NCBI GenBank assembly: GCA_002839375.1
Contig: PGXY01000004.1
Span: 177,612 to 241,611 of the forward strand
DNA length: 64,000 bases
DNA from: Spirochaetae bacterium HGW-Spirochaetae-1
GTDB lineage: Bacteria; Spirochaetota; UBA4802; UBA5550
Direction: 5' to 3'
The notes beneath the pieces were generated by a model. It was not told the DNA's origin, did no database searches, and worked only from the letters and a program-made list of their open reading frames with translations. Positions 1 through 64,000 of the stretch are shown in pieces. Position 1 is the stretch's first letter; the number at the start of each line of letters is the position of its first letter. A program made the translations under genes and the position numbers.

Positions 1-581
1 TTCTTTTCCTGCTCATACACGGAACCCCTGATGCTTTCTTCCATTTCATGGAACCTTTTCTCGTAGCCCACGGTGAGATTATTGTCACGATACTCATGGT
101 AGAAACGGTCCAGCATCCGGTATTTCAGGAATTTTCTCCACCGATCTTCAAGTTCATTCCTGTCCCTGCAGTAACTCTTTCCGGTGAAGGATATTTCTTC
201 ATCAATCCCGTAATTAAAACCCTTCTTCATTATTTTTTCGATTATGCTCAACGCATCATTCAGGCGGGCCTTGTAAAGATCGCATGTCTTTTTCACAAAG
301 GGGGCCGAATCACCCTTTCCCGGAAGGGAGAGGTCCAGACCCGTCTCCATGAGAGCCTTCAGGTCATTTTCGGTAAAGTAGTACTTATCGGGGTCCAGGC
401 CTTTCAGGAACCCGGTCTTGATTTCCTTTACCCGGTCCTCACCCAGGGGAATGTCCCGGTAGTGATACTTTTTCAGCATACCAATCATTGCGTCCGTTTT
501 CCGGTTTACATCACCGGTGGCCGCACAGCCCGACAGGGCAATAATCAGGGAAAGAAGGAGAAATGACGAGCTTCTGAACAT
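1..581 (-). CDS. Tail-specific (Prc/CtpA-type) protease, N-terminal part, lipoprotein
   Basis: The 193 visible residues read through the left edge, so the gene is partial and the PDZ and Ser/Lys catalytic domains lie outside. The start at 581 is followed by a hydrophobic stretch ending in lipobox L-S-G-C (Cys19), so the protein should be an exported lipoprotein. The part after it, with 'FLKGLDPDKYYFTENDL' at about residues 56-72, resembles the N-terminal domain of tail-specific C-terminal-processing proteases (compare the L-D-P-x-x-x-Y-F motif). Such proteases degrade or trim periplasmic proteins from their C-termini. The upstream side is a long non-coding stretch. The family call rests on the N-terminal domain alone. 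Confidence 0.72.
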   Translation of the reverse strand, partial: MFRSSSFLLLSLIIALSGCAATGDVNRKTDAMIGMLKKYHYRDIPLGEDRVKEIKTGFLKGLDPDKYYFTENDLKALMETGLDLSLPGKGDSAPFVKKTCDLYKARLNDALSIIEKIMKKGFNYGIDEEISFTGKSYCRDRNELEDRWRKFLKYRMLDRFYHEYRDNNLTVGYEKRFHEMEESIRGSVYEQEK

Positions 582-1138
582 AACCGGTACACCACTATCC
601 TGCTGTTGTTATATATACCGGGACCCTGGGGTACAAAAGACCGAAACCCATAATAATGGGTCCTCTGTCCCGGATCCGCAACACTATGGTGTTTAACTAT
701 CAGATAACGCTTCATAAAGGCAAGAAGTTTTCCTGCAAGAAGGGGTTGAATATCCCCCCCTGTTTCACAAACAGCAGCAGTAACCGTTATATTTGAAATT
801 CGGGAATTTCCGCCGCTAGAAACCGGTTGATGGGACACAAAACGTCTCATCTGAACCCGTTCCTGAATGTTTTAGTTTTTTGAAAAAATAACTTATCTGT
901 TTAACGTCAGAGGTGTAGGGGGGAAGTTTTTGCTGCCGCCGGATCGGGTTTATTACCGATTCCGAACTGTTTATTACTCAAACTGAACTGTTCATTGCAT
1001 TGATGTTGCTTTAAGGATGTGTGTTTGTATTAATTAGCAATAAGTCTTGTTCTGTAACATGTATTTATATTACAGTTAAACTCCAGCCAAAATTTTATTT
1101 TATGGTGTCTTTCTGACGCTAAATAGAGGTATTCAATC
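582..1138. other. Intergenic stretch, 557 bp, no supported gene
   Basis: No reading frame here has a ribosome-binding site and protein-like composition. The only structure seen is a remnant of the dispersed repeat at about 802-876. Both neighbours (protease to the left, Ig-like lipoprotein to the right) should have their promoters in this divergent stretch, but no clear -35/-10 pair was recognised. Confidence 0.6.
802..876 (+). repeat. Dispersed ~135-bp repeat, copy A (degenerate 5' half)
   Basis: The stretch shows the repeat landmarks in order: an 'aatttccgccg' block, 'gaaaccgg', 'gggacacaa', then 'gaacccgttcctga'. After this the copy diverges and the 3' part (gtcaaattattagcagaatattcc) is absent. 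It has the same orientation as the fuller copies at 3008, 7324 and 16154. Confidence 0.55.
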
Positions 1139-3007
1139 ATGAAAGCAATTATGTATTTATTTTTTTTATCAATTATAATCACTTCCTGTTCTATCGATAA
1201 TAGTGATCCTCCGGATGCAATGCCTCCATCTCTTGTGATATCTTCAGCAGCAGGAGCAACAACTGCAAATTTTCCAATACCAGTAACCTTTACCTTCAGT
1301 GAAACTGTAACAGGTTTTAGTGTCGATGATATTTCAGTAACCAACGCAGCTATCAATGATTTTATTTCTGTCAATGGGGCCACTTATACTGCAAATCTCT
1401 ATCCGGATACAGACCCTGCTTCAGTAACAGTAAATGTAGCGGAAGCCATAGCTCAGGACAATGCCAGCAACGATAATACAGCCGCTTCTGAATTTTCAAT
1501 AGAATATGACGGCAGTGATTTAACTTTAACAATCACATCGTCAGAAACAAGCCCGTCAAATGCCGGAGTAATTCCCCTGATAATAACATTCAGTGAAGAG
1601 GTTATCGGATTTACTGCAGATGATATTATTGTTTCTAATTGCACCAGGGGAATATTAAACACATCAGATAACATAGAATTTACAATGGATGTTACCCCTT
1701 CGGCTGATGGGGAAATTACTATTGATGTAAATAGTTCAATAGCATCAGATGCTTTAACAGAATTAAAGTCAAATAATGCTTCTTTACAATTTAGCTTGGA
1801 GTCAGATAGATCGGCACCTCAAAAAGATGATATTACATTTTGGGACAATCTGACTAATGGCTATACAACAGACTCATCTGCAATTCTTGATATTGATGAA
1901 ACAGATTTTTCTGAATATAAATATAAAGTGGACAATGATACAGTATGGTCTACTTCGAATGATATTAATACCGATATAACAGTATCAGAAGATGGTATAC
2001 ATACCGTACAGATTATAGTCAAGGATAAGGCAGGCAACTGGCAAAATGAAGATGATCCGAAGAAAGTTACTTTTCTGGTCGGTACACCTGATGGAACTGA
2101 AACATATCCATATCTGATAAGCACATTGAATGAACTTCAGGATATCAATAATAATTTAACAAAATATTATGCGCAAATCAATGATATTGATGCATCTGTC
2201 ACCTCGGCGTGGAACTCGGGAGAGGGATTTGTTCCGATAGGAAGTGAAAGTGCGCAATTTGCTGGTTCATTCGATGGCAACGGGTACTGTATAAACAATT
2301 TATATATTAATCGTACTTCAGGGGTAAATCAGGCTCTCTGGGGTTACATAAATGCATCTGGTAGTGTAATAAATGTCCATGTCAGAAACTGCAATATTGC
2401 AGGTGACTTGCGTATAGCTGGATTGATCGGCACTACTTATGGGACAACTACTTTATGTAGTGCATCTGGTAATTTTTCAGGGAGAGTTGAGGTTTCAGGA
2501 TTAGCTGCTCATAATTATGGAGTTATATCCCGGTGTTTTTCAGAAGGTACAGTTGCAACAACAGCAAATTATGCAGGTGGATTAGTTTTATGGAATTCTG
2601 GTACTATTATTAATTCATACAGCAGATGTTCTGTTTCTACTACAGGCCTTAATATTGGAGGTCTTTCAGCAGTTAACTGGAATAGTTCAATTCAATACTG
2701 TTATAGTACAGGCAGTGTCTCAACAGGCAGTTCAAATTATGGCGCTTTTATTGGGCTTTCTTATGGAACAGCTGATTATTATTCATGCTTTTGGGATAGT
2801 ACTACTTCAGGTTTGAGTGATGGCGTAGGCAGTGTTGACCCTGATCCCGCCGGCGTAACAGGATACCCGACAGAGCTAATTGGCGAAGACAATGATATGA
2901 CTGACCAGGGCATTTATTCCGGCTGGGACTTTACTAATATCTGGGCAATTGATCTAACCGGGACTATAAATAATGGATATCCCTATTTAAAAAACAATAT
3001 ACCTTAG
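1139..3007 (+). CDS. Secreted lipoprotein with Ig-like repeats and GLUG motifs
   Basis: This is a 622-residue protein with a lipoprotein signal (lipobox I-T-S-C, Cys17) and a ribosome-binding site AGAGGT seven bases before the start. Residues about 30-125 and 130-220 are two related bacterial Ig-like modules, each with an 'F-S-E-x-V-x-G-F-[ST]-x-D-D-I' core. Residues about 240-315 look like a further Ig-type module. From about 420 to 560 there are at least four degenerate GLUG-type repeats with the pattern G-G-L...G-x-I...C-Y-S-x-G. Such proteins are usually surface adhesins or surface-exposed envelope proteins; a specific function cannot be assigned. A copy of the dispersed repeat starts directly at its stop codon. 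Confidence 0.8.
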   Translation: MKAIMYLFFLSIIITSCSIDNSDPPDAMPPSLVISSAAGATTANFPIPVTFTFSETVTGFSVDDISVTNAAINDFISVNGATYTANLYPDTDPASVTVNVAEAIAQDNASNDNTAASEFSIEYDGSDLTLTITSSETSPSNAGVIPLIITFSEEVIGFTADDIIVSNCTRGILNTSDNIEFTMDVTPSADGEITIDVNSSIASDALTELKSNNASLQFSLESDRSAPQKDDITFWDNLTNGYTTDSSAILDIDETDFSEYKYKVDNDTVWSTSNDINTDITVSEDGIHTVQIIVKDKAGNWQNEDDPKKVTFLVGTPDGTETYPYLISTLNELQDINNNLTKYYAQINDIDASVTSAWNSGEGFVPIGSESAQFAGSFDGNGYCINNLYINRTSGVNQALWGYINASGSVINVHVRNCNIAGDLRIAGLIGTTYGTTTLCSASGNFSGRVEVSGLAAHNYGVISRCFSEGTVATTANYAGGLVLWNSGTIINSYSRCSVSTTGLNIGGLSAVNWNSSIQYCYSTGSVSTGSSNYGAFIGLSYGTADYYSCFWDSTTSGLSDGVGSVDPDPAGVTGYPTELIGEDNDMTDQGIYSGWDFTNIWAIDLTGTINNGYPYLKNNIP

Positions 3008-3143
3008 TGGAAACATAGCAAATTCCGTCACCGGAAACCGGTTCATGGGATACAACGCGGGTTATCGAAAACCGTTCCTGATAACCGATATGTCAAATTA
3101 TTAGCAGAATATTCCGGGCAGGAAAAGCTTTTTAAAAATTTTC
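3008..3143 (+). repeat. Dispersed ~135-bp repeat, copy B (full)
   Basis: This full-length copy begins at the base after the stop codon of the preceding gene. It contains all blocks: 'ggaaacata', 'aaattcc', 'gaaaccggt', 'acaacgcgggttatc', 'gttcctgat', 'gtcaaattattagcagaat', 'attccgg' and a terminal 'gctttttaaaaatttt'. It is clearly alignable to copy D at 7324, with scattered substitutions. Confidence 0.8.
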
Positions 3144-3230
3144 TGGCCATTTCTCCGAGGGCGGCTGTGGCGCTTGTCATTAATAACAAGGAAACTGTTC
3201 GCCGACCATCATTTTGATGAGCGAGCTGTT

Positions 3231-3884
3231 TTACATCGCGTCGCGGAAAAAATCATTGAGTTCCTTTACCGCTTTGAAGCGTTTTGCCACCTCTTTGGCG
3301 AAGTCAGGTGCGAGGACCTCCCGGTCGGTGAAGAGTGCCATGGAATATAGATCCTTGAACTTGAGGAACTCAGCAGCCGGGCTGTCCTTTGCGAAACCCC
3401 GTGGTACATTCACCAGTGAATCGCCGTGTATCCCGTCGAAATACTTCGTGAATGATTTTTTTGTTATGATGGCGCTGAAGGCGGGGAATTCCCTTTCGAT
3501 CTTTTGCCGGACTTTGTAGAGCTCTGCCGGTTCCGGGTGATAGATACCGCCCCCGGCCATGCAGCTGCCCGGTTCAATGTGTATATAATATCCTGCTGGC
3601 TTCATCTTGTTCCCCTGGGGAGAAAGCACGGCACCGAAATTCGTTTTGTACGGGGTTTTGTCTCTGGCAAAACGGGTGTCTCGATAAATTCTGAACATGC
3701 AGTCACCCGGCATGAGGTGCTCTATGGATTTATCGAACCCTGCCACCAGGGATATAAGGTACATGAGGAATTCCTCCATATCGGCCCTGCTCTTATTATA
3801 CTCCTCTTTATGAGCAGTAAACCATTCCCTGTTATTGTTTTTGCCCAGGTTCTTTAAAAAATTAAGTGTGCTTTTCTGTATCAT
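3231..3884 (-). CDS. DUF2461 family protein
   Basis: The 217-residue protein matches the DUF2461/TIGR02453 family by its recognisable features: an N-terminal 'F-L-x-x-L-x-x-N-N-x-R-E-W-F' motif, a central 'F-R-I-Y-R-D-T-R-F-[AS]-x-D-K-T-P-Y-K' block and the 'A-G-Y-Y-I-H-I-E-P' strand. Length is typical for the family. The start at 3884 has AGGA eight bases upstream. The family is cytosolic and has no established biochemical role. It stands alone on the minus strand between a repeat copy and a long spacer. Confidence 0.85.
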   Translation of the reverse strand: MIQKSTLNFLKNLGKNNNREWFTAHKEEYNKSRADMEEFLMYLISLVAGFDKSIEHLMPGDCMFRIYRDTRFARDKTPYKTNFGAVLSPQGNKMKPAGYYIHIEPGSCMAGGGIYHPEPAELYKVRQKIEREFPAFSAIITKKSFTKYFDGIHGDSLVNVPRGFAKDSPAAEFLKFKDLYSMALFTDREVLAPDFAKEVAKRFKAVKELNDFFRDAM

Positions 3885-4324
3885 GGCATCGTCCTGCGGA
3901 GTGGATTGATGAAGAAAGGATACCCGAATGATCGTGCCCTGTCAATCATTTCAGGGGCGGAAACATACTGCGACCGGCTGAATAGTTTTAGCATACGTGC
4001 AGAATGGGGGTGAAAGCTGCTTTCATAGTTTCCATCGGAACGGCTATGTATACCGGAGAAATTAGTTTACATTAATATTCCAGCCTTAAAGTTCAACAGC
4101 ATGTTTGACTATTGAAAGGCCAAGGTCTGTTTCAACTGTTGCTCTGGATCTATTTTTCTCAACCCCTGGCACCACCGATCCAGTAGTAGACTGCAACCAG
4201 GTGAAGATGTTTTCCTCAATACCTCAATTCAACTTTCTATTCTTCCGGCTCCCTTCCTTTTCAATTGACAAAAAAAGGCAACCTAAACCCTATTCAAATA
4301 TAAATATTCTATTGGCAGAATAAA
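3885..4324. other. Intergenic stretch, 440 bp, no supported gene
   Basis: Divergent spacer between the DUF2461 gene and the MFS gene. Short open frames here lack ribosome-binding sites and look random. A TTGACA hexamer at 4265-4270 could be a -35 element for the MFS gene, but the -10 region 17-20 bases on (cctatt/tattca) is poor, so no promoter is claimed. Confidence 0.5.
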
Positions 4325-5599
4325 ATGAAACCACACAATAATAAAAACACAAACAGCCTGGGTGAATTTATTGCCCTTATGGCCATGACAATGTCCCTTG
4401 TGGCTCTGAGCACCGATTCCATGCTTCCCGCACTGGACCATATCAGTATTTCCCTGGGGGTTTCAGGGAGCAACGCAAGCCAGTTGGTAATATCATTCTT
4501 TTTTCTCGGTCTTGCTTTCGGTCAGATATTTTACGGTCCCATATCTGACAGTGTCGGGAGAAAACCCCCACTCTACGCGGGATATATAATCTTTATCAGC
4601 GGCTGTCTGCTCTCTTTCTTTGCGCAGACCTTTTCCATGATGCTGGCGGGCAGGGTTCTGCAGGGACTTGGGGCAGCCGCCCCAAGAACCGTGACTCTTT
4701 CACTGGTAAGGGATCAGTATTCCGGAAAGGTAATGGCACGGATAATGTCTTTTGTTATGACCGTCTTTATTCTTGTTCCCGCTGTTGCTCCCACTATGGG
4801 GCAGGGTATCCTTGCCATATCCGGCTGGAGAAGTATTTTCATCGCCCTCCTTTCTCTTGCGGCCATTAACATTTTATGGCTTGGAGGCCGGCAGAAGGAA
4901 ACTCTTCGTGAAGAGTATCGTGGAGAAATTACCGGACGGTGGATAGGTCAGGCATTAAAGTTCTATTTCTCATGCAAATCAGCTGTCGGTTATACCATGA
5001 TAGCCGGAATACTCGGCGGGGTCTTCCTCGGTTACCTTAATACATCACGACAGATATATCAGGATATCTACGGCCTGGGAAAACTGTTCCCTGTCTTTTT
5101 TGCCATTACCGCCCTTTCAATAGGAGGCGCCTCTCTCAGCAACGCACGGATGGTCATGCGTTTCGGTATGCGATCAATGGCCCTGAGGGCAATGCAGGTC
5201 ATGTCTTTGCTTTCAATCCTCATGTTTGTTGCGTCAATAGTAACCGGTGGCAGACCGCCACTCTGGCTTCTCATGGTATACTTTATCCCCACATTTTTCT
5301 GCATAGGCATTCAGTTCGGGAATCTCAATGCTCTGGCAATGGACCCCCTGGGAAAGATAGCGGGTACTGGCGCAGCAATCGTAGGATTCATATCCACCCT
5401 TGTACAGTTTATTCTCGGGACCATCATCGGGCAGCTGTTCAATGACACCCTGATGCCTCTTATTGGCGGTTTTGTTGCTATGAGCCTTGTGTCACTGGCA
5501 ATAATGTTTTATACGAAGAAGTATACGGAAGAAAACCCTGACGAAGAATGTAACATTCAGGAGAAGGTCCTCGAAGGGATATCACAGACACTTGAATAA
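4325..5599 (+). CDS. MFS transporter, Bcr/CflA drug-resistance type
   Basis: The 424-residue, 12-TM inner-membrane protein belongs to the major facilitator superfamily. The inter-TM loop 'G-P-I-S-D-x-x-G-R-K-P' at about residues 80-90 is the MFS motif A, and 'A-G-R-V-L-Q-G-L-G-A-A-A-P-R' at about 108-121 is typical of the Bcr/CflA drug:H+ antiporter subfamily. It presumably exports a small toxic compound; the substrate cannot be read from sequence. No strong ribosome-binding site precedes the ATG at 4325. A stem-loop overlaps the stop codon. Confidence 0.85.
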   Translation: MKPHNNKNTNSLGEFIALMAMTMSLVALSTDSMLPALDHISISLGVSGSNASQLVISFFFLGLAFGQIFYGPISDSVGRKPPLYAGYIIFISGCLLSFFAQTFSMMLAGRVLQGLGAAAPRTVTLSLVRDQYSGKVMARIMSFVMTVFILVPAVAPTMGQGILAISGWRSIFIALLSLAAINILWLGGRQKETLREEYRGEITGRWIGQALKFYFSCKSAVGYTMIAGILGGVFLGYLNTSRQIYQDIYGLGKLFPVFFAITALSIGGASLSNARMVMRFGMRSMALRAMQVMSLLSILMFVASIVTGGRPPLWLLMVYFIPTFFCIGIQFGNLNALAMDPLGKIAGTGAAIVGFISTLVQFILGTIIGQLFNDTLMPLIGGFVAMSLVSLAIMFYTKKYTEENPDEECNIQEKVLEGISQTLE

Positions 5600-5627
5600 G
5601 AAAGGCCTCCGCAAGGAGACTTTTCTT
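5598..5627 (+). terminator. Stem-loop at MFS stop codon, probable terminator
   Basis: A 13-bp stem with one mismatch and one G-U pair closes on a GCAA tetraloop (5611-5614). The stem begins at the stop codon and is followed by a pyrimidine-rich run (cccctcc-like), not a pure U tract. Confidence 0.5.
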
Positions 5628-5635
5628 CCCTCCTT

Positions 5636-5723
5636 CTCGCGGGTTATCCGAACCCGTTCCTGATGACCGATACGTCAAATTATTAGCAGAATATTCCGGA
5701 CAGGCAAGGTTTTTAAATTTTTT
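5636..5723 (+). repeat. Dispersed ~135-bp repeat, copy C (3' part)
   Basis: The copy starts at 'cgcgggttatc' and runs through 'gttcctgatgacc', 'gtcaaattattagcagaat', 'attccggacaggcaagg' to 'tttttaaatttttt'; the 5' third is missing. Its 3' end abuts a 5'-truncated LuxR-type HTH coding remnant. Confidence 0.75.
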
Positions 5724-5850
5724 CCAGGCAACACCAACAGGCAGATTTCTGAAATATTACATATAAGCATGCGAATCGTGGAAACCCATATTACCAGTAT
5801 TTACAGTAAACTAGGCCTCAAAAGACGCAGCGAACTTATTAATTACTGTC
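5724..5850 (+). pseudogene. LuxR-type HTH remnant (5'-truncated)
   Basis: Reading the + strand from 5724 gives an almost complete LuxR C-terminal DNA-binding domain: 'N-T-N-R-Q-I-S-E-I-L-H-I-S' then 'V-E-T-H-I-T-S-I-Y-S-K-L-G-L' and 'R-R-S-E-L'. The scanning helix and recognition helix are intact, but the receiver or ligand domain and the L-T-x-R-E lead-in are missing. The only available ATG (5769) lies inside the HTH. Upstream the frame runs into the dispersed repeat. The open frame carries on to 6005 with non-homologous, low-quality sequence. The stretch is best read as the tail of a lost response regulator. Confidence 0.75.
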
Positions 5851-6135
5851 CCGGCCTTTTAAAAATCCTCTTTCTAAATAATACATTAAACATTATTTCT
5901 TCTCCTCTTTTGCATACTTTTGGATATTTTTTGGAAGTATTACGGGTTTACCACGATGCCCCCACAGTAAAAATCTATTACACTTATATTCAAAATATGG
6001 TTTAGATCGGTTTGCCTTATGGCTATACCGGTATTTCATGCCGGCAGAGTATTTTCGGAGTATTAGAATGCCGATTTTCCATCAGTGCCTGGCCAGAGAG
6101 ATATTTATAAATAAGTGATTCGAAGAAGGAGAACT

Positions 6136-6549
6136 ATGAGAAAGCTAAGTGTTGCAATCTGTTTCATGAGCCTGTTTACCCTGGGAAGTGTCTTTTTTCT
6201 AACCAGCTGTGAAGATATTGATACTAAGCCAATTCCCTGTGTCGATGATGGTGACTGCAGCGCAACCCAGGCGTGTGTAGATAATTTTTGTACCAGCTGT
6301 AAATGTAAAGAGCTTGGAGGCACCTGTACCCTTCTAACTGAAGATTGTGCGGAAGGGACATTTGACTGGTCCTCCCTCGGATGCCCCGGTGGAAGAGATG
6401 CGAAATGCTGTCTTCCCGACAGTTCATGTGCTGCTATTGGCGGAACCTGCATTGACTGGGATGCAACCTGCCCTGACGGGTATGGGACATTCGGCTCCAT
6501 GGATTGTCCCGATGGCCGGTACGATCAGTGCTGCATTCCAGTTCGGTAG
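6136..6549 (+). CDS. Cysteine-rich lipoprotein with duplicated Cys module
   Basis: The 137-residue protein starts at 6136, which has AAGGAG four bases upstream; an in-frame start 21 bases earlier has none. The lipobox is L-T-S-C (Cys25). The mature part has 17 further cysteines and two tandem copies of a module of about 31 residues, G-G-T-C...C-x-x-G...[GD]-C-P-x-G-R-x-x-x-C-C. The even, disulfide-like spacing suggests a small secreted disulfide-rich protein. No family was recognised. It is probably co-transcribed with the next gene, 31 bp downstream. Confidence 0.7.
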   Translation: MRKLSVAICFMSLFTLGSVFFLTSCEDIDTKPIPCVDDGDCSATQACVDNFCTSCKCKELGGTCTLLTEDCAEGTFDWSSLGCPGGRDAKCCLPDSSCAAIGGTCIDWDATCPDGYGTFGSMDCPDGRYDQCCIPVR

Positions 6550-6580
6550 TCTTAAAAAGTAAAATACCAGGAGATTCTTT

Positions 6581-7144
6581 ATGAAAAAAACCATGCTATT
6601 GGCGATTATTTTTTCAGCACTGGCAGTACTGGCTACTGTAACAACCTGCACGGATACGGATAATTCAAATGACCAGTGTATTGATATGGACGGCGATGGC
6701 TATGGCGTCAACTGTGCTCTCGGTTCTGACTGCGATGATGGTGATACGAATATTAATGCTGGTACCACGTATTTCCTTGACATGGATATTGATACCTACG
6801 GGGTTTCCGGCAACACCCAAACTGCCTGCAGCCCGACTGGAGATTATACGGCAACCAGGGGCGGGGATTGTGATGATAGTGACATGAACATCAACCCCGA
6901 TGCTGTAGAAGTATGTGACGGTAAAGATAATGATTGTGATGGAGCGACTGATGGAGATGATTCAGACTTTGAAACCGCACCTCTTGCGGACAATCAGGTA
7001 GGAGTCTGTAATGGCTGTCTAAAAGTCTGTTCTGGATCATCGGGCTGGCAAAACAATTATTTTCAGATAGAAGACTATGAATTCGATGAAGTGACGCTTT
7101 ATGATTCCATCGATAATGACTGTGATGGAGTGACTGATGAATAA
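6581..7144 (+). CDS. MopE-type putative metal-binding motif protein, secreted
   Basis: The 187-residue protein has an N-terminal signal and a probable lipobox (V-T-T-C, Cys23; Thr at -1 is atypical). It carries repeats of the 'D-x-D-x-D-G-[YD]...D-C-D-D' and 'E-x-C-D-G-x-D-N-D-C-D-G-x-T-D' kinds seen in the MopE-type putative metal-binding domain (PF11617). The acidic D-x-D-x-D loops suggest Ca2+ binding. The protein ends at a last such motif, so the C-terminus is only the motif itself. A good ribosome-binding site (AGGAG) precedes the start. Confidence 0.75.
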   Translation: MKKTMLLAIIFSALAVLATVTTCTDTDNSNDQCIDMDGDGYGVNCALGSDCDDGDTNINAGTTYFLDMDIDTYGVSGNTQTACSPTGDYTATRGGDCDDSDMNINPDAVEVCDGKDNDCDGATDGDDSDFETAPLADNQVGVCNGCLKVCSGSSGWQNNYFQIEDYEFDEVTLYDSIDNDCDGVTDE

Positions 7145-7323
7145 GAGAGGAACTATCAACAATATTTACCAAAAGCATCCGGCATGCAGAGCTTTTTTAA
7201 ATCGCTTCGGTTATCTTCTCTGAACCCGGAAGTCAAAGCGCTACTGAAAGCTCTAAGCTAAGATCAGTATACTATAAAAGTTAGGGTGGCATCAGGAGTT
7301 TTCTCTACAAAATTCTTTAATCT

Positions 7324-7460
7324 TGGAAACATAGGAAATTCCACCGCCTGAAACCGGTCCAGGGGACACAACGCGGGTTATCGGAACTCGTTCCTGATGA
7401 CCAATATATCAAATTATTAGCAGAATATTCCGAACAGGTAAGGCTTTTTAAAAAATTTTG
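7324..7460 (+). repeat. Dispersed ~135-bp repeat, copy D (full)
   Basis: This full copy is closest to copy B and has all landmark blocks in order, from 'ggaaacataggaaattcc' to 'ggctttttaaaaaatttt'. It lies in a 327-bp spacer that otherwise shows nothing, and its 3' end is about 11 bp from the AraC remnant. Confidence 0.8.
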
Positions 7461-7471
7461 AGCAGGTCTAA

Positions 7472-7843
7472 AAAGCAGTAAAGTATCTTGTGTGCATAGA
7501 CCATGCCATGAGGCCGATACTACAGTCAAATGGCAGAACGAGAATCCATAATCTCAGCAGCAATCTTGACCTCAACATAAGGACACTGGCGCGGTATTTT
7601 AAATCGGCGATGGAACTTACTCCCAAGGAATTTTCGGTATTCATCCGTCTGAATCATATATACAGAATGATGTGAACGAGTTCCGGTATTGACACCTGTG
7701 ATATTACTTACGTGTGAGGTTATTACGATCAGGCCCATTTTATCAACGAGCTTAAACATTTTATCTCGATGACACTTACCGCCGTTATCAACAAACAAAA
7801 CGAGTCCGTGAAACGGTCATACCACGAAATCGCAAAGCACTAG
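7472..7843 (+). pseudogene. AraC-type regulator remnant (5'-truncated, two stop codons)
   Basis: The frame from 7472 reads 'K-A-V-K-Y-L' and then an AraC C-terminal domain: 'N-I-R-T-L-A-R-Y-F' (first HTH), 'L-T-P-K-E-F-S-V-F-I-R' and 'G-Y-Y-D-Q-A-H-F-I-N-E-L' (second HTH). In-frame stops occur at 7673-7675 and where the conserved E-C-G cysteine should be (7718-7720). The N-terminal sensing domain is gone. It aligns well with the two intact AraC genes at 11139 and 11993, including the C-terminal 'I-N-K-Q-[NK]-E' tail of the first, so it is a dead third paralogue. Confidence 0.85.
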
Positions 7844-8113
7844 TTACTCTTCTCAAAGAGCGCTGTAAGTTTTCCCATATACTATATTTCCCCTGTTTCC
7901 ATCAGAACAGCTAAGTTATAAGGGAATGTCGATTTTTTCCAATACAAATTATTCTGATATCGATATTTTTCCCTATAAATATATATTAAACAGGGGAACA
8001 GCCTGCAGGGATTGTTAGAGTAGTATACCGCACAATTCAGAAACAGCCGGCATTATCTGCAAGCTCCATTTCGATGCTGACTTTTCCCGTATCAATTTTT
8101 ATCGGAGGGCGAT

Positions 8114-8707
8114 ATGAGTAAAATATTGAAAAGTATCTCTTATCCCATTGTGTTTTGTATGATCATTTCGCCGGTATCATTTCTTCCATCATGTTTTTCC
8201 GATGACGCTGGTAATTCGAACGGCAAAACCTATGCCATTGGTGACATTGGTCCGAGCGGTGCAGGTATAGTATTCTATATTACAGACGGTGGATTACATG
8301 GACTGGAGGCGGCGTCATCAGACCAAAGTATAAGTTCCATGTGGAGCACTATAATTAATACCCTTGTGAATGGCACCAGTCCTTTACCCACCGAAATAGG
8401 AACAGGTTCTTCCAATACCGACGCCATAATTGCTCAAAATAGCGGTGCCGCAAGTGCGGCAAAAATATGCAGAGATTACACCGGGGGTGGTAAAACTGAC
8501 TGGTTTTTGCCATCCAGAGATGAACTGAATGAGTTATATCTGCAAAGGGCAATTGTCGGCAATTTCTGGAATAGCGGCTATTGGAGTTCGTCTGAATGGG
8601 ATGAAGACTATGCCTGGACCCAGGACTTCAACAGCGCTGGCAGAGGTAATCAGGACGGCTATACAAAGGACAGCACTCCCCGTGTAAGAGCAATCAGGGA
8701 TTTTTAA
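8114..8707 (+). CDS. DUF1566-type lipoprotein
   Basis: The 197-residue protein has a lipobox L-P-S-C (Cys27) and a strong ribosome-binding site (GGAGGG). The region from about residue 115 to the end carries the DUF1566/Lcl pattern: 'D-W-F-L-P-S-R-D-E-L-N-E-L-Y', then 'Y-W-S-S-S-E', 'A-W-x-Q-D-F' and a terminal 'R-V-R-A-I-R-D-F'. The domain is related to C-type-lectin-like folds of surface proteins; its ligand is unknown. Upstream 'G-P-S-G-A-G-I-V-F-Y' is also usual in this class. Confidence 0.85.
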   Translation: MSKILKSISYPIVFCMIISPVSFLPSCFSDDAGNSNGKTYAIGDIGPSGAGIVFYITDGGLHGLEAASSDQSISSMWSTIINTLVNGTSPLPTEIGTGSSNTDAIIAQNSGAASAAKICRDYTGGGKTDWFLPSRDELNELYLQRAIVGNFWNSGYWSSSEWDEDYAWTQDFNSAGRGNQDGYTKDSTPRVRAIRDF

Positions 8708-8900
8708 CCTGTGTAAAAATAAATATCCGTAAATACTGTTTTAGAGAGCAATAGGAGTACAGTGTTAAAATGTTGCTGGATCCTGGTTGTGTTAGGCCTA
8801 CAGGAAATTACATAGCTGAATCTCAGTCAAGGGGAGTAGATTGGGAAAACTAATTTTTATTCACCTTAGTGCAATCTTTTAGGAGTACGAGAATCAGATA

Positions 8901-9467
8901 ATGAAAATCATGAATAAATGTCCGATACCTCTGTTTATCATTACTATGTTTTTCTTCACATCCTGTTCCGGCCCGAGAAATTACACGAAAAATAAAATCG
9001 TCCAACCACAGTATGTAAATCTGTCAAGGCTGGGCAACATCCTTAAAAATGAAAAAATTTCAAGTTGGGGATACGCCGTGTTCCGGCATATTGACAATTA
9101 CAATATCAAAGAGAAAGAAAAAGGATGGGTATATTATGAGGACGAGCGAAGCCAGAGTTATGTTCTGCAAATGTACCGTTTCAGTATTAATGTCACGGAA
9201 ATAGGAGCGGTAATAGCCAGGGATAAAATAACGGGTAAATATTACGGATATTTTCGATATTACAGCGGCTTAACAAAAAATAATTATATTTTTGACCGGA
9301 GGCTTCCCATAAAAGTCATGATCGACCCGAAAAGAAACATACTATACCTGGCATCAATGGGGAATTATGCCGGCTGGAATAATAAAAAGTACGCCAGTGA
9401 ATTCAAATATGATTTCGAGGTCTTTGGTTATATCACCAAGCCGAATCCAAAGAAAAGGATTTGGTAA
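8901..9467 (+). CDS. Hypothetical lipoprotein
   Basis: The 188-residue protein has a short signal and lipobox F-T-S-C (Cys22). The mature part is basic and tyrosine-rich with no recognised domain. AGGAG lies 15 bases before the ATG at 8901, a long spacing; the ATG at 8910 is an alternative start. It precedes, in convergent orientation, an outer-membrane barrel gene. No function is proposed. Confidence 0.6.
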   Translation: MKIMNKCPIPLFIITMFFFTSCSGPRNYTKNKIVQPQYVNLSRLGNILKNEKISSWGYAVFRHIDNYNIKEKEKGWVYYEDERSQSYVLQMYRFSINVTEIGAVIARDKITGKYYGYFRYYSGLTKNNYIFDRRLPIKVMIDPKRNILYLASMGNYAGWNNKKYASEFKYDFEVFGYITKPNPKKRIW

Positions 9468-9594
9468 CATCCGCTGCCGCATACCCTCTGCCGTGAAAGA
9501 AGCATATATATTCAATCCATCATTACCGATTGCTAAATCATTATTTAACATAAACTGCAATTCCGGAAAATACAGAAAATAATCCACCGGCACA

Positions 9595-10275
9595 TTAAAG
9601 AACCTTATACACCACGCCAAAGCGGTAAAACATTCCCCCCGCGTTTATATTATAACCTTTTTTATACCCCGCACCGATACCATTTATTATAAGATCATGA
9701 TTTGAGGTCATCTGGAATTCACAGAAAAGCCCCAGTGATTCAGTAACAAAATAATTGGCGCCGGCCAGGAAATGGGGGCCAAAACCGCTGTTCTTGAAAT
9801 GATAATTATGGGAATCTAATCCATAAGTATAGTTAAAAGTGGCAGATCCATAACTCATCCCCAGGCCCAGGTATATACTCCCCCTGCTGTCGGCAACATC
9901 GATGCTTATCCCAACTGTCAAAGGTATTTCCCATGAAGAAAAATTATACATATTTTCATAATCACTGCCACCGAGAGTAAAGGTAAATTTCCCTTCAGTG
10001 GCGAAGGTATAATTAAAGCCCGTCCTGACAAAAAGATAGCGAAGGACATTGTACTGCAGATGCCCCGAAACAGTCAGGGGGACCATATCAGTAAATTTAT
10101 CATTAGTACATGTTTGAATTACATCAGAGACGTCGTCCTTATAATCAGAGGTCGTCTGGCTCGTGATATCATTATATCCGAACCCGATGCCGGCAAAAAG
10201 CCCTTCACGGGCAAAGGCCTTTAAACCGGTCAACATCAGACCACTTATTACGCAGACTATTAATAATTTTTTCAT
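9595..10275 (-). CDS. Predicted outer-membrane beta-barrel protein
   Basis: The 226-residue protein has a Sec signal peptide (cleavage after A-F-A-R region, about residue 22) and a good ribosome-binding site (GGGGGA). The mature chain alternates polar and hydrophobic residues in strands rich in Gly, Tyr and Phe, and ends in aromatic/hydrophobic 'F-G-V-V-Y-K-V-L', as in small 8-strand OMPs. It follows another barrel gene with a 36-bp gap and is probably in the same operon. The ligand or role is not evident. Confidence 0.7.
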   Translation of the reverse strand: MKKLLIVCVISGLMLTGLKAFAREGLFAGIGFGYNDITSQTTSDYKDDVSDVIQTCTNDKFTDMVPLTVSGHLQYNVLRYLFVRTGFNYTFATEGKFTFTLGGSDYENMYNFSSWEIPLTVGISIDVADSRGSIYLGLGMSYGSATFNYTYGLDSHNYHFKNSGFGPHFLAGANYFVTESLGLFCEFQMTSNHDLIINGIGAGYKKGYNINAGGMFYRFGVVYKVL

Positions 10276-10311
10276 TTGGATCCCCCTGAATAATTGAATG
10301 TAAATATTATG

Positions 10312-10953
10312 TTAAAATAACCCGTAAATAACACCCGCAACAAAAAGAATGTCGTAATTTTTAACCGAGGGGACATACCCGTCATGCACATCAACGATGC
10401 CTTTTTTGAAATTCGCTCCGATAAACCAGATAAAATCTCTCACCACATAGCGTAAACCCGTCTCAAGATTGAGACCCAGGTCCATTTTCCATTGCCCTGC
10501 CATGTTGACGGAATCAGATTCCGACCACCACCAGGCGTTTGTTGCCGGGGCCACATACAAGCCTGCGCCGGCATAAAAAAAACTCTTCTTAATGCCAACC
10601 ATAAAGTTCATGTTTACATATTCCAGTTCCTGTGTATAAATAGTTCCCGTGGCCTTCCCCCTGGTCTTGTAGCCCATCCACAGCATGCCGATATCGAACC
10701 ACGCCATTAGACCGGGATCTTCCAGGCTTACATAAGCAATCCGCGCAACAGGGGTTGAGTAAGATAGCTTCACTCCCTCGTAATCTTCCTGTGGGTCCGA
10801 ACCCATGGTAGCGCCAGAAACACCGACGCTTCCATAGATCCCGAGATATATTGTTTTGCCTTCCTTTTTTGCTTTGGCTCGGGGAGCGGCAAAGAGATCG
10901 CTCACAAAAAACAATACAAAAACCGCAGTAACCGATAACATCAAATTTTTCAT
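10312..10953 (-). CDS. Predicted outer-membrane beta-barrel protein
   Basis: The 213-residue protein has a signal peptide (cleavage near A-A-P-R, about residue 23) followed by a lysine-rich linker and glycine/tyrosine-rich amphipathic strands, and ends in the aromatic 'Y-G-L-F' usual for outer-membrane barrels. It is upstream of the second barrel gene on the same strand, and 185 bp downstream of two tandem AraC genes. No family was recognised. Confidence 0.68.
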   Translation of the reverse strand: MKNLMLSVTAVFVLFFVSDLFAAPRAKAKKEGKTIYLGIYGSVGVSGATMGSDPQEDYEGVKLSYSTPVARIAYVSLEDPGLMAWFDIGMLWMGYKTRGKATGTIYTQELEYVNMNFMVGIKKSFFYAGAGLYVAPATNAWWWSESDSVNMAGQWKMDLGLNLETGLRYVVRDFIWFIGANFKKGIVDVHDGYVPSVKNYDILFVAGVIYGLF

Positions 10954-11138
10954 ATAACTACCCTGTTAAAATATTTGCTGTTCTCCATAGATTCCACCGG
11001 ATAAAGCCGTTCATATGGATATTATTCAAAATGGAATATAATAAAAATAATTCTGCCGGTATTGGAAAAAATCGACATTTTAGAATCTCACATGAAAAGA
11101 CTTTCAGCTGGAAGGATAAAGTATTCTAATGGACTGGG

Positions 11139-11963
11139 TTAAATCTTCACTACTTCACGGAAAGAACGTTCTACGGTCTCCTTCTGTTTATTGATAAAAG
11201 CGGTAGGTGTCAGCGAGGTGAAGAGTCTGAACTCGTTTATAAAGTGGGCTTGGTCATAATAGCCGCACTCAAATATGAGGTCCTGGAGGTCATGACATTT
11301 GCCGGAATTGATCCTGTTGAAAGCCTCGTTGAATCGGAGGACCCGTGACAGTTCTTTGGGAGTAATCCCCACAATGCGTCTGAAGTCCCTTTCCAGAGTC
11401 TTGATGCTTACGTTGAGTGTGGTACAGATGCTGCTGATATTGACATCGTTCCTGAAGTTGTTGAGAAAAAATGAAGCCCGGGCTATATGGAGAGCTTTCA
11501 TCGCTTTACCTGAAAGCAAGTTGCAGAAAAAACTGTCTGCCAGAGAAATCTTCTTCTCCCGGGACGGTTCATCGCACAACCGCGCAATGAAATCCTTTCC
11601 GGGGCGGCCCATGACCAGGTCGAGATCTATCCTGCGCCCGTTGAATTCAACCTGTGGAATATCGAGAAAGCGGTAGATCCCATAGGGCCTGAAGATCACC
11701 GAAAGAATACGCAGATTGCCCAGGCACCGGTAATACACGGGCTCAAGGATCTGGCCGCCCAGGTAACCGGAAGCGCTTTTCAGCTGATAGTTGTCCGTTG
11801 AGAAAATTACCCTGTCTCCAAAAGATATGATCATTTCCAGGTGTCCGCTGGGATAGATGTTCATGGGCTGGTTCCGGAAGGCACCTTCTTCATCCTCGAT
11901 GAGGATAAAGGATTTGATATAGGAAGATAACTGTTGAGACGGAATATATTCCTGGCAAAACAT
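11139..11963 (-). CDS. AraC family transcriptional regulator
   Basis: The 274-residue protein has an N-terminal domain of the DUF6597 kind ('P-M-N-I-Y-P-S-G-H-L-E-M-I-I-S-F-G-D' at about 35-52) and a C-terminal AraC double HTH (from about residue 165; 'S-I-K-T-L-E-R-D-F' and 'E-C-G-Y-Y-D-Q-A-H-F-I-N-E-F'). The ATG at 11963 has GAGG eight bases upstream, preferred over a TTG six bases earlier. It lies 29 bp after another AraC gene; the two are paralogues in tandem. Targets may be the neighbouring outer-membrane genes, an inference from position only. Confidence 0.85.
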   Translation of the reverse strand: MFCQEYIPSQQLSSYIKSFILIEDEEGAFRNQPMNIYPSGHLEMIISFGDRVIFSTDNYQLKSASGYLGGQILEPVYYRCLGNLRILSVIFRPYGIYRFLDIPQVEFNGRRIDLDLVMGRPGKDFIARLCDEPSREKKISLADSFFCNLLSGKAMKALHIARASFFLNNFRNDVNISSICTTLNVSIKTLERDFRRIVGITPKELSRVLRFNEAFNRINSGKCHDLQDLIFECGYYDQAHFINEFRLFTSLTPTAFINKQKETVERSFREVVKI

Positions 11964-11992
11964 GTTCAATTCCTCTTAATCAGGATTAATAT

Positions 11993-12808
11993 TCAATATG
12001 TATATATTCTGTTCAGATAAATTACATGAGCATCAGAAGTCTTCATGAGTACATCAGGTGTGAAGCGGGTAAGATTTTTGAAGTCGTTGATAAAGTGGGA
12101 CTGATCATAATATCCGCACTCAAACACGACATCCTGGATATCATTGGAATCGTTTGTTTTCAAAAGCCGATATGCGTGATTGATACGAATAATCGTCGCA
12201 AACTCCTTCGGTGTAAGTCCCAGTGTGTATTTAAACCGCCGCTCCAGAGTTTTGATATTAACATCCATCCGTTTGCAAATATCCCTGATTTTTACCGCAC
12301 CTTTGGTCAGTATTATATACACCAGCTCTCTGTCGATATCGGTTGACCGTTCTACCGCCTTGATATATTGACACGACAGAAAGGAATCCATCGCCAGTGC
12401 TTTCTCCTCCGGCGTCTTCGCAAGTGCTACCTTTTCTATAACGTCAGTCCCGTCTATGCCGCAAATATCTTCAAGGTTCACCGCAAGATTCCTGAATTCA
12501 ACCTGGGGATGCCCGAAAATCTTAAAGACGCCATAAGGTTTAAAAAGGACACACAGGCATTTTATCCTGCCCCGCGGCCTGAAGAAACCAGGTCTGTTAT
12601 GGGGACCATATAAATATCCCCCCTTAACCTCACCGGGATAATTAATGTGGCTTTCGCAGTGATCACCATAATGTACAGCGATTTCAGGTAATCCGTTGGG
12701 GACGATATTCATGGGCAGATCTTTCAGACTGCCGTCATCTTCAAAAACAATATATGATTCGATAAAGGGTGCTAGGGGCGGAGAAGGTTTATATAATCGT
12801 AATAACAT
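11993..12808 (-). CDS. AraC family transcriptional regulator
   Basis: The 271-residue protein has the same layout as the downstream gene: a DUF6597-like N-terminal domain ('P-M-N-I-V-P-N-G-L-P-E-I-A-V-H-Y-G-D') and a C-terminal AraC HTH pair ('N-I-K-T-L-E-R-R-F', 'E-C-G-Y-Y-D-Q-S-H-F-I-N-D-F'). AGGG lies eight bases before the ATG. It is probably the first gene of a two-regulator operon. A weak remnant of the dispersed repeat lies upstream at about 12866-12925. Confidence 0.85.
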   Translation of the reverse strand: MLLRLYKPSPPLAPFIESYIVFEDDGSLKDLPMNIVPNGLPEIAVHYGDHCESHINYPGEVKGGYLYGPHNRPGFFRPRGRIKCLCVLFKPYGVFKIFGHPQVEFRNLAVNLEDICGIDGTDVIEKVALAKTPEEKALAMDSFLSCQYIKAVERSTDIDRELVYIILTKGAVKIRDICKRMDVNIKTLERRFKYTLGLTPKEFATIIRINHAYRLLKTNDSNDIQDVVFECGYYDQSHFINDFKNLTRFTPDVLMKTSDAHVIYLNRIYTY

Positions 12809-12865
12809 TTCGGATTGCCCTGATAAAAAAGTATTGTTCAGAAATTTCTATTGAATATGATATAT

Positions 12866-12925
12866 GGTAATTACCGCCACGGGAAACAAGTCCATGAGAT
12901 TGAATGTCTCTTGAACAAAAACGCT
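12866..12925 (+). repeat. Dispersed repeat, copy E (degenerate 5' half)
   Basis: The blocks 'accgccac', 'ggaaacaagtccatg', 'gtctcttgaac' align with the 5' half of copy A, including its distinctive 'gtctcatctgaac' variant. Similarity is low and the 3' half is absent, so this is a tentative member. Confidence 0.35.
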
Positions 12926-13041
12926 TTGCCGTAGCTTTCTATTCATCATACCCATCCTGATTTTTCCCGCAACAACATTTTTCTTCCAGAATGTATGCAT
13001 AATAAAGTATCCTCCAGAAAAACAACTTTGGAGGCACTGTC

Positions 13042-13308
13042 ATGGACAAAATGAGTAAAAAAGTAAGGGAAAACTACGAATTGCGGAACCTGCCGGAAAA
13101 CACACAGAAAAGATATTTGCCGATCATCAGGCAGTATTCCGAATACTTCAACAGGTCTCCGATCGAAATAGGCTCTCAAGAAATCAGGGATTATTTGCTC
13201 TGTACTCTTTCAAATAAAAATGAATTCAATCCCCATAATCGCTGCCTCATCGGTTTCGCTGAGAGGGTAGGAGGTCCGCCTGCTAGCAGCTACAGGATGT
13301 CGCGATAA
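13042..13308 (+). pseudogene. Tyrosine recombinase remnant (N-terminal core-binding domain only)
   Basis: The start at 13042 has a strong ribosome-binding site (GGAGG). The first 60 or so residues have the SAM-like core-binding pattern of phage/IS91-associated integrases: 'L-P-x-N-T-Q-K-R-Y-L-P-I-I-R-Q-Y-S-E-Y-F' and 'S-P-I-E-I-G-S-Q-E-I-R-D-Y-L'. After about residue 62 the sequence loses family resemblance, and the catalytic domain (R...H-x-x-R...Y) is entirely absent. A full protein would be about 300 residues. This is a 3'-truncated fragment, a sign of past mobile-element activity. Confidence 0.75.
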
Positions 13309-13324
13309 TGCTGATCAAACCGGC

Positions 13325-13355
13325 TTATATCACATTGAAAATAAATGTGATATAA
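13325..13355. other. Perfect 12-bp inverted repeat (stem-loop)
   Basis: TTATATCACATT (13325-13336) and AATGTGATATAA (13344-13355) are exact reverse complements with a 7-base loop. It sits just after the integrase remnant and just before repeat copy F. There is no T-tract on the + strand, so its use as a terminator is uncertain. Confidence 0.6.
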
Positions 13356-13360
13356 CCCTC

Positions 13361-13440
13361 AGTCTTATCGGAACCCGTTCCTGATGACCAATATGTCAAA
13401 TTATTGACAGAATATTACGGACAGGCAAGGCTTTTTTGAA
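13361..13440 (+). repeat. Dispersed ~135-bp repeat, copy F (3' part)
   Basis: The copy runs from 'gtcttatcggaacccgttcctgatgacc' through 'gtcaaattattgacagaat' and 'cggacaggcaaggctttttt'. Like copy C, it lacks the 5' half. It has the same orientation as the other copies. Confidence 0.75.
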
Positions 13441-13473
13441 ATGTAAGTTTATAAAAAAATATGTAAAATCTTT

Positions 13474-13524
13474 GACGGTTTAAATATATTTCAAACCGTC
13501 TATGCAGAAGACTCCTTCTGCATA
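13474..13524. terminator. Twin stem-loops downstream of the minus-strand CrtI operon
   Basis: Two inverted repeats lie side by side. The first pairs GACGGTTT (13474-13481) with AAACCGTC (13493-13500); the second pairs TATGCAGAAG (13501-13510) with CTTCTGCATA (13515-13524) around a 4-base loop. They follow the stop codon of the small ORF at 13540 on the minus strand, so they could end or stabilise that transcript. No long U-tract follows, so intrinsic termination is not certain. Confidence 0.45.
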
Positions 13525-13539
13525 GATTCATATACTCAA

Positions 13540-13677
13540 TCAGGCAAAATATCTTGGAATAAGATATATAATTTGTTTTAAAAAATTTAAAATAAACTGC
13601 CTTCTGCTTTTCGGCTGAATGATATACAATAAAAGCAGCGCACTGACAATGACTGCAATAATTATTAACGCTTTCAT
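13540..13677 (-). CDS. Small single-pass membrane protein, 45 residues
   Basis: This frame is short but well supported: AGGAGAAGG lies four to five bases before the ATG at 13677, and the gene starts 12 bp after the stop of the oxidoreductase gene. The product has one hydrophobic helix at about residues 3-19 ('A-L-I-I-I-A-V-I-V-S-A-L-L-L-L-Y-I-I') followed by a basic tail (Q-P-K-S-R-R), so a membrane anchor with the C-terminus inside is likely. No family was recognised. Position suggests co-expression, perhaps as an accessory to the CrtI-like enzyme. Confidence 0.6.
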   Translation of the reverse strand: MKALIIIAVIVSALLLLYIIQPKSRRQFILNFLKQIIYLIPRYFA

Positions 13678-13689
13678 TTTACCTTCTCC

Positions 13690-15192
13690 TTATTGTTCAT
13701 ATTTTTCTATTAAATCAGCAGCAATCATTCCGGATGCCGTTACCGTCGGCACGCCTCCTCCAGGATGGGTTGAAGCCCCTGTAAGATACAGCCCTTTAAT
13801 GTGTCTCGACCGTGCAGATGGGCGAAACATCATGGAGTGAGGAAGGTCCTGTCTCAAAGCATATATAGCCCCTTCGGGAGACCTCAGTCTTTTTTCAAAA
13901 TCAACGGGTGTAGAGAGTTCTGCTAAAACAATATGTTCCTCAAGACCGGGAAGATACCTATCAGCAAGAAACTTTATAATTCTTTCTTTTAAGTGAGGCT
14001 TTTCTGCATCCCATGTGGTCCCCTTCAGATTATAAACTCCCGGAGCCAGTGTAACTGCAATGATATGATGTCCTTTCGGCGCCAGAGAAGGATCTGATTT
14101 GGTTGTCCAGCTTAAAATACCAAACTGTTCCTGGGGGAAACTTCCTTTCAGGTAATGATTATTCCAATAATCATTTGTTTTACCCATGGGTAAAGTCATC
14201 AATGTATGATGATCTTTTAGAGGAGGCGCATAATCAAGACAAAGATACAGCATTGGTGTTGCCATCGAATACACATAACTTTTTAATCCGACTTTAGCAA
14301 GCCAGGGAAGATATTCTTCGCCAATTAAGTCAAAATACATTTTCTTAGAATTAATATTAGACACAACAATATTTGCGGTAATTTCTGTACCGTCTTCCAG
14401 CAGCACCCCTTTCACTCTTTTGTTTTCAATCAAAATTTTCTCAACAGGGGCATTCACCTGAACTATCATTCCTGCTTTTTCTCCACATGATTGGAAACCC
14501 TTTGGAATTCCGATCATGCCGCCTTTACTATAATATATGCCTTTATGCTCTGCATAAGGAATCATGGCATAATGTCCCGGTAAAAGCGCGGGAGGAAGAC
14601 CGGCATAAAAACTGTGAAAAGAAAATGATTCAAGGAGCTTCTCGTTCTTAAAATACTTCCTCATGACCCCTTCGTAACTGCTGAAGAAAAGACTATTGTA
14701 TTTCAATAAAGCGGGAGTTTTAGCAAACAGCTTAATTACATCGGTCAAGTTATTTGCAGGAGTGACAAAAAAACCATCCAGAGCTGCATCGAGAAATCCT
14801 TCAATTTTTTTTGAATATTTTTCCCAGCCTTTAACATCTTCCGGTGCAAATTTTTCTATCTCTCTTTTTGTTTCTTCCAGAGAAATTGGATAGGTGACAC
14901 TGGTTCCATCGTGAAGTATGGCAGAAAAGGTCGGATCAACAGGAATAAGATCGACTTCCTTTTCAAAAGACGTACCCATTCTTTTAAAACACCAGTCAAT
15001 GACTTGAGGAAATTCGATAATAGAGGCACCAAGGTCAATTTTATACCCCTGCTGCTCAAAGGTAGAACAACAGCCTCCAATTCTGCTACTTTGTTCAAGA
15101 AGAAGAACTCTGCGTCCCTGGTGAGCAAGAAGAGCTCCGGAACTCAGACCTCCACAACCGGCACCGATAACAATAACATCATAATCACTCAT
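13690..15192 (-). CDS. Phytoene desaturase/CrtI-like FAD-dependent oxidoreductase
   Basis: The 500-residue protein starts at 15192, where AAGGGG lies seven bases upstream; an in-frame ATG 18 bases earlier lacks a site. The N-terminus has the Rossmann FAD fingerprint 'V-I-G-A-G-C-G-G-L-S-S-G' (about residues 8-19), then an 'L-L-L-E-Q' strand ending the beta-alpha-beta fold. The C-terminal 'G-L-Y-L-T-G-A-S-T-H-P-G-G-G-V' (about 465-479) is the conserved CrtI/retinol-saturase-type second FAD motif. The family includes carotene desaturases/isomerases and retinol saturases; no other carotenoid genes are near, so the substrate is open. It lies downstream of a Crp/Fnr gene and upstream of a small membrane protein gene. 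Confidence 0.85.
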   Translation of the reverse strand: MSDYDVIVIGAGCGGLSSGALLAHQGRRVLLLEQSSRIGGCCSTFEQQGYKIDLGASIIEFPQVIDWCFKRMGTSFEKEVDLIPVDPTFSAILHDGTSVTYPISLEETKREIEKFAPEDVKGWEKYSKKIEGFLDAALDGFFVTPANNLTDVIKLFAKTPALLKYNSLFFSSYEGVMRKYFKNEKLLESFSFHSFYAGLPPALLPGHYAMIPYAEHKGIYYSKGGMIGIPKGFQSCGEKAGMIVQVNAPVEKILIENKRVKGVLLEDGTEITANIVVSNINSKKMYFDLIGEEYLPWLAKVGLKSYVYSMATPMLYLCLDYAPPLKDHHTLMTLPMGKTNDYWNNHYLKGSFPQEQFGILSWTTKSDPSLAPKGHHIIAVTLAPGVYNLKGTTWDAEKPHLKERIIKFLADRYLPGLEEHIVLAELSTPVDFEKRLRSPEGAIYALRQDLPHSMMFRPSARSRHIKGLYLTGASTHPGGGVPTVTASGMIAADLIEKYEQ

Positions 15193-15263
15193 GATATGCC
15201 CCTTGTACATTTAAAGTATCACATCAACTGAAATCAATATAAGGAGCCTGATTCACAAGTTCA

Positions 15264-15277
15264 TTAACCCATGTTAA
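15264..15277. promoter_or_regulatory. TTAAC-N4-GTTAA palindrome, possible Crp/Fnr-type operator
   Basis: TTAAC CCAT GTTAA is a perfect 5-4-5 dyad, the half-site geometry of Crp/Fnr-family operators. It sits in the 119-bp gap between the Crp/Fnr gene and the oxidoreductase gene, so autoregulation or control of the downstream gene by the neighbour is plausible. This is inference; one copy only. Confidence 0.35.
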
Positions 15278-15311
15278 GAGGTTAATTTTTTTATTGGGGA
15301 AGATTAAAACA

Positions 15312-15917
15312 TTACTTTAAATTTTTAGTATGTCTCAGGCGGGACAAAGCAACATCAGTAACACCAAGATATGAAGCGATATGATATTGAGGAATCCTGT
15401 TTATCAAGTCAGGATATTCATCAAGAAATTTCGCATAACGTATTTCCAGGGGATCAAGAAGAAATTCTTTCTCTCGTTCCTCCATATGACGAATAAACGA
15501 TATGGCTATTAAGCGTCCATATCTCTCCCAACAGGAGTGTCTATTATAAAGTTCTTCCATTGAACTTTTGGAAATTGTAATTGTTTCTGTCTCTTCAAAA
15601 GCCTGTATATAAAAGCCGCATGGCAAATTGAGAAAAAGAGCACTGAAGGAACTGAAAAATCTATTATCCATTACAAAATATTTATTATATTCTTTGCCTG
15701 ATCCGGTAATATAATAAAATCGAACAAGACCCTTTATAAGGGAAAACAATCGATTTGGTCTTTCTCCTGCATGAAGAAGAAATGAATCTTTTTTAAATGT
15801 TACGGTACTAAAATTTTTTACCGCATAGTCCCATTCAATATCGGGAATTTTAACTATTTTTTCGATGCTGCGCCTGAGACGGTTTAAAACAGGTATATTG
15901 TTATCATTAAAAATCAT
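15312..15917 (-). CDS. Crp/Fnr family transcriptional regulator
   Basis: The 201-residue protein has an N-terminal cyclic-nucleotide-binding-like beta roll ('S-F-L-L-H-A-G-E-R-P-N-R-L-F-S-L-I-K-G' at about 50-68) and a C-terminal HTH with recognition helix 'V-T-D-V-A-L-S-R-L-R'. The S-R pair matches Crp/Fnr DNA contacts, but the preceding Glu of Fnr is Val. The N-terminal Fnr cysteine cluster is absent, and so is the R-S phosphate-binding cassette of Crp, so the effector is unknown. It lies upstream of the CrtI-like gene on the same strand. No clear ribosome-binding site precedes the ATG. Confidence 0.82.
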   Translation of the reverse strand: MIFNDNNIPVLNRLRRSIEKIVKIPDIEWDYAVKNFSTVTFKKDSFLLHAGERPNRLFSLIKGLVRFYYITGSGKEYNKYFVMDNRFFSSFSALFLNLPCGFYIQAFEETETITISKSSMEELYNRHSCWERYGRLIAISFIRHMEEREKEFLLDPLEIRYAKFLDEYPDLINRIPQYHIASYLGVTDVALSRLRHTKNLK

Positions 15918-16097
15918 TATGTACTACATAGCCATCCATTAGTATTTATATTGTTTTCATTTTACATTGAACAGCCTCCCATCGTCAAGAAAGTATTCAG
16001 GACATATACGCCCATTGCTATTAAAACAGCATCATCATCAGCCGGCTCACAGGGCAAAATGCATTTTCAAAAACCCTGCATCAGTGCCCCAGTGTGT

Positions 16098-16140
16098 TCA
16101 AATATTGACAAAAAGTGCCGGCTATGCAAGGCTTTTACTG
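16098..16140 (+). repeat. Dispersed repeat, copy H (3' tip only, degenerate)
   Basis: The short run 'atattgacaaaa', 'ccgg', 'gcaaggctttt' matches the 3' end of the repeat unit and lies just upstream of copy G in the same orientation. This gives a head-to-tail partial pair. Confidence 0.4.
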
Positions 16141-16153
16141 TATTTAGATACAT

Positions 16154-16282
16154 AGTGGAATCTCCACCGCCCGAAACCGGTCCAAGGGACACAACAGGTC
16201 TTATCGGAAGGACGTTCCTGAACAACGCTACGTTAATGTATTGACAAAATATTCCGGGAAGGCAAGGCTTTTTTAAATTTTT
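16154..16282 (+). repeat. Dispersed ~135-bp repeat, copy G (full)
   Basis: Blocks 'gtggaatctccaccgcc', 'gaaaccggtccaagggacacaac', 'ttatcgga', 'gttcctga', 'attgacaaaatattccggg' and 'ggcaaggcttttttaaattttt' define a full copy. It lies about 115 bp beyond the 3' end of the IS91-family transposase gene. The 15918-16396 gap holds nothing else that was recognised. Confidence 0.75.
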
Positions 16283-16396
16283 CGCGCGCCAAAAAAGAAA
16301 ATTTGCCGGACTTTTGCGCACTAACCCCACTGATGAATATTATTACATCTGCAAATTCGCATAACAAACTGTTTTTCATGAAAAGCGAAATCCTTA

Positions 16397-17635
16397 TCAG
16401 GGAGGTTTCTTTATCGGTATAAAATAGCCTTTTTGTATTACATGGGTTTTAATCAGCGAGTCAATAGAATTCGGTGCCTGTAAAGAATACGCTACATCGG
16501 CCAGCATAACAGTTCCGCATTGAGGGCAGAGTTCCGGGTCTTTCTCAAAACAATGCTGAACCGCGTCACGCCATGTTTTCTTTTCTATGTAATCCAGCTT
16601 TTCTCTTATACCGCTGGCGTATATGCCATAATATCGAATAGTTTTCTCATTCCGGTCCGGCAGAAAAAAAAGCATGAGGGCCATGAACTCGTAAATGTCC
16701 ATGGTTTTTACCGCGTATGATTTCTCTCCGCTCTGCCGATTCACCCAGCTCTTATACCGAAAGGTCACGGTTTTTCGCTCGTTATCAACTTTAACGATCT
16801 GGCTGTTGTTCATATACCCTGTGGCAATATATTCCGTTGCTCTGAAAAGGATTTCGTTATTGTTCCCCCTGACCGGTTTGAAATAGACATGGAAGCCATT
16901 AACATACTGTGCAATATAAAAGTCATGTTCATCCTTCGTAATTATCCGGGTCCTGACAAGATGGCGTAAAAAATGCTGCATCCATATAAAGCGTGCCTTT
17001 TTGTAGGGGATAAAAATATTCTCGAGTATTTCACCCGTTTCAGTATTGACGAGTTCTGAGGTACCGATGAGATGAACATGCGGGTTATAGTTCAATCCGT
17101 TTCCACAGGAATGGACCGTGGCTATAACGCCTGGTTTATGTTCCTTTCCCTTAAGCCCGGCTGCCGTCATGAGGATGTCGCGATAGCATTGTGAAGCCTC
17201 TTTTATCATATCCGCCGTATTATAACCCTTTTCAAACAATACCTGACTCAAGGCGCCCGGCACCGTGAAGGTCACATGAAAGTGATTCAGATTCGTGTTG
17301 AGTATGCAGGAAAGATTGAGGGACCAGCCGAAAAGTTTCTTTCTGTAGCATGAGACACAAAGACGAGACTTGCAGGTGAATGGCACCACGAGAACCGTGC
17401 CGCATCCGCTACAGGCATGGCGGACAAAGCCATTCCGGAACCTGCCGCATTTGATGAGCTTATGTGCTTCCTCCTTCTTTTCTTTTGTAAGCGGACCATA
17501 CCGGTCCCTGAAGCGTTCGTCATATATTTCCTGGAACCCCTGCCAGTGGCGTATCCACAGGAATTTATAGGCGCTCCACCGCTCAAGGCCCGGTTGATAA
17601 GCGGGTTTGTCTCCATGCTCTGAACAGATGTACAC
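16397..17635 (-). CDS. IS91 family transposase (HUH/Y2 rolling-circle type)
   Basis: The 412-residue protein has a full-length IS91 layout. An N-terminal zinc-binding domain has C-S-G-C (75-78) and C-x-x-C at 93-96. The HUH motif 'N-P-H-V-H-L-I-G-T' gives metal ligands His186/His188. A tyrosine block 'A-T-E-Y-I-A-T-G-Y' follows (Tyr269/Tyr274, spacing one residue longer than the usual Y-x3-Y). A C-terminal 'C-P-Q-C-G' (about 384-388) completes the layout. These enzymes nick single-stranded ends and move elements by rolling-circle replication. No frameshift is seen, so the gene may be functional. Confidence 0.88.
   Translation of the reverse strand: MYICSEHGDKPAYQPGLERWSAYKFLWIRHWQGFQEIYDERFRDRYGPLTKEKKEEAHKLIKCGRFRNGFVRHACSGCGTVLVVPFTCKSRLCVSCYRKKLFGWSLNLSCILNTNLNHFHVTFTVPGALSQVLFEKGYNTADMIKEASQCYRDILMTAAGLKGKEHKPGVIATVHSCGNGLNYNPHVHLIGTSELVNTETGEILENIFIPYKKARFIWMQHFLRHLVRTRIITKDEHDFYIAQYVNGFHVYFKPVRGNNNEILFRATEYIATGYMNNSQIVKVDNERKTVTFRYKSWVNRQSGEKSYAVKTMDIYEFMALMLFFLPDRNEKTIRYYGIYASGIREKLDYIEKKTWRDAVQHCFEKDPELCPQCGTVMLADVAYSLQAPNSIDSLIKTHVIQKGYFIPIKKPP
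16397..17635 (-). mobile_element. IS91-like element, ends not determined
   Basis: Only the transposase gene marks the element. IS91 elements have no inverted repeats or target duplications, so oriIS and terIS cannot be placed by eye. The dispersed repeat copy G at 16154-16282 lies where the transposase-3'-side end (oriIS) would be expected, which is suggestive but not proof. Confidence 0.5.
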
Positions 17636-17747
17636 ACAGAGTATACGAAGGAACAGAAGTTATAGGTGAATAAAAACAGCAACAGATACCGGGTAGTATT
17701 CTTACAGCGGCTGCATAGCCAAAAGGCCCCAATCTACTTCTGTCCAC

Positions 17748-17782
17748 AAAAAAACCGGCCTGAAATTTCTCTCAGCCCGGTT
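17748..17782 (-). terminator. Rho-independent terminator of the histone-like gene
   Basis: On the minus strand an 11-bp stem with a single mismatch (AACCGGGCTGA / TCAGGCCGGTT) is followed at once by seven T residues. It starts 28 bp after the stop codon of the lysine-rich protein gene. Confidence 0.75.
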
Positions 17783-17809
17783 CTCTTTTTCATTTTTAAA
17801 AATAATTTC

Positions 17810-18595
17810 TCAGTCATTCTTCCCGAAAAACTTCGAGAACAGGCCTTCCTTCTGCTTTTTCAAAACTTTCTTTTTAGCTTTTTTCACGGCAGCCTTCTTT
17901 GGTTTTGCCGTTGCTTTCTTAACCGGTGTTTTTTTCGCTGCGGTTTTCTTTTTTACCGTCTTTTTGGCTGCTGCCTTCTTTTTCACGCTTTTCTTCGCAA
18001 CGGCTTTTTTCTTGACCACCTTCTTCTTTACCGCTTTTTTTGCTGCGGTTTTCTTTTTTACGGCCTTCTTAACCGCGGTCTTTTTTGTCGCCGTCTTCTT
18101 TTTGACTGCTTTCTTTTTAACCGCTTTTTTCTTTACCACTTTTTTCTTCGCTGTTACGGTTTTCTTTGCGGCTTTCTTTTTTGCCTCCCGTTTTTTGGCC
18201 TCGAGCTTCTCCATCTCGGCAGGGGAAACCTTGAAGAATGAGTTATGATAATTTCTGTTTTTGAAGGACTGCAGGGCCCGTGTAACGAGCCCGTCGATAT
18301 CGATCTGCTCATAGGTTGATTCGATGTAATCAAAGGAGAGGTGCGCCAGGCCGCAGCGAAGGTAACTGGTCAGCTTCTCCTGCGTTGCCCCCTTTTTATA
18401 CAGGAGCATGAGCCAGTTGCGCAGGGCCTGCTCTCCTTTTATAAAGGTCTCCTCGGTGAGAATCTTTCCCGATTTCCGCACATGCCTGTTCATCATATCA
18501 TGAACTTTTTTATAGTCCTTTTCCAGCGTTGGATCTATAATGCCGTTTTCAATTAATTTCTGATCGAGCCTCACCACGCTTCTGACTTCCGCCAT
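17810..18595 (-). CDS. Histone-H1-like lysine/alanine-rich protein
   Basis: The 261-residue protein starts at 18595, where GAGG lies nine bases upstream; an upstream in-frame start would add 42 non-protein-like residues. Residues 1 to about 130 form a helical domain of unknown family with few basic repeats. From about 135 to 250 the chain is almost only K, A, V and T in 'K-K-x-[AV]-x-K-K' repeats, as in eukaryotic H1 tails and bacterial Hc1/AlgP-type proteins, ending in 'L-F-S-K-F-F-G'. The tail should bind DNA non-specifically; nucleoid compaction or regulation is inferred. A clear terminator follows. Confidence 0.75.
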   Translation of the reverse strand: MAEVRSVVRLDQKLIENGIIDPTLEKDYKKVHDMMNRHVRKSGKILTEETFIKGEQALRNWLMLLYKKGATQEKLTSYLRCGLAHLSFDYIESTYEQIDIDGLVTRALQSFKNRNYHNSFFKVSPAEMEKLEAKKREAKKKAAKKTVTAKKKVVKKKAVKKKAVKKKTATKKTAVKKAVKKKTAAKKAVKKKVVKKKAVAKKSVKKKAAAKKTVKKKTAAKKTPVKKATAKPKKAAVKKAKKKVLKKQKEGLFSKFFGKND

Positions 18596-18800
18596 GCCGT
18601 ATACCTCGTGTTGGATTTTAATGTGTATATCTATGATACTATTACACGCCCGACCCCTGCTGTCAATTAAAATCATCACCGGGAGAAATCCCCTGCCGAA
18701 CCGCCATATTCCGACAGGCAATAATTTATTTCTTGATCATATATCCTTCCTGTAGCAATAGTATCCAACATCATATCAAATCGCATACAGGCGGACCCCC

Positions 18801-20744
18801 ATGGACAGAAAAACCGAATTGCTGAAAAGAATTCCTCTTTTCGGGAACCTGAATGAGCAGGAACTGCTTATAATAACCGAATATACGCAGCAGTCCGATT
18901 ACACGGAGGGCTCGATCCTTTTTAAAAACGGCGACAGAAGCACGTCGTGCTATATCGTGGACAAAGGTGAAATCCGCATCGTCCAGGACGCCTATCTTGA
19001 CCGCGATAACACACTGGCCTTCTTCATTGAAGGCGAAATCTTCGGTGAATTCGATCTCTTTGAGAACGATCCCCGGACAGCCACGGCCATAGCGCATTGC
19101 GACAGCTCCCTGCTGATCTTCCCCGGCGAAGGCCAGGAACTGGAAGTACTGTATAACAAGCATCCCGATATATTCGTAAAAATGTATCATACCCTCATCA
19201 CACTCAACGCCGGCAGGATACGCCGAACCAACAAGGTCATCACGGAAAAAAGCTCCTGGATCAACGATCTCAAGGAGCAGATGTACAAGGACAAGCTGAC
19301 CAATTTTTACAACCAGACCTATCTTGACGATGAGGTCCCCGGTCTTTTAAAGCAGTTCGATAAAACCGGGCTGCTCGTGGTAAAACCCGATGATTTTAAA
19401 AGTGTCAACGATACCTTCGGACACGAGGCCGGAGACCGGGCCCTGAAAGCCATTTCTTCCACGGTTATTTCCGCCCTGGGTGACAATGAAATCCCCATCC
19501 GGTTCAGGGGCAATGAATTCATCGTGGCATACTTCGGCAGGAGCGCCGATGAAGCCATTGAGTCGGCGCAGGAATTATTCCGTAAGCTGAGTGACCTGGA
19601 TATCGGGGATCTTATAGCCGACAGGACCCTGAAGCTCACCTATAGCATGGGACTGGCCGAATACCCGGCCCAGGGCGAGACCATAGAAACCGTTATCCAG
19701 TTGGCATACGCCAAAATGTTTGAACAGCGCGACAGCGGCGGCAGCGGAATCAGAACGGCCGAGACCCTCATAGATAATCTCATCCCTTTTCTCCAGACCG
19801 TCACAGTCTTCTCTCCGCTGTATATCTCGGAACTGAAAATCATATCGGGCTTCCTGAAACCCCATACGTATAAACAGGACAGCATCATCTGCAGCGAGGG
19901 TGATGAAGGCAATGAACTCTTCATCATCGAATCGGGGGGTGCCACAGCTTCCATACGTGTCGATGATGAAGAGGAAAAAATTATATCCGAGTTTTCTCCT
20001 GGTGATTTTTTCGGCGAGATGGCCATCTTCGAAAATGCCCTCCGCTCCGCCACCATAACCGCCCGCGAAGACAGCGTGATCCTGGCCCTGGACAAGAACG
20101 ACTTTTTCTCCCTCATGGATAAATGGCCCCTGGTGGCCATTAAGATAATGCGGGGAATGCTCGATATCACCTCGGGACGCCTGAGCAGCACGGGCCGTTT
20201 TATCTCCGAGATGGTGAAGTGGGGTGATAATGCCAGCCGCCGGGCCATCACCGATGAACTTTCCGGTTTATACAACCGGCGTTATCTCGACAGCTCCCTG
20301 ACAGAACAATTCGGAAAGGCGCAGAGAAACGGGAGCACCCTGTCCATCATCATGGCCGACCTTGATCTGTTCCGCGAGGTTAACGAGTCCTACAGCCACG
20401 AAACCGGCGACCGGTACATCGTGGAAGTAGCATCGATATTCAAAAAATGCCTGAGAAGCACGGATATAATAGCACGTTACGGCGGCGATGAATTCACCAT
20501 TGTGCTTCCCGACACGGACATCGCATCGGCCCGGCAGCTGGCGGAAAATATCCGTGCCGACGTCGCAAAACTGGATTTCCTGAAGGAGCTTCCCGGGCCC
20601 GATCTGCACCTCTCCACGAGCCTGGGACTGGCTGCCTTTCCCGATCATTGCAGCAGTATTGAAGACCTCAAAAAACGCGCCGATGAGGCCCTCTACAAGG
20701 CCAAAGAAACGGGACGGAACAAGGTGGTATTCTGCGGCGACTGA
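18801..20744 (+). CDS. Duplicated cNMP-binding/GGDEF protein, diguanylate cyclase
   Basis: The 647-residue soluble protein has the order cNMP (about 10-125), GGDEF-1 (about 165-325), cNMP (about 340-460), GGDEF-2 (about 483-645). Both cNMP domains keep the 'G-E-[IF]-F-G-E' phosphate-binding turn. GGDEF-1 reads R-G-N-E-F (236-240), so the active site is degenerate. GGDEF-2 has intact G-G-D-E-F (561-565) and an I-site R-S-T-D (552-555) for product inhibition. It should make c-di-GMP from two GTP, with the second half catalytic and the first possibly a GTP or dimerisation module. It is divergent from the histone-like gene. Confidence 0.9.
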   Translation: MDRKTELLKRIPLFGNLNEQELLIITEYTQQSDYTEGSILFKNGDRSTSCYIVDKGEIRIVQDAYLDRDNTLAFFIEGEIFGEFDLFENDPRTATAIAHCDSSLLIFPGEGQELEVLYNKHPDIFVKMYHTLITLNAGRIRRTNKVITEKSSWINDLKEQMYKDKLTNFYNQTYLDDEVPGLLKQFDKTGLLVVKPDDFKSVNDTFGHEAGDRALKAISSTVISALGDNEIPIRFRGNEFIVAYFGRSADEAIESAQELFRKLSDLDIGDLIADRTLKLTYSMGLAEYPAQGETIETVIQLAYAKMFEQRDSGGSGIRTAETLIDNLIPFLQTVTVFSPLYISELKIISGFLKPHTYKQDSIICSEGDEGNELFIIESGGATASIRVDDEEEKIISEFSPGDFFGEMAIFENALRSATITAREDSVILALDKNDFFSLMDKWPLVAIKIMRGMLDITSGRLSSTGRFISEMVKWGDNASRRAITDELSGLYNRRYLDSSLTEQFGKAQRNGSTLSIIMADLDLFREVNESYSHETGDRYIVEVASIFKKCLRSTDIIARYGGDEFTIVLPDTDIASARQLAENIRADVAKLDFLKELPGPDLHLSTSLGLAAFPDHCSSIEDLKKRADEALYKAKETGRNKVVFCGD

Positions 20745-20753
20745 CCAGCGGCC

Positions 20754-21953
20754 TCAGTGCAGGATCATGGCATCGACTTCAACATCAACGCGAAGCAATT
20801 CCTCCTGCCTGCCCTCGAGGACCATGCTGTAAATGGAAATCAGGCGATGACAGGACCGCTCAATGCTGTACTGCCCCGCCTTTTCCCGATATTGGCGTCC
20901 CGCTTTTTCCAACTCGTACCGGTTCTCCACGAGATTATCGATTTTTGCAGCCAGGTCACGGGGATCGTCACTGCGGAAAAGAAAGCGCTCATCAAGGGCA
21001 AACTGTTTCGCCGCACTGGTCCGTGAATCGGAGATGAGCGCCGGGAGGCCGCATGCCATGGCTTCCAGAACCGTCATCGACTCCAGCTCCACCTCCGAGG
21101 CATGGACATAGAGATCGGCCATATTGTAATTTTCAAGAAGTTCATCATCATCCACATAACCGATATCGGCCGGGACCGGCAAATCTGCGGCTCGGGTCTT
21201 TATCTCATCTTCCAACGGACCCCTCCCGGCAATTATGAGCTTTATCCGGCCACCGTACCGCGATTGTTTTATGGCATCGATTATGATGTCATGACGCTTG
21301 TCCCTGGCAAGACGCCCCACGGTATAGATAATAAAATACTTATCATAGTCTTTCTTTCGTACCGCATCCACAGGCCTGAAGCGCGGGAGAATGCCGTTGG
21401 AAACGACAAAGCCGGGCACTTGCAGACCATGTTTTTGAAGTTCACTACGAGCGAAGCGGCTTGGACATATAACAGCTGCCGAGCGGTTGTATAGTATCCT
21501 GTTGAAAAACCTGTAGAGCATCCCGGTCAATGCATCATTTCGGATACCGATATTATATAGAATATTCTCGGGCTGCACATGGAAGGAGGATATGACCGGT
21601 TTACCCAGTTTCCGTGCCAGGCGCACGGTGCCATACCCCAGCAGAAAAGGAAACTGCACGTGTATGATATCAGCCTCTTCAAATATTTTTTTTAAAATGT
21701 CTCTTTTCGGGATGGCGAAAATAAATCCATTCTTCTTCATTATTCTTTTAACGGCCGGAATGGGAAAATAATAGCCCGGCACCACTGCTTTACCCGCTGC
21801 AGGAGCACCGGTGGATAATACTGTGACATCGTATCCCTGCTCCCGTAGCACCCGGACGAAACGCTCCGTGGAAACCATACCGCCTCCCCAGGCCCCGTCA
21901 AATACATCGGTCACCATAACAATCTTCAGGCTGTGAGAATCAGTCTTTTTCAT
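20754..21953 (-). CDS. Glycosyltransferase family 4 protein
   Basis: The protein has about 399 residues from the ATG at 21953 (a GTG 15 bases upstream is the alternative). It is a GT-B fold enzyme. The N-terminal half has 'G-G-G-M-V-S-T-E-R' (a glycine-rich acceptor loop) and 'I-I-H-V-Q-F-P'. The C-terminal half has 'V-G-R-L-A-R-D-K-R', 'I-A-G-R-G-P-L' and the retaining-GT4 motif 'E-x-E-S-M-T-V-L-E-A-M-A-C-G-L-P'. Close relatives glycosylate phosphatidylinositol or diacylglycerol, or build surface glycans; the acceptor is unknown. It is 141 bp downstream of the flagellin-like gene and ends 9 bp from the convergent GGDEF gene. Confidence 0.88.
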   Translation of the reverse strand: MKKTDSHSLKIVMVTDVFDGAWGGGMVSTERFVRVLREQGYDVTVLSTGAPAAGKAVVPGYYFPIPAVKRIMKKNGFIFAIPKRDILKKIFEEADIIHVQFPFLLGYGTVRLARKLGKPVISSFHVQPENILYNIGIRNDALTGMLYRFFNRILYNRSAAVICPSRFARSELQKHGLQVPGFVVSNGILPRFRPVDAVRKKDYDKYFIIYTVGRLARDKRHDIIIDAIKQSRYGGRIKLIIAGRGPLEDEIKTRAADLPVPADIGYVDDDELLENYNMADLYVHASEVELESMTVLEAMACGLPALISDSRTSAAKQFALDERFLFRSDDPRDLAAKIDNLVENRYELEKAGRQYREKAGQYSIERSCHRLISIYSMVLEGRQEELLRVDVEVDAMILH

Positions 21954-22094
21954 ACAGATACCCCGCACCGGTTACTGCTCCCCGAAAGCAAACAAGGGAA
22001 GATTGATTAACTGCTTAATTAAAGATGAAGATACGGCACGTCAATCGGAATTTGTAATAAAGTTCAGCCCCGGTGTGCTGTAAATTCTGCAGAT

Positions 22095-22919
22095 TTATTT
22101 ATTTTTCAGGATAAGAATGCCGTAGGATGTTTTCAGAAGAGCGCCGGATTCAGCGAGCCTGCTTATTTCCTCTGCCATGTCGAGATCCGATATCCGGCTC
22201 ATTGATGACGCCAGGTTTACATAATAGACACTTTTGCCCTTGATGCGGAGCCGGAGAATATTGTCCCTGCTGCCCAGAATCGCCCGTGCACGCGAAATCC
22301 GGGACAGGGCCGCATCAATCATCCCCAGGGAGGCTTCAGTGCCGGTCACGGCGCTTACCTTATCAAGACCCAGTCCCGTTACGGTCAGATCAGGGATAAC
22401 CCGTTTTCCATTGAAGGAGGCATACTGCGCCTGCATATCGATCTCCTGCCGGAGCTGATCAACCTCGCTTTGGATCAGTTCCCGGTCATCACTGTTGAGA
22501 ATGCCGTTGGAAGCCCGAAGCAGCAGCTCGCGCATTCTGACCAGAACCTGCTGATCGTGTCCCATGGCGCTTTCGGCATAATTCACGTAATTCCTCATAT
22601 CCTCATCATTGACGATCCTCTGCCGCACCTCACCCAGTATTTTTTCCATATTTTCTGAAACGGCAAATCCTGCGGGATCGTCCGATGGCGTTACAATTCT
22701 CAGGCCCGCTGAAAGTTTTTCAATACGCCGGGAAACCCGTTCACCGAGTAACTTCTGCCGGTCCAGTATAAAAACCGATCCGGCCCGGTTGTATACTGCG
22801 TAATCGACACCTGAAGGGAGGATGAGTGATGACTGCGGTGATTGAGGCATCACGGGTGAAGTGAGCAAAATACTTATCGCCAGTATAAACAGAATATTTA
22901 AAAATCCGCTGCGCCCCAT
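22095..22919 (-). CDS. Flagellin-like protein with N-terminal Sec signal peptide
   Basis: The 274-residue protein begins with a typical signal peptide (hydrophobic core 'I-L-F-I-L-A-I-S-I-L-L', residues about 9-19). A FlaB-type D0/D1 core follows: 'I-E-K-L-S-A-G-L-R-I', 'D-D-P-A-G-F-A-V-S-E', 'A-S-N-G-I-L-N-S-D-D-R' and 'Q-Y-A-S-F-N-G'. The C-terminal part keeps 'M-I-D-A-A-L-S-R-I-S-R-A-R-A-I-L-G' and 'S-R-I-S-D-L-D-M-A-E-E' but stops at 'G-I-L-I-L-K-N-K', without the usual flagellin end (L-x-Q-x-N-x...L-L). Spirochaete flagellins normally reach the periplasm by the flagellar export gate, not Sec. The role is unknown; a periplasmic flagellar accessory is one possibility. Confidence 0.82.
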   Translation of the reverse strand: MGRSGFLNILFILAISILLTSPVMPQSPQSSLILPSGVDYAVYNRAGSVFILDRQKLLGERVSRRIEKLSAGLRIVTPSDDPAGFAVSENMEKILGEVRQRIVNDEDMRNYVNYAESAMGHDQQVLVRMRELLLRASNGILNSDDRELIQSEVDQLRQEIDMQAQYASFNGKRVIPDLTVTGLGLDKVSAVTGTEASLGMIDAALSRISRARAILGSRDNILRLRIKGKSVYYVNLASSMSRISDLDMAEEISRLAESGALLKTSYGILILKNK

Positions 22920-23025
22920 AACATGCTCCTCCGGTCCATAAACTATAAGACACGGCCGACGGCTACGGGGTTACAGAATCACACCGGTACCTGTCAGTGA
23001 GAAAAACCGGAATTTGGGAAAATCA

Positions 23026-23053
23026 TTGACAAATTGTCGAAAATAAATATAGT
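23026..23053 (+). promoter_or_regulatory. Sigma-70-type promoter of the LysM lipoprotein gene
   Basis: TTGACA (23026-23031) and TATAGT (23048-23053) are separated by 16 bp, 54 bp before the start codon. A dyad GACAA-A-TTGTC (23028-23038) overlaps the -35 box and could be an operator. Confidence 0.6.
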
Positions 23054-23107
23054 TTCGGATACCTGATTAACATACATTGAATTTGAGCCAGGATGAGGAA
23101 TAACCCG

Positions 23108-24658
23108 ATGAAAAAAATACTGCTTCCCCTTATAAGCATACTACTGCCGGCATTTTTTGCCGGGTGCCAGCTCGATGTTCCCATCAAAGCGATGGTCAGT
23201 GCCCGCTCCGCCATCACGAGGGGCTATGAAGTGAAAGCCGATACCTATGCTCCGGAAGAGCTTAAAAGTGCCGAGGATAAGCTCTACGAAAGCCATTCGC
23301 AGCTTAAAAAAGGAGACATCGACAAGGCAAAATCTCTGGCTGTCGACTCCAAGACTGATGCCGATGCCGCAATTGAAAAATCCCTGCCTCTCCTGGCCCG
23401 GGACACCCTGGCCCTGGCAAAACAGGCGTATGATCAGGCCGAAAAACTCTATGCCGAAAAATATGCGCCCGAAGACTTCAGCCGCACCGCCGCTCTTATC
23501 ACCGAGTCTGAAAATCTCATGACGCAAAACATGCACTGGGATTCCTATCTTAAATCAAAGGAAGCCCTGTCTGCCGCAAATGCCGCCATGACTGCGTCGG
23601 AATCCCAGATAGACGCTCTTCGCAGTGAGCTGGATACCATCAAAACCTCTCTGGTGGAAATCAAAACAAAAGACCTGAACAAGGATGCCCAGGATGCCGT
23701 AACTGATATAGAATCCTTCATATCCGTCGCTGAAAATGATCTCAATGAAAAAGATCTTAAGCGGGCTACGGCACATATTTCCGAGGCTTCATCCAAACTT
23801 GACACACTGAAAAATTCCATGGCTGCGGGCGATATTAAGGCCAGGATAGGGGAACTGCGCGACGAAACCGACGCGCTCAAAAACGAACGGGGCAGCGACT
23901 TTGCCTTAAAGGAAATTGACGGTGTCACCGCGCTGCTTAACGAAGCAGAAACCAGTCTGGAGCAGAAAAACCTCGATGATTCCCGTCAGAAAATCAGCGA
24001 TGCCGAGGCCATGCTGAAAACAGCCAGGGAAAACACCGATCGCGGCATTGCTACTGAGAAGCTTGAAGCGGTAAGCAGGCTCAGGGATGATTTAGCAGCC
24101 AGGGACAAAAACAAAAAATTTACCGATGAAATAACCGGTTCCGGCAATCTTATTACACAAAGCAGGGAACTGCTGGATCAAGGCGCAAATAATGATTCCC
24201 TTCAGAAATCCATCGAAGCTGAAGCACTTCTTAACACGGTGAGTGTTTCTCTGGAGAAGGAATACGGCATAGTCCGTCAGCCCGATCAGGGTACCGATAC
24301 TGCCGTTATCGCCCAACCGGGAGAAACACAGATATATGTTGTTCAATACTATAAAAAAGACAAGGATTGCCTGTGGCGTATAGCACAGAAGGTTTACAAG
24401 GACGCCCGCCAGTGGCCCAGAATTTATGTAGCTAACAAAGACCAGATCAAGGACCCGGACCTCATCTTCCCGGGACAGAAATTCGTCATTCCTCCACTTG
24501 CCGTCCCGGAAAAGAAAATGGAATTAAAAGAAGATACGGGTAAAGAACCCGCGAAAGACCTGACCCCGGAAAACACTATTGATGATGACAAGGCAAAAGA
24601 AGGGGATACAGAGAAAGATATGATTAAAGAGAATGAAGATACGAAGGAAGCTCAATAG
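23108..24658 (+). CDS. Lipoprotein with DUF4398-like helical repeats and LysM domain
   Basis: The 516-residue protein starts at 23108, where GAGG lies nine bases upstream. Its lipobox is F-A-G-C (Cys20). Residues about 25-375 are long, charged, coiled-coil-like helices with repeated 'A-x-x-x-[LI]-x-x-[AS]-[EK]-x-L' units, as in DUF4398 proteins of spirochaetes. Residues about 407-458 form a LysM domain ('L-W-R-I-A-Q-K-V-Y', 'I-K-D-P-D-L-I-F-P-G-Q-K-F-V-I-P'). The tail is acidic and disordered. A lipid anchor at one end and peptidoglycan binding at the other suggest an envelope tether or spacer. It is the first of five same-strand envelope genes. Confidence 0.82.
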   Translation: MKKILLPLISILLPAFFAGCQLDVPIKAMVSARSAITRGYEVKADTYAPEELKSAEDKLYESHSQLKKGDIDKAKSLAVDSKTDADAAIEKSLPLLARDTLALAKQAYDQAEKLYAEKYAPEDFSRTAALITESENLMTQNMHWDSYLKSKEALSAANAAMTASESQIDALRSELDTIKTSLVEIKTKDLNKDAQDAVTDIESFISVAENDLNEKDLKRATAHISEASSKLDTLKNSMAAGDIKARIGELRDETDALKNERGSDFALKEIDGVTALLNEAETSLEQKNLDDSRQKISDAEAMLKTARENTDRGIATEKLEAVSRLRDDLAARDKNKKFTDEITGSGNLITQSRELLDQGANNDSLQKSIEAEALLNTVSVSLEKEYGIVRQPDQGTDTAVIAQPGETQIYVVQYYKKDKDCLWRIAQKVYKDARQWPRIYVANKDQIKDPDLIFPGQKFVIPPLAVPEKKMELKEDTGKEPAKDLTPENTIDDDKAKEGDTEKDMIKENEDTKEAQ

Positions 24659-24701
24659 TGGCAGATAAAAACCTTAACCTTTTCTTCCTATTGTTTATCC
24701 C

Positions 24702-25901
24702 GTGAATAAATACACGCTCATCATAGGATTGGTATGTTTTTTCTTCCCGCATCATGCCCTGAGCCGGGACATTGATCTTGACGCCATTTACATTAAAAAG
24801 AACTCCCCGTATCACTCGAAGCTCATGGCATCGAAACTCGATGCCTATGCAGTTGCTGCATCACGCTTCATAGTACGTGATGTCATTTTTGCCGACTGGA
24901 TAAACGGTCATGAGATCATCTATATACGTGAACTCCCCGAAACGAATATAATCAGTTCTTATCATCTCGATCGCCAGGGCCACAGGGAAATCGCCCGAAT
25001 TTCCGGTACAGTCACGGCGTCTGTCCTGAGCCTTGACGGACGATATCTGTACCTTAAAATGCTCACAATTGGAAAACATCCAGTCCCTGTAAACAGCAGG
25101 ATAGTCCTCAATATCGTCAGCCGAAATATGAAAAGTGAAAAGGCTCCTTTCCCTTTCCTGGATTTCACCCTTTCTCCCACGGGCGGCATTCTTGTTGAAT
25201 CAGACCGCGGCATAATAGAATACTTCCCTGATTCGGAAAGTTCTAAAATCATCCTGCAAAAAAAAGAATACACATCGCTGTTCGATGGAAACAATCCGAT
25301 TATGCTGCACCAGGCTTCCAACAAAAAAAACAGCCTCATCATAAGCGGCAGCGGCGGCCAGTATTCAGCCTATTTACTCACCGGTAAAAATAAAAGTAAA
25401 ATCGATGATATGACCTCGGCTACGGAGCTTTTCTGGATAAGCAACCATGAACTCCTGTACCGCTCCGGTTATACCGGCGAATACTCCATCACCCTGTATA
25501 ATATTTTAAAGGGGAAAAAAGAAAGGATCATCTCCGGTTCCCTGAATACCAACCTCCACGCTCCCCGACACGGTGGTCCTGTTTCTCTGCTCCTCAACCA
25601 GATTATTACGCTCTATACCCCTATGGACCGGTCGCTCTTTATGACAGGACTGGAGGGCGAGGACGTGCGATTCTCCCCCGACGGCAGCCATTTTGTTTCC
25701 CTGCTCTATAAAAAACTTTTTCTCTCACGGACCGAATCTTCACGGATACGGAACAGGGAATTGATCAGGAACTCAGAAACCCTCATTTCTCTATACCGCG
25801 CTATTAATAGCGATACATCCCAATGGGAAAATGAGTATACGGGACAGTATATCGAAAAAAAAATCGGTACCTATACAATGTTTATCAAATCGAAATATTG
25901 A
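24702..25901 (+). CDS. Secreted protein of unknown family, propeller-like
   Basis: The 399-residue protein begins at a GTG with no obvious ribosome-binding site, 43 bp after the LysM gene, and has a Sec signal (cleavage near A-L-S-R, residues about 18-22). The body shows beta-strand repeats with 'S-P-[TD]-G' and 'L-S-L-D-G-R-Y-L-Y' turns, as in TolB/WD40-like propellers, but no firm family match can be made by eye. It is periplasmic by signal, and in an apparent operon with a thioredoxin-like protein, a lipoprotein and an M50 protease. Confidence 0.6.
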   Translation: MNKYTLIIGLVCFFFPHHALSRDIDLDAIYIKKNSPYHSKLMASKLDAYAVAASRFIVRDVIFADWINGHEIIYIRELPETNIISSYHLDRQGHREIARISGTVTASVLSLDGRYLYLKMLTIGKHPVPVNSRIVLNIVSRNMKSEKAPFPFLDFTLSPTGGILVESDRGIIEYFPDSESSKIILQKKEYTSLFDGNNPIMLHQASNKKNSLIISGSGGQYSAYLLTGKNKSKIDDMTSATELFWISNHELLYRSGYTGEYSITLYNILKGKKERIISGSLNTNLHAPRHGGPVSLLLNQIITLYTPMDRSLFMTGLEGEDVRFSPDGSHFVSLLYKKLFLSRTESSRIRNRELIRNSETLISLYRAINSDTSQWENEYTGQYIEKKIGTYTMFIKSKY

Positions 25902-25925
25902 AAAGTAAGGCGGGCTTATACAGAC

Positions 25926-26441
25926 ATGAAGAATATCAGTAAAAAAAAGATCCTTTCTTATATCATTGAATTGGTTGTCTTCATGATAGTTGCTGCGGGC
26001 ATCATGCACTGGCAATCGAGAAACATGCTCTCAACGGATTCCCCGGCTCCCCCTTTCACATTGACCACTCTGGAGGGCGAATCCCTTACACTGGAAAGCC
26101 TGAAAGGCAAAAAAACCGTCCTCTACTTCTTTGCCCCCTGGTGCACCGTATGTCGATTCTCATCGAAAAATATTGCATCGATACGAAAGGCCACGGATCC
26201 CCGTAAAATAAACGTAGTGGCCGTGGCCCTGTCATATGACAGTGCCGATGAGATCAGAAAGTTCAGTCGCGACCATGATCTGACTGTTCCCATTCTTCTG
26301 GGCACGGAAGATACGGGAAGAGACTACCACGTCAATGCCTTTCCCTCCATATACATCCTCGACAGGGAAGGCCGTATCCGTTCACACTTGGTCGGCTATA
26401 GCACCGAAGCCGGTATCAGGCTGAGACTTTTTTTCCTTTAG
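25926..26441 (+). CDS. TlpA/ResA-like membrane-anchored thioredoxin
   Basis: The 171-residue protein has an uncleaved N-terminal TM helix (about residues 11-28) and a periplasmic thioredoxin fold of the AhpC/TSA-Redoxin type. The active site is W-C-T-V-C (Cys73, Cys76), preceded by 'Y-F-F-A-P', and the cis-proline loop is 'A-F-P-S-I-Y'. Such proteins reduce or exchange disulfides in exported proteins or apocytochromes. No cytochrome biogenesis genes are near, so the client is open. It lies 24 bp after the previous gene. Confidence 0.85.
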   Translation: MKNISKKKILSYIIELVVFMIVAAGIMHWQSRNMLSTDSPAPPFTLTTLEGESLTLESLKGKKTVLYFFAPWCTVCRFSSKNIASIRKATDPRKINVVAVALSYDSADEIRKFSRDHDLTVPILLGTEDTGRDYHVNAFPSIYILDREGRIRSHLVGYSTEAGIRLRLFFL

Positions 26442-26499
26442 AATATTCCTGCTAAACAAAAAACTGAAACAACTATTCAATGGGAGATACTCTTTATTC

Positions 26500-26976
26500 A
26501 TGAAACGAAATATTTTCACCATAACCCTTCTGTCACTCATAATCCTGTGGGGCCTTTCATGCGGGCCCACCGTCTCCTATTCGGTACGCGATACCTATAC
26601 GGAGGAAGGTGGTGTTGCCCGCTTCGGCCATATCCGGCTTAACGGAATCAGCATCCCTCCCGTTTTTACCCTGGTCATAGCTGCAAACGGCACAACATTC
26701 CGGTTTTTTCAGCTCAGCGGCCCTGTCGGACCTGCGGGATATCATCCTGTCCAACCCGTGCGTGTAGCGTCAGCGGCGGGTCGAATAACCCGTGAAGACC
26801 TGGTCAGGGGATGGTACGAGGGCCGGTCCCGCCTCGGGGAAACGCCGGATAACTGGATATTTGTCGCATGGCCCGGTGGAAGCGCCTTTGTATCGCCCCG
26901 TGAACTTCAGCGTCTCGTAAAAGAGATGGGACTTACGCCTATCCCCATCACAAAAAAACAGGAGGTGCTGATCTGA
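26500..26976 (+). CDS. Hypothetical lipoprotein in M50 protease operon
   Basis: The 158-residue protein has a clear lipobox G-L-S-C (Cys21). The mature part begins with 'V-R-D-T-Y-T-E-E-G' and has a glycine/proline-rich mid part ('F-R-F-F-Q-L-S-G-P-V-G-P-A-G-Y-H-P'); no family was recognised. Its stop codon overlaps the start of the M50 protease gene (TGATG), so the two should be translationally coupled, and it may be the protease's partner or substrate, which is inference. Confidence 0.65.
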   Translation: MKRNIFTITLLSLIILWGLSCGPTVSYSVRDTYTEEGGVARFGHIRLNGISIPPVFTLVIAANGTTFRFFQLSGPVGPAGYHPVQPVRVASAAGRITREDLVRGWYEGRSRLGETPDNWIFVAWPGGSAFVSPRELQRLVKEMGLTPIPITKKQEVLI

Positions 26977-27929
26977 TGATGCAGCGCTTCATTCAGAAAG
27001 CCAAAGTATTTCTGAAAAATTATTTCAACCGGTTAAACACCGGCATCCGCCGCCCGGTCTACGTGGAAAACCCCGATGAAATCACTTTACCCGATTCCCG
27101 GCCTTCACCGGTATGGCCGAACATTGTCCTTTTCCTCCTGACCGTAATCAGTACGACCTACGCGGGCGCCTATAAGGGAAATGATTTTCTGTCCTTCTTT
27201 ATGAGCGGATTTTCCTATTCCATCACACTCATGGCCATTCTCCTGTGCCATGAATTCGGCCATTATTTTGCAGCCCGGGCCTTCGGTATCCGGGCCACCC
27301 TCCCCTACTTTATTCCCCTGCCCTTCCCTCCCGTGGGAACCATGGGCGCCGTGATAAAAACCCGATCACCCATTCCGCACCGGCGAGCCCTTTTTTATGT
27401 GGGAGCCATGGGCCCCCTGCCGGGATTTATCGTCAGCCTGGCCGCATCAATTGCGGGAATATATCTCTCGGAAATCAAGCCCCTTCCCCCTACAGGTGGT
27501 GAGATTCCCGTGATAATCTTCGGAGATTCTCTTCTCTATGGCTTTATCGTTCGCTTTTTCCACGGCACTATTCCCGCCGGCCATGATATTTTTCTTTCTC
27601 CCTATGCATGGGCAGGATGGATCGGTTTTCTCATCACTGGGCTCAATCTCATGCCACTGGGCCAGCTCGATGGCGGGCATATCCTTTACGCGCTCATCGG
27701 TCCCAAACAGCGCTATTTCGGATGGTTTGCCCTTGCCATGCTCATCGTTCTTTCCTTCTTTTTCCCGGGCTGGCTTTTCTGGATAGCCGCAACGCTTCTT
27801 TTCCTCATGGTGGCCCATCCACCCGTAGAAAACGGCCCTGCACTCTCCACAGGAGAAAAGGCCCTGGGATGGTTCTGCATGCTGATCTTCATCCTGACTT
27901 TCATACCGGTCCCGGTCAGCTTGTTATAA
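26976..27929 (+). CDS. Site-2 protease family (M50) membrane metalloprotease
   Basis: The 317-residue polytopic protein has H-E-F-G-H (92-96), the zinc-binding H-E-x-x-H of site-2 proteases, inside a TM helix. The third ligand region is 'N-L-M-P-L-G-Q-L-D-G-G-H' (224-235). 'A-R-A-F-G-I' follows the HExxH as in eukaryotic-like and SpoIVFB/EGY-type homologues. No PDZ domain is present, so it is not a standard RseP. It should cleave substrates within the inner membrane. AGGAGG lies ten bases upstream and the start overlaps the lipoprotein stop. A bidirectional terminator follows. Confidence 0.88.
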   Translation: MMQRFIQKAKVFLKNYFNRLNTGIRRPVYVENPDEITLPDSRPSPVWPNIVLFLLTVISTTYAGAYKGNDFLSFFMSGFSYSITLMAILLCHEFGHYFAARAFGIRATLPYFIPLPFPPVGTMGAVIKTRSPIPHRRALFYVGAMGPLPGFIVSLAASIAGIYLSEIKPLPPTGGEIPVIIFGDSLLYGFIVRFFHGTIPAGHDIFLSPYAWAGWIGFLITGLNLMPLGQLDGGHILYALIGPKQRYFGWFALAMLIVLSFFFPGWLFWIAATLLFLMVAHPPVENGPALSTGEKALGWFCMLIFILTFIPVPVSLL

Positions 27930-27936
27930 CGACATT

Positions 27937-27966
27937 AAAGAACCCGGATTGAATTCCGGGTTCTTT
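27937..27966. terminator. Bidirectional Rho-independent terminator
   Basis: AAAGAACCCGGA (27937-27948) pairs perfectly with TCCGGGTTCTTT (27955-27966) around a 6-base loop, with A/T runs at both ends. It lies between two convergent genes (M50 protease and DUF2059-like). Confidence 0.8.
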
Positions 27967-27991
27967 GTATACAAAGCAATTACTCTATTTA

Positions 27992-28813
27992 TCATTTTAA
28001 CTCTTTTTTTAGTATCTCCGCCAGCGCTGTTCCATAGCGCTGCGCATACTTCTCAAAGGCATAAATCGTGGCATCACTCATGAGCTTCGCGAAATAATGC
28101 CCATGCTGCGATTCATAAAAGGATATATATTCACGAAGCTCATCGTCCGAAGCCGTGTTATACATGTAGAGGAAGGTTACCATAATCTGTCCCTTCACCT
28201 GTGCATCGAGCCTGTCATTGATCTGTTTCAGCTGTGCTTCCAGCTCCTCGACCGACTTCTTCTGACCCTCTATCTGCACTGCATTAAAGCCCTGGAGAAA
28301 ACTTTTAAAGAAAACCGACAATACCTGTTTGCTGAGCTGCGATGCCTCCAGAACCGCGTCCAGTTTCTGTACCAGCACCATTCTCTCATCGGAGGGGGGT
28401 TCCGATTGCAGTTTCATGGCATAGATGCTCATTTTCCGGTACTCCTCCGGTGTGGTCATTTTCACTTCCAGGTCCACCATTTTCTTTGCCAGGGGAGAGT
28501 TATACCAGTCCAACACCGGTCTCAGTCCCGATACCGAGGCATTCTTTTCCAGGTAATCGGTCATATCGGCATGGAATGCATTATTGCCAAAGGCCCTCAT
28601 CATGGACTGTTCTATCAGGCTGTAAACCCTGTATTCCATATAATTTTTCTGAGCCTCAAGCTGTGCCTTGAAAAGCGAGGGATACTGAGACACCTGGGTT
28701 TTAGAGCCTGAAACAGTGAGAAGTCGATCAACAGCATCACGAAGGTCTTCACCTGAGTAGGCAAAAGATGACAGAAACAAGATAAACAGCACAATGACTG
28801 ATTTTTTGGCCAT
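27992..28813 (-). CDS. DUF2059-like exported protein
   Basis: The protein has about 273 residues from the ATG at 28813 (an ATG 12 bases upstream is possible but has no spaced ribosome-binding site). It has a Sec signal ('V-L-F-I-L-F-L-S-S-F-A-Y-S'). The C-terminal 'F-x-x-x-[YF]-...E-L-x-E-Y-I-S-F-Y-E-S-x-x-G-x-[YH]-F' pattern is that of DUF2059. The N-terminal half contains a second, weaker related motif ('L-R-P-V-L-D-W-Y-N-S-P-L-A-K-K-M'), so the domain may be duplicated. It should act in the periplasm; the function is unknown. Confidence 0.72.
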   Translation of the reverse strand: MAKKSVIVLFILFLSSFAYSGEDLRDAVDRLLTVSGSKTQVSQYPSLFKAQLEAQKNYMEYRVYSLIEQSMMRAFGNNAFHADMTDYLEKNASVSGLRPVLDWYNSPLAKKMVDLEVKMTTPEEYRKMSIYAMKLQSEPPSDERMVLVQKLDAVLEASQLSKQVLSVFFKSFLQGFNAVQIEGQKKSVEELEAQLKQINDRLDAQVKGQIMVTFLYMYNTASDDELREYISFYESQHGHYFAKLMSDATIYAFEKYAQRYGTALAEILKKELK

Positions 28814-28991
28814 GATAACATCCATCCTTTACATTAATATGAGTGCATTAAATGAATGCTTCATATACGTGTTTCATAACACCGTCAAGATATTTATCCC
28901 CCAGGGTAGCAGCGCCACGGTCATATTTCCAGTTGACATTCACTACAACTGCATCGCAGTATGACCTGGAGACGTTGCATGGAGGTTAATT

Positions 28992-29306
28992 GTGAATTTT
29001 GCAGCAGTACTACTCATTGCTTTTCTCATAACAGTCACCATGAAAACCTACCGCCGAATATATTCCCTGTCCATGGCCGTTGCCCTTCTCTTCGGACTGA
29101 CAACGGCCGCTCTCCTGTACGGACTGAATAAATTCCAGGCTGATCCGTCATGGTCAATCATCGGGCAGGGCATTACAAAAAATGTGTATCTGCACTTCAT
29201 GGCCCTGTGGTATGCCTTTGACATCATCTGTTCCGCCATCATAATCAGAAGGTACATCAAATACCTGAAACTGAACAATCTTCCTCCCTTTTCCCGTCAG
29301 GCATAG
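28992..29306 (+). CDS. Hypothetical small membrane protein
   Basis: The 104-residue protein starts at a GTG with GGAGG six bases upstream. It has three hydrophobic segments (about 3-18, 27-45, 68-88) and ends in a basic tail. No family was recognised. It overlaps by 10 bp, tail to tail, with the large activase gene on the other strand. Confidence 0.6.
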   Translation: MNFAAVLLIAFLITVTMKTYRRIYSLSMAVALLFGLTTAALLYGLNKFQADPSWSIIGQGITKNVYLHFMALWYAFDIICSAIIIRRYIKYLKLNNLPPFSRQA

Positions 29307-32300
29307 CATCGTTCCCGCTCCAGGTCTTCCTGCGTCGGCCTTTTCCTGGGGTATTTCAGATAGGGGATAATAGCTTCATTTTTAAAGCTGCCCGTGCCGT
29401 CATATTCAATGGTAACGACGGGAATGCCCGTTATCTCCTCGATATGCTGTGCCATGGCCTGTGTAACCAGTGAAGGACAGCAGAAGGACGGATTCATCTG
29501 TACAAAGAGAGCTATATCATCATGCCGGGAAACCAGTGAAAGAATCTTCAGGGCATTTTCCATGGACTCACCGCTCTGTTCTATGTGGAGATTGAATCTC
29601 TCCAGCGCTTCCCCGGTGAGTGCAGCAGTATGCTCTTCCTCTTCCTGCAATATCCGATTGAAGGAATTCTGATATCGTCGTTCAAAAACCGCAATGGCCT
29701 CTTTCAGAACTCGTGACGTCATGGCCTCGACATAATTGCCTTCCCGAAACCATTTCCTGATATAGGGATCGGCAATGATCTTGAGCATTTCGCTGTATGG
29801 CGTCGGAATTACCTCACCGCCATTGGCCTCAATAGTCTTTACCAGGTTCTGATTCATAATATCATTGTCCCGTACGTAGAGATCACCGAATATGGCCACC
29901 TTAGGCCGTTCAGTCCTCACCAGTTCCACGCCTTCAAAGAGCGTCACTACTTCTTCTATCGCCTGCTCCCGGTTATGATCCTGCCTGAAGGCCTCCCTGA
30001 TGATTTCCATGGACTGTTCAATAACCCTGTCCGTTGATCCCGGCACCACCTCGTAGGGCCTCACCCGGCATCCCATTTTCCTGATCATGCCGCTGAACAT
30101 AAAGGCGAGATACATGTTGATGCCGGCCTTGATGGACACATCGGTAAAGGTAATCCTGCCCGTGTATACTTCCACGTTTTCCATGCCGTTCCCCATGTCT
30201 TCGAATAGGCTCTTTGTGTAATAAGGAAACATGCCCAGATTGCACGATATGCGGGAATTGATATTCCAGACCACGGTTCGGGCCGGGTCCAGATTATTCT
30301 TTCGGATATATTCGGCAAAATTCTGCACCATAATATTAAGAGGGATACACTGTCCCGTGTTGTGACTGAGGCTCCGCTGAATTGACTCATTGCTCTCATC
30401 GACAACCCTGGCATCAACACCCTCATGCTGAAGCACCGCCGCCATAAGCTCTCCCAGGAGGTTGTCCCATCGCGGCAGCAGGAGTGTTTTACCCTTCAGT
30501 ATTCGTACGTCATTGCATACTACGGGGTTTATCTGTTCATACCGGGCAGATTTTCGTTGTGCGTGGCTTTCAAAGTGATTTCTGAAAGAACGGATACCTG
30601 CCTCTATTCTCGTCTCATATCCCACGCTGGAATCGTGTTCATCAAGCTGCAGGATAAGGTATGGTTTCTCGTGGGCATCCATTATCTTTTTAAAATATTC
30701 CACGGTATACGCATCGGGTGTGCATTTGAATGATGTAACAAGAACGGGATAGAGACCGCTGCTATTGGCGATTTTCTCCGCCGACTCCAGTATCTGCGAT
30801 GCATAGTGCCAGTGAAAAGCCTTGAGAATGGGACCTATGGGTTTTCGGGATACGGTCGATTCGGGCAGCATATCCTGGAAAAAGGCCCTGACTCCCAGCT
30901 TCCCGAAAATCTCCGGGATTCCCTTGTTCATGGCCGGGGAGAGGACAGTATACGGCCTTCCCAGAAGAACGACATCAACATCATCGCCCCTCATGTTTTG
31001 CTGAAATATCTGCCGCAGCATCTTCTCTGTCCGGGAATGTTTTTTAAGAGCCGCTTCATAGGCTGAGGATACCTGGGGATATGAAATCCTTCCCTGCGTT
31101 ATCCTTCGCAGCATCTTAAACAGCTGTACCTTCATCATCATACTGTTCCCCAGGGAACGCACAACCGGAGAAAGAATTATGTCTTTGTTCCTGAACTCAG
31201 CCGTGCATGAGATAATAGAAGGTACATACTGCGTATAATAGCAATAGTTTCGCCGTAATTCCCTGTCCTTCTTTTTCTCCATATATACGGGCAAAAATAT
31301 ATAATCGGCCTTCGTACTGAGCCAGGAAACATGCCCGTGCAGCTCCGACATGGGTGCACAGAATTCCGCGCCGGTAATTTTTTTCCCTTCCTGCACACCG
31401 TTACGAAATCCCTCGCTTGTCACTGTCTTCACTCCCAAACGATGAAAGAAATCCTTCCAGAGCTGCACATCCTCAAAAAGATACAGCGCCGCCGGGATTC
31501 CTACAGTGATATCAAACATATGTTCCACAGGTGACTCTGTTTTTAGAACTTTTTTCCGGTCCCTGATGAGATCAAAACCCGAAGTGTTCCGATTTACAAA
31601 TTTTTTTGTCTCGTAATCCCTTCCGCACAAAAAGCCGAAAGCCACCGTATCGTCCCCCACTTCGGCAATCTTGATTTTACAATGATTGCCGCAGAGTTCA
31701 CATACCTCGCTCCGTACCGGTACTTTTTGCCGGTACAGTGATATCCCCCGGAAATCCGTTCCCGATATTCCCTTGTCCTGTACACAGAGAGCCACTCCCA
31801 GGGCCCCGGTAAGATGACAATAACGCGATACCATTATGGGCTTTCCCAGGCGCTGCTCGAATGCCGCTACCAGGGCCCTGTTCTTTGCCGTGGCCCCCTG
31901 GAAGAATATTTTATCACCGATATTCTTTTCGATTGCCACCTTGGTAAGATAATTCTCCCGCACGGAATGAAGGACCGAGGCCAGCACCTCGCCGATGCCG
32001 AATCCCTCGCTGAGATAATAATTGATATCCCTTTCCATGAATACGGTGCAGCGGTCGCTGGCCAGGGGCGCCCTGGCCTTTTCCGCCCTTCCCGAATATT
32101 CCTCCAGGGGACACCCAAGTTTACGGGCCTGCTCCTCGATAAAGCTGCCCGTGCCTGCCGCGCACACATTGTTCATGATTGAAAAGGTCACCATGCCGTT
32201 TTTCATAGTTGTAAACTTTGCGTCCTGGCCGCCGATTTCTATTATTGTGTCGACTCCGGGATCAAGGGAATAGGCAGCCCTGGCATGGGCCGTAATCTCA

Positions 32301-33559
32301 TCGATCACCTCATCGGCTCCAATAATGCTTCCTACAAATTTTCTTCCGGAACCCGTCGTCCCCACACCCAGGAATTCGAAGGAAACACCGTACTCATCAT
32401 GTATATGATCTATGGCCTCAAATATGGTTTGCACCGCCTCGATGGGTCGCCCCGCTGTTCTGGTATACAATCCGGCCACTACTTTTCCGGAACATTCCAT
32501 CACCACGGCCTTGGTACTGGTGGAACCTATATCTATACCAAGGTAAACAGGCATGTGCCGTTCCCTTATCTCTTCGTATATATCCACCTCAACGGGAGTG
32601 GCCATGGAAAAGAGCGATGAAACATAGGTGAAACTGTAAAGGCCGGTAAATTCAGGATATGTCGACAGGGACAGAGCCAGGGGTTCATAGTGATAGGCCC
32701 TTACAGATTTTTCCTCCCTGAATAAACTTTCAGCTGTTGAAAAATGGCATGCATTTGTATTCCTTTTCTTATTCTTATCTATTTTTTCTGACTCATCTAT
32801 AAACTCCAGGGCTGTACCAATGGCGCCGTAAAGATGGGACATAGAATCAACAGTGATCTCCATCCCCGTGAGTTCCGACAGATGCTTCACCACGGCGCTG
32901 TTCAGGGAAACCCCGCCTGTCATGATCAGGGGAGAGCATGGTTTCTCATTACTGAACAGTGTTTCCACCACGTTCTTTGCCAGGCCGTAACAGAGTCCAT
33001 CACAGATTTCCTCCAGGCTGTAGCCCTCCTGCTGGGCATGAATCAGGTCCGTCTTGGCGAACACGGAACACCGTGAAGCAATTCGTGGGATGGTTCCCCT
33101 GTTATCAGCGGCAATAGCACTGAAGGCACCGATATCGGAAAGATTGAGCCTGCGGGCCTGCTGATCAAGAAAACTGCCCGTCCCTGCCGCGCATGAAGAA
33201 TTGGATTTATAGTTGAGATAATTTCCCTCATCATCAAAAAGCAGGAGACCAAATTTTTCACCGCCGATAATAAGCATGGACCCTACCCTTTCATGGAGAT
33301 GTCTTGCCGCTGTTATAACTGCCACCCTGTTGTCATACCGGGCGCCGGCGCTTAAGATATCCGGCGTCGAAGACGTAATGGCCACACCGGTTATTCCAGG
33401 CAGGCCGAATTCTTCGAGGCCTTTTAAAATCGTTTCTTTAATGTGCCCTTCATGAAAAGCATAGAATGATTTAATAATTTTCTTCTCTTCTGTCATGACC
33501 ACCATGGCTACGGCAATGGAGCCCGTATCGATACCCAATACATACGTGTTTTGATTCAT
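29297..33559 (-). CDS. 2-Hydroxyacyl-CoA dehydratase activase-related giant fusion protein
   Basis: The 1420-residue protein starts at 33559, where GGGGAG lies about eight bases upstream. It has two consecutive BadF/BadG/HgdC-type ASKHA ATPase domains. Each has the phosphate loop ('G-I-D-T-G-S' near the N-terminus, 'G-I-D-I-G-S-T-S-T-K' about residue 340) and the Fe-S-ligand block 'C-A-A-G-T-G-S-F'. A Cys-rich linker (C-E-L-C-G-N-H-C) leads to a DUF2229 domain and a C-terminal part resembling the HgdB/2-HGD_D dehydratase subunit. Such activases use ATP to inject electrons into radical dehydratases of amino-acid fermentation or benzoyl-CoA reductases. No dehydratase genes flank it, so substrate and role are unclear. 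Confidence 0.87.
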   Translation of the reverse strand: MNQNTYVLGIDTGSIAVAMVVMTEEKKIIKSFYAFHEGHIKETILKGLEEFGLPGITGVAITSSTPDILSAGARYDNRVAVITAARHLHERVGSMLIIGGEKFGLLLFDDEGNYLNYKSNSSCAAGTGSFLDQQARRLNLSDIGAFSAIAADNRGTIPRIASRCSVFAKTDLIHAQQEGYSLEEICDGLCYGLAKNVVETLFSNEKPCSPLIMTGGVSLNSAVVKHLSELTGMEITVDSMSHLYGAIGTALEFIDESEKIDKNKKRNTNACHFSTAESLFREEKSVRAYHYEPLALSLSTYPEFTGLYSFTYVSSLFSMATPVEVDIYEEIRERHMPVYLGIDIGSTSTKAVVMECSGKVVAGLYTRTAGRPIEAVQTIFEAIDHIHDEYGVSFEFLGVGTTGSGRKFVGSIIGADEVIDEITAHARAAYSLDPGVDTIIEIGGQDAKFTTMKNGMVTFSIMNNVCAAGTGSFIEEQARKLGCPLEEYSGRAEKARAPLASDRCTVFMERDINYYLSEGFGIGEVLASVLHSVRENYLTKVAIEKNIGDKIFFQGATAKNRALVAAFEQRLGKPIMVSRYCHLTGALGVALCVQDKGISGTDFRGISLYRQKVPVRSEVCELCGNHCKIKIAEVGDDTVAFGFLCGRDYETKKFVNRNTSGFDLIRDRKKVLKTESPVEHMFDITVGIPAALYLFEDVQLWKDFFHRLGVKTVTSEGFRNGVQEGKKITGAEFCAPMSELHGHVSWLSTKADYIFLPVYMEKKKDRELRRNYCYYTQYVPSIISCTAEFRNKDIILSPVVRSLGNSMMMKVQLFKMLRRITQGRISYPQVSSAYEAALKKHSRTEKMLRQIFQQNMRGDDVDVVLLGRPYTVLSPAMNKGIPEIFGKLGVRAFFQDMLPESTVSRKPIGPILKAFHWHYASQILESAEKIANSSGLYPVLVTSFKCTPDAYTVEYFKKIMDAHEKPYLILQLDEHDSSVGYETRIEAGIRSFRNHFESHAQRKSARYEQINPVVCNDVRILKGKTLLLPRWDNLLGELMAAVLQHEGVDARVVDESNESIQRSLSHNTGQCIPLNIMVQNFAEYIRKNNLDPARTVVWNINSRISCNLGMFPYYTKSLFEDMGNGMENVEVYTGRITFTDVSIKAGINMYLAFMFSGMIRKMGCRVRPYEVVPGSTDRVIEQSMEIIREAFRQDHNREQAIEEVVTLFEGVELVRTERPKVAIFGDLYVRDNDIMNQNLVKTIEANGGEVIPTPYSEMLKIIADPYIRKWFREGNYVEAMTSRVLKEAIAVFERRYQNSFNRILQEEEEHTAALTGEALERFNLHIEQSGESMENALKILSLVSRHDDIALFVQMNPSFCCPSLVTQAMAQHIEEITGIPVVTIEYDGTGSFKNEAIIPYLKYPRKRPTQEDLERERCYA

Positions 33560-33732
33560 TTTGTTACTCCCCGGTTTTTCCTGTTCCCAACGATACAATA
33601 CTCCTTCCACTCATTACAAAAGGTGTATGACCTATTATTACCTGATAAAATAGTTATTCCGATGCAGGTTTGATAGAAGCAGTAATCGCAGGATAATGAG
33701 GAGAACATACATGATTTGTCCGGCTAAATCGA

Positions 33733-33750
33733 CCGGAATTAAAATTCCGG
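33733..33750 (-). terminator. Small palindrome after membrane AraC gene, weak terminator
   Basis: CCGGAATT and AATTCCGG are separated by AA and lie just beyond the stop codon of the AraC gene. The stem is short and lacks a U-tract. Confidence 0.3.
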
Positions 33751-33753
33751 AAT

Positions 33754-34869
33754 TTATTTAATGATTTTTTCCACGGTAAGACCCTGGAGGTTTTTCCGGT
33801 ACCGGGCGGGAGACATGCCGGTCTGTTTCTTGAATGCTTCATAGAAGGATGATTTTGAATTGAATCCCACGGCAAAGGCTATTGAAAGAAGTGACCGGTC
33901 CTGTTCGGACTGCATCATGGAAAGAGCCTCGCCTATCCGGTACTGATTAATAAAAACATTAAAATTGACATTGAGCTTATTATTTAAAAATATGGAAAGA
34001 TGATGGGGCTGCATATCCAGCAATCCTGAAAGCCTCTTCAGTGACAGGTCCTCATCGCAATATAACTTTTCCAGTTCCATGAGGGACAGAAGCCTCGCTT
34101 TCACATCCTCCTCATCGATCCCCTTCAGATCATGAACCTTACCCGGCTTTTTCCTGCTTTTCATGTCCAGGGGAAAGAAGAGTTCAGGATGGACCTGCCC
34201 CATGATAAACCATGCGATGACAAAGAAACTTGTCAGCACCAGGGCCATGAGGGAAAACAGGGCAGCATTATAAATCATCGATATGATAAGCAGAACTGTA
34301 ATTACAAGGAGTGTGACTGTCACGGTGATTGCCAGCAGGGCAATGGGGCTCCTTTTATGATTCCGGATGACTGTCAGTATCTCCATTTGTGAAAGAATTG
34401 CTACGATGTAACCCAATATAACAGCCATTCCCAGTGAATGGGCCGATGAAACCATTGAATGATCCATGATGAAGACATATACTCCATGAAACGGCGTCGC
34501 CAGAACCGATTCCCGGAAAGTATGCAAAAGGACAAAGACCAGGGCAAAAACAAAGGGAACAAAATGTATTGCACTCTGTACGGAAAAGTGATAATCTTTC
34601 CTGAATGTTAACTGATAAAAGAGATAGATCGACGGACCAAGAATAAATTTGGCAAGGAGAAGCGCCATCTGACCCGCACTTCGGTAATCCGTCACTGCCC
34701 CGATAACGGCGTACTGCTGAAGCTGAATGACCGTCAGGCTGCAGAATATGCAGAAGAGCAATATATTCTTCACGGTCCTGCGAGACTGCAGCAATTGCAC
34801 AATAGCCAATAAAAAGCTCAAACCGGCGCCGAAAAGAATGAGCGAATATGTAGTATCGGGAAAAAGCAT
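33754..34869 (-). CDS. Membrane-bound AraC family regulator (7TM-like N-terminus)
   Basis: The 371-residue protein has about seven hydrophobic helices in residues 1-225, then a linker ('M-K-S-R-K-K-P-G-K') and an AraC HTH domain at the C-terminus ('L-S-L-K-R-L-S-G-L-L', 'I-A-F-A-V-G-F-N-S-K-S-S-F-Y-E-A-F-K-K-Q-T-G-M-S-P'). This layout is common in spirochaetes and Bacteroidetes and suggests that a signal in the membrane is passed to DNA binding. AAGGA lies nine bases before the ATG. It is upstream of, and on the same strand as, the activase gene, a possible target. Confidence 0.85.
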   Translation of the reverse strand: MLFPDTTYSLILFGAGLSFLLAIVQLLQSRRTVKNILLFCIFCSLTVIQLQQYAVIGAVTDYRSAGQMALLLAKFILGPSIYLFYQLTFRKDYHFSVQSAIHFVPFVFALVFVLLHTFRESVLATPFHGVYVFIMDHSMVSSAHSLGMAVILGYIVAILSQMEILTVIRNHKRSPIALLAITVTVTLLVITVLLIISMIYNAALFSLMALVLTSFFVIAWFIMGQVHPELFFPLDMKSRKKPGKVHDLKGIDEEDVKARLLSLMELEKLYCDEDLSLKRLSGLLDMQPHHLSIFLNNKLNVNFNVFINQYRIGEALSMMQSEQDRSLLSIAFAVGFNSKSSFYEAFKKQTGMSPARYRKNLQGLTVEKIIK

Positions 34870-35081
34870 AGTTATAATTCCTTAATAATAGCAGCAACTA
34901 ATCTAACATTATTGAATGATTTTCAAGTATTTAATTTTCCGAATAAATACAGACAGTAAATATTACCGTACAGAAGGAAAACTGCTATAAATAAAAATAG
35001 TTAATTCCTCTATTTTTGACATAAATGGTCCGATATTTTAACCGGATACTACAACCCGGACTGAACAATATCAGGGAAAAC

Positions 35082-36575
35082 ATGAGAAAAAGAAATACAT
35101 ATACCATGATCCTCTCATCAGCTGCGGTAATTTTTATTTCATTCTGCATCGTTACCGTTTCTGCATTTGCCGGTCCCTTTATTAAAATCGACAGCATCGA
35201 TGCCCAAGCTGAATTTCCCCGCATCGCCGTTACCATTTCTATCCATAATGTGAATAAATCTTTCATCCCCGGGCTTGACGAAAGCAACATCCTGGTCTAT
35301 GAAGACGGCTATCGCGTCAACTATGTAAAGGTAAAAGATCTCTCCGATTCAGAAGACCTGTTATACCTGGTCTTTTCCATAGATTCCAGCAAAAGCATCA
35401 GCCAGGAATTTCTTAAAAGCATCTGTAAATCAGCACAGGATATTGTCAACAGCACGGCACCCAAAGATAAAATAGCCGTATATCGTTTCAACGATGATGT
35501 TATTCTTATGAACAATTTCTCAGAAAACCGTTTAAACATCATCGATAACATTAATAGCATCGAAAGGCATGGAACCAAAACCCTGCTCTACAACGCCATA
35601 TATGACTCCCTCCAGATTCTTGGAGACGTTAACACAAAACGCAAAGCCGTAATTGTATTTACTGATGGTAAGGATGAAGGCAGCAGCGTTACGGATAATG
35701 ATGTAATCACCTTTGCCAGGGACAGCGTAATACCCGTCTATTTTATAAGCCTGGAATCATCACCGTCCATCCAGACCCTGGGCCGCATCGCCAAACTTTC
35801 GGGAGGCCGGCTCATTTACAGCAAAAAGCATGATGATGTGGTCAGGATGTATCAATCCATTTTATCCATGATCAAAAACAGATATGTCATCCAGTACCAG
35901 ACTATATCCCGCGCCGACGGCGCCCGGCATCAGCTGGAAGTACGGCTGAATTATGGGAACATCCGGGACCGCGACATACAGTCATTCATGGTACAGCACG
36001 ATATACTCTTTCTTAATATATTCAGGGACCAGAATACCATCCTGCTCCTGATGATAGTTATTCTTCTGGTTGTAATAATTATTACACTGACCTGGTTTTT
36101 TACCCATGGGACTAAACGGCTGAAAGATGGATCTGCTGCATCAACCGGTTTCTTTAAAAGAGCTGGTTCCGAAAACCAGGAAAACCTTGTTCGCCTGGAA
36201 GAGGATGAACGCCTTCGGGAGGACGAGGCTATAACATCCCATGATCCTTCATTCACCTACTCCGATGCCTGGCTTATGCAAAAGGTAGGACCCGATACAG
36301 GAAAAAAATTTCCCCTTTATTGGGATGAGACTACCCTGGGCAGCGACAAAGACAATGCCATTGCATTCAATGATCCGGCGGCCTCGCCGCATCATGCTAA
36401 AATTAAATGCATAAGGGATGCCTATTATCTTTTTGATATGATATCGGATGGCGGTACCTATCTTAACGGCAACAAGCTGCTCAGGCCCAAAATCCTCTAT
36501 GACTGGGATGAAATCCGCGTTGGCAAAACGCATTTTATATTCCGCGGCTCAAAAATCACCCGCGAGACCCTTTGA
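35082..36575 (+). CDS. VWA domain-TM-FHA domain protein
   Basis: The 497-residue protein starts at 35082 (AGGG six bases upstream); an earlier in-frame ATG adds 19 residues without a site. It has a signal/TM segment (about 9-28), then an exported VWA domain with MIDAS motif D-S-S-K-S (about 103-107) and 'T-D-G-K-D-E-G'. A TM helix follows (about 322-348), then a cytoplasmic FHA domain near the C-terminus ('S-P-H-H-A-K-I', 'S-D-G-G-T-Y-L-N-G'). In the FHA, the pThr-binding Arg of the usual 'G-R' is Ser ('L-G-S-D-K'). It may couple periplasmic ligand binding to a phosphothreonine or other cytoplasmic partner. Confidence 0.8.
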   Translation: MRKRNTYTMILSSAAVIFISFCIVTVSAFAGPFIKIDSIDAQAEFPRIAVTISIHNVNKSFIPGLDESNILVYEDGYRVNYVKVKDLSDSEDLLYLVFSIDSSKSISQEFLKSICKSAQDIVNSTAPKDKIAVYRFNDDVILMNNFSENRLNIIDNINSIERHGTKTLLYNAIYDSLQILGDVNTKRKAVIVFTDGKDEGSSVTDNDVITFARDSVIPVYFISLESSPSIQTLGRIAKLSGGRLIYSKKHDDVVRMYQSILSMIKNRYVIQYQTISRADGARHQLEVRLNYGNIRDRDIQSFMVQHDILFLNIFRDQNTILLLMIVILLVVIIITLTWFFTHGTKRLKDGSAASTGFFKRAGSENQENLVRLEEDERLREDEAITSHDPSFTYSDAWLMQKVGPDTGKKFPLYWDETTLGSDKDNAIAFNDPAASPHHAKIKCIRDAYYLFDMISDGGTYLNGNKLLRPKILYDWDEIRVGKTHFIFRGSKITRETL

Positions 36576-36613
36576 CAAACCTGCTTGACAAAAAAATACC
36601 TCCAATAAAATTG

Positions 36614-36626
36614 TTGACGATTCGTC
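36614..36626. promoter_or_regulatory. GACGA-T-TCGTC dyad upstream of response-regulator gene
   Basis: TTGACGATTCGTC is the same TTGAC-R-A-W-T-Y-GTC shape as the dyad over the -35 box at 23026-23038. It lies 155 bp before the HD-GYP gene. Whether it is an operator is inference. Confidence 0.35.
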
Positions 36627-36780
36627 ATTTTTCGGATATTTAATTAAGTACTATAGTTTCGTATTCCTTAATCACCTTGGGGGAAAACCTGCTTCTTTGA
36701 GGTTCCCATAAACAAGGCAATAATTCAAAAAAACATGCCATGAAACAGTATGGTACGACATTCCAAATTAAACCATAGCT

Positions 36781-38406
36781 ATGAATAAAATAACTGCCAT
36801 ACAGGAAGAGCCGGCGAGACTGCTTATCGTCGACGATGAACCGCTCATAAGAAAAATCCTCATTAAATATCTGAGTGATAAAAATTACATAATCGATACG
36901 GCTGAAGATGGAAGCCTTGCCCTGGAAAAATTGCAGCACAGCCCTTTTGACCTGGTCCTCACGGACCTTCGCATGCCGAAAATGGGCGGCCGGGAATTAC
37001 TAAAATTAATGTCCGAGCGCTTCCCTGATATTCCAAAAATCGTTCTCACGGGCTATGGCACCAATGAGGATATCATCATAGCCCTCAAAAATGGCGCCTA
37101 TGATTTTTTAACCAAACCCATCACCGATTTTACCATCCTGGATCACTCTATTCAGCGTGCCATTGAAAGGAAACGCCTCAATGACAAGAATAAAAAATAT
37201 GTAGAACAGTTGACACAGATCAATGAAATAATCTCTATGCTGAACAGCGGGAAAAGCACCGAGGATGTTTTCTACACGCTGTATATAATCCTGAAACGAA
37301 TAATCCCCTTTAACCGTCTTGCCCTGACTATCCTGGATTTTGAAAACAATATCACCTTGAAGCTGGTGGAATCGGACAGAAAAATCCTTCTTAACAAAGG
37401 AGATACCTTTAACATTACCGATACATCCCTTGAGATTGCTTCGGAAAAGAAAATAGCCCTGAATATAACGGACCTGGCCGAGTATTTTCATGAAAATCCC
37501 CTTTCTACTACAACGCAATTACTTATCGATGAAGGAATGGCATCCTATCTTGCCCTGCCCCTGATAGTAAATAACATCACCCGGGGATTTCTCCTCTTTG
37601 CTTCCGATAAAAAAGCCGCTTTTACCAGGGAACATATTACTTTTCTCGAATCCATAAGCGGTCAGATCGCCCTCAGTATCCAGCGCGGTGAACTTCTTTT
37701 TGAAATTGAACAGCATACAAAAAACCTGGAACACCTCGTTGAACTGAGATCCCGGCAGATCATTAAAACACAGAAAACCACAATTTTTGCCTTGAGCAAA
37801 CTGGCTGAAGCCAGGGATATGGAAACCGGCGATCATCTGGATCGCATTAGAAGCTACAGTGTATTCCTTGCCCAGCTTCATAAGTATATTGGCAATAACA
37901 AAGAAATAACCAGCCGTTACCTTCAGGACCTGTATGATTCCTCTATTCTTCACGACATCGGAAAGGTAGGTATTCCCGATATCATCCTGCTCAAGGAAAG
38001 TTTTTTAAATAACGCCGAATTTGAGATAATGAAAAGCCACACCACCATTGGATATGAGGCTCTTCGTTCGGCAACCCTTGAACTTGGCTCCGATTCCTTC
38101 CTCAACATGGCCATGAATATCACCCGGTATCATCATGAGCGTTGGGATGGCAGAGGATATCCGGAAGGCCTTATCGGAGAAGCAATCCCCCTTTCAGCAC
38201 GCATAGTAGCCATCACCGACGTCTATGACGCCCTGACGTCACGACGTCCCTATAAAGATGCCTATTCCCATGAAAAGGCCATCATGATCATGAAAGAAGA
38301 ATCATCACGTTTTGATCCCCAACTTTTTACTGTTTTTATGGATAATAACCATGAATTCAACAACATCCGCTTACGGATATCCACAGAGGAAATGATAGGT
38401 ATTTAG
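36781..38406 (+). CDS. Response regulator with GAF and HD-GYP domains (c-di-GMP phosphodiesterase)
   Basis: The 541-residue protein has a REC domain (acidic pocket D-D at 18-19, phospho-acceptor Asp62 in 'T-D-L-R-M-P', Lys112), a GAF domain (about 145-305), a short coiled coil, and an HD-GYP domain from about 340 with 'H-D-I-G-K-V-G-I-P-D' (391-400) and 'H-H-E-R-W-D-G-R-G-Y-P'. The intact catalytic ligands indicate c-di-GMP hydrolysis, controlled by phosphorylation and a GAF ligand. No histidine kinase is next to it. The downstream rhomboid gene starts 2 bp after its stop. Confidence 0.92.
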   Translation: MNKITAIQEEPARLLIVDDEPLIRKILIKYLSDKNYIIDTAEDGSLALEKLQHSPFDLVLTDLRMPKMGGRELLKLMSERFPDIPKIVLTGYGTNEDIIIALKNGAYDFLTKPITDFTILDHSIQRAIERKRLNDKNKKYVEQLTQINEIISMLNSGKSTEDVFYTLYIILKRIIPFNRLALTILDFENNITLKLVESDRKILLNKGDTFNITDTSLEIASEKKIALNITDLAEYFHENPLSTTTQLLIDEGMASYLALPLIVNNITRGFLLFASDKKAAFTREHITFLESISGQIALSIQRGELLFEIEQHTKNLEHLVELRSRQIIKTQKTTIFALSKLAEARDMETGDHLDRIRSYSVFLAQLHKYIGNNKEITSRYLQDLYDSSILHDIGKVGIPDIILLKESFLNNAEFEIMKSHTTIGYEALRSATLELGSDSFLNMAMNITRYHHERWDGRGYPEGLIGEAIPLSARIVAITDVYDALTSRRPYKDAYSHEKAIMIMKEESSRFDPQLFTVFMDNNHEFNNIRLRISTEEMIGI

Positions 38407-38408
38407 AT

Positions 38409-39290
38409 ATGCACGGACAAAATGTAAGCTTCCGTTTCGGCGGTCCCATCACTCCCATGGTCAAAAAACTCATGATCATCAATGGGGCTATCTTTCTGCT
38501 GCAACAATTTGTGAATCTTTTTTCGCCGGGAGCCATGGAGTCTCTTTTCGGATTGAATCATATTGGTCTCATTCATGAATTCAGGATATGGCAGCTCTTT
38601 ACTTATATGTTTCTTCACGGTGGCTGGCTGCATATCATATTCAACCTGCTTGCCCTGTGGATGTTTGCCGGTGAGCTGGAAAACCTCTGGGGAAGCAAAT
38701 TGTTCCTCCGGTATTATCTCTATGGCGGGATTGGTGCCGGATTATTTATATCCATAATGAACTATATTATTTTCAATAAATATATGGCAAATCCCACCAC
38801 CATCGGCGCCTCGGGAGCCCTGTATGCCATATTACTTGCCTATGGAATGATCTGGCCCAATCGCGAGGTTCTTCTCTATTTTCTCTTTCCCATCAAAATG
38901 AAATACCTTGTCCTCATTTTCGGACTCATGGAGTTCTTCGGCACCCTCTCTTCCATTGGGGGCCAGGGAGGCAATATAAGCCATATAGGACACCTGGGAG
39001 GCCTTATTTCGGGATATCTCTTTATCATGTATAAAAGGCGCGGAAAAATCGTCAGGCCCGTATCACCGACATCAAAAAAGGAGAATCTGCTGGGCAGATT
39101 GATGAAAAAAATCCGTCTGACCAAGAAGCGAAAAGAAATAGATACACGTATCAAGGCAAAGAAAATTATCGATGATCTTCTGGAAAAAATTGCCCGCAGT
39201 GGAATGAGTTCCCTTTCTCCTGAAGAAAAAAGACAGTTGGAATGGGCACGCCGGCACTACTATCCCGAAAGGAACGATACGGTGCATTGA
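38409..39290 (+). CDS. Rhomboid family intramembrane serine protease
   Basis: The 293-residue protein has six TM helices. 'F-L-H-G-G-W-L-H-I-I-F-N-L' (69-81) holds the conserved H-x-x-x-N of TM2, 'G-A-S-G' gives catalytic Ser135 and 'S-H-I-G-H-L-G-G' (191-198) the catalytic His. The C-terminal 80 residues are a basic, helical cytoplasmic tail. Substrates are unknown. The gene starts 2 bp after the HD-GYP stop and is probably co-transcribed. Confidence 0.9.
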   Translation: MHGQNVSFRFGGPITPMVKKLMIINGAIFLLQQFVNLFSPGAMESLFGLNHIGLIHEFRIWQLFTYMFLHGGWLHIIFNLLALWMFAGELENLWGSKLFLRYYLYGGIGAGLFISIMNYIIFNKYMANPTTIGASGALYAILLAYGMIWPNREVLLYFLFPIKMKYLVLIFGLMEFFGTLSSIGGQGGNISHIGHLGGLISGYLFIMYKRRGKIVRPVSPTSKKENLLGRLMKKIRLTKKRKEIDTRIKAKKIIDDLLEKIARSGMSSLSPEEKRQLEWARRHYYPERNDTVH

Positions 39291-39312
39291 CCGGTTTACA
39301 GCGGATAGGGAC

Positions 39313-39915
39313 TTATCTTACGAAGTGAGTCCTTCCGCAGAGGCCTTCATAATATTTTTTCCCGATAGAAACCTCATCGATCTGAAGAATCATTCTTCCC
39401 CTCAGCAGTCTCTTATTTACTTTTCGAACCTCTTCACCATCGCGGATAATGACTTTTAAATGCGATCGCATGCTTTTTTTTAAACTGTCACCCAGATTAC
39501 ATAGATTGAGAAAAATACCCCGATAGAAGATGATAACAGCCTCATCGGAAGGAACATGCTCCAGGCATTTCCTTACTTTATCAAAATCAATGACCGTATA
39601 ATCTTCAAGCTCAATATTTTCATTGAGCATCATGGCCCTGTCGAAAAGATTTTCCTCGCCGGTATTAAAATATTGTTCTATAAGAAGTTTGCTCAGGATG
39701 GTTTTCGTGGCGTGAATGGAACTGCGGAGATTCGATTCATATTGATCTCTGTCTATCCGGCCCTTTTCAAGCAGATCATTGGTACTTTGTACATATGCCC
39801 TGAAGGTATTCCATATTTCGGATATTTCAGCGGCATACAGTTTTATTAGTTCATCCAGCTCCCTTTGTGAAATCTTTTGAAAAGGTTTGAATTCCTCTTT
39901 TCCGTTGTCACTCAT
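39313..39915 (-). CDS. Hypothetical cytosolic protein
   Basis: The 200-residue protein starts at 39915, where GGGAGGTGAT is an excellent ribosome-binding site; an in-frame ATG 30 bases upstream lacks one. It has no signal or TM segment. It is mostly helical and charged, with a basic C-terminal third ('R-S-H-L-K-V-I-I-R-D-G', 'L-L-R-G-R-M-I-L-Q-I-D'). No family was recognised. Confidence 0.6.
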   Translation of the reverse strand: MSDNGKEEFKPFQKISQRELDELIKLYAAEISEIWNTFRAYVQSTNDLLEKGRIDRDQYESNLRSSIHATKTILSKLLIEQYFNTGEENLFDRAMMLNENIELEDYTVIDFDKVRKCLEHVPSDEAVIIFYRGIFLNLCNLGDSLKKSMRSHLKVIIRDGEEVRKVNKRLLRGRMILQIDEVSIGKKYYEGLCGRTHFVR

Positions 39916-40025
39916 GACAATCACCTCCCGGGACATATTGTCCATTTCAGTGACTGTTTTTAATATACTTAAATATATTCCCGTTGAGGCAAATTTTAGT
40001 ATTTTTATGATATATTTTTTATATA

Positions 40026-40853
40026 TTATTTTGTATCACTTTTCAGCCGTTCACGCCTTGAGAGTATGGTGACAGGGTCTATCTCTCCCACATTATTAAA
40101 AATGTAATCGGGCTGATAGGGAAACCGATTCACCATCTTTCTCGATGTCACTCCCGACAGCACCAGGCAGCAGGTCATGCCCGCTTCAAGGCCGCCCACA
40201 ATATCAGTGTCCATGCGGTCTCCTATCATAAAACTGCATGCCGTATGAACATCAAGCTTCCTGCGGGCCCAGTACATCATGGCCGGATTCGGCTTGCCCA
40301 GGAAATACGGTGCTATGCCCGTAACCTTCGCAATAGGGGCCACAAGAGCGCCGCAGGCCGGGACCGGTCCGCGATGTGAAGGACCCGTAAGATCGGGATT
40401 AGTGGCGATAAACCGCGCCCCTTCATTGATGAGGTGAGTCGCTTCAATTATACTGCGATAATCATATTCCTCGGTTTCTCCGACTATTACATAATCGGGT
40501 TTGCTTTTCGTAATAACCGCTCCTATTTTTTCCAGTTCCACGAGCAGGCCCTTTCCTCCAATGACGAAGGCCGAGCAGCCTCCCGGTTTCTGATATTTCA
40601 GAAAACTGGCCGTTGCCATGGCCGAAGTGTAAAAGTTTTCCACATCCACATCAATGCCCAGTTCATTAAGGCGGTCCCGTAATTCTTCCGGTGTATGATA
40701 GGAATTGTTGGTCAGAAAAAGAAACTTACTCTTATTTCTTTTCAGCTTTCGGACGAATTCCTCTGCTCCCTCTATGAGCGTCTTTCCTTTATTTATGACA
40801 CCATCCATATCAATTATAAAGGCCTTATCACAGGGTTTCAAATCTTTAGCCAT
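40026..40853 (-). CDS. HAD-IIA family hydrolase, NagD-like
   Basis: The protein has about 275 residues from the ATG at 40853 (GGAG nine bases upstream). It has the HAD motif I 'F-I-I-D-M-D-G-V-I' (Asp15/Asp17), motif II 'F-L-T-N-N-S', a C2A cap domain between motifs II and III, and motif IV 'I-G-D-R-M-D-T-D-I-x-G' typical of NagD/4-nitrophenylphosphatase/phosphoglycolate phosphatase members. It should dephosphorylate small sugar phosphates or nucleotides; the exact substrate is unknown. Confidence 0.88.
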   Translation of the reverse strand: MAKDLKPCDKAFIIDMDGVINKGKTLIEGAEEFVRKLKRNKSKFLFLTNNSYHTPEELRDRLNELGIDVDVENFYTSAMATASFLKYQKPGGCSAFVIGGKGLLVELEKIGAVITKSKPDYVIVGETEEYDYRSIIEATHLINEGARFIATNPDLTGPSHRGPVPACGALVAPIAKVTGIAPYFLGKPNPAMMYWARRKLDVHTACSFMIGDRMDTDIVGGLEAGMTCCLVLSGVTSRKMVNRFPYQPDYIFNNVGEIDPVTILSRRERLKSDTK

Positions 40854-40974
40854 ACTTCTCTTCTCCATTCATTATCCATTTTACCCATGCCTCGCAGAAA
40901 TATGCCTGGACTCACTTATATGTAGGGTATTAAGTATAATACTATGTCAATATACAAATAATTTATTGTGTAAG

Positions 40975-40988
40975 TTGATTGACATCAA
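40975..40988. promoter_or_regulatory. Consensus Fnr-type box TTGAT-N4-ATCAA
   Basis: TTGAT TGAC ATCAA matches the Fnr consensus fully. It overlaps a TTGACA hexamer (40979-40984) that could serve as -35 for the MORN gene (with TATCGA 16 bp on), so binding might repress it; it also lies 122 bp upstream of the divergent HAD-IIA gene. Confidence 0.45.
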
Positions 40989-41080
40989 TATTTTTTTCTG
41001 TATCGATGCTAATCCAGATGATAATGTTTTGATAATCCTGTCATTCATTCTTGAGAGCAGGATTGACCACGGAGAAGATG

Positions 41081-41899
41081 ATGAAACGAATTTCAGCTGC
41101 CTTACTTTTATTGCTTCTTTTTTCCGCATGCAGCGCTACCTTTGGCAAATATGTTGGAGAATACAAGGGCAACAGAAGACACGGCACAGGAACCTATACC
41201 TATTCCAACGGTGATATTTACGAGGGACAATGGCGCGACGATAAGCGCAGTGGCAGGGGGAAATGCTATTATGCAGACTTATCAACCTATGAAGGGAAAT
41301 GGAAAAATGATATGCGTAATGGCTTTGGTACATGCACTTACCCTTCAGGAGAAATATATACAGGCAACTGGGTAAACGACACCCGGGAAGGAAAGGGAAC
41401 CCTGACCTTCAATATCAAATCACAATGGTCCGACAATAAATATGTCGGTGACTGGAAAGAAGATAAAATGCACGGCCAGGGAACGTACTATTTCTCCGGC
41501 GGAAGTTATTATTCCGGTAAATGGGTTGATCATATCCGTTCCGGCCATGGCACCATGACATTTCCCAATGGAGATAAATATGTCGGTGCATGGGAAGATG
41601 ATCAGATGAACGGAACAGGTACCTGTTACTATCACAATGGCGATGTTTACAAAGGCTCATGGAAAAACGGTCATCGCCACGGCAATGGGGAACTCGTTGC
41701 GGGGAATGGATCATACTACAGCGGCAACTGGGAAAAGGACGAAAGAAGCGGTCTGGGCACCCTGATATATCCTGATAAATCAAAATACCGGGGTTACTGG
41801 AAGGAAGGCAAACGTCATGGAAATGGAACTCTTTATTCTCCCGGCGGCAGGATTTTAAAAAAAGGACGATGGGATCAAGATTTCTTTACCGGAGAATAG
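41081..41899 (+). CDS. MORN-repeat lipoprotein
   Basis: The protein has about 272 residues. ATG codons at 41078 and 41081 both follow GGAG; the second has the better spacing. The lipobox is F-S-A-C. Ten MORN repeats (Y-x-G-x-W-x-x-x-x-x-x-G-x-G-x-x-x-[YF]) of about 23 residues fill the rest; the fourth is longer by an insertion. A partial eleventh repeat ends the protein. MORN arrays form elongated beta sheets that bind lipids or proteins. The lipid anchor suggests an envelope scaffold. The next gene starts 9 bp downstream. Confidence 0.88.
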   Translation: MKRISAALLLLLLFSACSATFGKYVGEYKGNRRHGTGTYTYSNGDIYEGQWRDDKRSGRGKCYYADLSTYEGKWKNDMRNGFGTCTYPSGEIYTGNWVNDTREGKGTLTFNIKSQWSDNKYVGDWKEDKMHGQGTYYFSGGSYYSGKWVDHIRSGHGTMTFPNGDKYVGAWEDDQMNGTGTCYYHNGDVYKGSWKNGHRHGNGELVAGNGSYYSGNWEKDERSGLGTLIYPDKSKYRGYWKEGKRHGNGTLYSPGGRILKKGRWDQDFFTGE

Positions 41900-41908
41900 G
41901 ACCACATC

Positions 41909-42562
41909 ATGAATTACATACCCATACATAAAATCCCGGAGCAGAAACCTGCCTCTATTATCATACGTCATGCCGAAAGATTTTCCATTGATAATATGGT
42001 CAATGCCCTGGACATACGCCTCACGGAAAAGGGACACAATGACTCCCGCCTGCTTGGCAAAGAACTATCTAAGCTGGGACCAGCCACCATACATCACAGC
42101 CCCGTACCACGCTGTCAGGAAACGGCCCTGGGAATTCAGGACGGCATCCTTGAAGCAGGAGGAACCGTGCAATTCGGTGGATTTCTCATGGAAATGGGCG
42201 GACCCTATGTGCTGGGTGACTGGATGGAACTTGTCGAAGAAACCCGCAAACACGGCAGCGATCCCTTTGTACGAAAATGGTTCAACGGTGAACTGATGGA
42301 GGGTCTCATGATGCCCGTCAAGGAGGCGGCATTTCTAACGATAAATGTCCTCGTTAAACAGCTCAGGGAAGATAAGGGTTCCTTCATCAATATCAGCCAT
42401 GACTGGAATATTATGATTCTGCGGGAATTCTTTTTTGACATTAAACACGAAGAAGCGGGGCTTCCTGATTATCTTGACGGTATGGCAGCATATATCGATA
42501 ATGGACGGCTCCGCCTTCTCTATCACGACAGAGAAAAGGACATCACCCTCCCCCTTTCATAA
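41909..42562 (+). CDS. Histidine phosphatase superfamily protein
   Basis: The 217-residue protein has the catalytic 'I-I-I-R-H-A-E-R' motif (about 17-24) with nucleophilic His, a second Arg in 'S-P-V-P-R-C-Q-E-T-A' and the late 'I-S-H-D-W-N' with the second His. This is the two-branch histidine phosphatase arrangement. The substrate is unknown. It probably forms an operon with the MORN gene (9-bp gap). Confidence 0.82.
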   Translation: MNYIPIHKIPEQKPASIIIRHAERFSIDNMVNALDIRLTEKGHNDSRLLGKELSKLGPATIHHSPVPRCQETALGIQDGILEAGGTVQFGGFLMEMGGPYVLGDWMELVEETRKHGSDPFVRKWFNGELMEGLMMPVKEAAFLTINVLVKQLREDKGSFINISHDWNIMILREFFFDIKHEEAGLPDYLDGMAAYIDNGRLRLLYHDREKDITLPLS

Positions 42563-42569
42563 GCCGGCA

Positions 42570-43058
42570 TTACACCGTACCGCAATCCGTTACCTGGCTC
42601 TTCAAAAGGTCCACGGCGTGGGGAATAGCCTTTTCTATGAACCCCAGATTCTCCCTCACCGCCTTAGGACTTCCCGGAAGATTAATGATAAGGCTTTTAC
42701 CGCGTATTCCCGAGACAGCCCGTGAAAGCATGGCATGGGGTGTTATGGCCAGTGACCGTGCCCGCATAGCCTCGGCAAAGCCGGGAGCTTCCTTTTCTAT
42801 CACCGCCCTGGTAGCCTCGGGTGTGTTATCACGGGGTGCAAAGCCCGTACCTCCCGTGGTGAGAATAAGGTTAGCACCCTTATCCGCCAATCTGATCAGG
42901 CACTGCTGTATCTCCAGAAGATCGTCGGGAACAATTATTTCATCACAGACCTCGTATCCATGAGCTGTTGCCCAGCTCCGGATTTCGGGCCCCGAAAGGT
43001 CTTCCCTTTCTCCCCTCGAAGATCGATCGCTTACAGTGACTATCGCAACAGTTATCAT
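42570..43058 (-). CDS. mogA: Molybdopterin adenylyltransferase (MogA/MoaB family)
   Basis: The 162-residue protein starts at 43058 with GAGG five bases upstream. It has the MPT-binding motifs 'T-V-S-D-R-S-S-R-G', 'T-T-G-G-T-G-F-A-P-R-D-N-T-P-E' and 'N-L-P-G-S-P-K-A-V'. MogA transfers AMP to molybdopterin before Mo/W insertion. Length is typical of the MogA subclass. It follows a PstS-like gene by 22 bp on the same strand. This might hint at oxyanion uptake with cofactor use, but no permease is adjacent. MoaB-type function cannot be excluded. Confidence 0.87.
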   Translation of the reverse strand: MITVAIVTVSDRSSRGEREDLSGPEIRSWATAHGYEVCDEIIVPDDLLEIQQCLIRLADKGANLILTTGGTGFAPRDNTPEATRAVIEKEAPGFAEAMRARSLAITPHAMLSRAVSGIRGKSLIINLPGSPKAVRENLGFIEKAIPHAVDLLKSQVTDCGTV

Positions 43059-43080
43059 AACAGCCTCACATACCAAAAAT

Positions 43081-43914
43081 CTATATATTACCGGCGGCAG
43101 GGACAAATCCCGATTCTCTGATCAACTTTTGTCCCTCTTTACTCAATACAAATATTATATAAGATCGGGATTCTTCGGTAAATCGTTCTTCGATTACATA
43201 TAAATACAAATCCCTGTAAATAGGGTAAGAAATATTTTTCATTTTTTTATCGGCATGCCCTTTCCCATCTACTCTAAGCGCCTTAACCTCGTTATTGAGA
43301 AAGGCAGAACCTACATAACCCAATGCATTTGTATTTTCTGCGACAAAGGCCAAAACCCCGCTGTTTGATTTTTGTACTAATGCATCTTTTATTATCGTAT
43401 CACCGATTCCCAGCGTGGCATTCCATATTTCCCATGTTCCTGATGAGCCGTCCCTGCTCACTGTGATAATTTTTTCCTTAGCACCATTGATTTGTTCCCA
43501 AGTCTCCATTTTTCCCGTATATATTTCCCGTAATTGCTTCATTGTAATTTTATCAGCAGAATTCTTTGGATGTACAATGGGGACAATATAATCATGGGCG
43601 ACGAGAAATGATTTTAATGTAAGGCCGGCCTTCCCTGCCATATCCACATATTCACGAGAGGCAACTGACGAGGATTCGGCAATGTCACAAGAGCCTTTTA
43701 TTAATCCCTCCAGGCCTGAATGGGAACCTGCGGGATCAATATCGAATGATATATTTTTCCGCAATTGGTAAGCTGCCACAAGTTTTCGGGTCATGGGATC
43801 CATCGAAGTGGAACCCTTCACGATAATCACAGGTTTCTCATTTTTCAAACATGCCGTCGTAACAACGGAACCAGCTGTCAACAATATGATGCACATCCAT
43901 AGTTTTAATTTCAT
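43081..43914 (-). CDS. PstS-like phosphate-binding lipoprotein
   Basis: The 277-residue protein starts at 43914, where GGAGG lies eight bases upstream. The lipobox is T-T-A-C. It has the PstS-type anion-binding motifs 'G-S-T-S-M-D-P-M' near the N-terminus, 'D-I-A-E-S-S' and 'S-R-D-G-S-S-G-T' in the middle, and the 'A-L-G-Y-V-G' late motif. This is the periplasmic substrate-binding component of a phosphate-type ABC importer. The PstCAB genes are not within the window, so it is separated from any transporter partners here. Another oxyanion is possible. Confidence 0.85.
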   Translation of the reverse strand: MKLKLWMCIILLTAGSVVTTACLKNEKPVIIVKGSTSMDPMTRKLVAAYQLRKNISFDIDPAGSHSGLEGLIKGSCDIAESSSVASREYVDMAGKAGLTLKSFLVAHDYIVPIVHPKNSADKITMKQLREIYTGKMETWEQINGAKEKIITVSRDGSSGTWEIWNATLGIGDTIIKDALVQKSNSGVLAFVAENTNALGYVGSAFLNNEVKALRVDGKGHADKKMKNISYPIYRDLYLYVIEERFTEESRSYIIFVLSKEGQKLIRESGFVPAAGNI

Positions 43915-44101
43915 CCTGTTGTTCCTCCCACCTTTATGAAATCGTCCATTGCCGCCAGTATTTTCACAGGGCCTACAGAAAATCAATGAATTATCTTTGC
44001 TCAATAAATTTTCCCGAATCTTCGATAATCGTAATAAGAAACAGGTGCAGAGAGCACGCCGGAATATCTAAGGGTAGATACAAATATCAATTTATTTTGG
44101 C

Positions 44102-44130
44102 TTACCCATCAGGCCCGGTTTTTATATAAT
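44102..44130 (+). promoter_or_regulatory. Possible promoter of the methylase gene
   Basis: A perfect -10 TATAAT (44125-44130) stands 17 bp from a weak -35 TTACCC (44102-44107), 23 bp before the TTG start codon of the methylase. Confidence 0.45.
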
Positions 44131-44153
44131 TTCGCAGAACAGGATCAAAGAAT

Positions 44154-45971
44154 TTGAAAAGCAGAACCACAGGCCAGCAGTATCTCACCAAACATGTTAA
44201 ATACATTGATTACCGGATACAGCTGCTAAATAATTATGTCTCATTAAATCTCCCTGTTGATAATGACTTTAATGAAAGCCTGATTTCCTTTCTTATCTCA
44301 GAAAACTGCCGAGATAACTTTCCCCAGCTCATCTCTCCAGAGATTGATACACCCGTCAGGGAGCTGAAACACCTGGTCAGGAAATGGGACATAAAAAACG
44401 ATGGGGATATTGTAGGATACATTTACCAGATCCTGCAGAGCCGTGATTCCAGAAAGAACAAGGGACAGTTCTTCACTCCAGGAGATATCGTGACTCACCT
44501 GGCAGGTTCGTCTCTGGAAAGAACGGAATCATGGCGTGATGTCCGCATACTCGATCCGGCATGCGGGTCCGGACAATTTCTCCTTTCCCTGTATTGGATG
44601 CTCCTGGACCGATATATCCTGGATGGTGTCGCGGAACGTGAGGCATCGGAAAGAATCATCCGTTTTCATTTGCACGGCTTCGACATAGACCAGACCGTTA
44701 TTCTTATCGCACGCTACAACCTTTCACGAATATCGGGCATCGAAGAAAAAGAGGTAAACATTGCCTGCCATAACTTTCTTTTCAGAGAGAATCCTCATAG
44801 TGATCCACCAGGGACGGTCAGCTGGCCTGAAAAATATGATCTTGTCCTGGGCAACCCTCCCTGGGGAAGCCGGGTCTCCTCCGAAGAAAAAATATATTTC
44901 AGAAAGAATTTCATCTCCTCTGCCTCCGGCATTAACACCTTCACCCTCTTTCTTGAGCGGGCCCTTGAAACCGTCCATGACCATGGGCTGGTTGCCTTTC
45001 TCATTCCCGAGGCCTATCTCAACATCAGGGCTCATCAATCCTCACGGGAAATGATACTGACAAACACAGCGATTAAAGAACTCACAATCTGGGGGGAGCG
45101 GTTCAGGGGAGTCTTTGCCCCCTCTATATCTATGATTACCCAACTGGAACCCAGCGAAGAGAAAAGATCCGGCAACGTGGTCAACATCATTCATGGAGCA
45201 GATCTGGCATCACATACATCAATTCTTATTCCCCAGGCATCGTACCAGAGAACACCGGAAAATATCTTCAATATCAACTACACAAGAAAATGTGTAAACC
45301 TCATAACATCCATTGACAATCAGGACTGCCTTTTCCTAAAAAATCATTCGAAATTTTTCCTTGGCATTGTAACCGGCAACAACACACAGCACATATATGA
45401 CTTTAAATCTGAAGAACACCCCGATCCCATAATTCTTGGGAAGGACGTGTCCCCATTCAAGATACAATTCAGCCATCACTATTTCCGGTACAATCCCGGA
45501 ATTCTACAGCAGGTAGCGCCGCAGCATTTATATCAGGCAAAGGATAAAATCGTGTACAAGTTTATCGGCAAGCGGCTCACCTTTGCCCTGGACAGATCCG
45601 GGTATTATTCACTGAACAATGTCAACGGTTTCATTCCCGACAAGAGCTACCGCGAACAACTTAACATAGAATCAATTCTCTCCATCCTGAACTCTGATCT
45701 CATGCAGTACTACTATGAAAAGAATTATTTCACCCTCAAGGTATTGCGGGGTAACCTGGAAAGGCTGCCCCTGAAAAAAATCAGTTCACCGAATCAGAAA
45801 AGGTTGAAACAACTGGCGGAAATGGTTATGCAGAGTACCGGTGAAGCGGAAAGAAAACACAGAAGATGCATCGAGGATATAATCTATCATGAATATGGCA
45901 TCAAAGACCGTGACGCCTATACCATCAGCAGCCCGGAGCAGCATGAGTCTGGTTTAATCGAAAACGAATAG
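44154..45971 (+). CDS. Orphan N6-adenine DNA methyltransferase (TaqI-type C-terminus)
   Basis: The 605-residue protein starts at a TTG with AGGA about ten bases upstream. It has the gamma-class order: 'K-G-Q-F-F-T-P' (103-109), SAM motif 'D-P-A-C-G-S-G' (134-140), catalytic 'N-P-P-W' (234-237), then a C-terminal TaqI-like target-recognition domain (about 380-580). No N-terminal PD-ExK nuclease motif is evident, and no restriction gene lies nearby, so this is likely a solitary methylase. It could mark the chromosome or be a leftover of a lost R-M system. Base composition is like its neighbours. Confidence 0.85.
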   Translation: MKSRTTGQQYLTKHVKYIDYRIQLLNNYVSLNLPVDNDFNESLISFLISENCRDNFPQLISPEIDTPVRELKHLVRKWDIKNDGDIVGYIYQILQSRDSRKNKGQFFTPGDIVTHLAGSSLERTESWRDVRILDPACGSGQFLLSLYWMLLDRYILDGVAEREASERIIRFHLHGFDIDQTVILIARYNLSRISGIEEKEVNIACHNFLFRENPHSDPPGTVSWPEKYDLVLGNPPWGSRVSSEEKIYFRKNFISSASGINTFTLFLERALETVHDHGLVAFLIPEAYLNIRAHQSSREMILTNTAIKELTIWGERFRGVFAPSISMITQLEPSEEKRSGNVVNIIHGADLASHTSILIPQASYQRTPENIFNINYTRKCVNLITSIDNQDCLFLKNHSKFFLGIVTGNNTQHIYDFKSEEHPDPIILGKDVSPFKIQFSHHYFRYNPGILQQVAPQHLYQAKDKIVYKFIGKRLTFALDRSGYYSLNNVNGFIPDKSYREQLNIESILSILNSDLMQYYYEKNYFTLKVLRGNLERLPLKKISSPNQKRLKQLAEMVMQSTGEAERKHRRCIEDIIYHEYGIKDRDAYTISSPEQHESGLIENE

Positions 45972-46001
45972 CAAGGTTTTACAGGCCGGTTACCGATAAA
46001 T

Positions 46002-46586
46002 TCACTTCGAATCATCGCGGGTCCTTTCCCGTGCCTGCAGTTTAAAAACAGCTGTCATATCAATTGAATCATTACCTCCATCGTCGAAAAAGGCAATGCC
46101 TCTTTCGGGATAACAGTACAGCACATGTTTATCCCGTTTTTTCACAACCAGTCCACTGTTTCCGTAAGTAAAAATCAGGAGCGAGATTCCCTTATTGAGA
46201 TGTATGCCGTCGGAAGTTACACTTTTTGCATTGGTAACAACAACAGCCCTGATATAGCGGTCCATGCAAAAAACGGCCAGCGATCTCTCCTGAAAAGAAT
46301 ATATCTCATTGAATGGTATATCAAACTGCATGTCCAGAGAGAACACCTGCCGAAACAATCCCTGCGGTCCCCGGAGGAGCACTTTCCGATACGCTTCACC
46401 GCTAAAGGCTTTCAGAACGGAATCAACCGTACTGTTAAGAACTACTGAACCGGCACTTATACCCGGCACCAGCACCGACTCTGACAAATCCGCTTTTCCA
46501 GTATTGACAAACACCGCATAGAAGAAAATAAACACCGGCACTGCCATAGCCAGAAAAGACGATTTTGCTTTTCGCCTCACATGCAC
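46002..46586 (-). CDS. Hypothetical exported protein in mnmG-rsmG operon
   Basis: The 194-residue protein starts at a GTG (46586) with GGAGG seven bases upstream; the start lies inside the last codons of rsmG (10-bp overlap). It has an N-terminal signal or anchor ('F-L-A-M-A-V-P-V-F-I-F-F-Y-A-V-F-V'). The rest is beta-rich, with a repeated 'L-I-F-T-Y-G-N-S-G-L-V-V-K-K' hairpin and no recognised family. It is probably translated with rsmG. Confidence 0.62.
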   Translation of the reverse strand: MHVRRKAKSSFLAMAVPVFIFFYAVFVNTGKADLSESVLVPGISAGSVVLNSTVDSVLKAFSGEAYRKVLLRGPQGLFRQVFSLDMQFDIPFNEIYSFQERSLAVFCMDRYIRAVVVTNAKSVTSDGIHLNKGISLLIFTYGNSGLVVKKRDKHVLYCYPERGIAFFDDGGNDSIDMTAVFKLQARERTRDDSK

Positions 46587-47308
46587 TTCTGTGCCTCCCG
46601 CTTAATCACGGCAAACCGGCGTGGATATTTAGCATCGGTATCACCTTTTTTTATAAATAAAAATCCCGCCGTATCAATCCCCAGCGAGATCCTTCCCTCT
46701 TCCCCCGCTATTTCCAGACCCAGTTCCCCTGCATGCCGAACAACTAAAGCGGGAATATCTCTCTGCGTTTCATTGGCGTATACATACAAGTATCCACCCA
46801 TCGCCAGAAGCGGTGCCGCCAGTTCAACAACAAGATACGTATTCCCCAGGGCCCGGGAAAGAACAAGATTAAACCGCTCCCGCAGTGAACCTTCGTGAGC
46901 CCGATCCTCTATCCTCCCCGGCATAACCGATAAATTTTCCAGTTGAAGCATTTCAATTACCGACCCGACAAATCCCATTTTTTTCTCGTTGGAATCCATA
47001 AGTATCCCGCGGAGTCCTTCATAATAAATACCCAGCGGTATTCCGGGAATCCCGGAACCCGTTCCTATATCAGCAAATAATGTTCCACGTGGAACATTCA
47101 TCCCCAGAAGCGGATCAATACTCCCGAAAACCAGGTTTTCCAGTATTTCTTTTCTCGTCTTGAACCCGGTCAGGTTAAACTGTTTGCTCCTGAGAAAAAG
47201 TTCATCGGCATAATCAATCATGGACTTTGCCTGACCAGGAGAAAGCCGTATGCCCCTGGACTGTTCCCACGCCAGTATGATTTCCTGCATCATGCTTTCG
47301 TGTTCCAC
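46577..47308 (-). CDS. rsmG: 16S rRNA (guanine-N7)-methyltransferase RsmG
   Basis: The 243-residue protein begins at GTG 47308, with GGAGG six to seven bases upstream, overlapping the mnmG stop by 19 bp. The SAM-binding '[15 protein letters not shown]' block and the later 'D-S-N-E-K-K' are diagnostic of RsmG/GidB, which methylates G527 of 16S rRNA. The 'N-V-P-R-G-T' segment is encoded by a parS-like palindrome. Downstream is a hypothetical exported protein gene. Confidence 0.93.
47081..47096. promoter_or_regulatory. parS-like site inside rsmG (perfect palindrome)
   Basis: TGTTCCACGTGGAACA is a 16-bp perfect palindrome, matching the known ParB-binding parS consensus (TGTTtCACGTGaAACA; the C/G variant is used in several phyla). 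It should bind ParB near the origin. It lies in the coding sequence N-V-P-R-G-T of rsmG. Confidence 0.8.
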
Positions 47309-49185
47309 GTGGAACCTCCCCTGCCCGATCTTTTCATTGCCTCTATATGCACAAGCAGTATCGAGATATGCGAAGGATCAACTCCTGATATTCTCATGGC
47401 CTGTCCCATAGTTCGAGGTTTTATTCTGGCAAGTTTTTCCACCGCTTCTTTTTTTAATCCGTCTATAATGCTGTAATCCATGTCCTCGGGGATCTCCATG
47501 TCCTCCATCTTTGCCATCTTTCTAATTCTATCCTGGTCCCTTATGATGTATCCCTCGTATTTTATTTCCATCTCAATGACAGCGGCCATTTCCTCGCTCA
47601 TGCTTTCGTTCAATATGTTCAGAACCTGTTTCATGGTTATCCCTGGTCTCCTGAGTAGTTTTCCCGCATTCATTTTTCCCCGGAGACCTTCATTGTCGGT
47701 TACTCCCGACAAAATACTTTTTGCCCTATCATCAATTGTAACGGTCAGTGTTTTCAGCCTTTCCAAGTTCTTTTCAATGTCATTATATTTTGCCATCATA
47801 CTTTCGCAGGCTTCGCGGGTTATAAGTCCGTTATCATAGCCATATTGCATCAATCGTCGATCAGCATTATCCTGACGCAGAAGCAGACGGTGTTCTGCCC
47901 TCGATGTGAACATCCTGTATGGTTCAGTAGTGCCTTTGGTAACCAGGTCGTCGATGAGAACTCCGATATAGCCTTCTGATCGTTTAATAATAAAGGGTTC
48001 AAGTCCCCGAATCTTTCTCACGGCATTTATTGCAGCCATCAAACCCTGTGCCGCAGCCTCTTCATATCCCGATGTGCCATTTATCTGTCCTGCATGGTAT
48101 AGTCCCGCAACTCTCTTTGTTTCCAGAGTAGAATACAGTTCCGTCGGTGGGACATAATCATACTCTACTGCATAGGCGGGTCGCATGACTTTGACATTCT
48201 CAAGACCCGGCACGGTCCTTATCATTTCCAGCTGTACATCCTCGGGAAGGGAGCTGGAAAATCCATTGATATAGTATTCCTTTGTATTGTAACCTTCCGG
48301 TTCAAGAAACAGCTGGTGCCTGGGTTTATCGGAAAATCTCACGACCTTGTCCTCTATGGACGGGCAATACCGCGCGCCCACTCCCTTGATAACACCGCCA
48401 TACAGGGGAGACATATGAATGTTCCCCCGGATCATATCGTGAGTCTCCTGTGATGTATAGGTAATCCAGCAGGGTATTTGACGTCGATCTATCTTCTTCG
48501 TAGCATATGAAAACGGTATGGGGGTCTCATCGGGATATTGAGCCTCACATAAATCGAAATTTATTGAGTCGCCGTTTACCCTGGGAGGTGTTCCTGTTTT
48601 CATCCTGAGAACCGGGAACCCTGCTTCACGGAGTGATTCAGGTAAAACCTCCGATGAAAAATCACCGAGCCTTCCACATTTTTCCTGGTATTTCCCTATG
48701 TGAATGAGACCCTTTAAAAATGTGCCGGTACAGATAATCACGGCCTTTGCCAGGTGTTCCTGTTCCCTTTTTGTGATGATGCCTCTGACCGTGCCATTCT
48801 CAATTATAATATGCTCGGCAATATCCTGTATGATTTCCAGGTTTTCCTGTTCCTCCAGAACCTGTTTCATTCTCAGTTGATATTCCTTCTTATCTGCCTG
48901 GGCCCTGGGAGCCCATACTGCCGGGCCCTTGCTCCGGTTCAGCATTTTAAAATGGATCCCCGTAGCGTCAATGGTCCTGCCCATTTCTCCGCCCAGCGCG
49001 TCGATTTCCTTCACCAGGTGCCCCTTGGCCAGTCCACCTATTGCGGGATTACAGCTCATCTGTGCTATGGTATCGAGATTTCCAGTCAGGAGCAGCGTAT
49101 GCATGCCCATGCGTGCCGAAGCCAGGGATGCCTCAACACCGGCATGGCCTGCACCGATGATTATCAAATCATAATGTCTTTTCAT
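47290..49185 (-). CDS. mnmG: tRNA uridine 5-carboxymethylaminomethyl modification enzyme MnmG (GidA)
   Basis: The 631-residue protein has the FAD motif 'G-A-G-H-A-G-V-E-A' near the N-terminus, '[13 protein letters not shown]' at about 43-55, the '[11 protein letters not shown]' and '[16 protein letters not shown]' blocks and the C-terminal helical tRNA/MnmE-binding domain. Length is normal (about 625-635). With MnmE it installs cmnm5U34 in tRNA. It is first of an overlapping operon with rsmG, a pair commonly found near the origin in many bacteria. The upstream gap is AT-rich. Confidence 0.95.
47301..47316. promoter_or_regulatory. parS-like site at rsmG start / mnmG end
   Basis: TGTTCCACGTGGAACC has 15 of the 16 bases of the palindrome at 47081. 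It covers the GTG start codon of rsmG and bases next to its ribosome-binding site, and is 10 bp from the mnmG stop codon. Confidence 0.75.
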
Positions 49186-49451
49186 TATTTATCACGTTCC
49201 AATCAGGAATTTGCAGTATGTCAGTTAGTCTTTTACTCATTATCATGACTGCCATAACAATATACGAAATGATTAACCTTAAAAAATTAATCAATACCAT
49301 TGTATGTATATTGATAGGGCAATTATTAATTTAAATTATTAATAACTACCACTACTTAATATAAGTATGAACTATTAAATTTGCAATATCCCATATTAAT
49401 ACATGACTTTCTATTGAGACATAATATTTATTTCTTGTAATTCGCAGGCAT
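49186..49451. other. AT-rich intergenic stretch upstream of mnmG
   Basis: The sequence is very A+T-rich with runs such as 'attaatttaaattattaataa'. Clusters of DnaA boxes (TTATCCACA) were looked for and not seen, so an origin is not claimed. The mnmG promoter must lie here, but no good -35/-10 pair was recognised. Confidence 0.5.
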
Positions 49452-49476
49452 AAAAAAACGGGCCGCAGGGCCCGTT
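49452..49476 (-). terminator. Rho-independent terminator of the HPt gene
   Basis: On the minus strand AACGGGCC-CTGC-GGCCCGTT forms a perfect 8-bp GC-rich stem with a 4-base loop, followed by a T-tract. It lies 27 bp after the HPt stop codon. Confidence 0.85.
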
Positions 49477-49503
49477 CCGTATACTCTCTGATATTTTTCA
49501 GAT

Positions 49504-49860
49504 CTATAATTCTTTTTCCTTCATCAGCAGTTGCATTGCTTCCCTCGCCTGCTGTATTTTGTCTTTCAATGCTTCGAAGGCCTGTTCGGCTTTATCCATC
49601 TCGCTGTTCCGTCCCATATTCTCCAGTTCGAAGGCCGCATCATAGGCGGCCTGGGCTGAAAAATTTGAAACCGATCCTTTTATGGTATGCGCATATTTTC
49701 TCAATTTATCTGCGTCTTTTTCCTTTATGGCTCCCATTATATTATTCATCAATTTTTGAGAATCTTCGATGAAGAGTTCTGCCAATTCCCTGTAGAGTTC
49801 CATATCACCATCCAGACGTTCTGCAAGCTCCTTCCTGTTTATCACATCTTCAATTTTCAT
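49504..49860 (-). CDS. HPt-domain phosphotransfer protein
   Basis: The 118-residue protein is a single HPt domain. The motif 'Y-A-H-T-I-K-G-S-V-S-N-F' gives the phospho-accepting His58, followed by the four-helix bundle ('A-A-Y-D-A-A-F-E-L-E-N-M-G-R'). AGGAG (from GGAGGAACA) precedes the ATG. Such proteins shuttle phosphoryl groups between hybrid kinases and receivers; no kinase is adjacent. The gene stands alone with its own terminator. Confidence 0.88.
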   Translation of the reverse strand: MKIEDVINRKELAERLDGDMELYRELAELFIEDSQKLMNNIMGAIKEKDADKLRKYAHTIKGSVSNFSAQAAYDAAFELENMGRNSEMDKAEQAFEALKDKIQQAREAMQLLMKEKEL

Positions 49861-49970
49861 TGTTCCTCCTGCAGCCTGGTTCGGTTATTTTGACTTGTGT
49901 ACTTCCCTATCCTTTTCCTGATCCAATTTGTTAATTCCAATACCAGTGAAAATATAAAGTCAATTCTTTT

Positions 49971-50696
49971 TTAAAATATATAAATTTGATCATAATAGTG
50001 AAGCGGTATGAAATACCCCTTCGTATTAACTGACGATTTTTCACGCAAAATATCAATGACTCTATCGCAGTATGATTCATCCAGATTTAAGACATAGCAA
50101 TAATACTCCGCTTCGTTTTTTATGTCCTTAAAATGCGAGATTCTTGTCTGCTCAAAATTGCGGACCTGGAATTCTCTGTTCAGTCGTTTCAGTATATCAC
50201 CGACATTGATATTCCGGCGTGAGGATGTTTTACCGCTGGGAATGAGTTTTCTTAATTGCTCGGTCATGGTGACCGACGGACGATTGTTATCTCCGATTAC
50301 AATTATTCTTTTATCGGCCGAACAAAGCATCTTTTCTACTGCCCCTTCATAATCATCCATGCCGTATATGGCGTGGATACATATGACAGCCTGTGTCTTT
50401 TCTCCCTTCCATTGTTCCCAGGTATTTTCATAAATTCTTACCGGCAGTTCTATTTTATGCTGTTCGATTTTTTCCCGCAGGATGGCAGTCATGGCCGGGG
50501 AAGGTTCTATTGACTGCACCTCCATCCCTCTCTCAGCAAGAGGAATGGTAAAAAAACCCGATCCGGCACCGCAGTCAATCAATGATGCAATACCACGCAG
50601 CTCGTGCAACACCTCATGGAGAAGGTCTCCGGGATACTGCTCGAGACTGAGACGACGATCATATTCCCGAGCAAATCTCTCCTCATAAAATCTCAT
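49971..50696 (-). CDS. SAM-dependent methyltransferase, class I
   Basis: The 241-residue protein has motif I 'L-I-D-C-G-A-G-S-G-F-F-T-I-P-L' (about 40-54), motif post-I 'V-Q-S-I-E-P-S-P-A-M' and a generic Rossmann C-terminal half. It belongs to the broad Methyltransf_11/25 class; the substrate is unknown. GGAGAAG lies upstream of the ATG. It is divergent from the ATPase gene at 50862. Confidence 0.75.
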   Translation of the reverse strand: MRFYEERFAREYDRRLSLEQYPGDLLHEVLHELRGIASLIDCGAGSGFFTIPLAERGMEVQSIEPSPAMTAILREKIEQHKIELPVRIYENTWEQWKGEKTQAVICIHAIYGMDDYEGAVEKMLCSADKRIIVIGDNNRPSVTMTEQLRKLIPSGKTSSRRNINVGDILKRLNREFQVRNFEQTRISHFKDIKNEAEYYCYVLNLDESYCDRVIDILREKSSVNTKGYFIPLHYYDQIYIF

Positions 50697-50861
50697 GTTT
50701 ATCGTGCTTCTCCTTCCTCAAGGTATTGCTTCTTTTTCTGTATATCTACTTCACTCTTGAATTTTAGCAACTATAAAAACATGAATTATTATTGCAATTA
50801 TCATCCCCTGTCATATACGTAGTTTTTCATTTTTAACAATTTGCTTACAAGGACATTATGC

Positions 50862-51557
50862 ATGCATCTCACCAGCATCCGGATTAATGCAAATAGTTTT
50901 CCCGTAAAAGATCAATATCCCTTCAGCCTGGATGTCTTTCAGAAAACCCCGGAGATATCTCTGGAAACGCCTATTACCTTTTTCGCTGGAGAAAACGGTT
51001 CAGGAAAATCCACTCTGATCAGGGCTCTCGCACATCGCTGCGGAATCCATATCTGGAAGGGACCTGAACGTACTCGATTCAGATTCAATCCTCTAGAGGA
51101 GGAGTTATACAGCTGCATCGATGTTCATTGGTCAGACCAGGCCGTACCTGGTTCTTTTTTCTCGGCTGAATATTTTTATGATTTTTCAAGTCTTATTGAT
51201 GAATGGGCCCATGAAGACCCTGGAGTTCTGAATTATTACGGCAGCAAACCGTTCATGACTCAATCCCACGGCCAGAGCCACATGTCTTATTTTGAAAACC
51301 GGTATATCATAAAGGGCCTGTATCTGCTTGATGAACCGGAAAATGCACTTTCTCCCACAACTCAGCTTAAATTACTTCATCTGCTGCAGCGCATGTCTAT
51401 TGATGGTCATGCCCAGTTCATCATAGCCACCCATTCACCGATTCTGCTTTCCTGTGAAAACGCTTCTATATACAGCTTCGACCATGTACCCCTGCGAAAA
51501 GTCCCCTACGAGGAGACCGAACACTACCTTGTGTACCGTTCCCTCTTTAAGAAGTGA
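50862..51557 (+). CDS. AAA/ABC-type ATPase (single-domain ATP-binding protein)
   Basis: The 231-residue protein starts at 50862, where AAGGA lies eight bases upstream. It has Walker A 'G-E-N-G-S-G-K-S-T', a signature-like region 'Q-S-H-G-Q-S', Walker B 'L-Y-L-L-D-E-P-E-N-A-L-S-P' and the switch 'A-T-H-S-P-I-L'. This pattern is of the SMC/RecF-like AAA_21 group and of ABC-like ATP-binding proteins found with phage defence or transport. No partner is adjacent, so the role is unknown. Confidence 0.78.
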   Translation: MHLTSIRINANSFPVKDQYPFSLDVFQKTPEISLETPITFFAGENGSGKSTLIRALAHRCGIHIWKGPERTRFRFNPLEEELYSCIDVHWSDQAVPGSFFSAEYFYDFSSLIDEWAHEDPGVLNYYGSKPFMTQSHGQSHMSYFENRYIIKGLYLLDEPENALSPTTQLKLLHLLQRMSIDGHAQFIIATHSPILLSCENASIYSFDHVPLRKVPYEETEHYLVYRSLFKK

Positions 51558-51586
51558 GATACGGTTTACAGTCAGTGCTCAAATAA

Positions 51587-51612
51587 ATCCATGTGATGTA
51601 TATCACATGGAT
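51587..51612. other. 26-bp perfect palindrome with CRP-like core, between convergent genes
   Basis: ATCCATGTGAT-GTAT-ATCACATGGAT. The centre contains TGTGA-N6-TCACA, identical to the E. coli CRP half-sites. It lies between two convergent genes, where a terminator stem is the simplest explanation; there is no U-tract. Confidence 0.5.
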
Positions 51613-51653
51613 GCTCTGGTACTATCGGCTTTGTAATGTCTGTGGTTGAACGG

Positions 51654-52802
51654 TTAGAATTCGACTGAGAGAAAAGCAACATCGTCGTCGCGATTATCCA
51701 GGGCGGTAAAAGATTCCACATCATCCAGAATAGCCTGGCAAAATTCATCTCCATGCAGTTCGTTATTGACGCGTATTGATTTGGATAGACGATTTACACC
51801 ATACTCTTCTTTTTCGCTGTTTTTAATTTCCGTTATTCCATCGGTATAGAGAAAGAGCCGGTCTCCCGGCGAAACGGAAAGGCTTTTTTCTTCATATTTG
51901 ACCAGGTCTGAAATGCCTATGAAAAGACCAAATGTATCGAGCGCCAGCATCTTATCGGAAGATGCACGATAATATAGAGTTCTTGTATGACCGGCATTGG
52001 TAAAGGTAATTTTTCCCGTTTCATCATCATATATGACATAAAAAGAAGTTATATACTGATCGGACAGAAGCAGCCCCATCATCTCCTGATTAATCAATGA
52101 TATGTATTCGCTGGTGCTGGTAAAACGCGGTGCATAGATACTGAAAATCATCTTTGACATGGTCATTACCAATGCTGCCGGTATGCCATGGCCCGTAACA
52201 TCGGCGATGAGGAATCCACTCTGCGTGTCTGATAGTTTATAGCAGTCAAAATAATCACCGCCAATATCTTCGATGGGGAGGTATTTGCCGCTGATGCGAG
52301 GATATTCGATATAGGAGAAATCCTTTGGAATAATAAATTTCTGAATCTGCTGTGCGGCCAGAAGTTCCTTCTGGATCAGCCGGTTTTTTTCCAGCAATTC
52401 ATCGTGGGCGCTCTTAAGTCTCAGGAGTGATAATACCCGGGCAACCAGTTCCTTCTCATTAAGCGGTTTGAGGAGAAAATCATCGGCCCCAATCCGGAGG
52501 CCTTTGATTTTTGAATTGAGATCATCAGAACCGGTCATGAGGATGACGGGTATAAAATCAGTCCCGGTTACGTCACGAAACTTCGATAGAAAACCGAAGC
52601 CGTCCAGTTTTGGCATAACGATATCGACTAGAATCAGGTCGTATTTCTTTTCTTTCAAAGCCTGGAGACCTTCCATGCCGTCTCCGGCCTCATCAACATT
52701 CATATTGATCTGAGCGAGAGTCTTTTTTATAATGGCCCGATTCAGCTTACTATCGTCAATGGCCAGAATATTCCATGATGTATTCAAGTAATTGCTGAGC
52801 AT
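51654..52802 (-). CDS. Response regulator with PP2C (SpoIIE/RsbU-type) phosphatase domain
   Basis: The 382-residue protein has a REC domain (acidic D-D at 16-17, phospho-Asp60, Lys112 region 'L-L-K-P-L'), a coiled-coil linker (about 125-160) and a PP2C-type phosphatase with 'D-I-G-G-D-Y-F-D' and 'D-V-T-G-H-G-I-P-A-A', ending 'D-N-R-D-D-D-V-A-F-L-S-V'. In the RsbU/RssB-like scheme it would dephosphorylate an anti-sigma antagonist when its receiver is phosphorylated. No partner-switch genes are nearby. Confidence 0.9.
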   Translation of the reverse strand: MLSNYLNTSWNILAIDDSKLNRAIIKKTLAQINMNVDEAGDGMEGLQALKEKKYDLILVDIVMPKLDGFGFLSKFRDVTGTDFIPVILMTGSDDLNSKIKGLRIGADDFLLKPLNEKELVARVLSLLRLKSAHDELLEKNRLIQKELLAAQQIQKFIIPKDFSYIEYPRISGKYLPIEDIGGDYFDCYKLSDTQSGFLIADVTGHGIPAALVMTMSKMIFSIYAPRFTSTSEYISLINQEMMGLLLSDQYITSFYVIYDDETGKITFTNAGHTRTLYYRASSDKMLALDTFGLFIGISDLVKYEEKSLSVSPGDRLFLYTDGITEIKNSEKEEYGVNRLSKSIRVNNELHGDEFCQAILDDVESFTALDNRDDDVAFLSVEF

Positions 52803-52981
52803 GTTATGATCCTGATGCTGATTGTTATCGAAATCATCCCTGCAAAGTACAACTCAAAGTCTGATATCATGTATTCTTTTTAGATCATATTCACTTTTAA
52901 TGCAATTGTTTTTCCTCGTTGACGGAATTAAATTAAATAATTAACCATGCATACTGTTATGAATTTTTTCATATCAGGCTT

Positions 52982-54961
52982 ATGCTCTTTTTTAACGTCT
53001 CATCAATTCAACCAGTTATGAAATCGTACCTATCACAAAAAGACCATATACTGTTCATCCAGCCACCCCTGAATGATCATGGCCATAGCTATATCCTGGG
53101 GAACGTGGAATATGCCGGTGCAGCACTGGCTGGATATATACGAAAAAAATCTTCAAAACACATTACATCTACTCTCCCTTTTTTGCTCAGTAATTTCGCA
53201 TCGGACCAGGTCATTGCCCGATATGTGTCTCATCTTAAGCCAGATATAGTCTGCTTCAGTTCATACCTCTGGAACCTGGAGCGCAACCTGCATATTGCGC
53301 ACATGATTAAAATCGACCTTCCCGAAACCATTATCATCTTCGGCGGTTCTGAAATCTCCCGGGGTTCCTTCTGCTTTCAAACACATCATGATCAGGTGGA
53401 TATATTCCTGTCAGGCGAAGGCGAATGGTTTTTCAATCATTTTCTTCAGAATGACACCCTGGATGGATTCTCTGAAACAATCAACGGGAACAGACTGATA
53501 TCTCAGCCCCCTGACAGTCTGGTGGCCATTGACGATATCGTGGAACCCTTTACGGCAAATATGCTCAACACCATGACGGACCGATCGATTTTTCTTGAAT
53601 TGACCAGGGGGTGTCCATACCGGTGCTCATACTGCTATTATTCAAGGAACTGTCCCGGAGTCCGTGAACTTCCCTTTGAACTCCTCACGGAAGCCCTGCA
53701 ATGCTCACGGAATCTATCGGAAATATACATCCTCTCCCCCACCTTCGACCGCTCAAAAGACTTCCACCGGAGACTGGAAACCATGAAGATGATAAACCAT
53801 GGTATTTCCCTGCATTCTGAGATGAGAGCCGGTAGTATCGACAGACAAACGGCAAACCTCCTGTACAGTGCCGGTTTCAGAAGCATGGAGGTGGGCCTGC
53901 AGACCCTGAACAGCGATGTCCTGAAGCGTGTACGTCGCGGCAGTGATACCAGCAGGGAACTGGAAGGCATGAGAGCCATGAAGGACGCCGGCATCGATCT
54001 GAAAATAGGCATTATCCCGGGACTGCCGGGAGAAACCCCTGACAGCTTTGTCAGGACCATCGATACATTAATTGACAGAGGATTTGAAGAGAACATCGAG
54101 CTCTATCCTCTCATGATTCTGCCGGGAACAGTGATAAGGGAACAGGCCATTGAGGAGTCTGTTCACTTTCAGATGCGCCCCCCCTATTTTTATCTGGACG
54201 GATGGGGAATGTCCTATGATGATATCACTGCCATCTCATCATATGCCGAATCCAAAACCGGGTTCAGCCCAACTATTACAGGCATACCGGACTTTACATC
54301 TCATAATGATGGATTACTCATCAAGGGTGTGCGGTTTAACGGTGATATATCCTCTCACTGGAATAGCGATCTATATGTGTCTGAAATTGAAACCAGTGTT
54401 TTTTCTTTTCATATTTACATCACCAAACCTGAACATCTCTACCGGGGACTATCCCTGCTTCTGACAGGTCTGCCTCCCCACAACCTCTATAATGTAATCA
54501 TATATTCAGATAGTATTTTAGATGAAGGGCGTGTTCTGCAAATATGGAAAAATCTCGAAGAGGATACATTTCATGGCCGAAACAACGTCTTCAATGCATG
54601 GAAAGAAGGCCAACCCTGGCGAATCTACCAGATATTAGAAAGACCGGATCTGTATGAGCGGGCCTTTTCCACTTATGGGCTGATAGAACCTGTTTTGTCC
54701 CTGGGAACCGGGAATATCAAGAACATCAATAAAGTAATGAAAATGCCGGCAGGCGAAGGCAATATTAGCGGGGAACACTTTCTACTTGTCAGAAAAGGCG
54801 CCCTGTCGGGGTGCAGTGAAGCTCTTGCCGGTTTATACCATGAGTCAATGGAAATGATTTCCTTTGAGGATGCGGAAGAACAATCATTGTTTTATAACCT
54901 TTGTGGCTACGAGCATGTTGAACTTCCATTTACCTTTAGAGTGATCGATCATCGAAAATAA
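52982..54961 (+). CDS. Radical SAM enzyme with B12-binding-type N-terminal domain
   Basis: The 659-residue protein has an N-terminal cobalamin-binding-like Rossmann domain (about 22-155; 'H-L-K-P-D-I-V-C-F-S-S' and 'L-S-G-E-G-E-W-F-F'), then the radical-SAM cluster motif C211-x3-C215-x2-C218 with 'C-Y-Y-S-R-N', followed by a TIM-barrel region ('M-E-V-G-L-Q-T-L-N' , 'G-I-I-P-G-L-P-G-E-T') and a C-terminal domain of about 230 residues of unknown type. The 'B12-binding/radical SAM' group includes methylases and Hpn-type enzymes; substrate unknown. The start ATG at 52982 is weakly supported; 53018 is an alternative. It is an isolated gene, convergent with 54965. Confidence 0.82.
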   Translation: MLFFNVSSIQPVMKSYLSQKDHILFIQPPLNDHGHSYILGNVEYAGAALAGYIRKKSSKHITSTLPFLLSNFASDQVIARYVSHLKPDIVCFSSYLWNLERNLHIAHMIKIDLPETIIIFGGSEISRGSFCFQTHHDQVDIFLSGEGEWFFNHFLQNDTLDGFSETINGNRLISQPPDSLVAIDDIVEPFTANMLNTMTDRSIFLELTRGCPYRCSYCYYSRNCPGVRELPFELLTEALQCSRNLSEIYILSPTFDRSKDFHRRLETMKMINHGISLHSEMRAGSIDRQTANLLYSAGFRSMEVGLQTLNSDVLKRVRRGSDTSRELEGMRAMKDAGIDLKIGIIPGLPGETPDSFVRTIDTLIDRGFEENIELYPLMILPGTVIREQAIEESVHFQMRPPYFYLDGWGMSYDDITAISSYAESKTGFSPTITGIPDFTSHNDGLLIKGVRFNGDISSHWNSDLYVSEIETSVFSFHIYITKPEHLYRGLSLLLTGLPPHNLYNVIIYSDSILDEGRVLQIWKNLEEDTFHGRNNVFNAWKEGQPWRIYQILERPDLYERAFSTYGLIEPVLSLGTGNIKNINKVMKMPAGEGNISGEHFLLVRKGALSGCSEALAGLYHESMEMISFEDAEEQSLFYNLCGYEHVELPFTFRVIDHRK

Positions 54962-54964
54962 TTA

Positions 54965-56032
54965 TCATTCATTATGTGCATGTATTTTCCCCGTTCCCTG
55001 CATTATTATTCCTGCGATAATGAGAAAAAAGGCCACACAGTCTATAATCAGCCAGAGCCGCAGTCCCATGACAGGATAGTTAAAAAAAGCATCGATATTA
55101 TGATAGGATAATAAACGAAGCATGGTGACAAGAAACAGGCCGGTTGTTCCTGAAAAAATGATAAGATAGGAATAATGTTTTTCCCTTATCCTGTTTATAA
55201 TTAATCCCACAACGCCCATTGTCGCCGAGACTATTATAACCGTGATAATACGTTGCAAGTACCTTCGACCGGAATACCAGTCGTTGGCACGGCTGACTTC
55301 CCGAACCGCGTCGGTCAGCATCAATCGCAGAGGAGGAATAGTGAGCAAACCCACAAGTATCATGAAAGCGGCTATGAATCGCCAGTAATTCTTATTGAAT
55401 TGCCGCTCCTGGCCCGTTAACGAAGCAGGGTATACTGTTTTTATACAGGCCAGTCCTGTAATAAAGAAAATCAATACAGTATTTATGATCTTTAAAATTG
55501 AATTAGCCTTTTCATTCATTTTCATATTTTTTTCCTGCGCTGGTTCATTATCAAAAAGTCCATAGTGAACCGATGCCGCAGTCCCCTTTTCATAACCACA
55601 GTCTTTCAGGGGTATGGATTTTGTCACGGCCGAGTGAGTATGATTATTCCAAAGGCCGTTACGGGAAAGACTGACAACAATGATAATACGGGAAAGATCC
55701 TTTCTGGTCCCTGTGAAAATGTTGAAGGAAGAAGTTCCTGATCCGGAAACACGCTGCGTGCTGTCTGCACTGCTTATAAAACCGCAATATGTGCCATCGG
55801 TTTTAACACCATGAAAATCAACAGAAAGAATAGTGGGACCCTGGACATTCGTATAAACCGCGGTCACCGGTACAAGGGCCTCCCGGCATAAATCCTCACA
55901 GGTTATTACGTAACACCATTGTACCGTTTTTTCTTCATCACGGAGTAATGACCACAGACCGACCGCAAAGAGCGTCATTATTATCACAACTGCCAGTAAT
56001 TCACCGGTAAGTCTGGTACCTCTCTTTTTCAT
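54965..56032 (-). CDS. Hypothetical integral membrane protein
   Basis: The 355-residue protein has an N-terminal TM helix (about 12-28), an exported beta-rich cysteine-containing domain (about 35-165; 'C-Y-V-I-T-C-E-D-L-C' at about 40-49), then about four further TM helices (about 177-195, 215-232, 255-278, 285-305, 320-345). No family was recognised. AGGAG precedes the ATG by six bases. It stops 3 bp from the radical SAM gene stop on the other strand. Confidence 0.6.
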   Translation of the reverse strand: MKKRGTRLTGELLAVVIIMTLFAVGLWSLLRDEEKTVQWCYVITCEDLCREALVPVTAVYTNVQGPTILSVDFHGVKTDGTYCGFISSADSTQRVSGSGTSSFNIFTGTRKDLSRIIIVVSLSRNGLWNNHTHSAVTKSIPLKDCGYEKGTAASVHYGLFDNEPAQEKNMKMNEKANSILKIINTVLIFFITGLACIKTVYPASLTGQERQFNKNYWRFIAAFMILVGLLTIPPLRLMLTDAVREVSRANDWYSGRRYLQRIITVIIVSATMGVVGLIINRIREKHYSYLIIFSGTTGLFLVTMLRLLSYHNIDAFFNYPVMGLRLWLIIDCVAFFLIIAGIIMQGTGKIHAHNE

Positions 56033-56113
56033 ACTACTCCTGCTGCATTCTTAACAGCATATTTCATCCCAAATTAATGATTCCCTGTCAATACCAATTA
56101 CCATGCATTTTTC

Positions 56114-56142
56114 TTGACTTTTTTCAGCTCAGGGGAATAATA
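56114..56142 (+). promoter_or_regulatory. Possible promoter of the CsgG/TPR gene
   Basis: TTGACT (56114-56119) and the AT-rich hexamer ATAATA (56137-56142) are 17 bp apart, 108 bp before the gene start. The -10 match is modest. Confidence 0.3.
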
Positions 56143-56249
56143 ATTAGTATAGATACTCATAGCACAGGTGCGATACATCGTAGTGAGAACCGGTATTTGA
56201 TCGGTTTAATATCCACAATTTAATATGATATATACAGAGGAATGAGATT

Positions 56250-57884
56250 ATGATCAGAAAATTTTTTGTTGCCCTTGTAATCATGTTGTTATCCCCGGCA
56301 TTGTTTGCGGAAACAGTCATAGGCGTAACAGCCTTCAACAATCTCAGCAAAAACAGTCAGCTCAACTGGCTGGAAGTGGGTATTGCCGACTCTGTTTCTT
56401 TTAAGCTGAGAAATGTGCAGAATTACATCGTCATTGACAGGACAAACGTCGATAAGGTGTTAAACGAAATAAATCTCGGCCAATCGGGATTCATTGATGA
56501 AAAGACGGCAAAACAGGCGGGAAAGGCCCTGAACGCCGATATTCTGGTCGTGGGAAATTTCCAGGTATACGGCAAGAATGTGCGTATCTTCGCAAAACTT
56601 GTGGAAGTGGAAAGCCATAAAATTATCAAGCAGGTCCAGGCCACGGGCACCATGGATGATATCTTCGCCCTGCAGGACCAGATAGCCCTGAATATCGTGG
56701 AAGAACAGAACATTGCCATCAGCAATGAGACAAAAGACAGGATGACGGAGCGATATACTCAGAACCTTTCCGCCTACGAATTCTTTGCCAAGGGGCAGAA
56801 ATTCTATTATCAGAGCAATTATGAAAGTGCCATTGAAATGTTTAAAAAGGCCGTGGCCATAGATAAAAAATACAGTACTGCCTATGCCGGTCTGGGAAAG
56901 GCCTACGCCAACCTTTACTGGAAGCAGAAAAATTACGCCAATATTACCAACCCCTCCCTGCTGGAAAAATCCTTTGATTACAGTAAAACCGCCATCAAAA
57001 TAAGCCCTAACCTTGATGAAGCGCACCTTTCCATGGCCAAGTACTATCAGAACGTCGATGATAGCAAGGTTCCTGATAAATGGACCAAATGCGAAGAAAT
57101 CACTAAAAAGGTGCTGGAGATAAATCCCAACAATGGGGAGGCGTATTTTCTCATGAGCCGTATCTACGGCTACGATGACGCCAAGGAAGAAATGTACCTG
57201 AAGCAGGCCATCGGCAAAAACAACTTCATCGCCGACGCCCATAACAATCTGGGAATCATATATACCGACCAGAAAAAGTATGAGGCGGCAAAGGCGGCCT
57301 TCAGGAAAGCCATTGATGTGGACCCCGACTACAAAACAGCCTATATGAATATCGGTGTCGTTTATGACAACGAGGGCAAGTACCAGGAAGCCCTGGACAT
57401 GTATAAGACGGTTGTTGAGAAGCATCCCAATTATCCCCTGGGCCTTGTCAACGTGGGAATCGGATATCGCCGTCTTAAACAATACGATGAAGCACTGAAA
57501 TACTTTCAGCGTTCCGTTAAGGTTAAACCGGATTATGCCTTTGGATGGGGAGAAGTGGCTTACATATATCTTCTCAAGGAGGATTATAAAACTTCCATCA
57601 AGAATTATAAAATTTCATTGAAATATGACCCGAAATATAAATACAGCCTGGCCAATATCGGCTATTGTTATGTGCAGATCGGAGAGTATGATACGGCCAT
57701 TAAATATCTTACAGAGTGTTCCAACTCTCACCTCGATTATGACTGGCCTGCCGGCGAGTTAGGCTGGGTGTACCGCTATAAACTCAATAACAACAGCGAA
57801 GCACTGAGGTGGTACCGCGAAGCATTAAAGCGTGCACCGGGAAATTCATCATACCAGACAAGTGTTGATGAACTATCCCAGTAA
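56250..57884 (+). CDS. Exported protein: CsgG/FlgO-like domain plus TPR array
   Basis: The 544-residue protein has a Sec signal (cleavage near 'A-L-F-A-E', about residue 21), then a CsgG/FlgO-type domain (about 22-155; 'V-I-G-V-T-A-F-N-N', 'G-I-A-D-S-V-S-F-K-L', 'I-V-I-D-R-T-N-V-D-K-V-L', 'L-N-A-D-I-L-V-V-G') and from about 175 to 540 a series of about nine TPR repeats ('A-Y-A-G-L-G-K-A-Y', 'A-H-N-N-L-G-I-I-Y', 'A-Y-M-N-I-G-V-V-Y'). It should act in the periplasm as an assembly or secretion scaffold. A bidirectional terminator follows the stop. Confidence 0.85.
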   Translation: MIRKFFVALVIMLLSPALFAETVIGVTAFNNLSKNSQLNWLEVGIADSVSFKLRNVQNYIVIDRTNVDKVLNEINLGQSGFIDEKTAKQAGKALNADILVVGNFQVYGKNVRIFAKLVEVESHKIIKQVQATGTMDDIFALQDQIALNIVEEQNIAISNETKDRMTERYTQNLSAYEFFAKGQKFYYQSNYESAIEMFKKAVAIDKKYSTAYAGLGKAYANLYWKQKNYANITNPSLLEKSFDYSKTAIKISPNLDEAHLSMAKYYQNVDDSKVPDKWTKCEEITKKVLEINPNNGEAYFLMSRIYGYDDAKEEMYLKQAIGKNNFIADAHNNLGIIYTDQKKYEAAKAAFRKAIDVDPDYKTAYMNIGVVYDNEGKYQEALDMYKTVVEKHPNYPLGLVNVGIGYRRLKQYDEALKYFQRSVKVKPDYAFGWGEVAYIYLLKEDYKTSIKNYKISLKYDPKYKYSLANIGYCYVQIGEYDTAIKYLTECSNSHLDYDWPAGELGWVYRYKLNNNSEALRWYREALKRAPGNSSYQTSVDELSQ

Positions 57885-57901
57885 ATTCTGCCATGTTATG
57901 T

Positions 57902-57944
57902 AAAATAGAAAAGACAGGTTTTTTAGACCTGTCTTTTCTATTTT
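57902..57944. terminator. Bidirectional Rho-independent terminator
   Basis: An 18-bp perfect stem (AAAATAGAAAAGACAGGT / reverse complement) closes on a 7-base loop, with T-tracts at both ends. It separates the convergent TPR and sigma-54-activator genes. Confidence 0.88.
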
Positions 57945-57960
57945 TTTGAACCCGAATATC

Positions 57961-59538
57961 TCAATGGTGATTTCTAAAATGCATGAAATCAATATTCAGT
58001 TTTTTAATCTTATAATTTAAAATTCTTTTTGTCGTACCGAGCCTTTCTGCCGCTTTAGTAATGTTGCCATGGGTCATTTTCAGGTTGTCTATAATTAATT
58101 CCTTAACATACTGGTCAACCTTATCCTCGAGTGTTTCATTACCGTTATCGGTAGGCCTTGCCATCTGCAATGACGGAGGGAGATGGCAGCTTCGGATAAC
58201 ATCTTCGCTGCTGATAATGGCTGCCCGCTGGATACAGTTTTCAAGCTCCCGTACATTTCCCGGCCAGTGATAACTAACCAGCATATCAATGGCCTCAGTG
58301 CTGATCCTATTAATGTTTTTGTTATATTCAGTGCTGAATTTCATTAAAAAATAATCGGCCAGCATCATTATATCGGCCTTACGTTCCCGCAGGGGCGGCG
58401 AATATATGGGGAAGACATTCAACCGATAAAAAAGATCCTGCCTGAATTCACCACGCTCCACTTTTTCCTCGAGATTGTGGTGCGTCGCGGCGATGATCCG
58501 TACATCCAGGGAAATACTGTGTGTACCGCCAAGTCTCTCAATGGTTCGCTCCTGCAGTACCCTGAGGAGTTTTACCTGGGATTGCAGGTTCAGATCCCCC
58601 AGTTCATCGAGAAATATGGTGCCGCCATTGGCGAGTTCAAAGCGTCCCTTCTTCTGGGAAACGGCACCGGTAAAGGCGCCTTTCTCATGACCAAATAATT
58701 CACTTTCAATGAGACTGTCGGGAAGAGCCGCTACATTGACCTTGATATAAGGACCGTTCTTTTTTGTACTATTGGCATAGAGGGCATCGGCAATAAGTTC
58801 CTTGCCCGTTCCGCTCTCTCCGGTTATAAGCACCGTAGAATTAGTCGGCGCTACCATCAATATTTTTTCAAAAAGATCCTGCATCAGGTGTGAAGAGCCC
58901 ACCATGTTTTCCAGCGTTCTTCTTTCTGACAACGTTTTCTTTAAAACCCTGTTTTCTTCTTTAAGTTCCGCTTCCCGGTTCAACGTATAGCGACGGTCAT
59001 TAACGGCATGGGATATCATAATTGCAATTGTGGTAAGAACATGGAGCTCATCGGAGAGGGACTCTGTATGCTCCCGTGATTTATCAATTGATATGGTTCC
59101 TATAACAGATTCATTGATGGCAATGGGGACACAGACAAACACACAACTGTGCTCCATACCCCTTTTGCGTGCCCCGGTTTTATTCAGAAAGAGCGGCTCA
59201 TCATCGATGGAAGGGACTACCAGGGGTTTTCCGGTTTTAAAAACCGTACCGATTATTCCTTCTCCCGGCTTATACCTGCCCCGCGCGATTTCATCCGATG
59301 AATAGCCATAGGATATATCAATACGGATATCCTCTGTCTCTTCATCATAAATATTTATAGATCCGCGAACTATATCAAGATGATGGGCCAAAAATTCCAT
59401 GACGTTTTCAAGCATCTTCTGCAGGTCCGTGGTTGAGGAAAAAATCCTGCCAATCTCATAAAGGAATTGGACCTCGCGTATCTCATATTCAATTCCTTTC
59501 TTCTCATCATCATTTTGTGCGTTTACGGAAACGGCCAT
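57961..59538 (-). CDS. Sigma-54-dependent transcriptional activator, NifA-like (GAF-AAA-Fis)
   Basis: The 525-residue protein starts at 59538, where GAGAGG lies seven bases upstream. It has a GAF domain (about 30-185), then the AAA+ domain with Walker A 'G-E-S-G-T-G-K-E', the sigma-54 contact loop 'G-A-F-T-G-A' and 'D-E-L-G-D' Walker B, and a Fis-type HTH at the end ('[16 protein letters not shown]'). This GAF-AAA-HTH order is the NifA/VnfA class. NifA's CxxxxC linker was not found, so oxygen sensing by that route is unlikely. It lies near amtB-PII, whose promoter is sigma-54 type, and may control them. Confidence 0.88.
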
Positions 59539-59868
59539 GTACATCCTCTCATTAAAAAGAGATAATGGTTTTCTATCGGGAAAATCTTCAAAAACAACTT
59601 ACTTATCAATATAAGGAATCTGCAATTCATCATAAAGGATTAATTTATTCTCTGCCGTTAATAAAGGACTATTTAACATATATGTAATGCGAATGTAACA
59701 TATTTGTAACGAATTTTCGCCAGATACGATTCATTGTATCTTTTCATAAATTTTCTGCATAAAGTATATATCCTGCCTTCATCTCCCCGGAATGAAACTT
59801 GACGGAATTGATTCAGAATACTATATGCAGACATATGCTCTCAAATTTGGATAATAATTGGTGTTTAC
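59539..59868. other. Divergent intergenic stretch, 330 bp
   Basis: AT-rich spacer between the activator and the small Cys-rich gene. It holds short repeated 'atgtaa(c)' motifs (about 59680-59710) but no -24/-12 or strong -35/-10 pair was recognised. Confidence 0.5.
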
Positions 59869-60102
59869 ATGTCACTTTGTGATACTTGTGTCATAGAAGA
59901 AAAATTGTATCAGTGCTGCGGCAGGCAGCCCATGACCGGTGCAGTAAAAGTACTTACCATGGTTGATGGCAGAACATTTAATGCCTGTCCAAATCTGGGA
60001 AGTGACGGTAAGTGTACAATATATGCCGGACGACCCAATGGCTGCATGGAATTCTTCTGCCAGGGATATAAGGAAAATGAATGGATGGAGCGGGGATCAT
60101 AA
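59869..60102 (+). CDS. YkgJ-like cysteine-cluster protein (77 residues)
   Basis: The small protein has 'C-D-T-C-V', 'Q-C-C-G-R', 'C-P-N-L', 'G-K-C-T-I-Y', 'G-C-M-E-F-F-C' — about nine Cys in a C-x2-C...C-C...C...C...C...C pattern like the YkgJ/FliB-like zinc- or iron-cluster binding proteins. Cysteine-to-length ratio is high and no signal peptide is present, so it should be cytosolic with a bound metal. The start has no strong ribosome-binding site. Its stop overlaps the stem-loop at 60085-60114. Confidence 0.72.
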   Translation: MSLCDTCVIEEKLYQCCGRQPMTGAVKVLTMVDGRTFNACPNLGSDGKCTIYAGRPNGCMEFFCQGYKENEWMERGS

Positions 60103-60114
60103 CCCCCGCTCCAT
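60085..60114. terminator. Shared stem-loop between convergent genes
   Basis: ATGGAGCGGGG pairs with CCCCGCTCCAT (11 bp) around an 8-base loop that contains the stop codon of the 77-residue protein. It lies 22 bp beyond the stop of the porin gene. There is no U-tract on either side, but the stem is stable. Confidence 0.55.
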
Positions 60115-60135
60115 ATAAACGTTAATCGATGTGAT

Positions 60136-60927
60136 TTAAATACCGCAGGAAACACCAAAGGTGGCATAAAATCGGTTGATGTCCTTGGCACCGTCTGTCC
60201 CGTAGTAGAAATCCTTGGAGGGAACTATTACATAGTGGAATCCCGCACTATATGATATAATGCCTTTTGTCACGGTTAAAGCTGTGGAAAAATCGATGTC
60301 GCTAATACCTTTCTGATTGGTGCTGTCAGCATAATAATACCCGGCCACAGCGCCCAAGTCCAGTGAAGCATCCTTCATCAGTTCAAAACCGTGGCTCACT
60401 CCCAGTTGAATATAAAAATCACTGGCATCGCCTGATTCGGTATAGTAATCATGGGTATATGTCACCGTAGGACTCAGGGGCAGCATATCAATAGTGGCTG
60501 ACACATATCCTGAAAGAAATGAATAATCATTGTTCCACAGGAGATAATACCAGAGCCCTGCTCCCACTGTTACAGCATCGCCGAATGTGTAAGAATAATC
60601 GGCACCGAAATCCGTGGCGTGTAAGTCCCTGACATTTGTGCCATTATAGAAATCCCTACCGTCAAACATCCATGCATCGGACAGTTCTGCACTGACACCC
60701 AGGGATAGACCCGTATCGAGAACATTATAAGAAAGAGACGGGAAAAAAGCGCCGTCGCCTCCGTACCAGTATCCCCCTCTCCAGAGATAATCACTCATGT
60801 ATTCAACACCTGCGCTGATCCCGAGACCAGCACTATCCTCTGCAGCATCCTGGGCCCGAACTTCTGATGCTGCGATAAGAACTGCTGCACACATTATGAG
60901 TATTAAACTGTTTATTGATTTTTTCAT
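60136..60927 (-). CDS. TorF-family putative porin, outer-membrane
   Basis: The 263-residue protein starts at 60927 (AGGAG eight bases upstream). It has a Sec signal ending at 'R-A-Q-D' (about residue 26). The mature N-terminus 'G-I-S-A-G-V-E-Y-M-S-D-Y-L-W-R-G' is the hallmark of TorF-type (TIGR02001) putative porins; the rest is aromatic-rich amphipathic strands. It is on the same strand as amtB and PII, 92 bp downstream of the PII stop with an intervening stem-loop, so it may be co-transcribed and give outer-membrane access for ammonium or other small solutes. Confidence 0.82.
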   Translation of the reverse strand: MKKSINSLILIMCAAVLIAASEVRAQDAAEDSAGLGISAGVEYMSDYLWRGGYWYGGDGAFFPSLSYNVLDTGLSLGVSAELSDAWMFDGRDFYNGTNVRDLHATDFGADYSYTFGDAVTVGAGLWYYLLWNNDYSFLSGYVSATIDMLPLSPTVTYTHDYYTESGDASDFYIQLGVSHGFELMKDASLDLGAVAGYYYADSTNQKGISDIDFSTALTVTKGIISYSAGFHYVIVPSKDFYYGTDGAKDINRFYATFGVSCGI

Positions 60928-60963
60928 CCTTTTACTCCTTTTTATTATTTGTAGCATACTGCT

Positions 60964-61002
60964 GAGGACAACGGCGCATAAATAGTCTACGCAGTTGTCC
61001 TC
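60964..61002. other. Stem-loop between PII and porin genes
   Basis: GAGGACAAC-x-GCG (60964-60976) and CGC-x-GTTGTCCTC (60990-61002) form a 13-bp stem with one mismatch. It may be a transcript-processing or attenuating structure between PII and the porin gene. No U-tract is present. Confidence 0.5.
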
Positions 61003-61018
61003 GCATAACAGTTAGTAA

Positions 61019-61360
61019 TTATCCTATAGCCGCTGAACCCTCTTCTCCGGTGCGTATCCGTATGCACTGGGGAAGGTCCACGACAAATATTTTACCATCG
61101 CCGATATTGCCGGTCCTGGCACCTTCAATGATGGCATCGACGGTTTTTTTGACAAAATCCTCATTCACGGCGATTTCAATTCGCACTTTCTTAAGAAGAT
61201 TGACATCGATATCTACACCGCGATATGTTTCTGTATACCCTCCCTGCTGTCCGCATCCCAGTGAGTTGGTAACGGACATTTTTCTTACGTCAGCTTTAGC
61301 CAGGGCATCCTTGACGTCGGTCAGCTTATCGGGTTGAATATATGCTATTATAAGTTTCAT
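61019..61360 (-). CDS. PII nitrogen-regulatory protein (GlnK/GlnB type)
   Basis: The 113-residue protein is a full-length PII. The N-terminus '[10 protein letters not shown]' and the C-terminal signature 'G-x-G-K-I-F-V-V-D-L' plus 'R-I-R-T-G-E-E-G' are typical. The T-loop reads '[14 protein letters not shown]': Tyr46 is present, but residue 51 is Ile, not the modifiable Tyr, and residue 49 is Val. A GGAGG site precedes the ATG. It lies 12 bp after amtB; GlnK is the trimeric partner that plugs AmtB. Confidence 0.92.
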
Positions 61361-61372
61361 AGTGCTGCCTCC

Positions 61373-62725
61373 TTACTGAGTACTGAATATCTGGAATGAC
61401 GGATAAGCTTCCATACCGTGTTCGTCGATATCAAGCCCACGCAGTTCTTCTTCCCTGGAAACCCTGAGACCTATGGTTTTCTTAATAATAAAGAATATGA
61501 TCCCCATGGTCACCACAACCCATGCCATGACAGAAAATACGCCCACAGCCTGGATGCCCAGCAGCTTGAAACCGCCGCCATAGAGAAGACCATTAATCCC
61601 CGCTCCGGCGAATTTTGCCTCGGCAAAGACACCCACCAGAAGGGTTCCCAGCGCGCCTGAAACACCGTGAACTGAAATAGCACCGACAGGGTCGTCAATC
61701 TTCAGTTTGAAATCTATGAACTCAACGACAACAACAACGACAAAACCGGCAATTGCGCCTATGATAATAGAACTCGTGGGAGAAACTGCCGCACAACCGG
61801 CTGTGATTGCCACCAGGCCTGCCAGTGCGCCATTCAGGCTCATACTGACATCGGGCTTGCCGTTCTTAATCCAGATAGTCATCATGGCTACAATGGCGCC
61901 TGCTGCCGCTGCCAGATTAGTATTAACGGCTATGAAGCCGATAGACAGGTTGTCACCCGCCACAGTGCTTCCCGGGTTGAAACCGAACCAGCCGAACCAT
62001 AGAATAAAAACACCAAGAGATGCCAGGGGAATGTTATGCCCTGGAATGGCCTTAGGTGCTCCTGAAGGCGAGTATTTTCCTATACGGGCACCGAGGAGTA
62101 TGGCTCCCATGAGAGCGGCCCATCCACCTACGGAGTGAACAACCGTTGAGCCGGCAAAGTCGATAAATCCCATTTTAGCCAGCCATCCACCGCCCCATAT
62201 CCAGTGACCGGAAATGGGATAAATCACGGCACTGATAATGAGACTGTAAAGCAGATAGGCGACAAACTTTGTCCGTTCCGCCATGCTGCCCGAAACAATC
62301 GTTGCTGCCGTTGCAGCAAATACGGCCTGGAACAGCCAGTAAGCATATTCCCACAATCCGCTGGATGTTTCAGGTGAGGCTGATGAAAGCATGAATTTGC
62401 TGCTACCAATAAAGCCGGCAATGGATTCACCGTACATGAGTCCAAAACCGATAACGAAAAAAGCAATCGATCCAACGGCGAAATCCATGAGATTTTTCAT
62501 GATGATATTACCGGCATTCTTGGCCCGGGTAAATCCCACCTCAACCATGGCAAATCCGGCCTGCATGAAAAAAACCAGAAATGCCGCAACCAGAGTCCAA
62601 ACGACATTGATGGGCTTGATTGCCTCTTCCGCAGCTGCAGCCGGTTCAGCACTCTGTGCAAACAGAGACAGAGATAAAACCATCAGCATACCAGCTGCAA
62701 ACAGTATACGTCGTGTCATTTTCAT
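61373..62725 (-). CDS. amtB: Ammonium transporter AmtB
   Basis: The 450-residue protein has a cleavable signal peptide (about 1-24; 'S-L-S-L-F-A-Q'), as in E. coli AmtB, then 11 TM helices. Conserved positions seen: 'F-F-M-Q-A-G-F-A-M-V-E' in TM1, the Phe gate region 'Y-W-L-F-Q-A-V-F-A-A-T-A' and the pore His pair 'T-V-V-H-S-V-G-G' and 'S-V-H-G-V-S-G-A-L-G'. It conducts NH4+/NH3 across the inner membrane. A consensus sigma-54 promoter lies 46 bp upstream and GGAGG precedes the ATG. PII follows 12 bp downstream. Confidence 0.95.
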   Translation of the reverse strand: MKMTRRILFAAGMLMVLSLSLFAQSAEPAAAAEEAIKPINVVWTLVAAFLVFFMQAGFAMVEVGFTRAKNAGNIIMKNLMDFAVGSIAFFVIGFGLMYGESIAGFIGSSKFMLSSASPETSSGLWEYAYWLFQAVFAATAATIVSGSMAERTKFVAYLLYSLIISAVIYPISGHWIWGGGWLAKMGFIDFAGSTVVHSVGGWAALMGAILLGARIGKYSPSGAPKAIPGHNIPLASLGVFILWFGWFGFNPGSTVAGDNLSIGFIAVNTNLAAAAGAIVAMMTIWIKNGKPDVSMSLNGALAGLVAITAGCAAVSPTSSIIIGAIAGFVVVVVVEFIDFKLKIDDPVGAISVHGVSGALGTLLVGVFAEAKFAGAGINGLLYGGGFKLLGIQAVGVFSVMAWVVVTMGIIFFIIKKTIGLRVSREEELRGLDIDEHGMEAYPSFQIFSTQ

Positions 62726-62770
62726 ATAATCCTCCTTTTTTAAAATTTCACGATTATACTGATATATAAG

Positions 62771-62785
62771 GCAAGAAGCGTGCCA
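62771..62785 (-). promoter_or_regulatory. Sigma-54 (-24/-12) promoter of the amtB operon
   Basis: On the minus strand the sequence is TGGCAC-GCTTC-TTGC, matching the TGGCAC-N5-TTGC consensus at every fixed position. The expected start of transcription is near 62759, giving a 5' UTR of about 35 bases. The nearby NifA-like activator gene fits this promoter type. Confidence 0.88.
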
Positions 62786-63067
62786 AAATACTTTAGTAGA
62801 GAAGTAATATCGAAAATTGGCGGGATAAAAAATGAAAGAGGAAATAATTATTGTTTTTAATGGGGATAAAAGAGAAATTGATTCTGTCGTACGGTAATTC
62901 CGGTTGAAATATAAGCCAGAAATCTTGTTTTATTTTGTTATATATAATACGGTCTTATTACTCTTTCTATTTTTTGATACTATTTTGTTCTTTTCTATCA
63001 TTTTATTACAATATTGTATTTTATATTAAACTGGTATTTTTAAATCTATCCCTCATCAGGACAAATT
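62786..63067. other. AT-rich divergent intergenic region
   Basis: Spacer between amtB and the HAD gene, very A/T-rich with poly-T runs. Enhancer-binding (TGT-N10-ACA or similar) sites for the activator would be expected here, but none was recognised with confidence. Confidence 0.45.
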
Positions 63068-63721
63068 ATGAAACCATGTGCTGTTATCTTTGATCTGGAC
63101 GGAACTCTCATCAATTCATTGGGTGATATTGCCGATACCATGAACCACATACTGGCGATAAACAATCTGCCGGTGCATGAAGAGGATCAATATCGCTATT
63201 TTATCGGCGATGGGCTTCAAAATCTCATCATACGATCATTGCCGGAAGATTATAGAAGTGACAAATTTGTATCAGAGATGCATCGGGCTTACGGGGTTGA
63301 ATACCGGAAAAGATGTCTTTTTAAAACCAGGCCCTATCCGGGAATAGTAACCATGCTCGAGACATTATCCATGAAGGGAATAAAAATGGCTGTCCTATCG
63401 AACAAGTCCGATGAATTCACCCGATATATGGTTTCTGAGCTCTTTCCCGATAATTTTTTTTCCGCGGTCATGGGTTCCAGAAACGATACTCCGAGAAAAC
63501 CTGACCCTGCAGGGGCTCTCATGCTGGCGAAACAATGCGAAATTGAACCTGCATGCTGCCTTTTCATCGGGGATTCCAATATTGATATGCGTACCGGCAC
63601 AAATGCAGGAATGCTGCCGGTGGGAGTTCTCTGGGGATTCCGCACGGAGCAGGAACTCAGGGATGGCGGTGCAGGAAGTATTGTTACTCATCCAGGGGAA
63701 ATAATGAGTTTTTTCCCCTGA
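63068..63721 (+). CDS. HAD family hydrolase, phosphoglycolate phosphatase-like
   Basis: The 217-residue protein has motif I 'V-I-F-D-L-D-G-T-L-I' (Asp9/Asp11), motif II 'A-V-L-S-N-K' and motif III/IV 'K-P-D-P' and 'F-I-G-D-S-N-I-D-M-R-T-G', with an alpha-helical C1 cap between I and II ('F-I-G-D-G-L-Q-N-L-I'). This is the Gph/PgmB-type subfamily I. AGGA lies eight bases before the ATG. Phosphoglycolate is the likely substrate, not proven. Confidence 0.85.
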   Translation: MKPCAVIFDLDGTLINSLGDIADTMNHILAINNLPVHEEDQYRYFIGDGLQNLIIRSLPEDYRSDKFVSEMHRAYGVEYRKRCLFKTRPYPGIVTMLETLSMKGIKMAVLSNKSDEFTRYMVSELFPDNFFSAVMGSRNDTPRKPDPAGALMLAKQCEIEPACCLFIGDSNIDMRTGTNAGMLPVGVLWGFRTEQELRDGGAGSIVTHPGEIMSFFP

Positions 63722-63828
63722 ATCTTTGTTCGAATCTGTGTGAACTTAAAGGTCGGGAATCTCCCTCAGGCTTAAGCAATGTGCAGGACGCCTACCGACT
63801 ATTAAAATAAATAATATATCCGGAATAA

Positions 63829-64000
63829 CTACTTTTTATCTTCTTTAATGTCATACCCGTCCAGGGTATTGACAGATGAACGGACTGCATAGGCTACGTT
63901 TAAAAACATTCCGGCAATAAAAGCAATGGCCCCGTACAACAGATTGATATTAAAAAAGAAAAAATAATAACAACAGGCAACTGAAATAAAAGCCAATGCT
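63829..64000 (-). CDS. Membrane protein, C-terminal 57 residues (partial)
   Basis: A minus-strand frame open to the right edge encodes two hydrophobic helices ('I-S-V-A-C-C-Y-Y-F-F-F-F' and 'A-I-A-F-I-A-G-M-F-L-N-V-A-Y-A-V') and a polar tail ending 'K-E-D-K-K'. The start is beyond the window. It is too short for a family call. Confidence 0.5.
   Translation of the reverse strand, partial: ALAFISVACCYYFFFFNINLLYGAIAFIAGMFLNVAYAVRSSVNTLDGYDIKEDKK

Follow-up and report, generated by a model that had tools for sequence, protein, structure and literature searches.

In textbook accounts, flagellins are exported through the flagellar type III gate. A gene in the window (the whole stretch of 64,000 nucleotides that was analyzed) appears to encode a flagellin homologue behind a Sec-type leader, and it raises the question of what such a protein is, by which route it would leave the cytoplasm, and what it might do in a spirochaete.

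Flagellin homology, leader, and departures from FlaB

There is good support for the start with the leader, as a strong ribosome-binding site lies immediately 5' of its ATG (Table 1), and no better start was found further downstream. In Pfam, the only domains above cut-off are those of flagellin: Flagellin_N (PF00669) at E 2.1e-21 and 76.8 bits (curated cut-off 26.6) over residues 64-174, and Flagellin_C (PF00700) at E 1e-7 and 32.6 bits (curated cut-off 23) over residues 198-269. The NCBIfam flagellin and FlgL models match under their cut-offs, TIGR02550 (FlgL) reaching E 1.3e-26 and 93.9 bits against a cut-off of 127.2. The best BLAST scores of the window protein are 118 bits to spirochaetal FlaB, 87 bits to Bacillota flagellins, and 53 bits to FlgL, and both sequence and fold searches of the PDB return flagellins on top, led by the FlaB filaments of spirochaetes (Leptospira biflexa structures). 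The preliminary description, made from the DNA letters, had seen a flagellin homologue here, and on this point it is borne out.

Table 1. Features of the Sec-leader flagellin homologue and its surroundings in the window
Feature	Position	Strand	Basis
CDS, Sec-leader flagellin homologue	22095..22919	-	274 aa, ATG start; Pfam and orthologues
Ribosome-binding site GGAGGAG	22926..22932	-	6 nt before ATG, read directly
Residues 1-26, hydrophobic Sec-type leader MGRSGFLNILFILAISILLTSPVMPQ	22842..22919	-	hydropathy against 40 FlaB; position conserved in family
Residues 30-56, segment particular to the family (LFxPxGANFxVYGRGxxxFIINRxK), found where flagellin D0 would start	22752..22832	-	A1 consensus
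Residues 62-172, flagellin ND1 helical core including SAGLRI, DDPAG, RMREL	22404..22736	-	Pfam, PDB matches, model
Residues 170-202, short linker; D1 insert/beta-hairpin region gone	22314..22412	-	family versus FlaB lengths
Residues 220-236 (NILRLRIKGKSVYYVNL), counterpart of the second half of the CD1 helix	22212..22262	-	strand periodicity in family
Residues 240-274, shortened C terminus (SRISDLDMAEEI...LLKTSYGILILKNK)	22098..22202	-	FlaB ending AQANxxxQxVLxLL absent
GT4-type glycosyltransferase (PF00534/PF13439), downstream of the family gene	20754-21968	-	

The same description had called the N terminus a Sec-type signal, and hydropathy supports a leader there. In a simple hydropathy script with 12-residue windows, the window protein reaches a mean of 3.0, whereas the 40 FlaB proteins used as controls do not exceed 1.49 in their first 45 residues. 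The other family members score 1.95-2.93, except L071 (1.74), in which a contig end truncates the start. A leader is recognizable in all 14 intact members (in one, G106, a contig end cuts the start), and its position is kept across the family at protein identities of 28-46%. The cleavage site is weak in the window copy (...LLTSPVMPQSPQSS, not a canonical A-X-A); relatives mostly carry good small-x-small sites (LNA/GN, AQA/SA, LTA/SD, and IVA/QS, the slash marking the cut). A leader of this kind would send the protein through Sec, with the periplasm as its predicted location.

We compared the 14 intact members with 40 true FlaB proteins from related spirochaetes. FlaB is the closest known protein by BLAST, profile, and fold search, and it is the nearest BLAST relative of each of the 14, with FlgL scoring well lower every time. 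Shared with FlaB (PF00669/PF00700) are ND1a, ND1b, and the first half of CD1, together with the SSGxRI, DDP/DDA, RxREL, and RDxDM motifs. Thirty positions are conserved and identical in family and FlaB, among them R128, R130, L132, S71, G72, R74, and I75, and the invariant R-x-R-x-L and S-G-x-R-I motifs are retained in the three-helix core of D1. Unlike FlaB, the family has a Sec leader, forms a separate clade, appears beta-like in the second half of CD1, and lacks the N-terminal D0, the D1 insert, and the C-terminal end of D0. Flagellin-type helical regions at the N and C termini are also a feature of FlgL (hook-associated protein 3), but FlgL has no leader, and the genomes of the carriers encode an FlgL of their own.

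At the N terminus, the D0/export end is absent, and the leader and the family-specific segment stand there instead; a beta hairpin (residues 40-43/49-52) is predicted within that segment at low confidence in both structure models. Between the ND1 core and CD1, all 14 members have 33 residues where FlaB has 69-70, so that 36 are lost. After the Met of DxDM, 25-29 residues remain in the family versus 36-39 in the 40 FlaB proteins, which shortens the C-terminal D0 helix by about 11 residues. The altered C terminus noted in the preliminary description is thus confirmed, the protein ending about 11 residues early and without the FlaB terminal motif.

The second half of CD1 is less straightforward. 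Over residues 220-236, the hydrophobic moments at 100/170 degrees are 0.13/0.42 in the family and 0.43/0.28 in FlaB, and this half of the helix looks beta-like in the family. The single-sequence model, which is poor (pLDDT 45), places strands in these residues; the second model (mf99a9c9170cd), built with nine Bacillota flagellin rows, places a helix. Because those rows guided mf99a9c9170cd, it cannot settle the beta question, and the helical C terminus that it predicts may be an artefact of them; its pLDDT falls below 50 at both ends. In residues 62-172, by contrast, most of its pLDDT values exceed 80, and both this model and the PDB fold search have the D1 core folding as flagellin. Judged by its sequence, then, the family is derived from flagellin yet fails three defining features of flagellins.

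Distribution and flagellar setting of the family

A protein search of 39 relatives recovered orthologues over their full length in ten genomes, one of them that of the window, together with many ordinary flagellins. With a profile of ten family members (A1), the family was found in 13 of the 46 genomes of the class and 11 of its 26 genera. This count includes a broken copy (G030, L074:4873-5337), whose match is interrupted by two in-frame stops; an intact carrier, G021, belongs to the same genus. Among 393 genomes of the phylum Spirochaetota there are two further carriers, G106 (genome contamination 8%; gene start truncated as above) and G203, and no other case was found in the order of either. 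Viral contigs held unrelated flagellins only and no family member, and we found no description of such a Sec-leader flagellin family in the open-licence PMC papers searched.

In a tree built together with 40 FlaB proteins, nine Bacillota flagellins, and a single FlgL, the family forms a single clade on a long stem, with support of 100/100; branches inside the clade are also long, and not all joins are certain. The preliminary description had named a conserved clade with signal peptides as what would support it, and a conserved clade was found, its intact members all with a recognizable leader. Between two congeners dN is 0.21 and dS 0.97 (dN/dS about 0.22), which argues that the protein is under purifying selection. 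The gene is absent from 33 of the 46 class genomes, that is, from most flagellated relatives, and is therefore dispensable for periplasmic flagella.

The family coexists with a complete flagellar set. The genome of the window has seven Flagellin_N matches, namely five FlaB proteins, one presumed FlgL, and the family gene, and it also encodes FlhA, FliG, and three FlaA proteins, the latter at separate loci. Genuine subunits for the filament thus come from other genes in this host. FlaA occurs in 45 of the 46 class genomes, so that the family comes on top of an otherwise normal periplasmic flagellum. Flagellar genes are present in every carrier tested. One genome (G040, L072:7-840), in which the family gene is the sole Flagellin_N match and FlaB was not found, was considered as a carrier without flagella and rejected, as this 71% complete genome has FlhA and FliG. 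A surplus of flagellins in carriers was also considered and is weak (6.3 versus 5.3, p 0.013, by a statistic that ignores kinship). Co-occurrence with a divergent FlaB paralogue (L077:2019-2864) was rejected because the paralogue is near-universal in the class; this paralogue (G000:C7:530021-530863, MRINHNMSAIFANRQ...) adjoins a normal FlaB.

Two members lie beside the same flagellar operon. In G011, the family gene is 82 bp upstream of flgB-flgC-fliE-fliF-fliG-fliH on the same strand, and in G203, from another order, it is 52 bp past the equivalent flgB-type operon in convergent orientation. Under assumed rates, the chance of two in 14 beside one operon is about 0.03 if 2% of sites are flagellar and about 0.002 if 0.5% are, so that coincidence is unlikely. 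The two members may, however, pair in the tree through a long-branch join, and the adjacency may therefore be one event. No flagellar gene was seen adjoining the other 12 intact members, the window copy included, and neighboring genes vary from carrier to carrier. The operon adjacency, the five true FlaB proteins of the window genome, the lost D1 insert, and the beta-like half of CD1 are all additions to the preliminary description. A scan for the sigma-28 consensus upstream of family genes was uninformative, as the consensus failed on the 40 FlaB controls too.

A proposed role and its alternatives

Our preferred reading, which we regard as about evenly balanced between right and wrong, is that the family consists of Sec-exported periplasmic proteins derived from FlaB, which most likely serve the periplasmic flagellum as accessories and are not filament subunits. 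We advance a degree more tentatively the fuller proposal that these proteins make up a family not described before, FlaB derivatives that are exported by Sec, lack D0, and decorate or regulate the periplasmic flagellum from outside. A FlaB-type gene would have been duplicated early within this spirochaete group and then rerouted, the duplicate gaining a Sec signal peptide and losing three parts: the export/D0 segment at the N terminus, the D1 insert, and the last portion of D0. Its product would cross the inner membrane via Sec, bypassing the type III gate of the flagellum, and would fold in the periplasm, the compartment that houses the filaments of spirochaetes. Because D0 is missing, it could not form the inner tube of the filament and would stay outside, where its likeliest action seems to be to dock, by contacts like those of D1, on FlaB or on the hook-filament region.

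This docking can be likened to that of the Sec-exported sheath proteins FlaA, FcpA, and FcpB on the FlaB core. By that analogy, the family protein would bind the flagellum, conceivably as a sheath, a cap, or in some other flagellar role. The likeness extends to the proposed Sec route, the periplasm, and action on the FlaB core. It does not extend to the proteins themselves, as the folds are unrelated, the window protein did not prove homologous to FlaA, FcpA, or FcpB, and the family is much rarer than FlaA. Periplasmic flagella differ in sheath composition from lineage to lineage, and what is known of it comes from a small number of cultivated species; the family, if our reading is true, would be an extra candidate component. 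In spirochaetes, sheath proteins coat the FlaB core, FlaA1 and FlaA2 of Leptospira are predicted Sec/SPI substrates, and Sec-exported sheath proteins are an established route of filament building in these bacteria (PMC13144727). FlaA itself has no similarity to flagellins, which exit through the flagellar type III system and polymerize under the FliD cap (PMC9481697). Flagellin D1, Sec leaders, and Sec-exported sheath proteins are all already known; their combination as a conserved family did not turn up in the papers searched. A conserved Sec-leader flagellin clade would clearly exemplify a filament protein that switched its export route. Spirochaetes allow such a switch because both routes lead to the periplasm, the site of their filaments. 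If the accessory role is real, a flagellin has become an accessory protein of its own filament.

As the main alternative, the protein could be a Sec-exported flagellin derivative with a periplasmic or envelope job that has nothing to do with the flagellum, such as ligand binding, envelope scaffolding, or adhesion. We consider this a genuine possibility but lean against it. Its patchy presence and scattered genomic contexts, fast evolution with long branches, loss of assembly surfaces, and remodeled, beta-like parts would all fit such a role. There is also a precedent in P5, a flagellin homologue of Sphingomonas sp. A1 whose structure (PDB 3k8v) is among the PDB matches, though P5 is not the closest relative of the window protein. 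As is proposed for the family, P5 would act outside a filament; it is not known to have a comparable leader. P5 binds alginate and is reported to be an outer-membrane alginate receptor and cell-surface flagellin homologue (PMC8286568). Against a non-flagellar role stand the flagellar genes of all carriers tested and the two members adjoining the core flagellar operon, and no recurrent non-flagellar partner gene was found in the neighborhoods examined.

Retention of the flagellin D1 core, with several invariant FlaB residues, would be expected of a protein that is still a filament subunit, exported through Sec and built into FlaB filaments or a filament of its own. This seems very unlikely, as all 14 members lack the D1 insert as well as D0 at both ends. 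The filament core is lined by D0, and flagellin normally reaches the distal cap through the filament channel, both of which disfavor such a subunit. The preliminary description had doubted that the protein builds filaments, and the absence of the ends needed for assembly supports it. Least probable of all, to the point of being nearly negligible, is an error of start or annotation, by which an ordinary flagellin or pseudogene would have acquired a spurious hydrophobic extension. The lack of a canonical signal peptidase site in the window copy and the broken copy in one relative (G030) could be taken that way, but the strong ribosome-binding site at the leader start, the leader position conserved at 28-46% identity, the dN/dS ratio, and 13 more intact copies all point the other way, and the conserved layout already refutes it.

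Neighbors of the window copy

A GT4-type glycosyltransferase gene follows the family gene in the window. Its distance had been given as 141 bp, which is right for its ATG start and becomes 126 bp for its GTG start. The accompanying suggestion that GT4 modifies the flagellin homologue fared less well. GT4 adjoins no other member examined, being a neighbor in the window genome only, and we rejected it as a conserved modifying partner; moreover, it is not obvious how a GT4 enzyme in the cytoplasm would suit a substrate exported by Sec.

Several other genes nearby deserve mention. Positions 18801-20744 (+) encode a protein in which cNMP-binding and GGDEF domains, two of each, stand in tandem, and small cNMP-binding proteins lie near the family gene at three other loci (L031, L033, and L037), possibly by chance. 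An IS91-type transposase (PF04986, PF14319) is encoded at 16397-17635 (-), about 4.5 kb from the family gene. The divergent neighbor at 23093-24658 (+) is likely a lipoprotein, with DUF4398 and a LysM domain, and could bind peptidoglycan.
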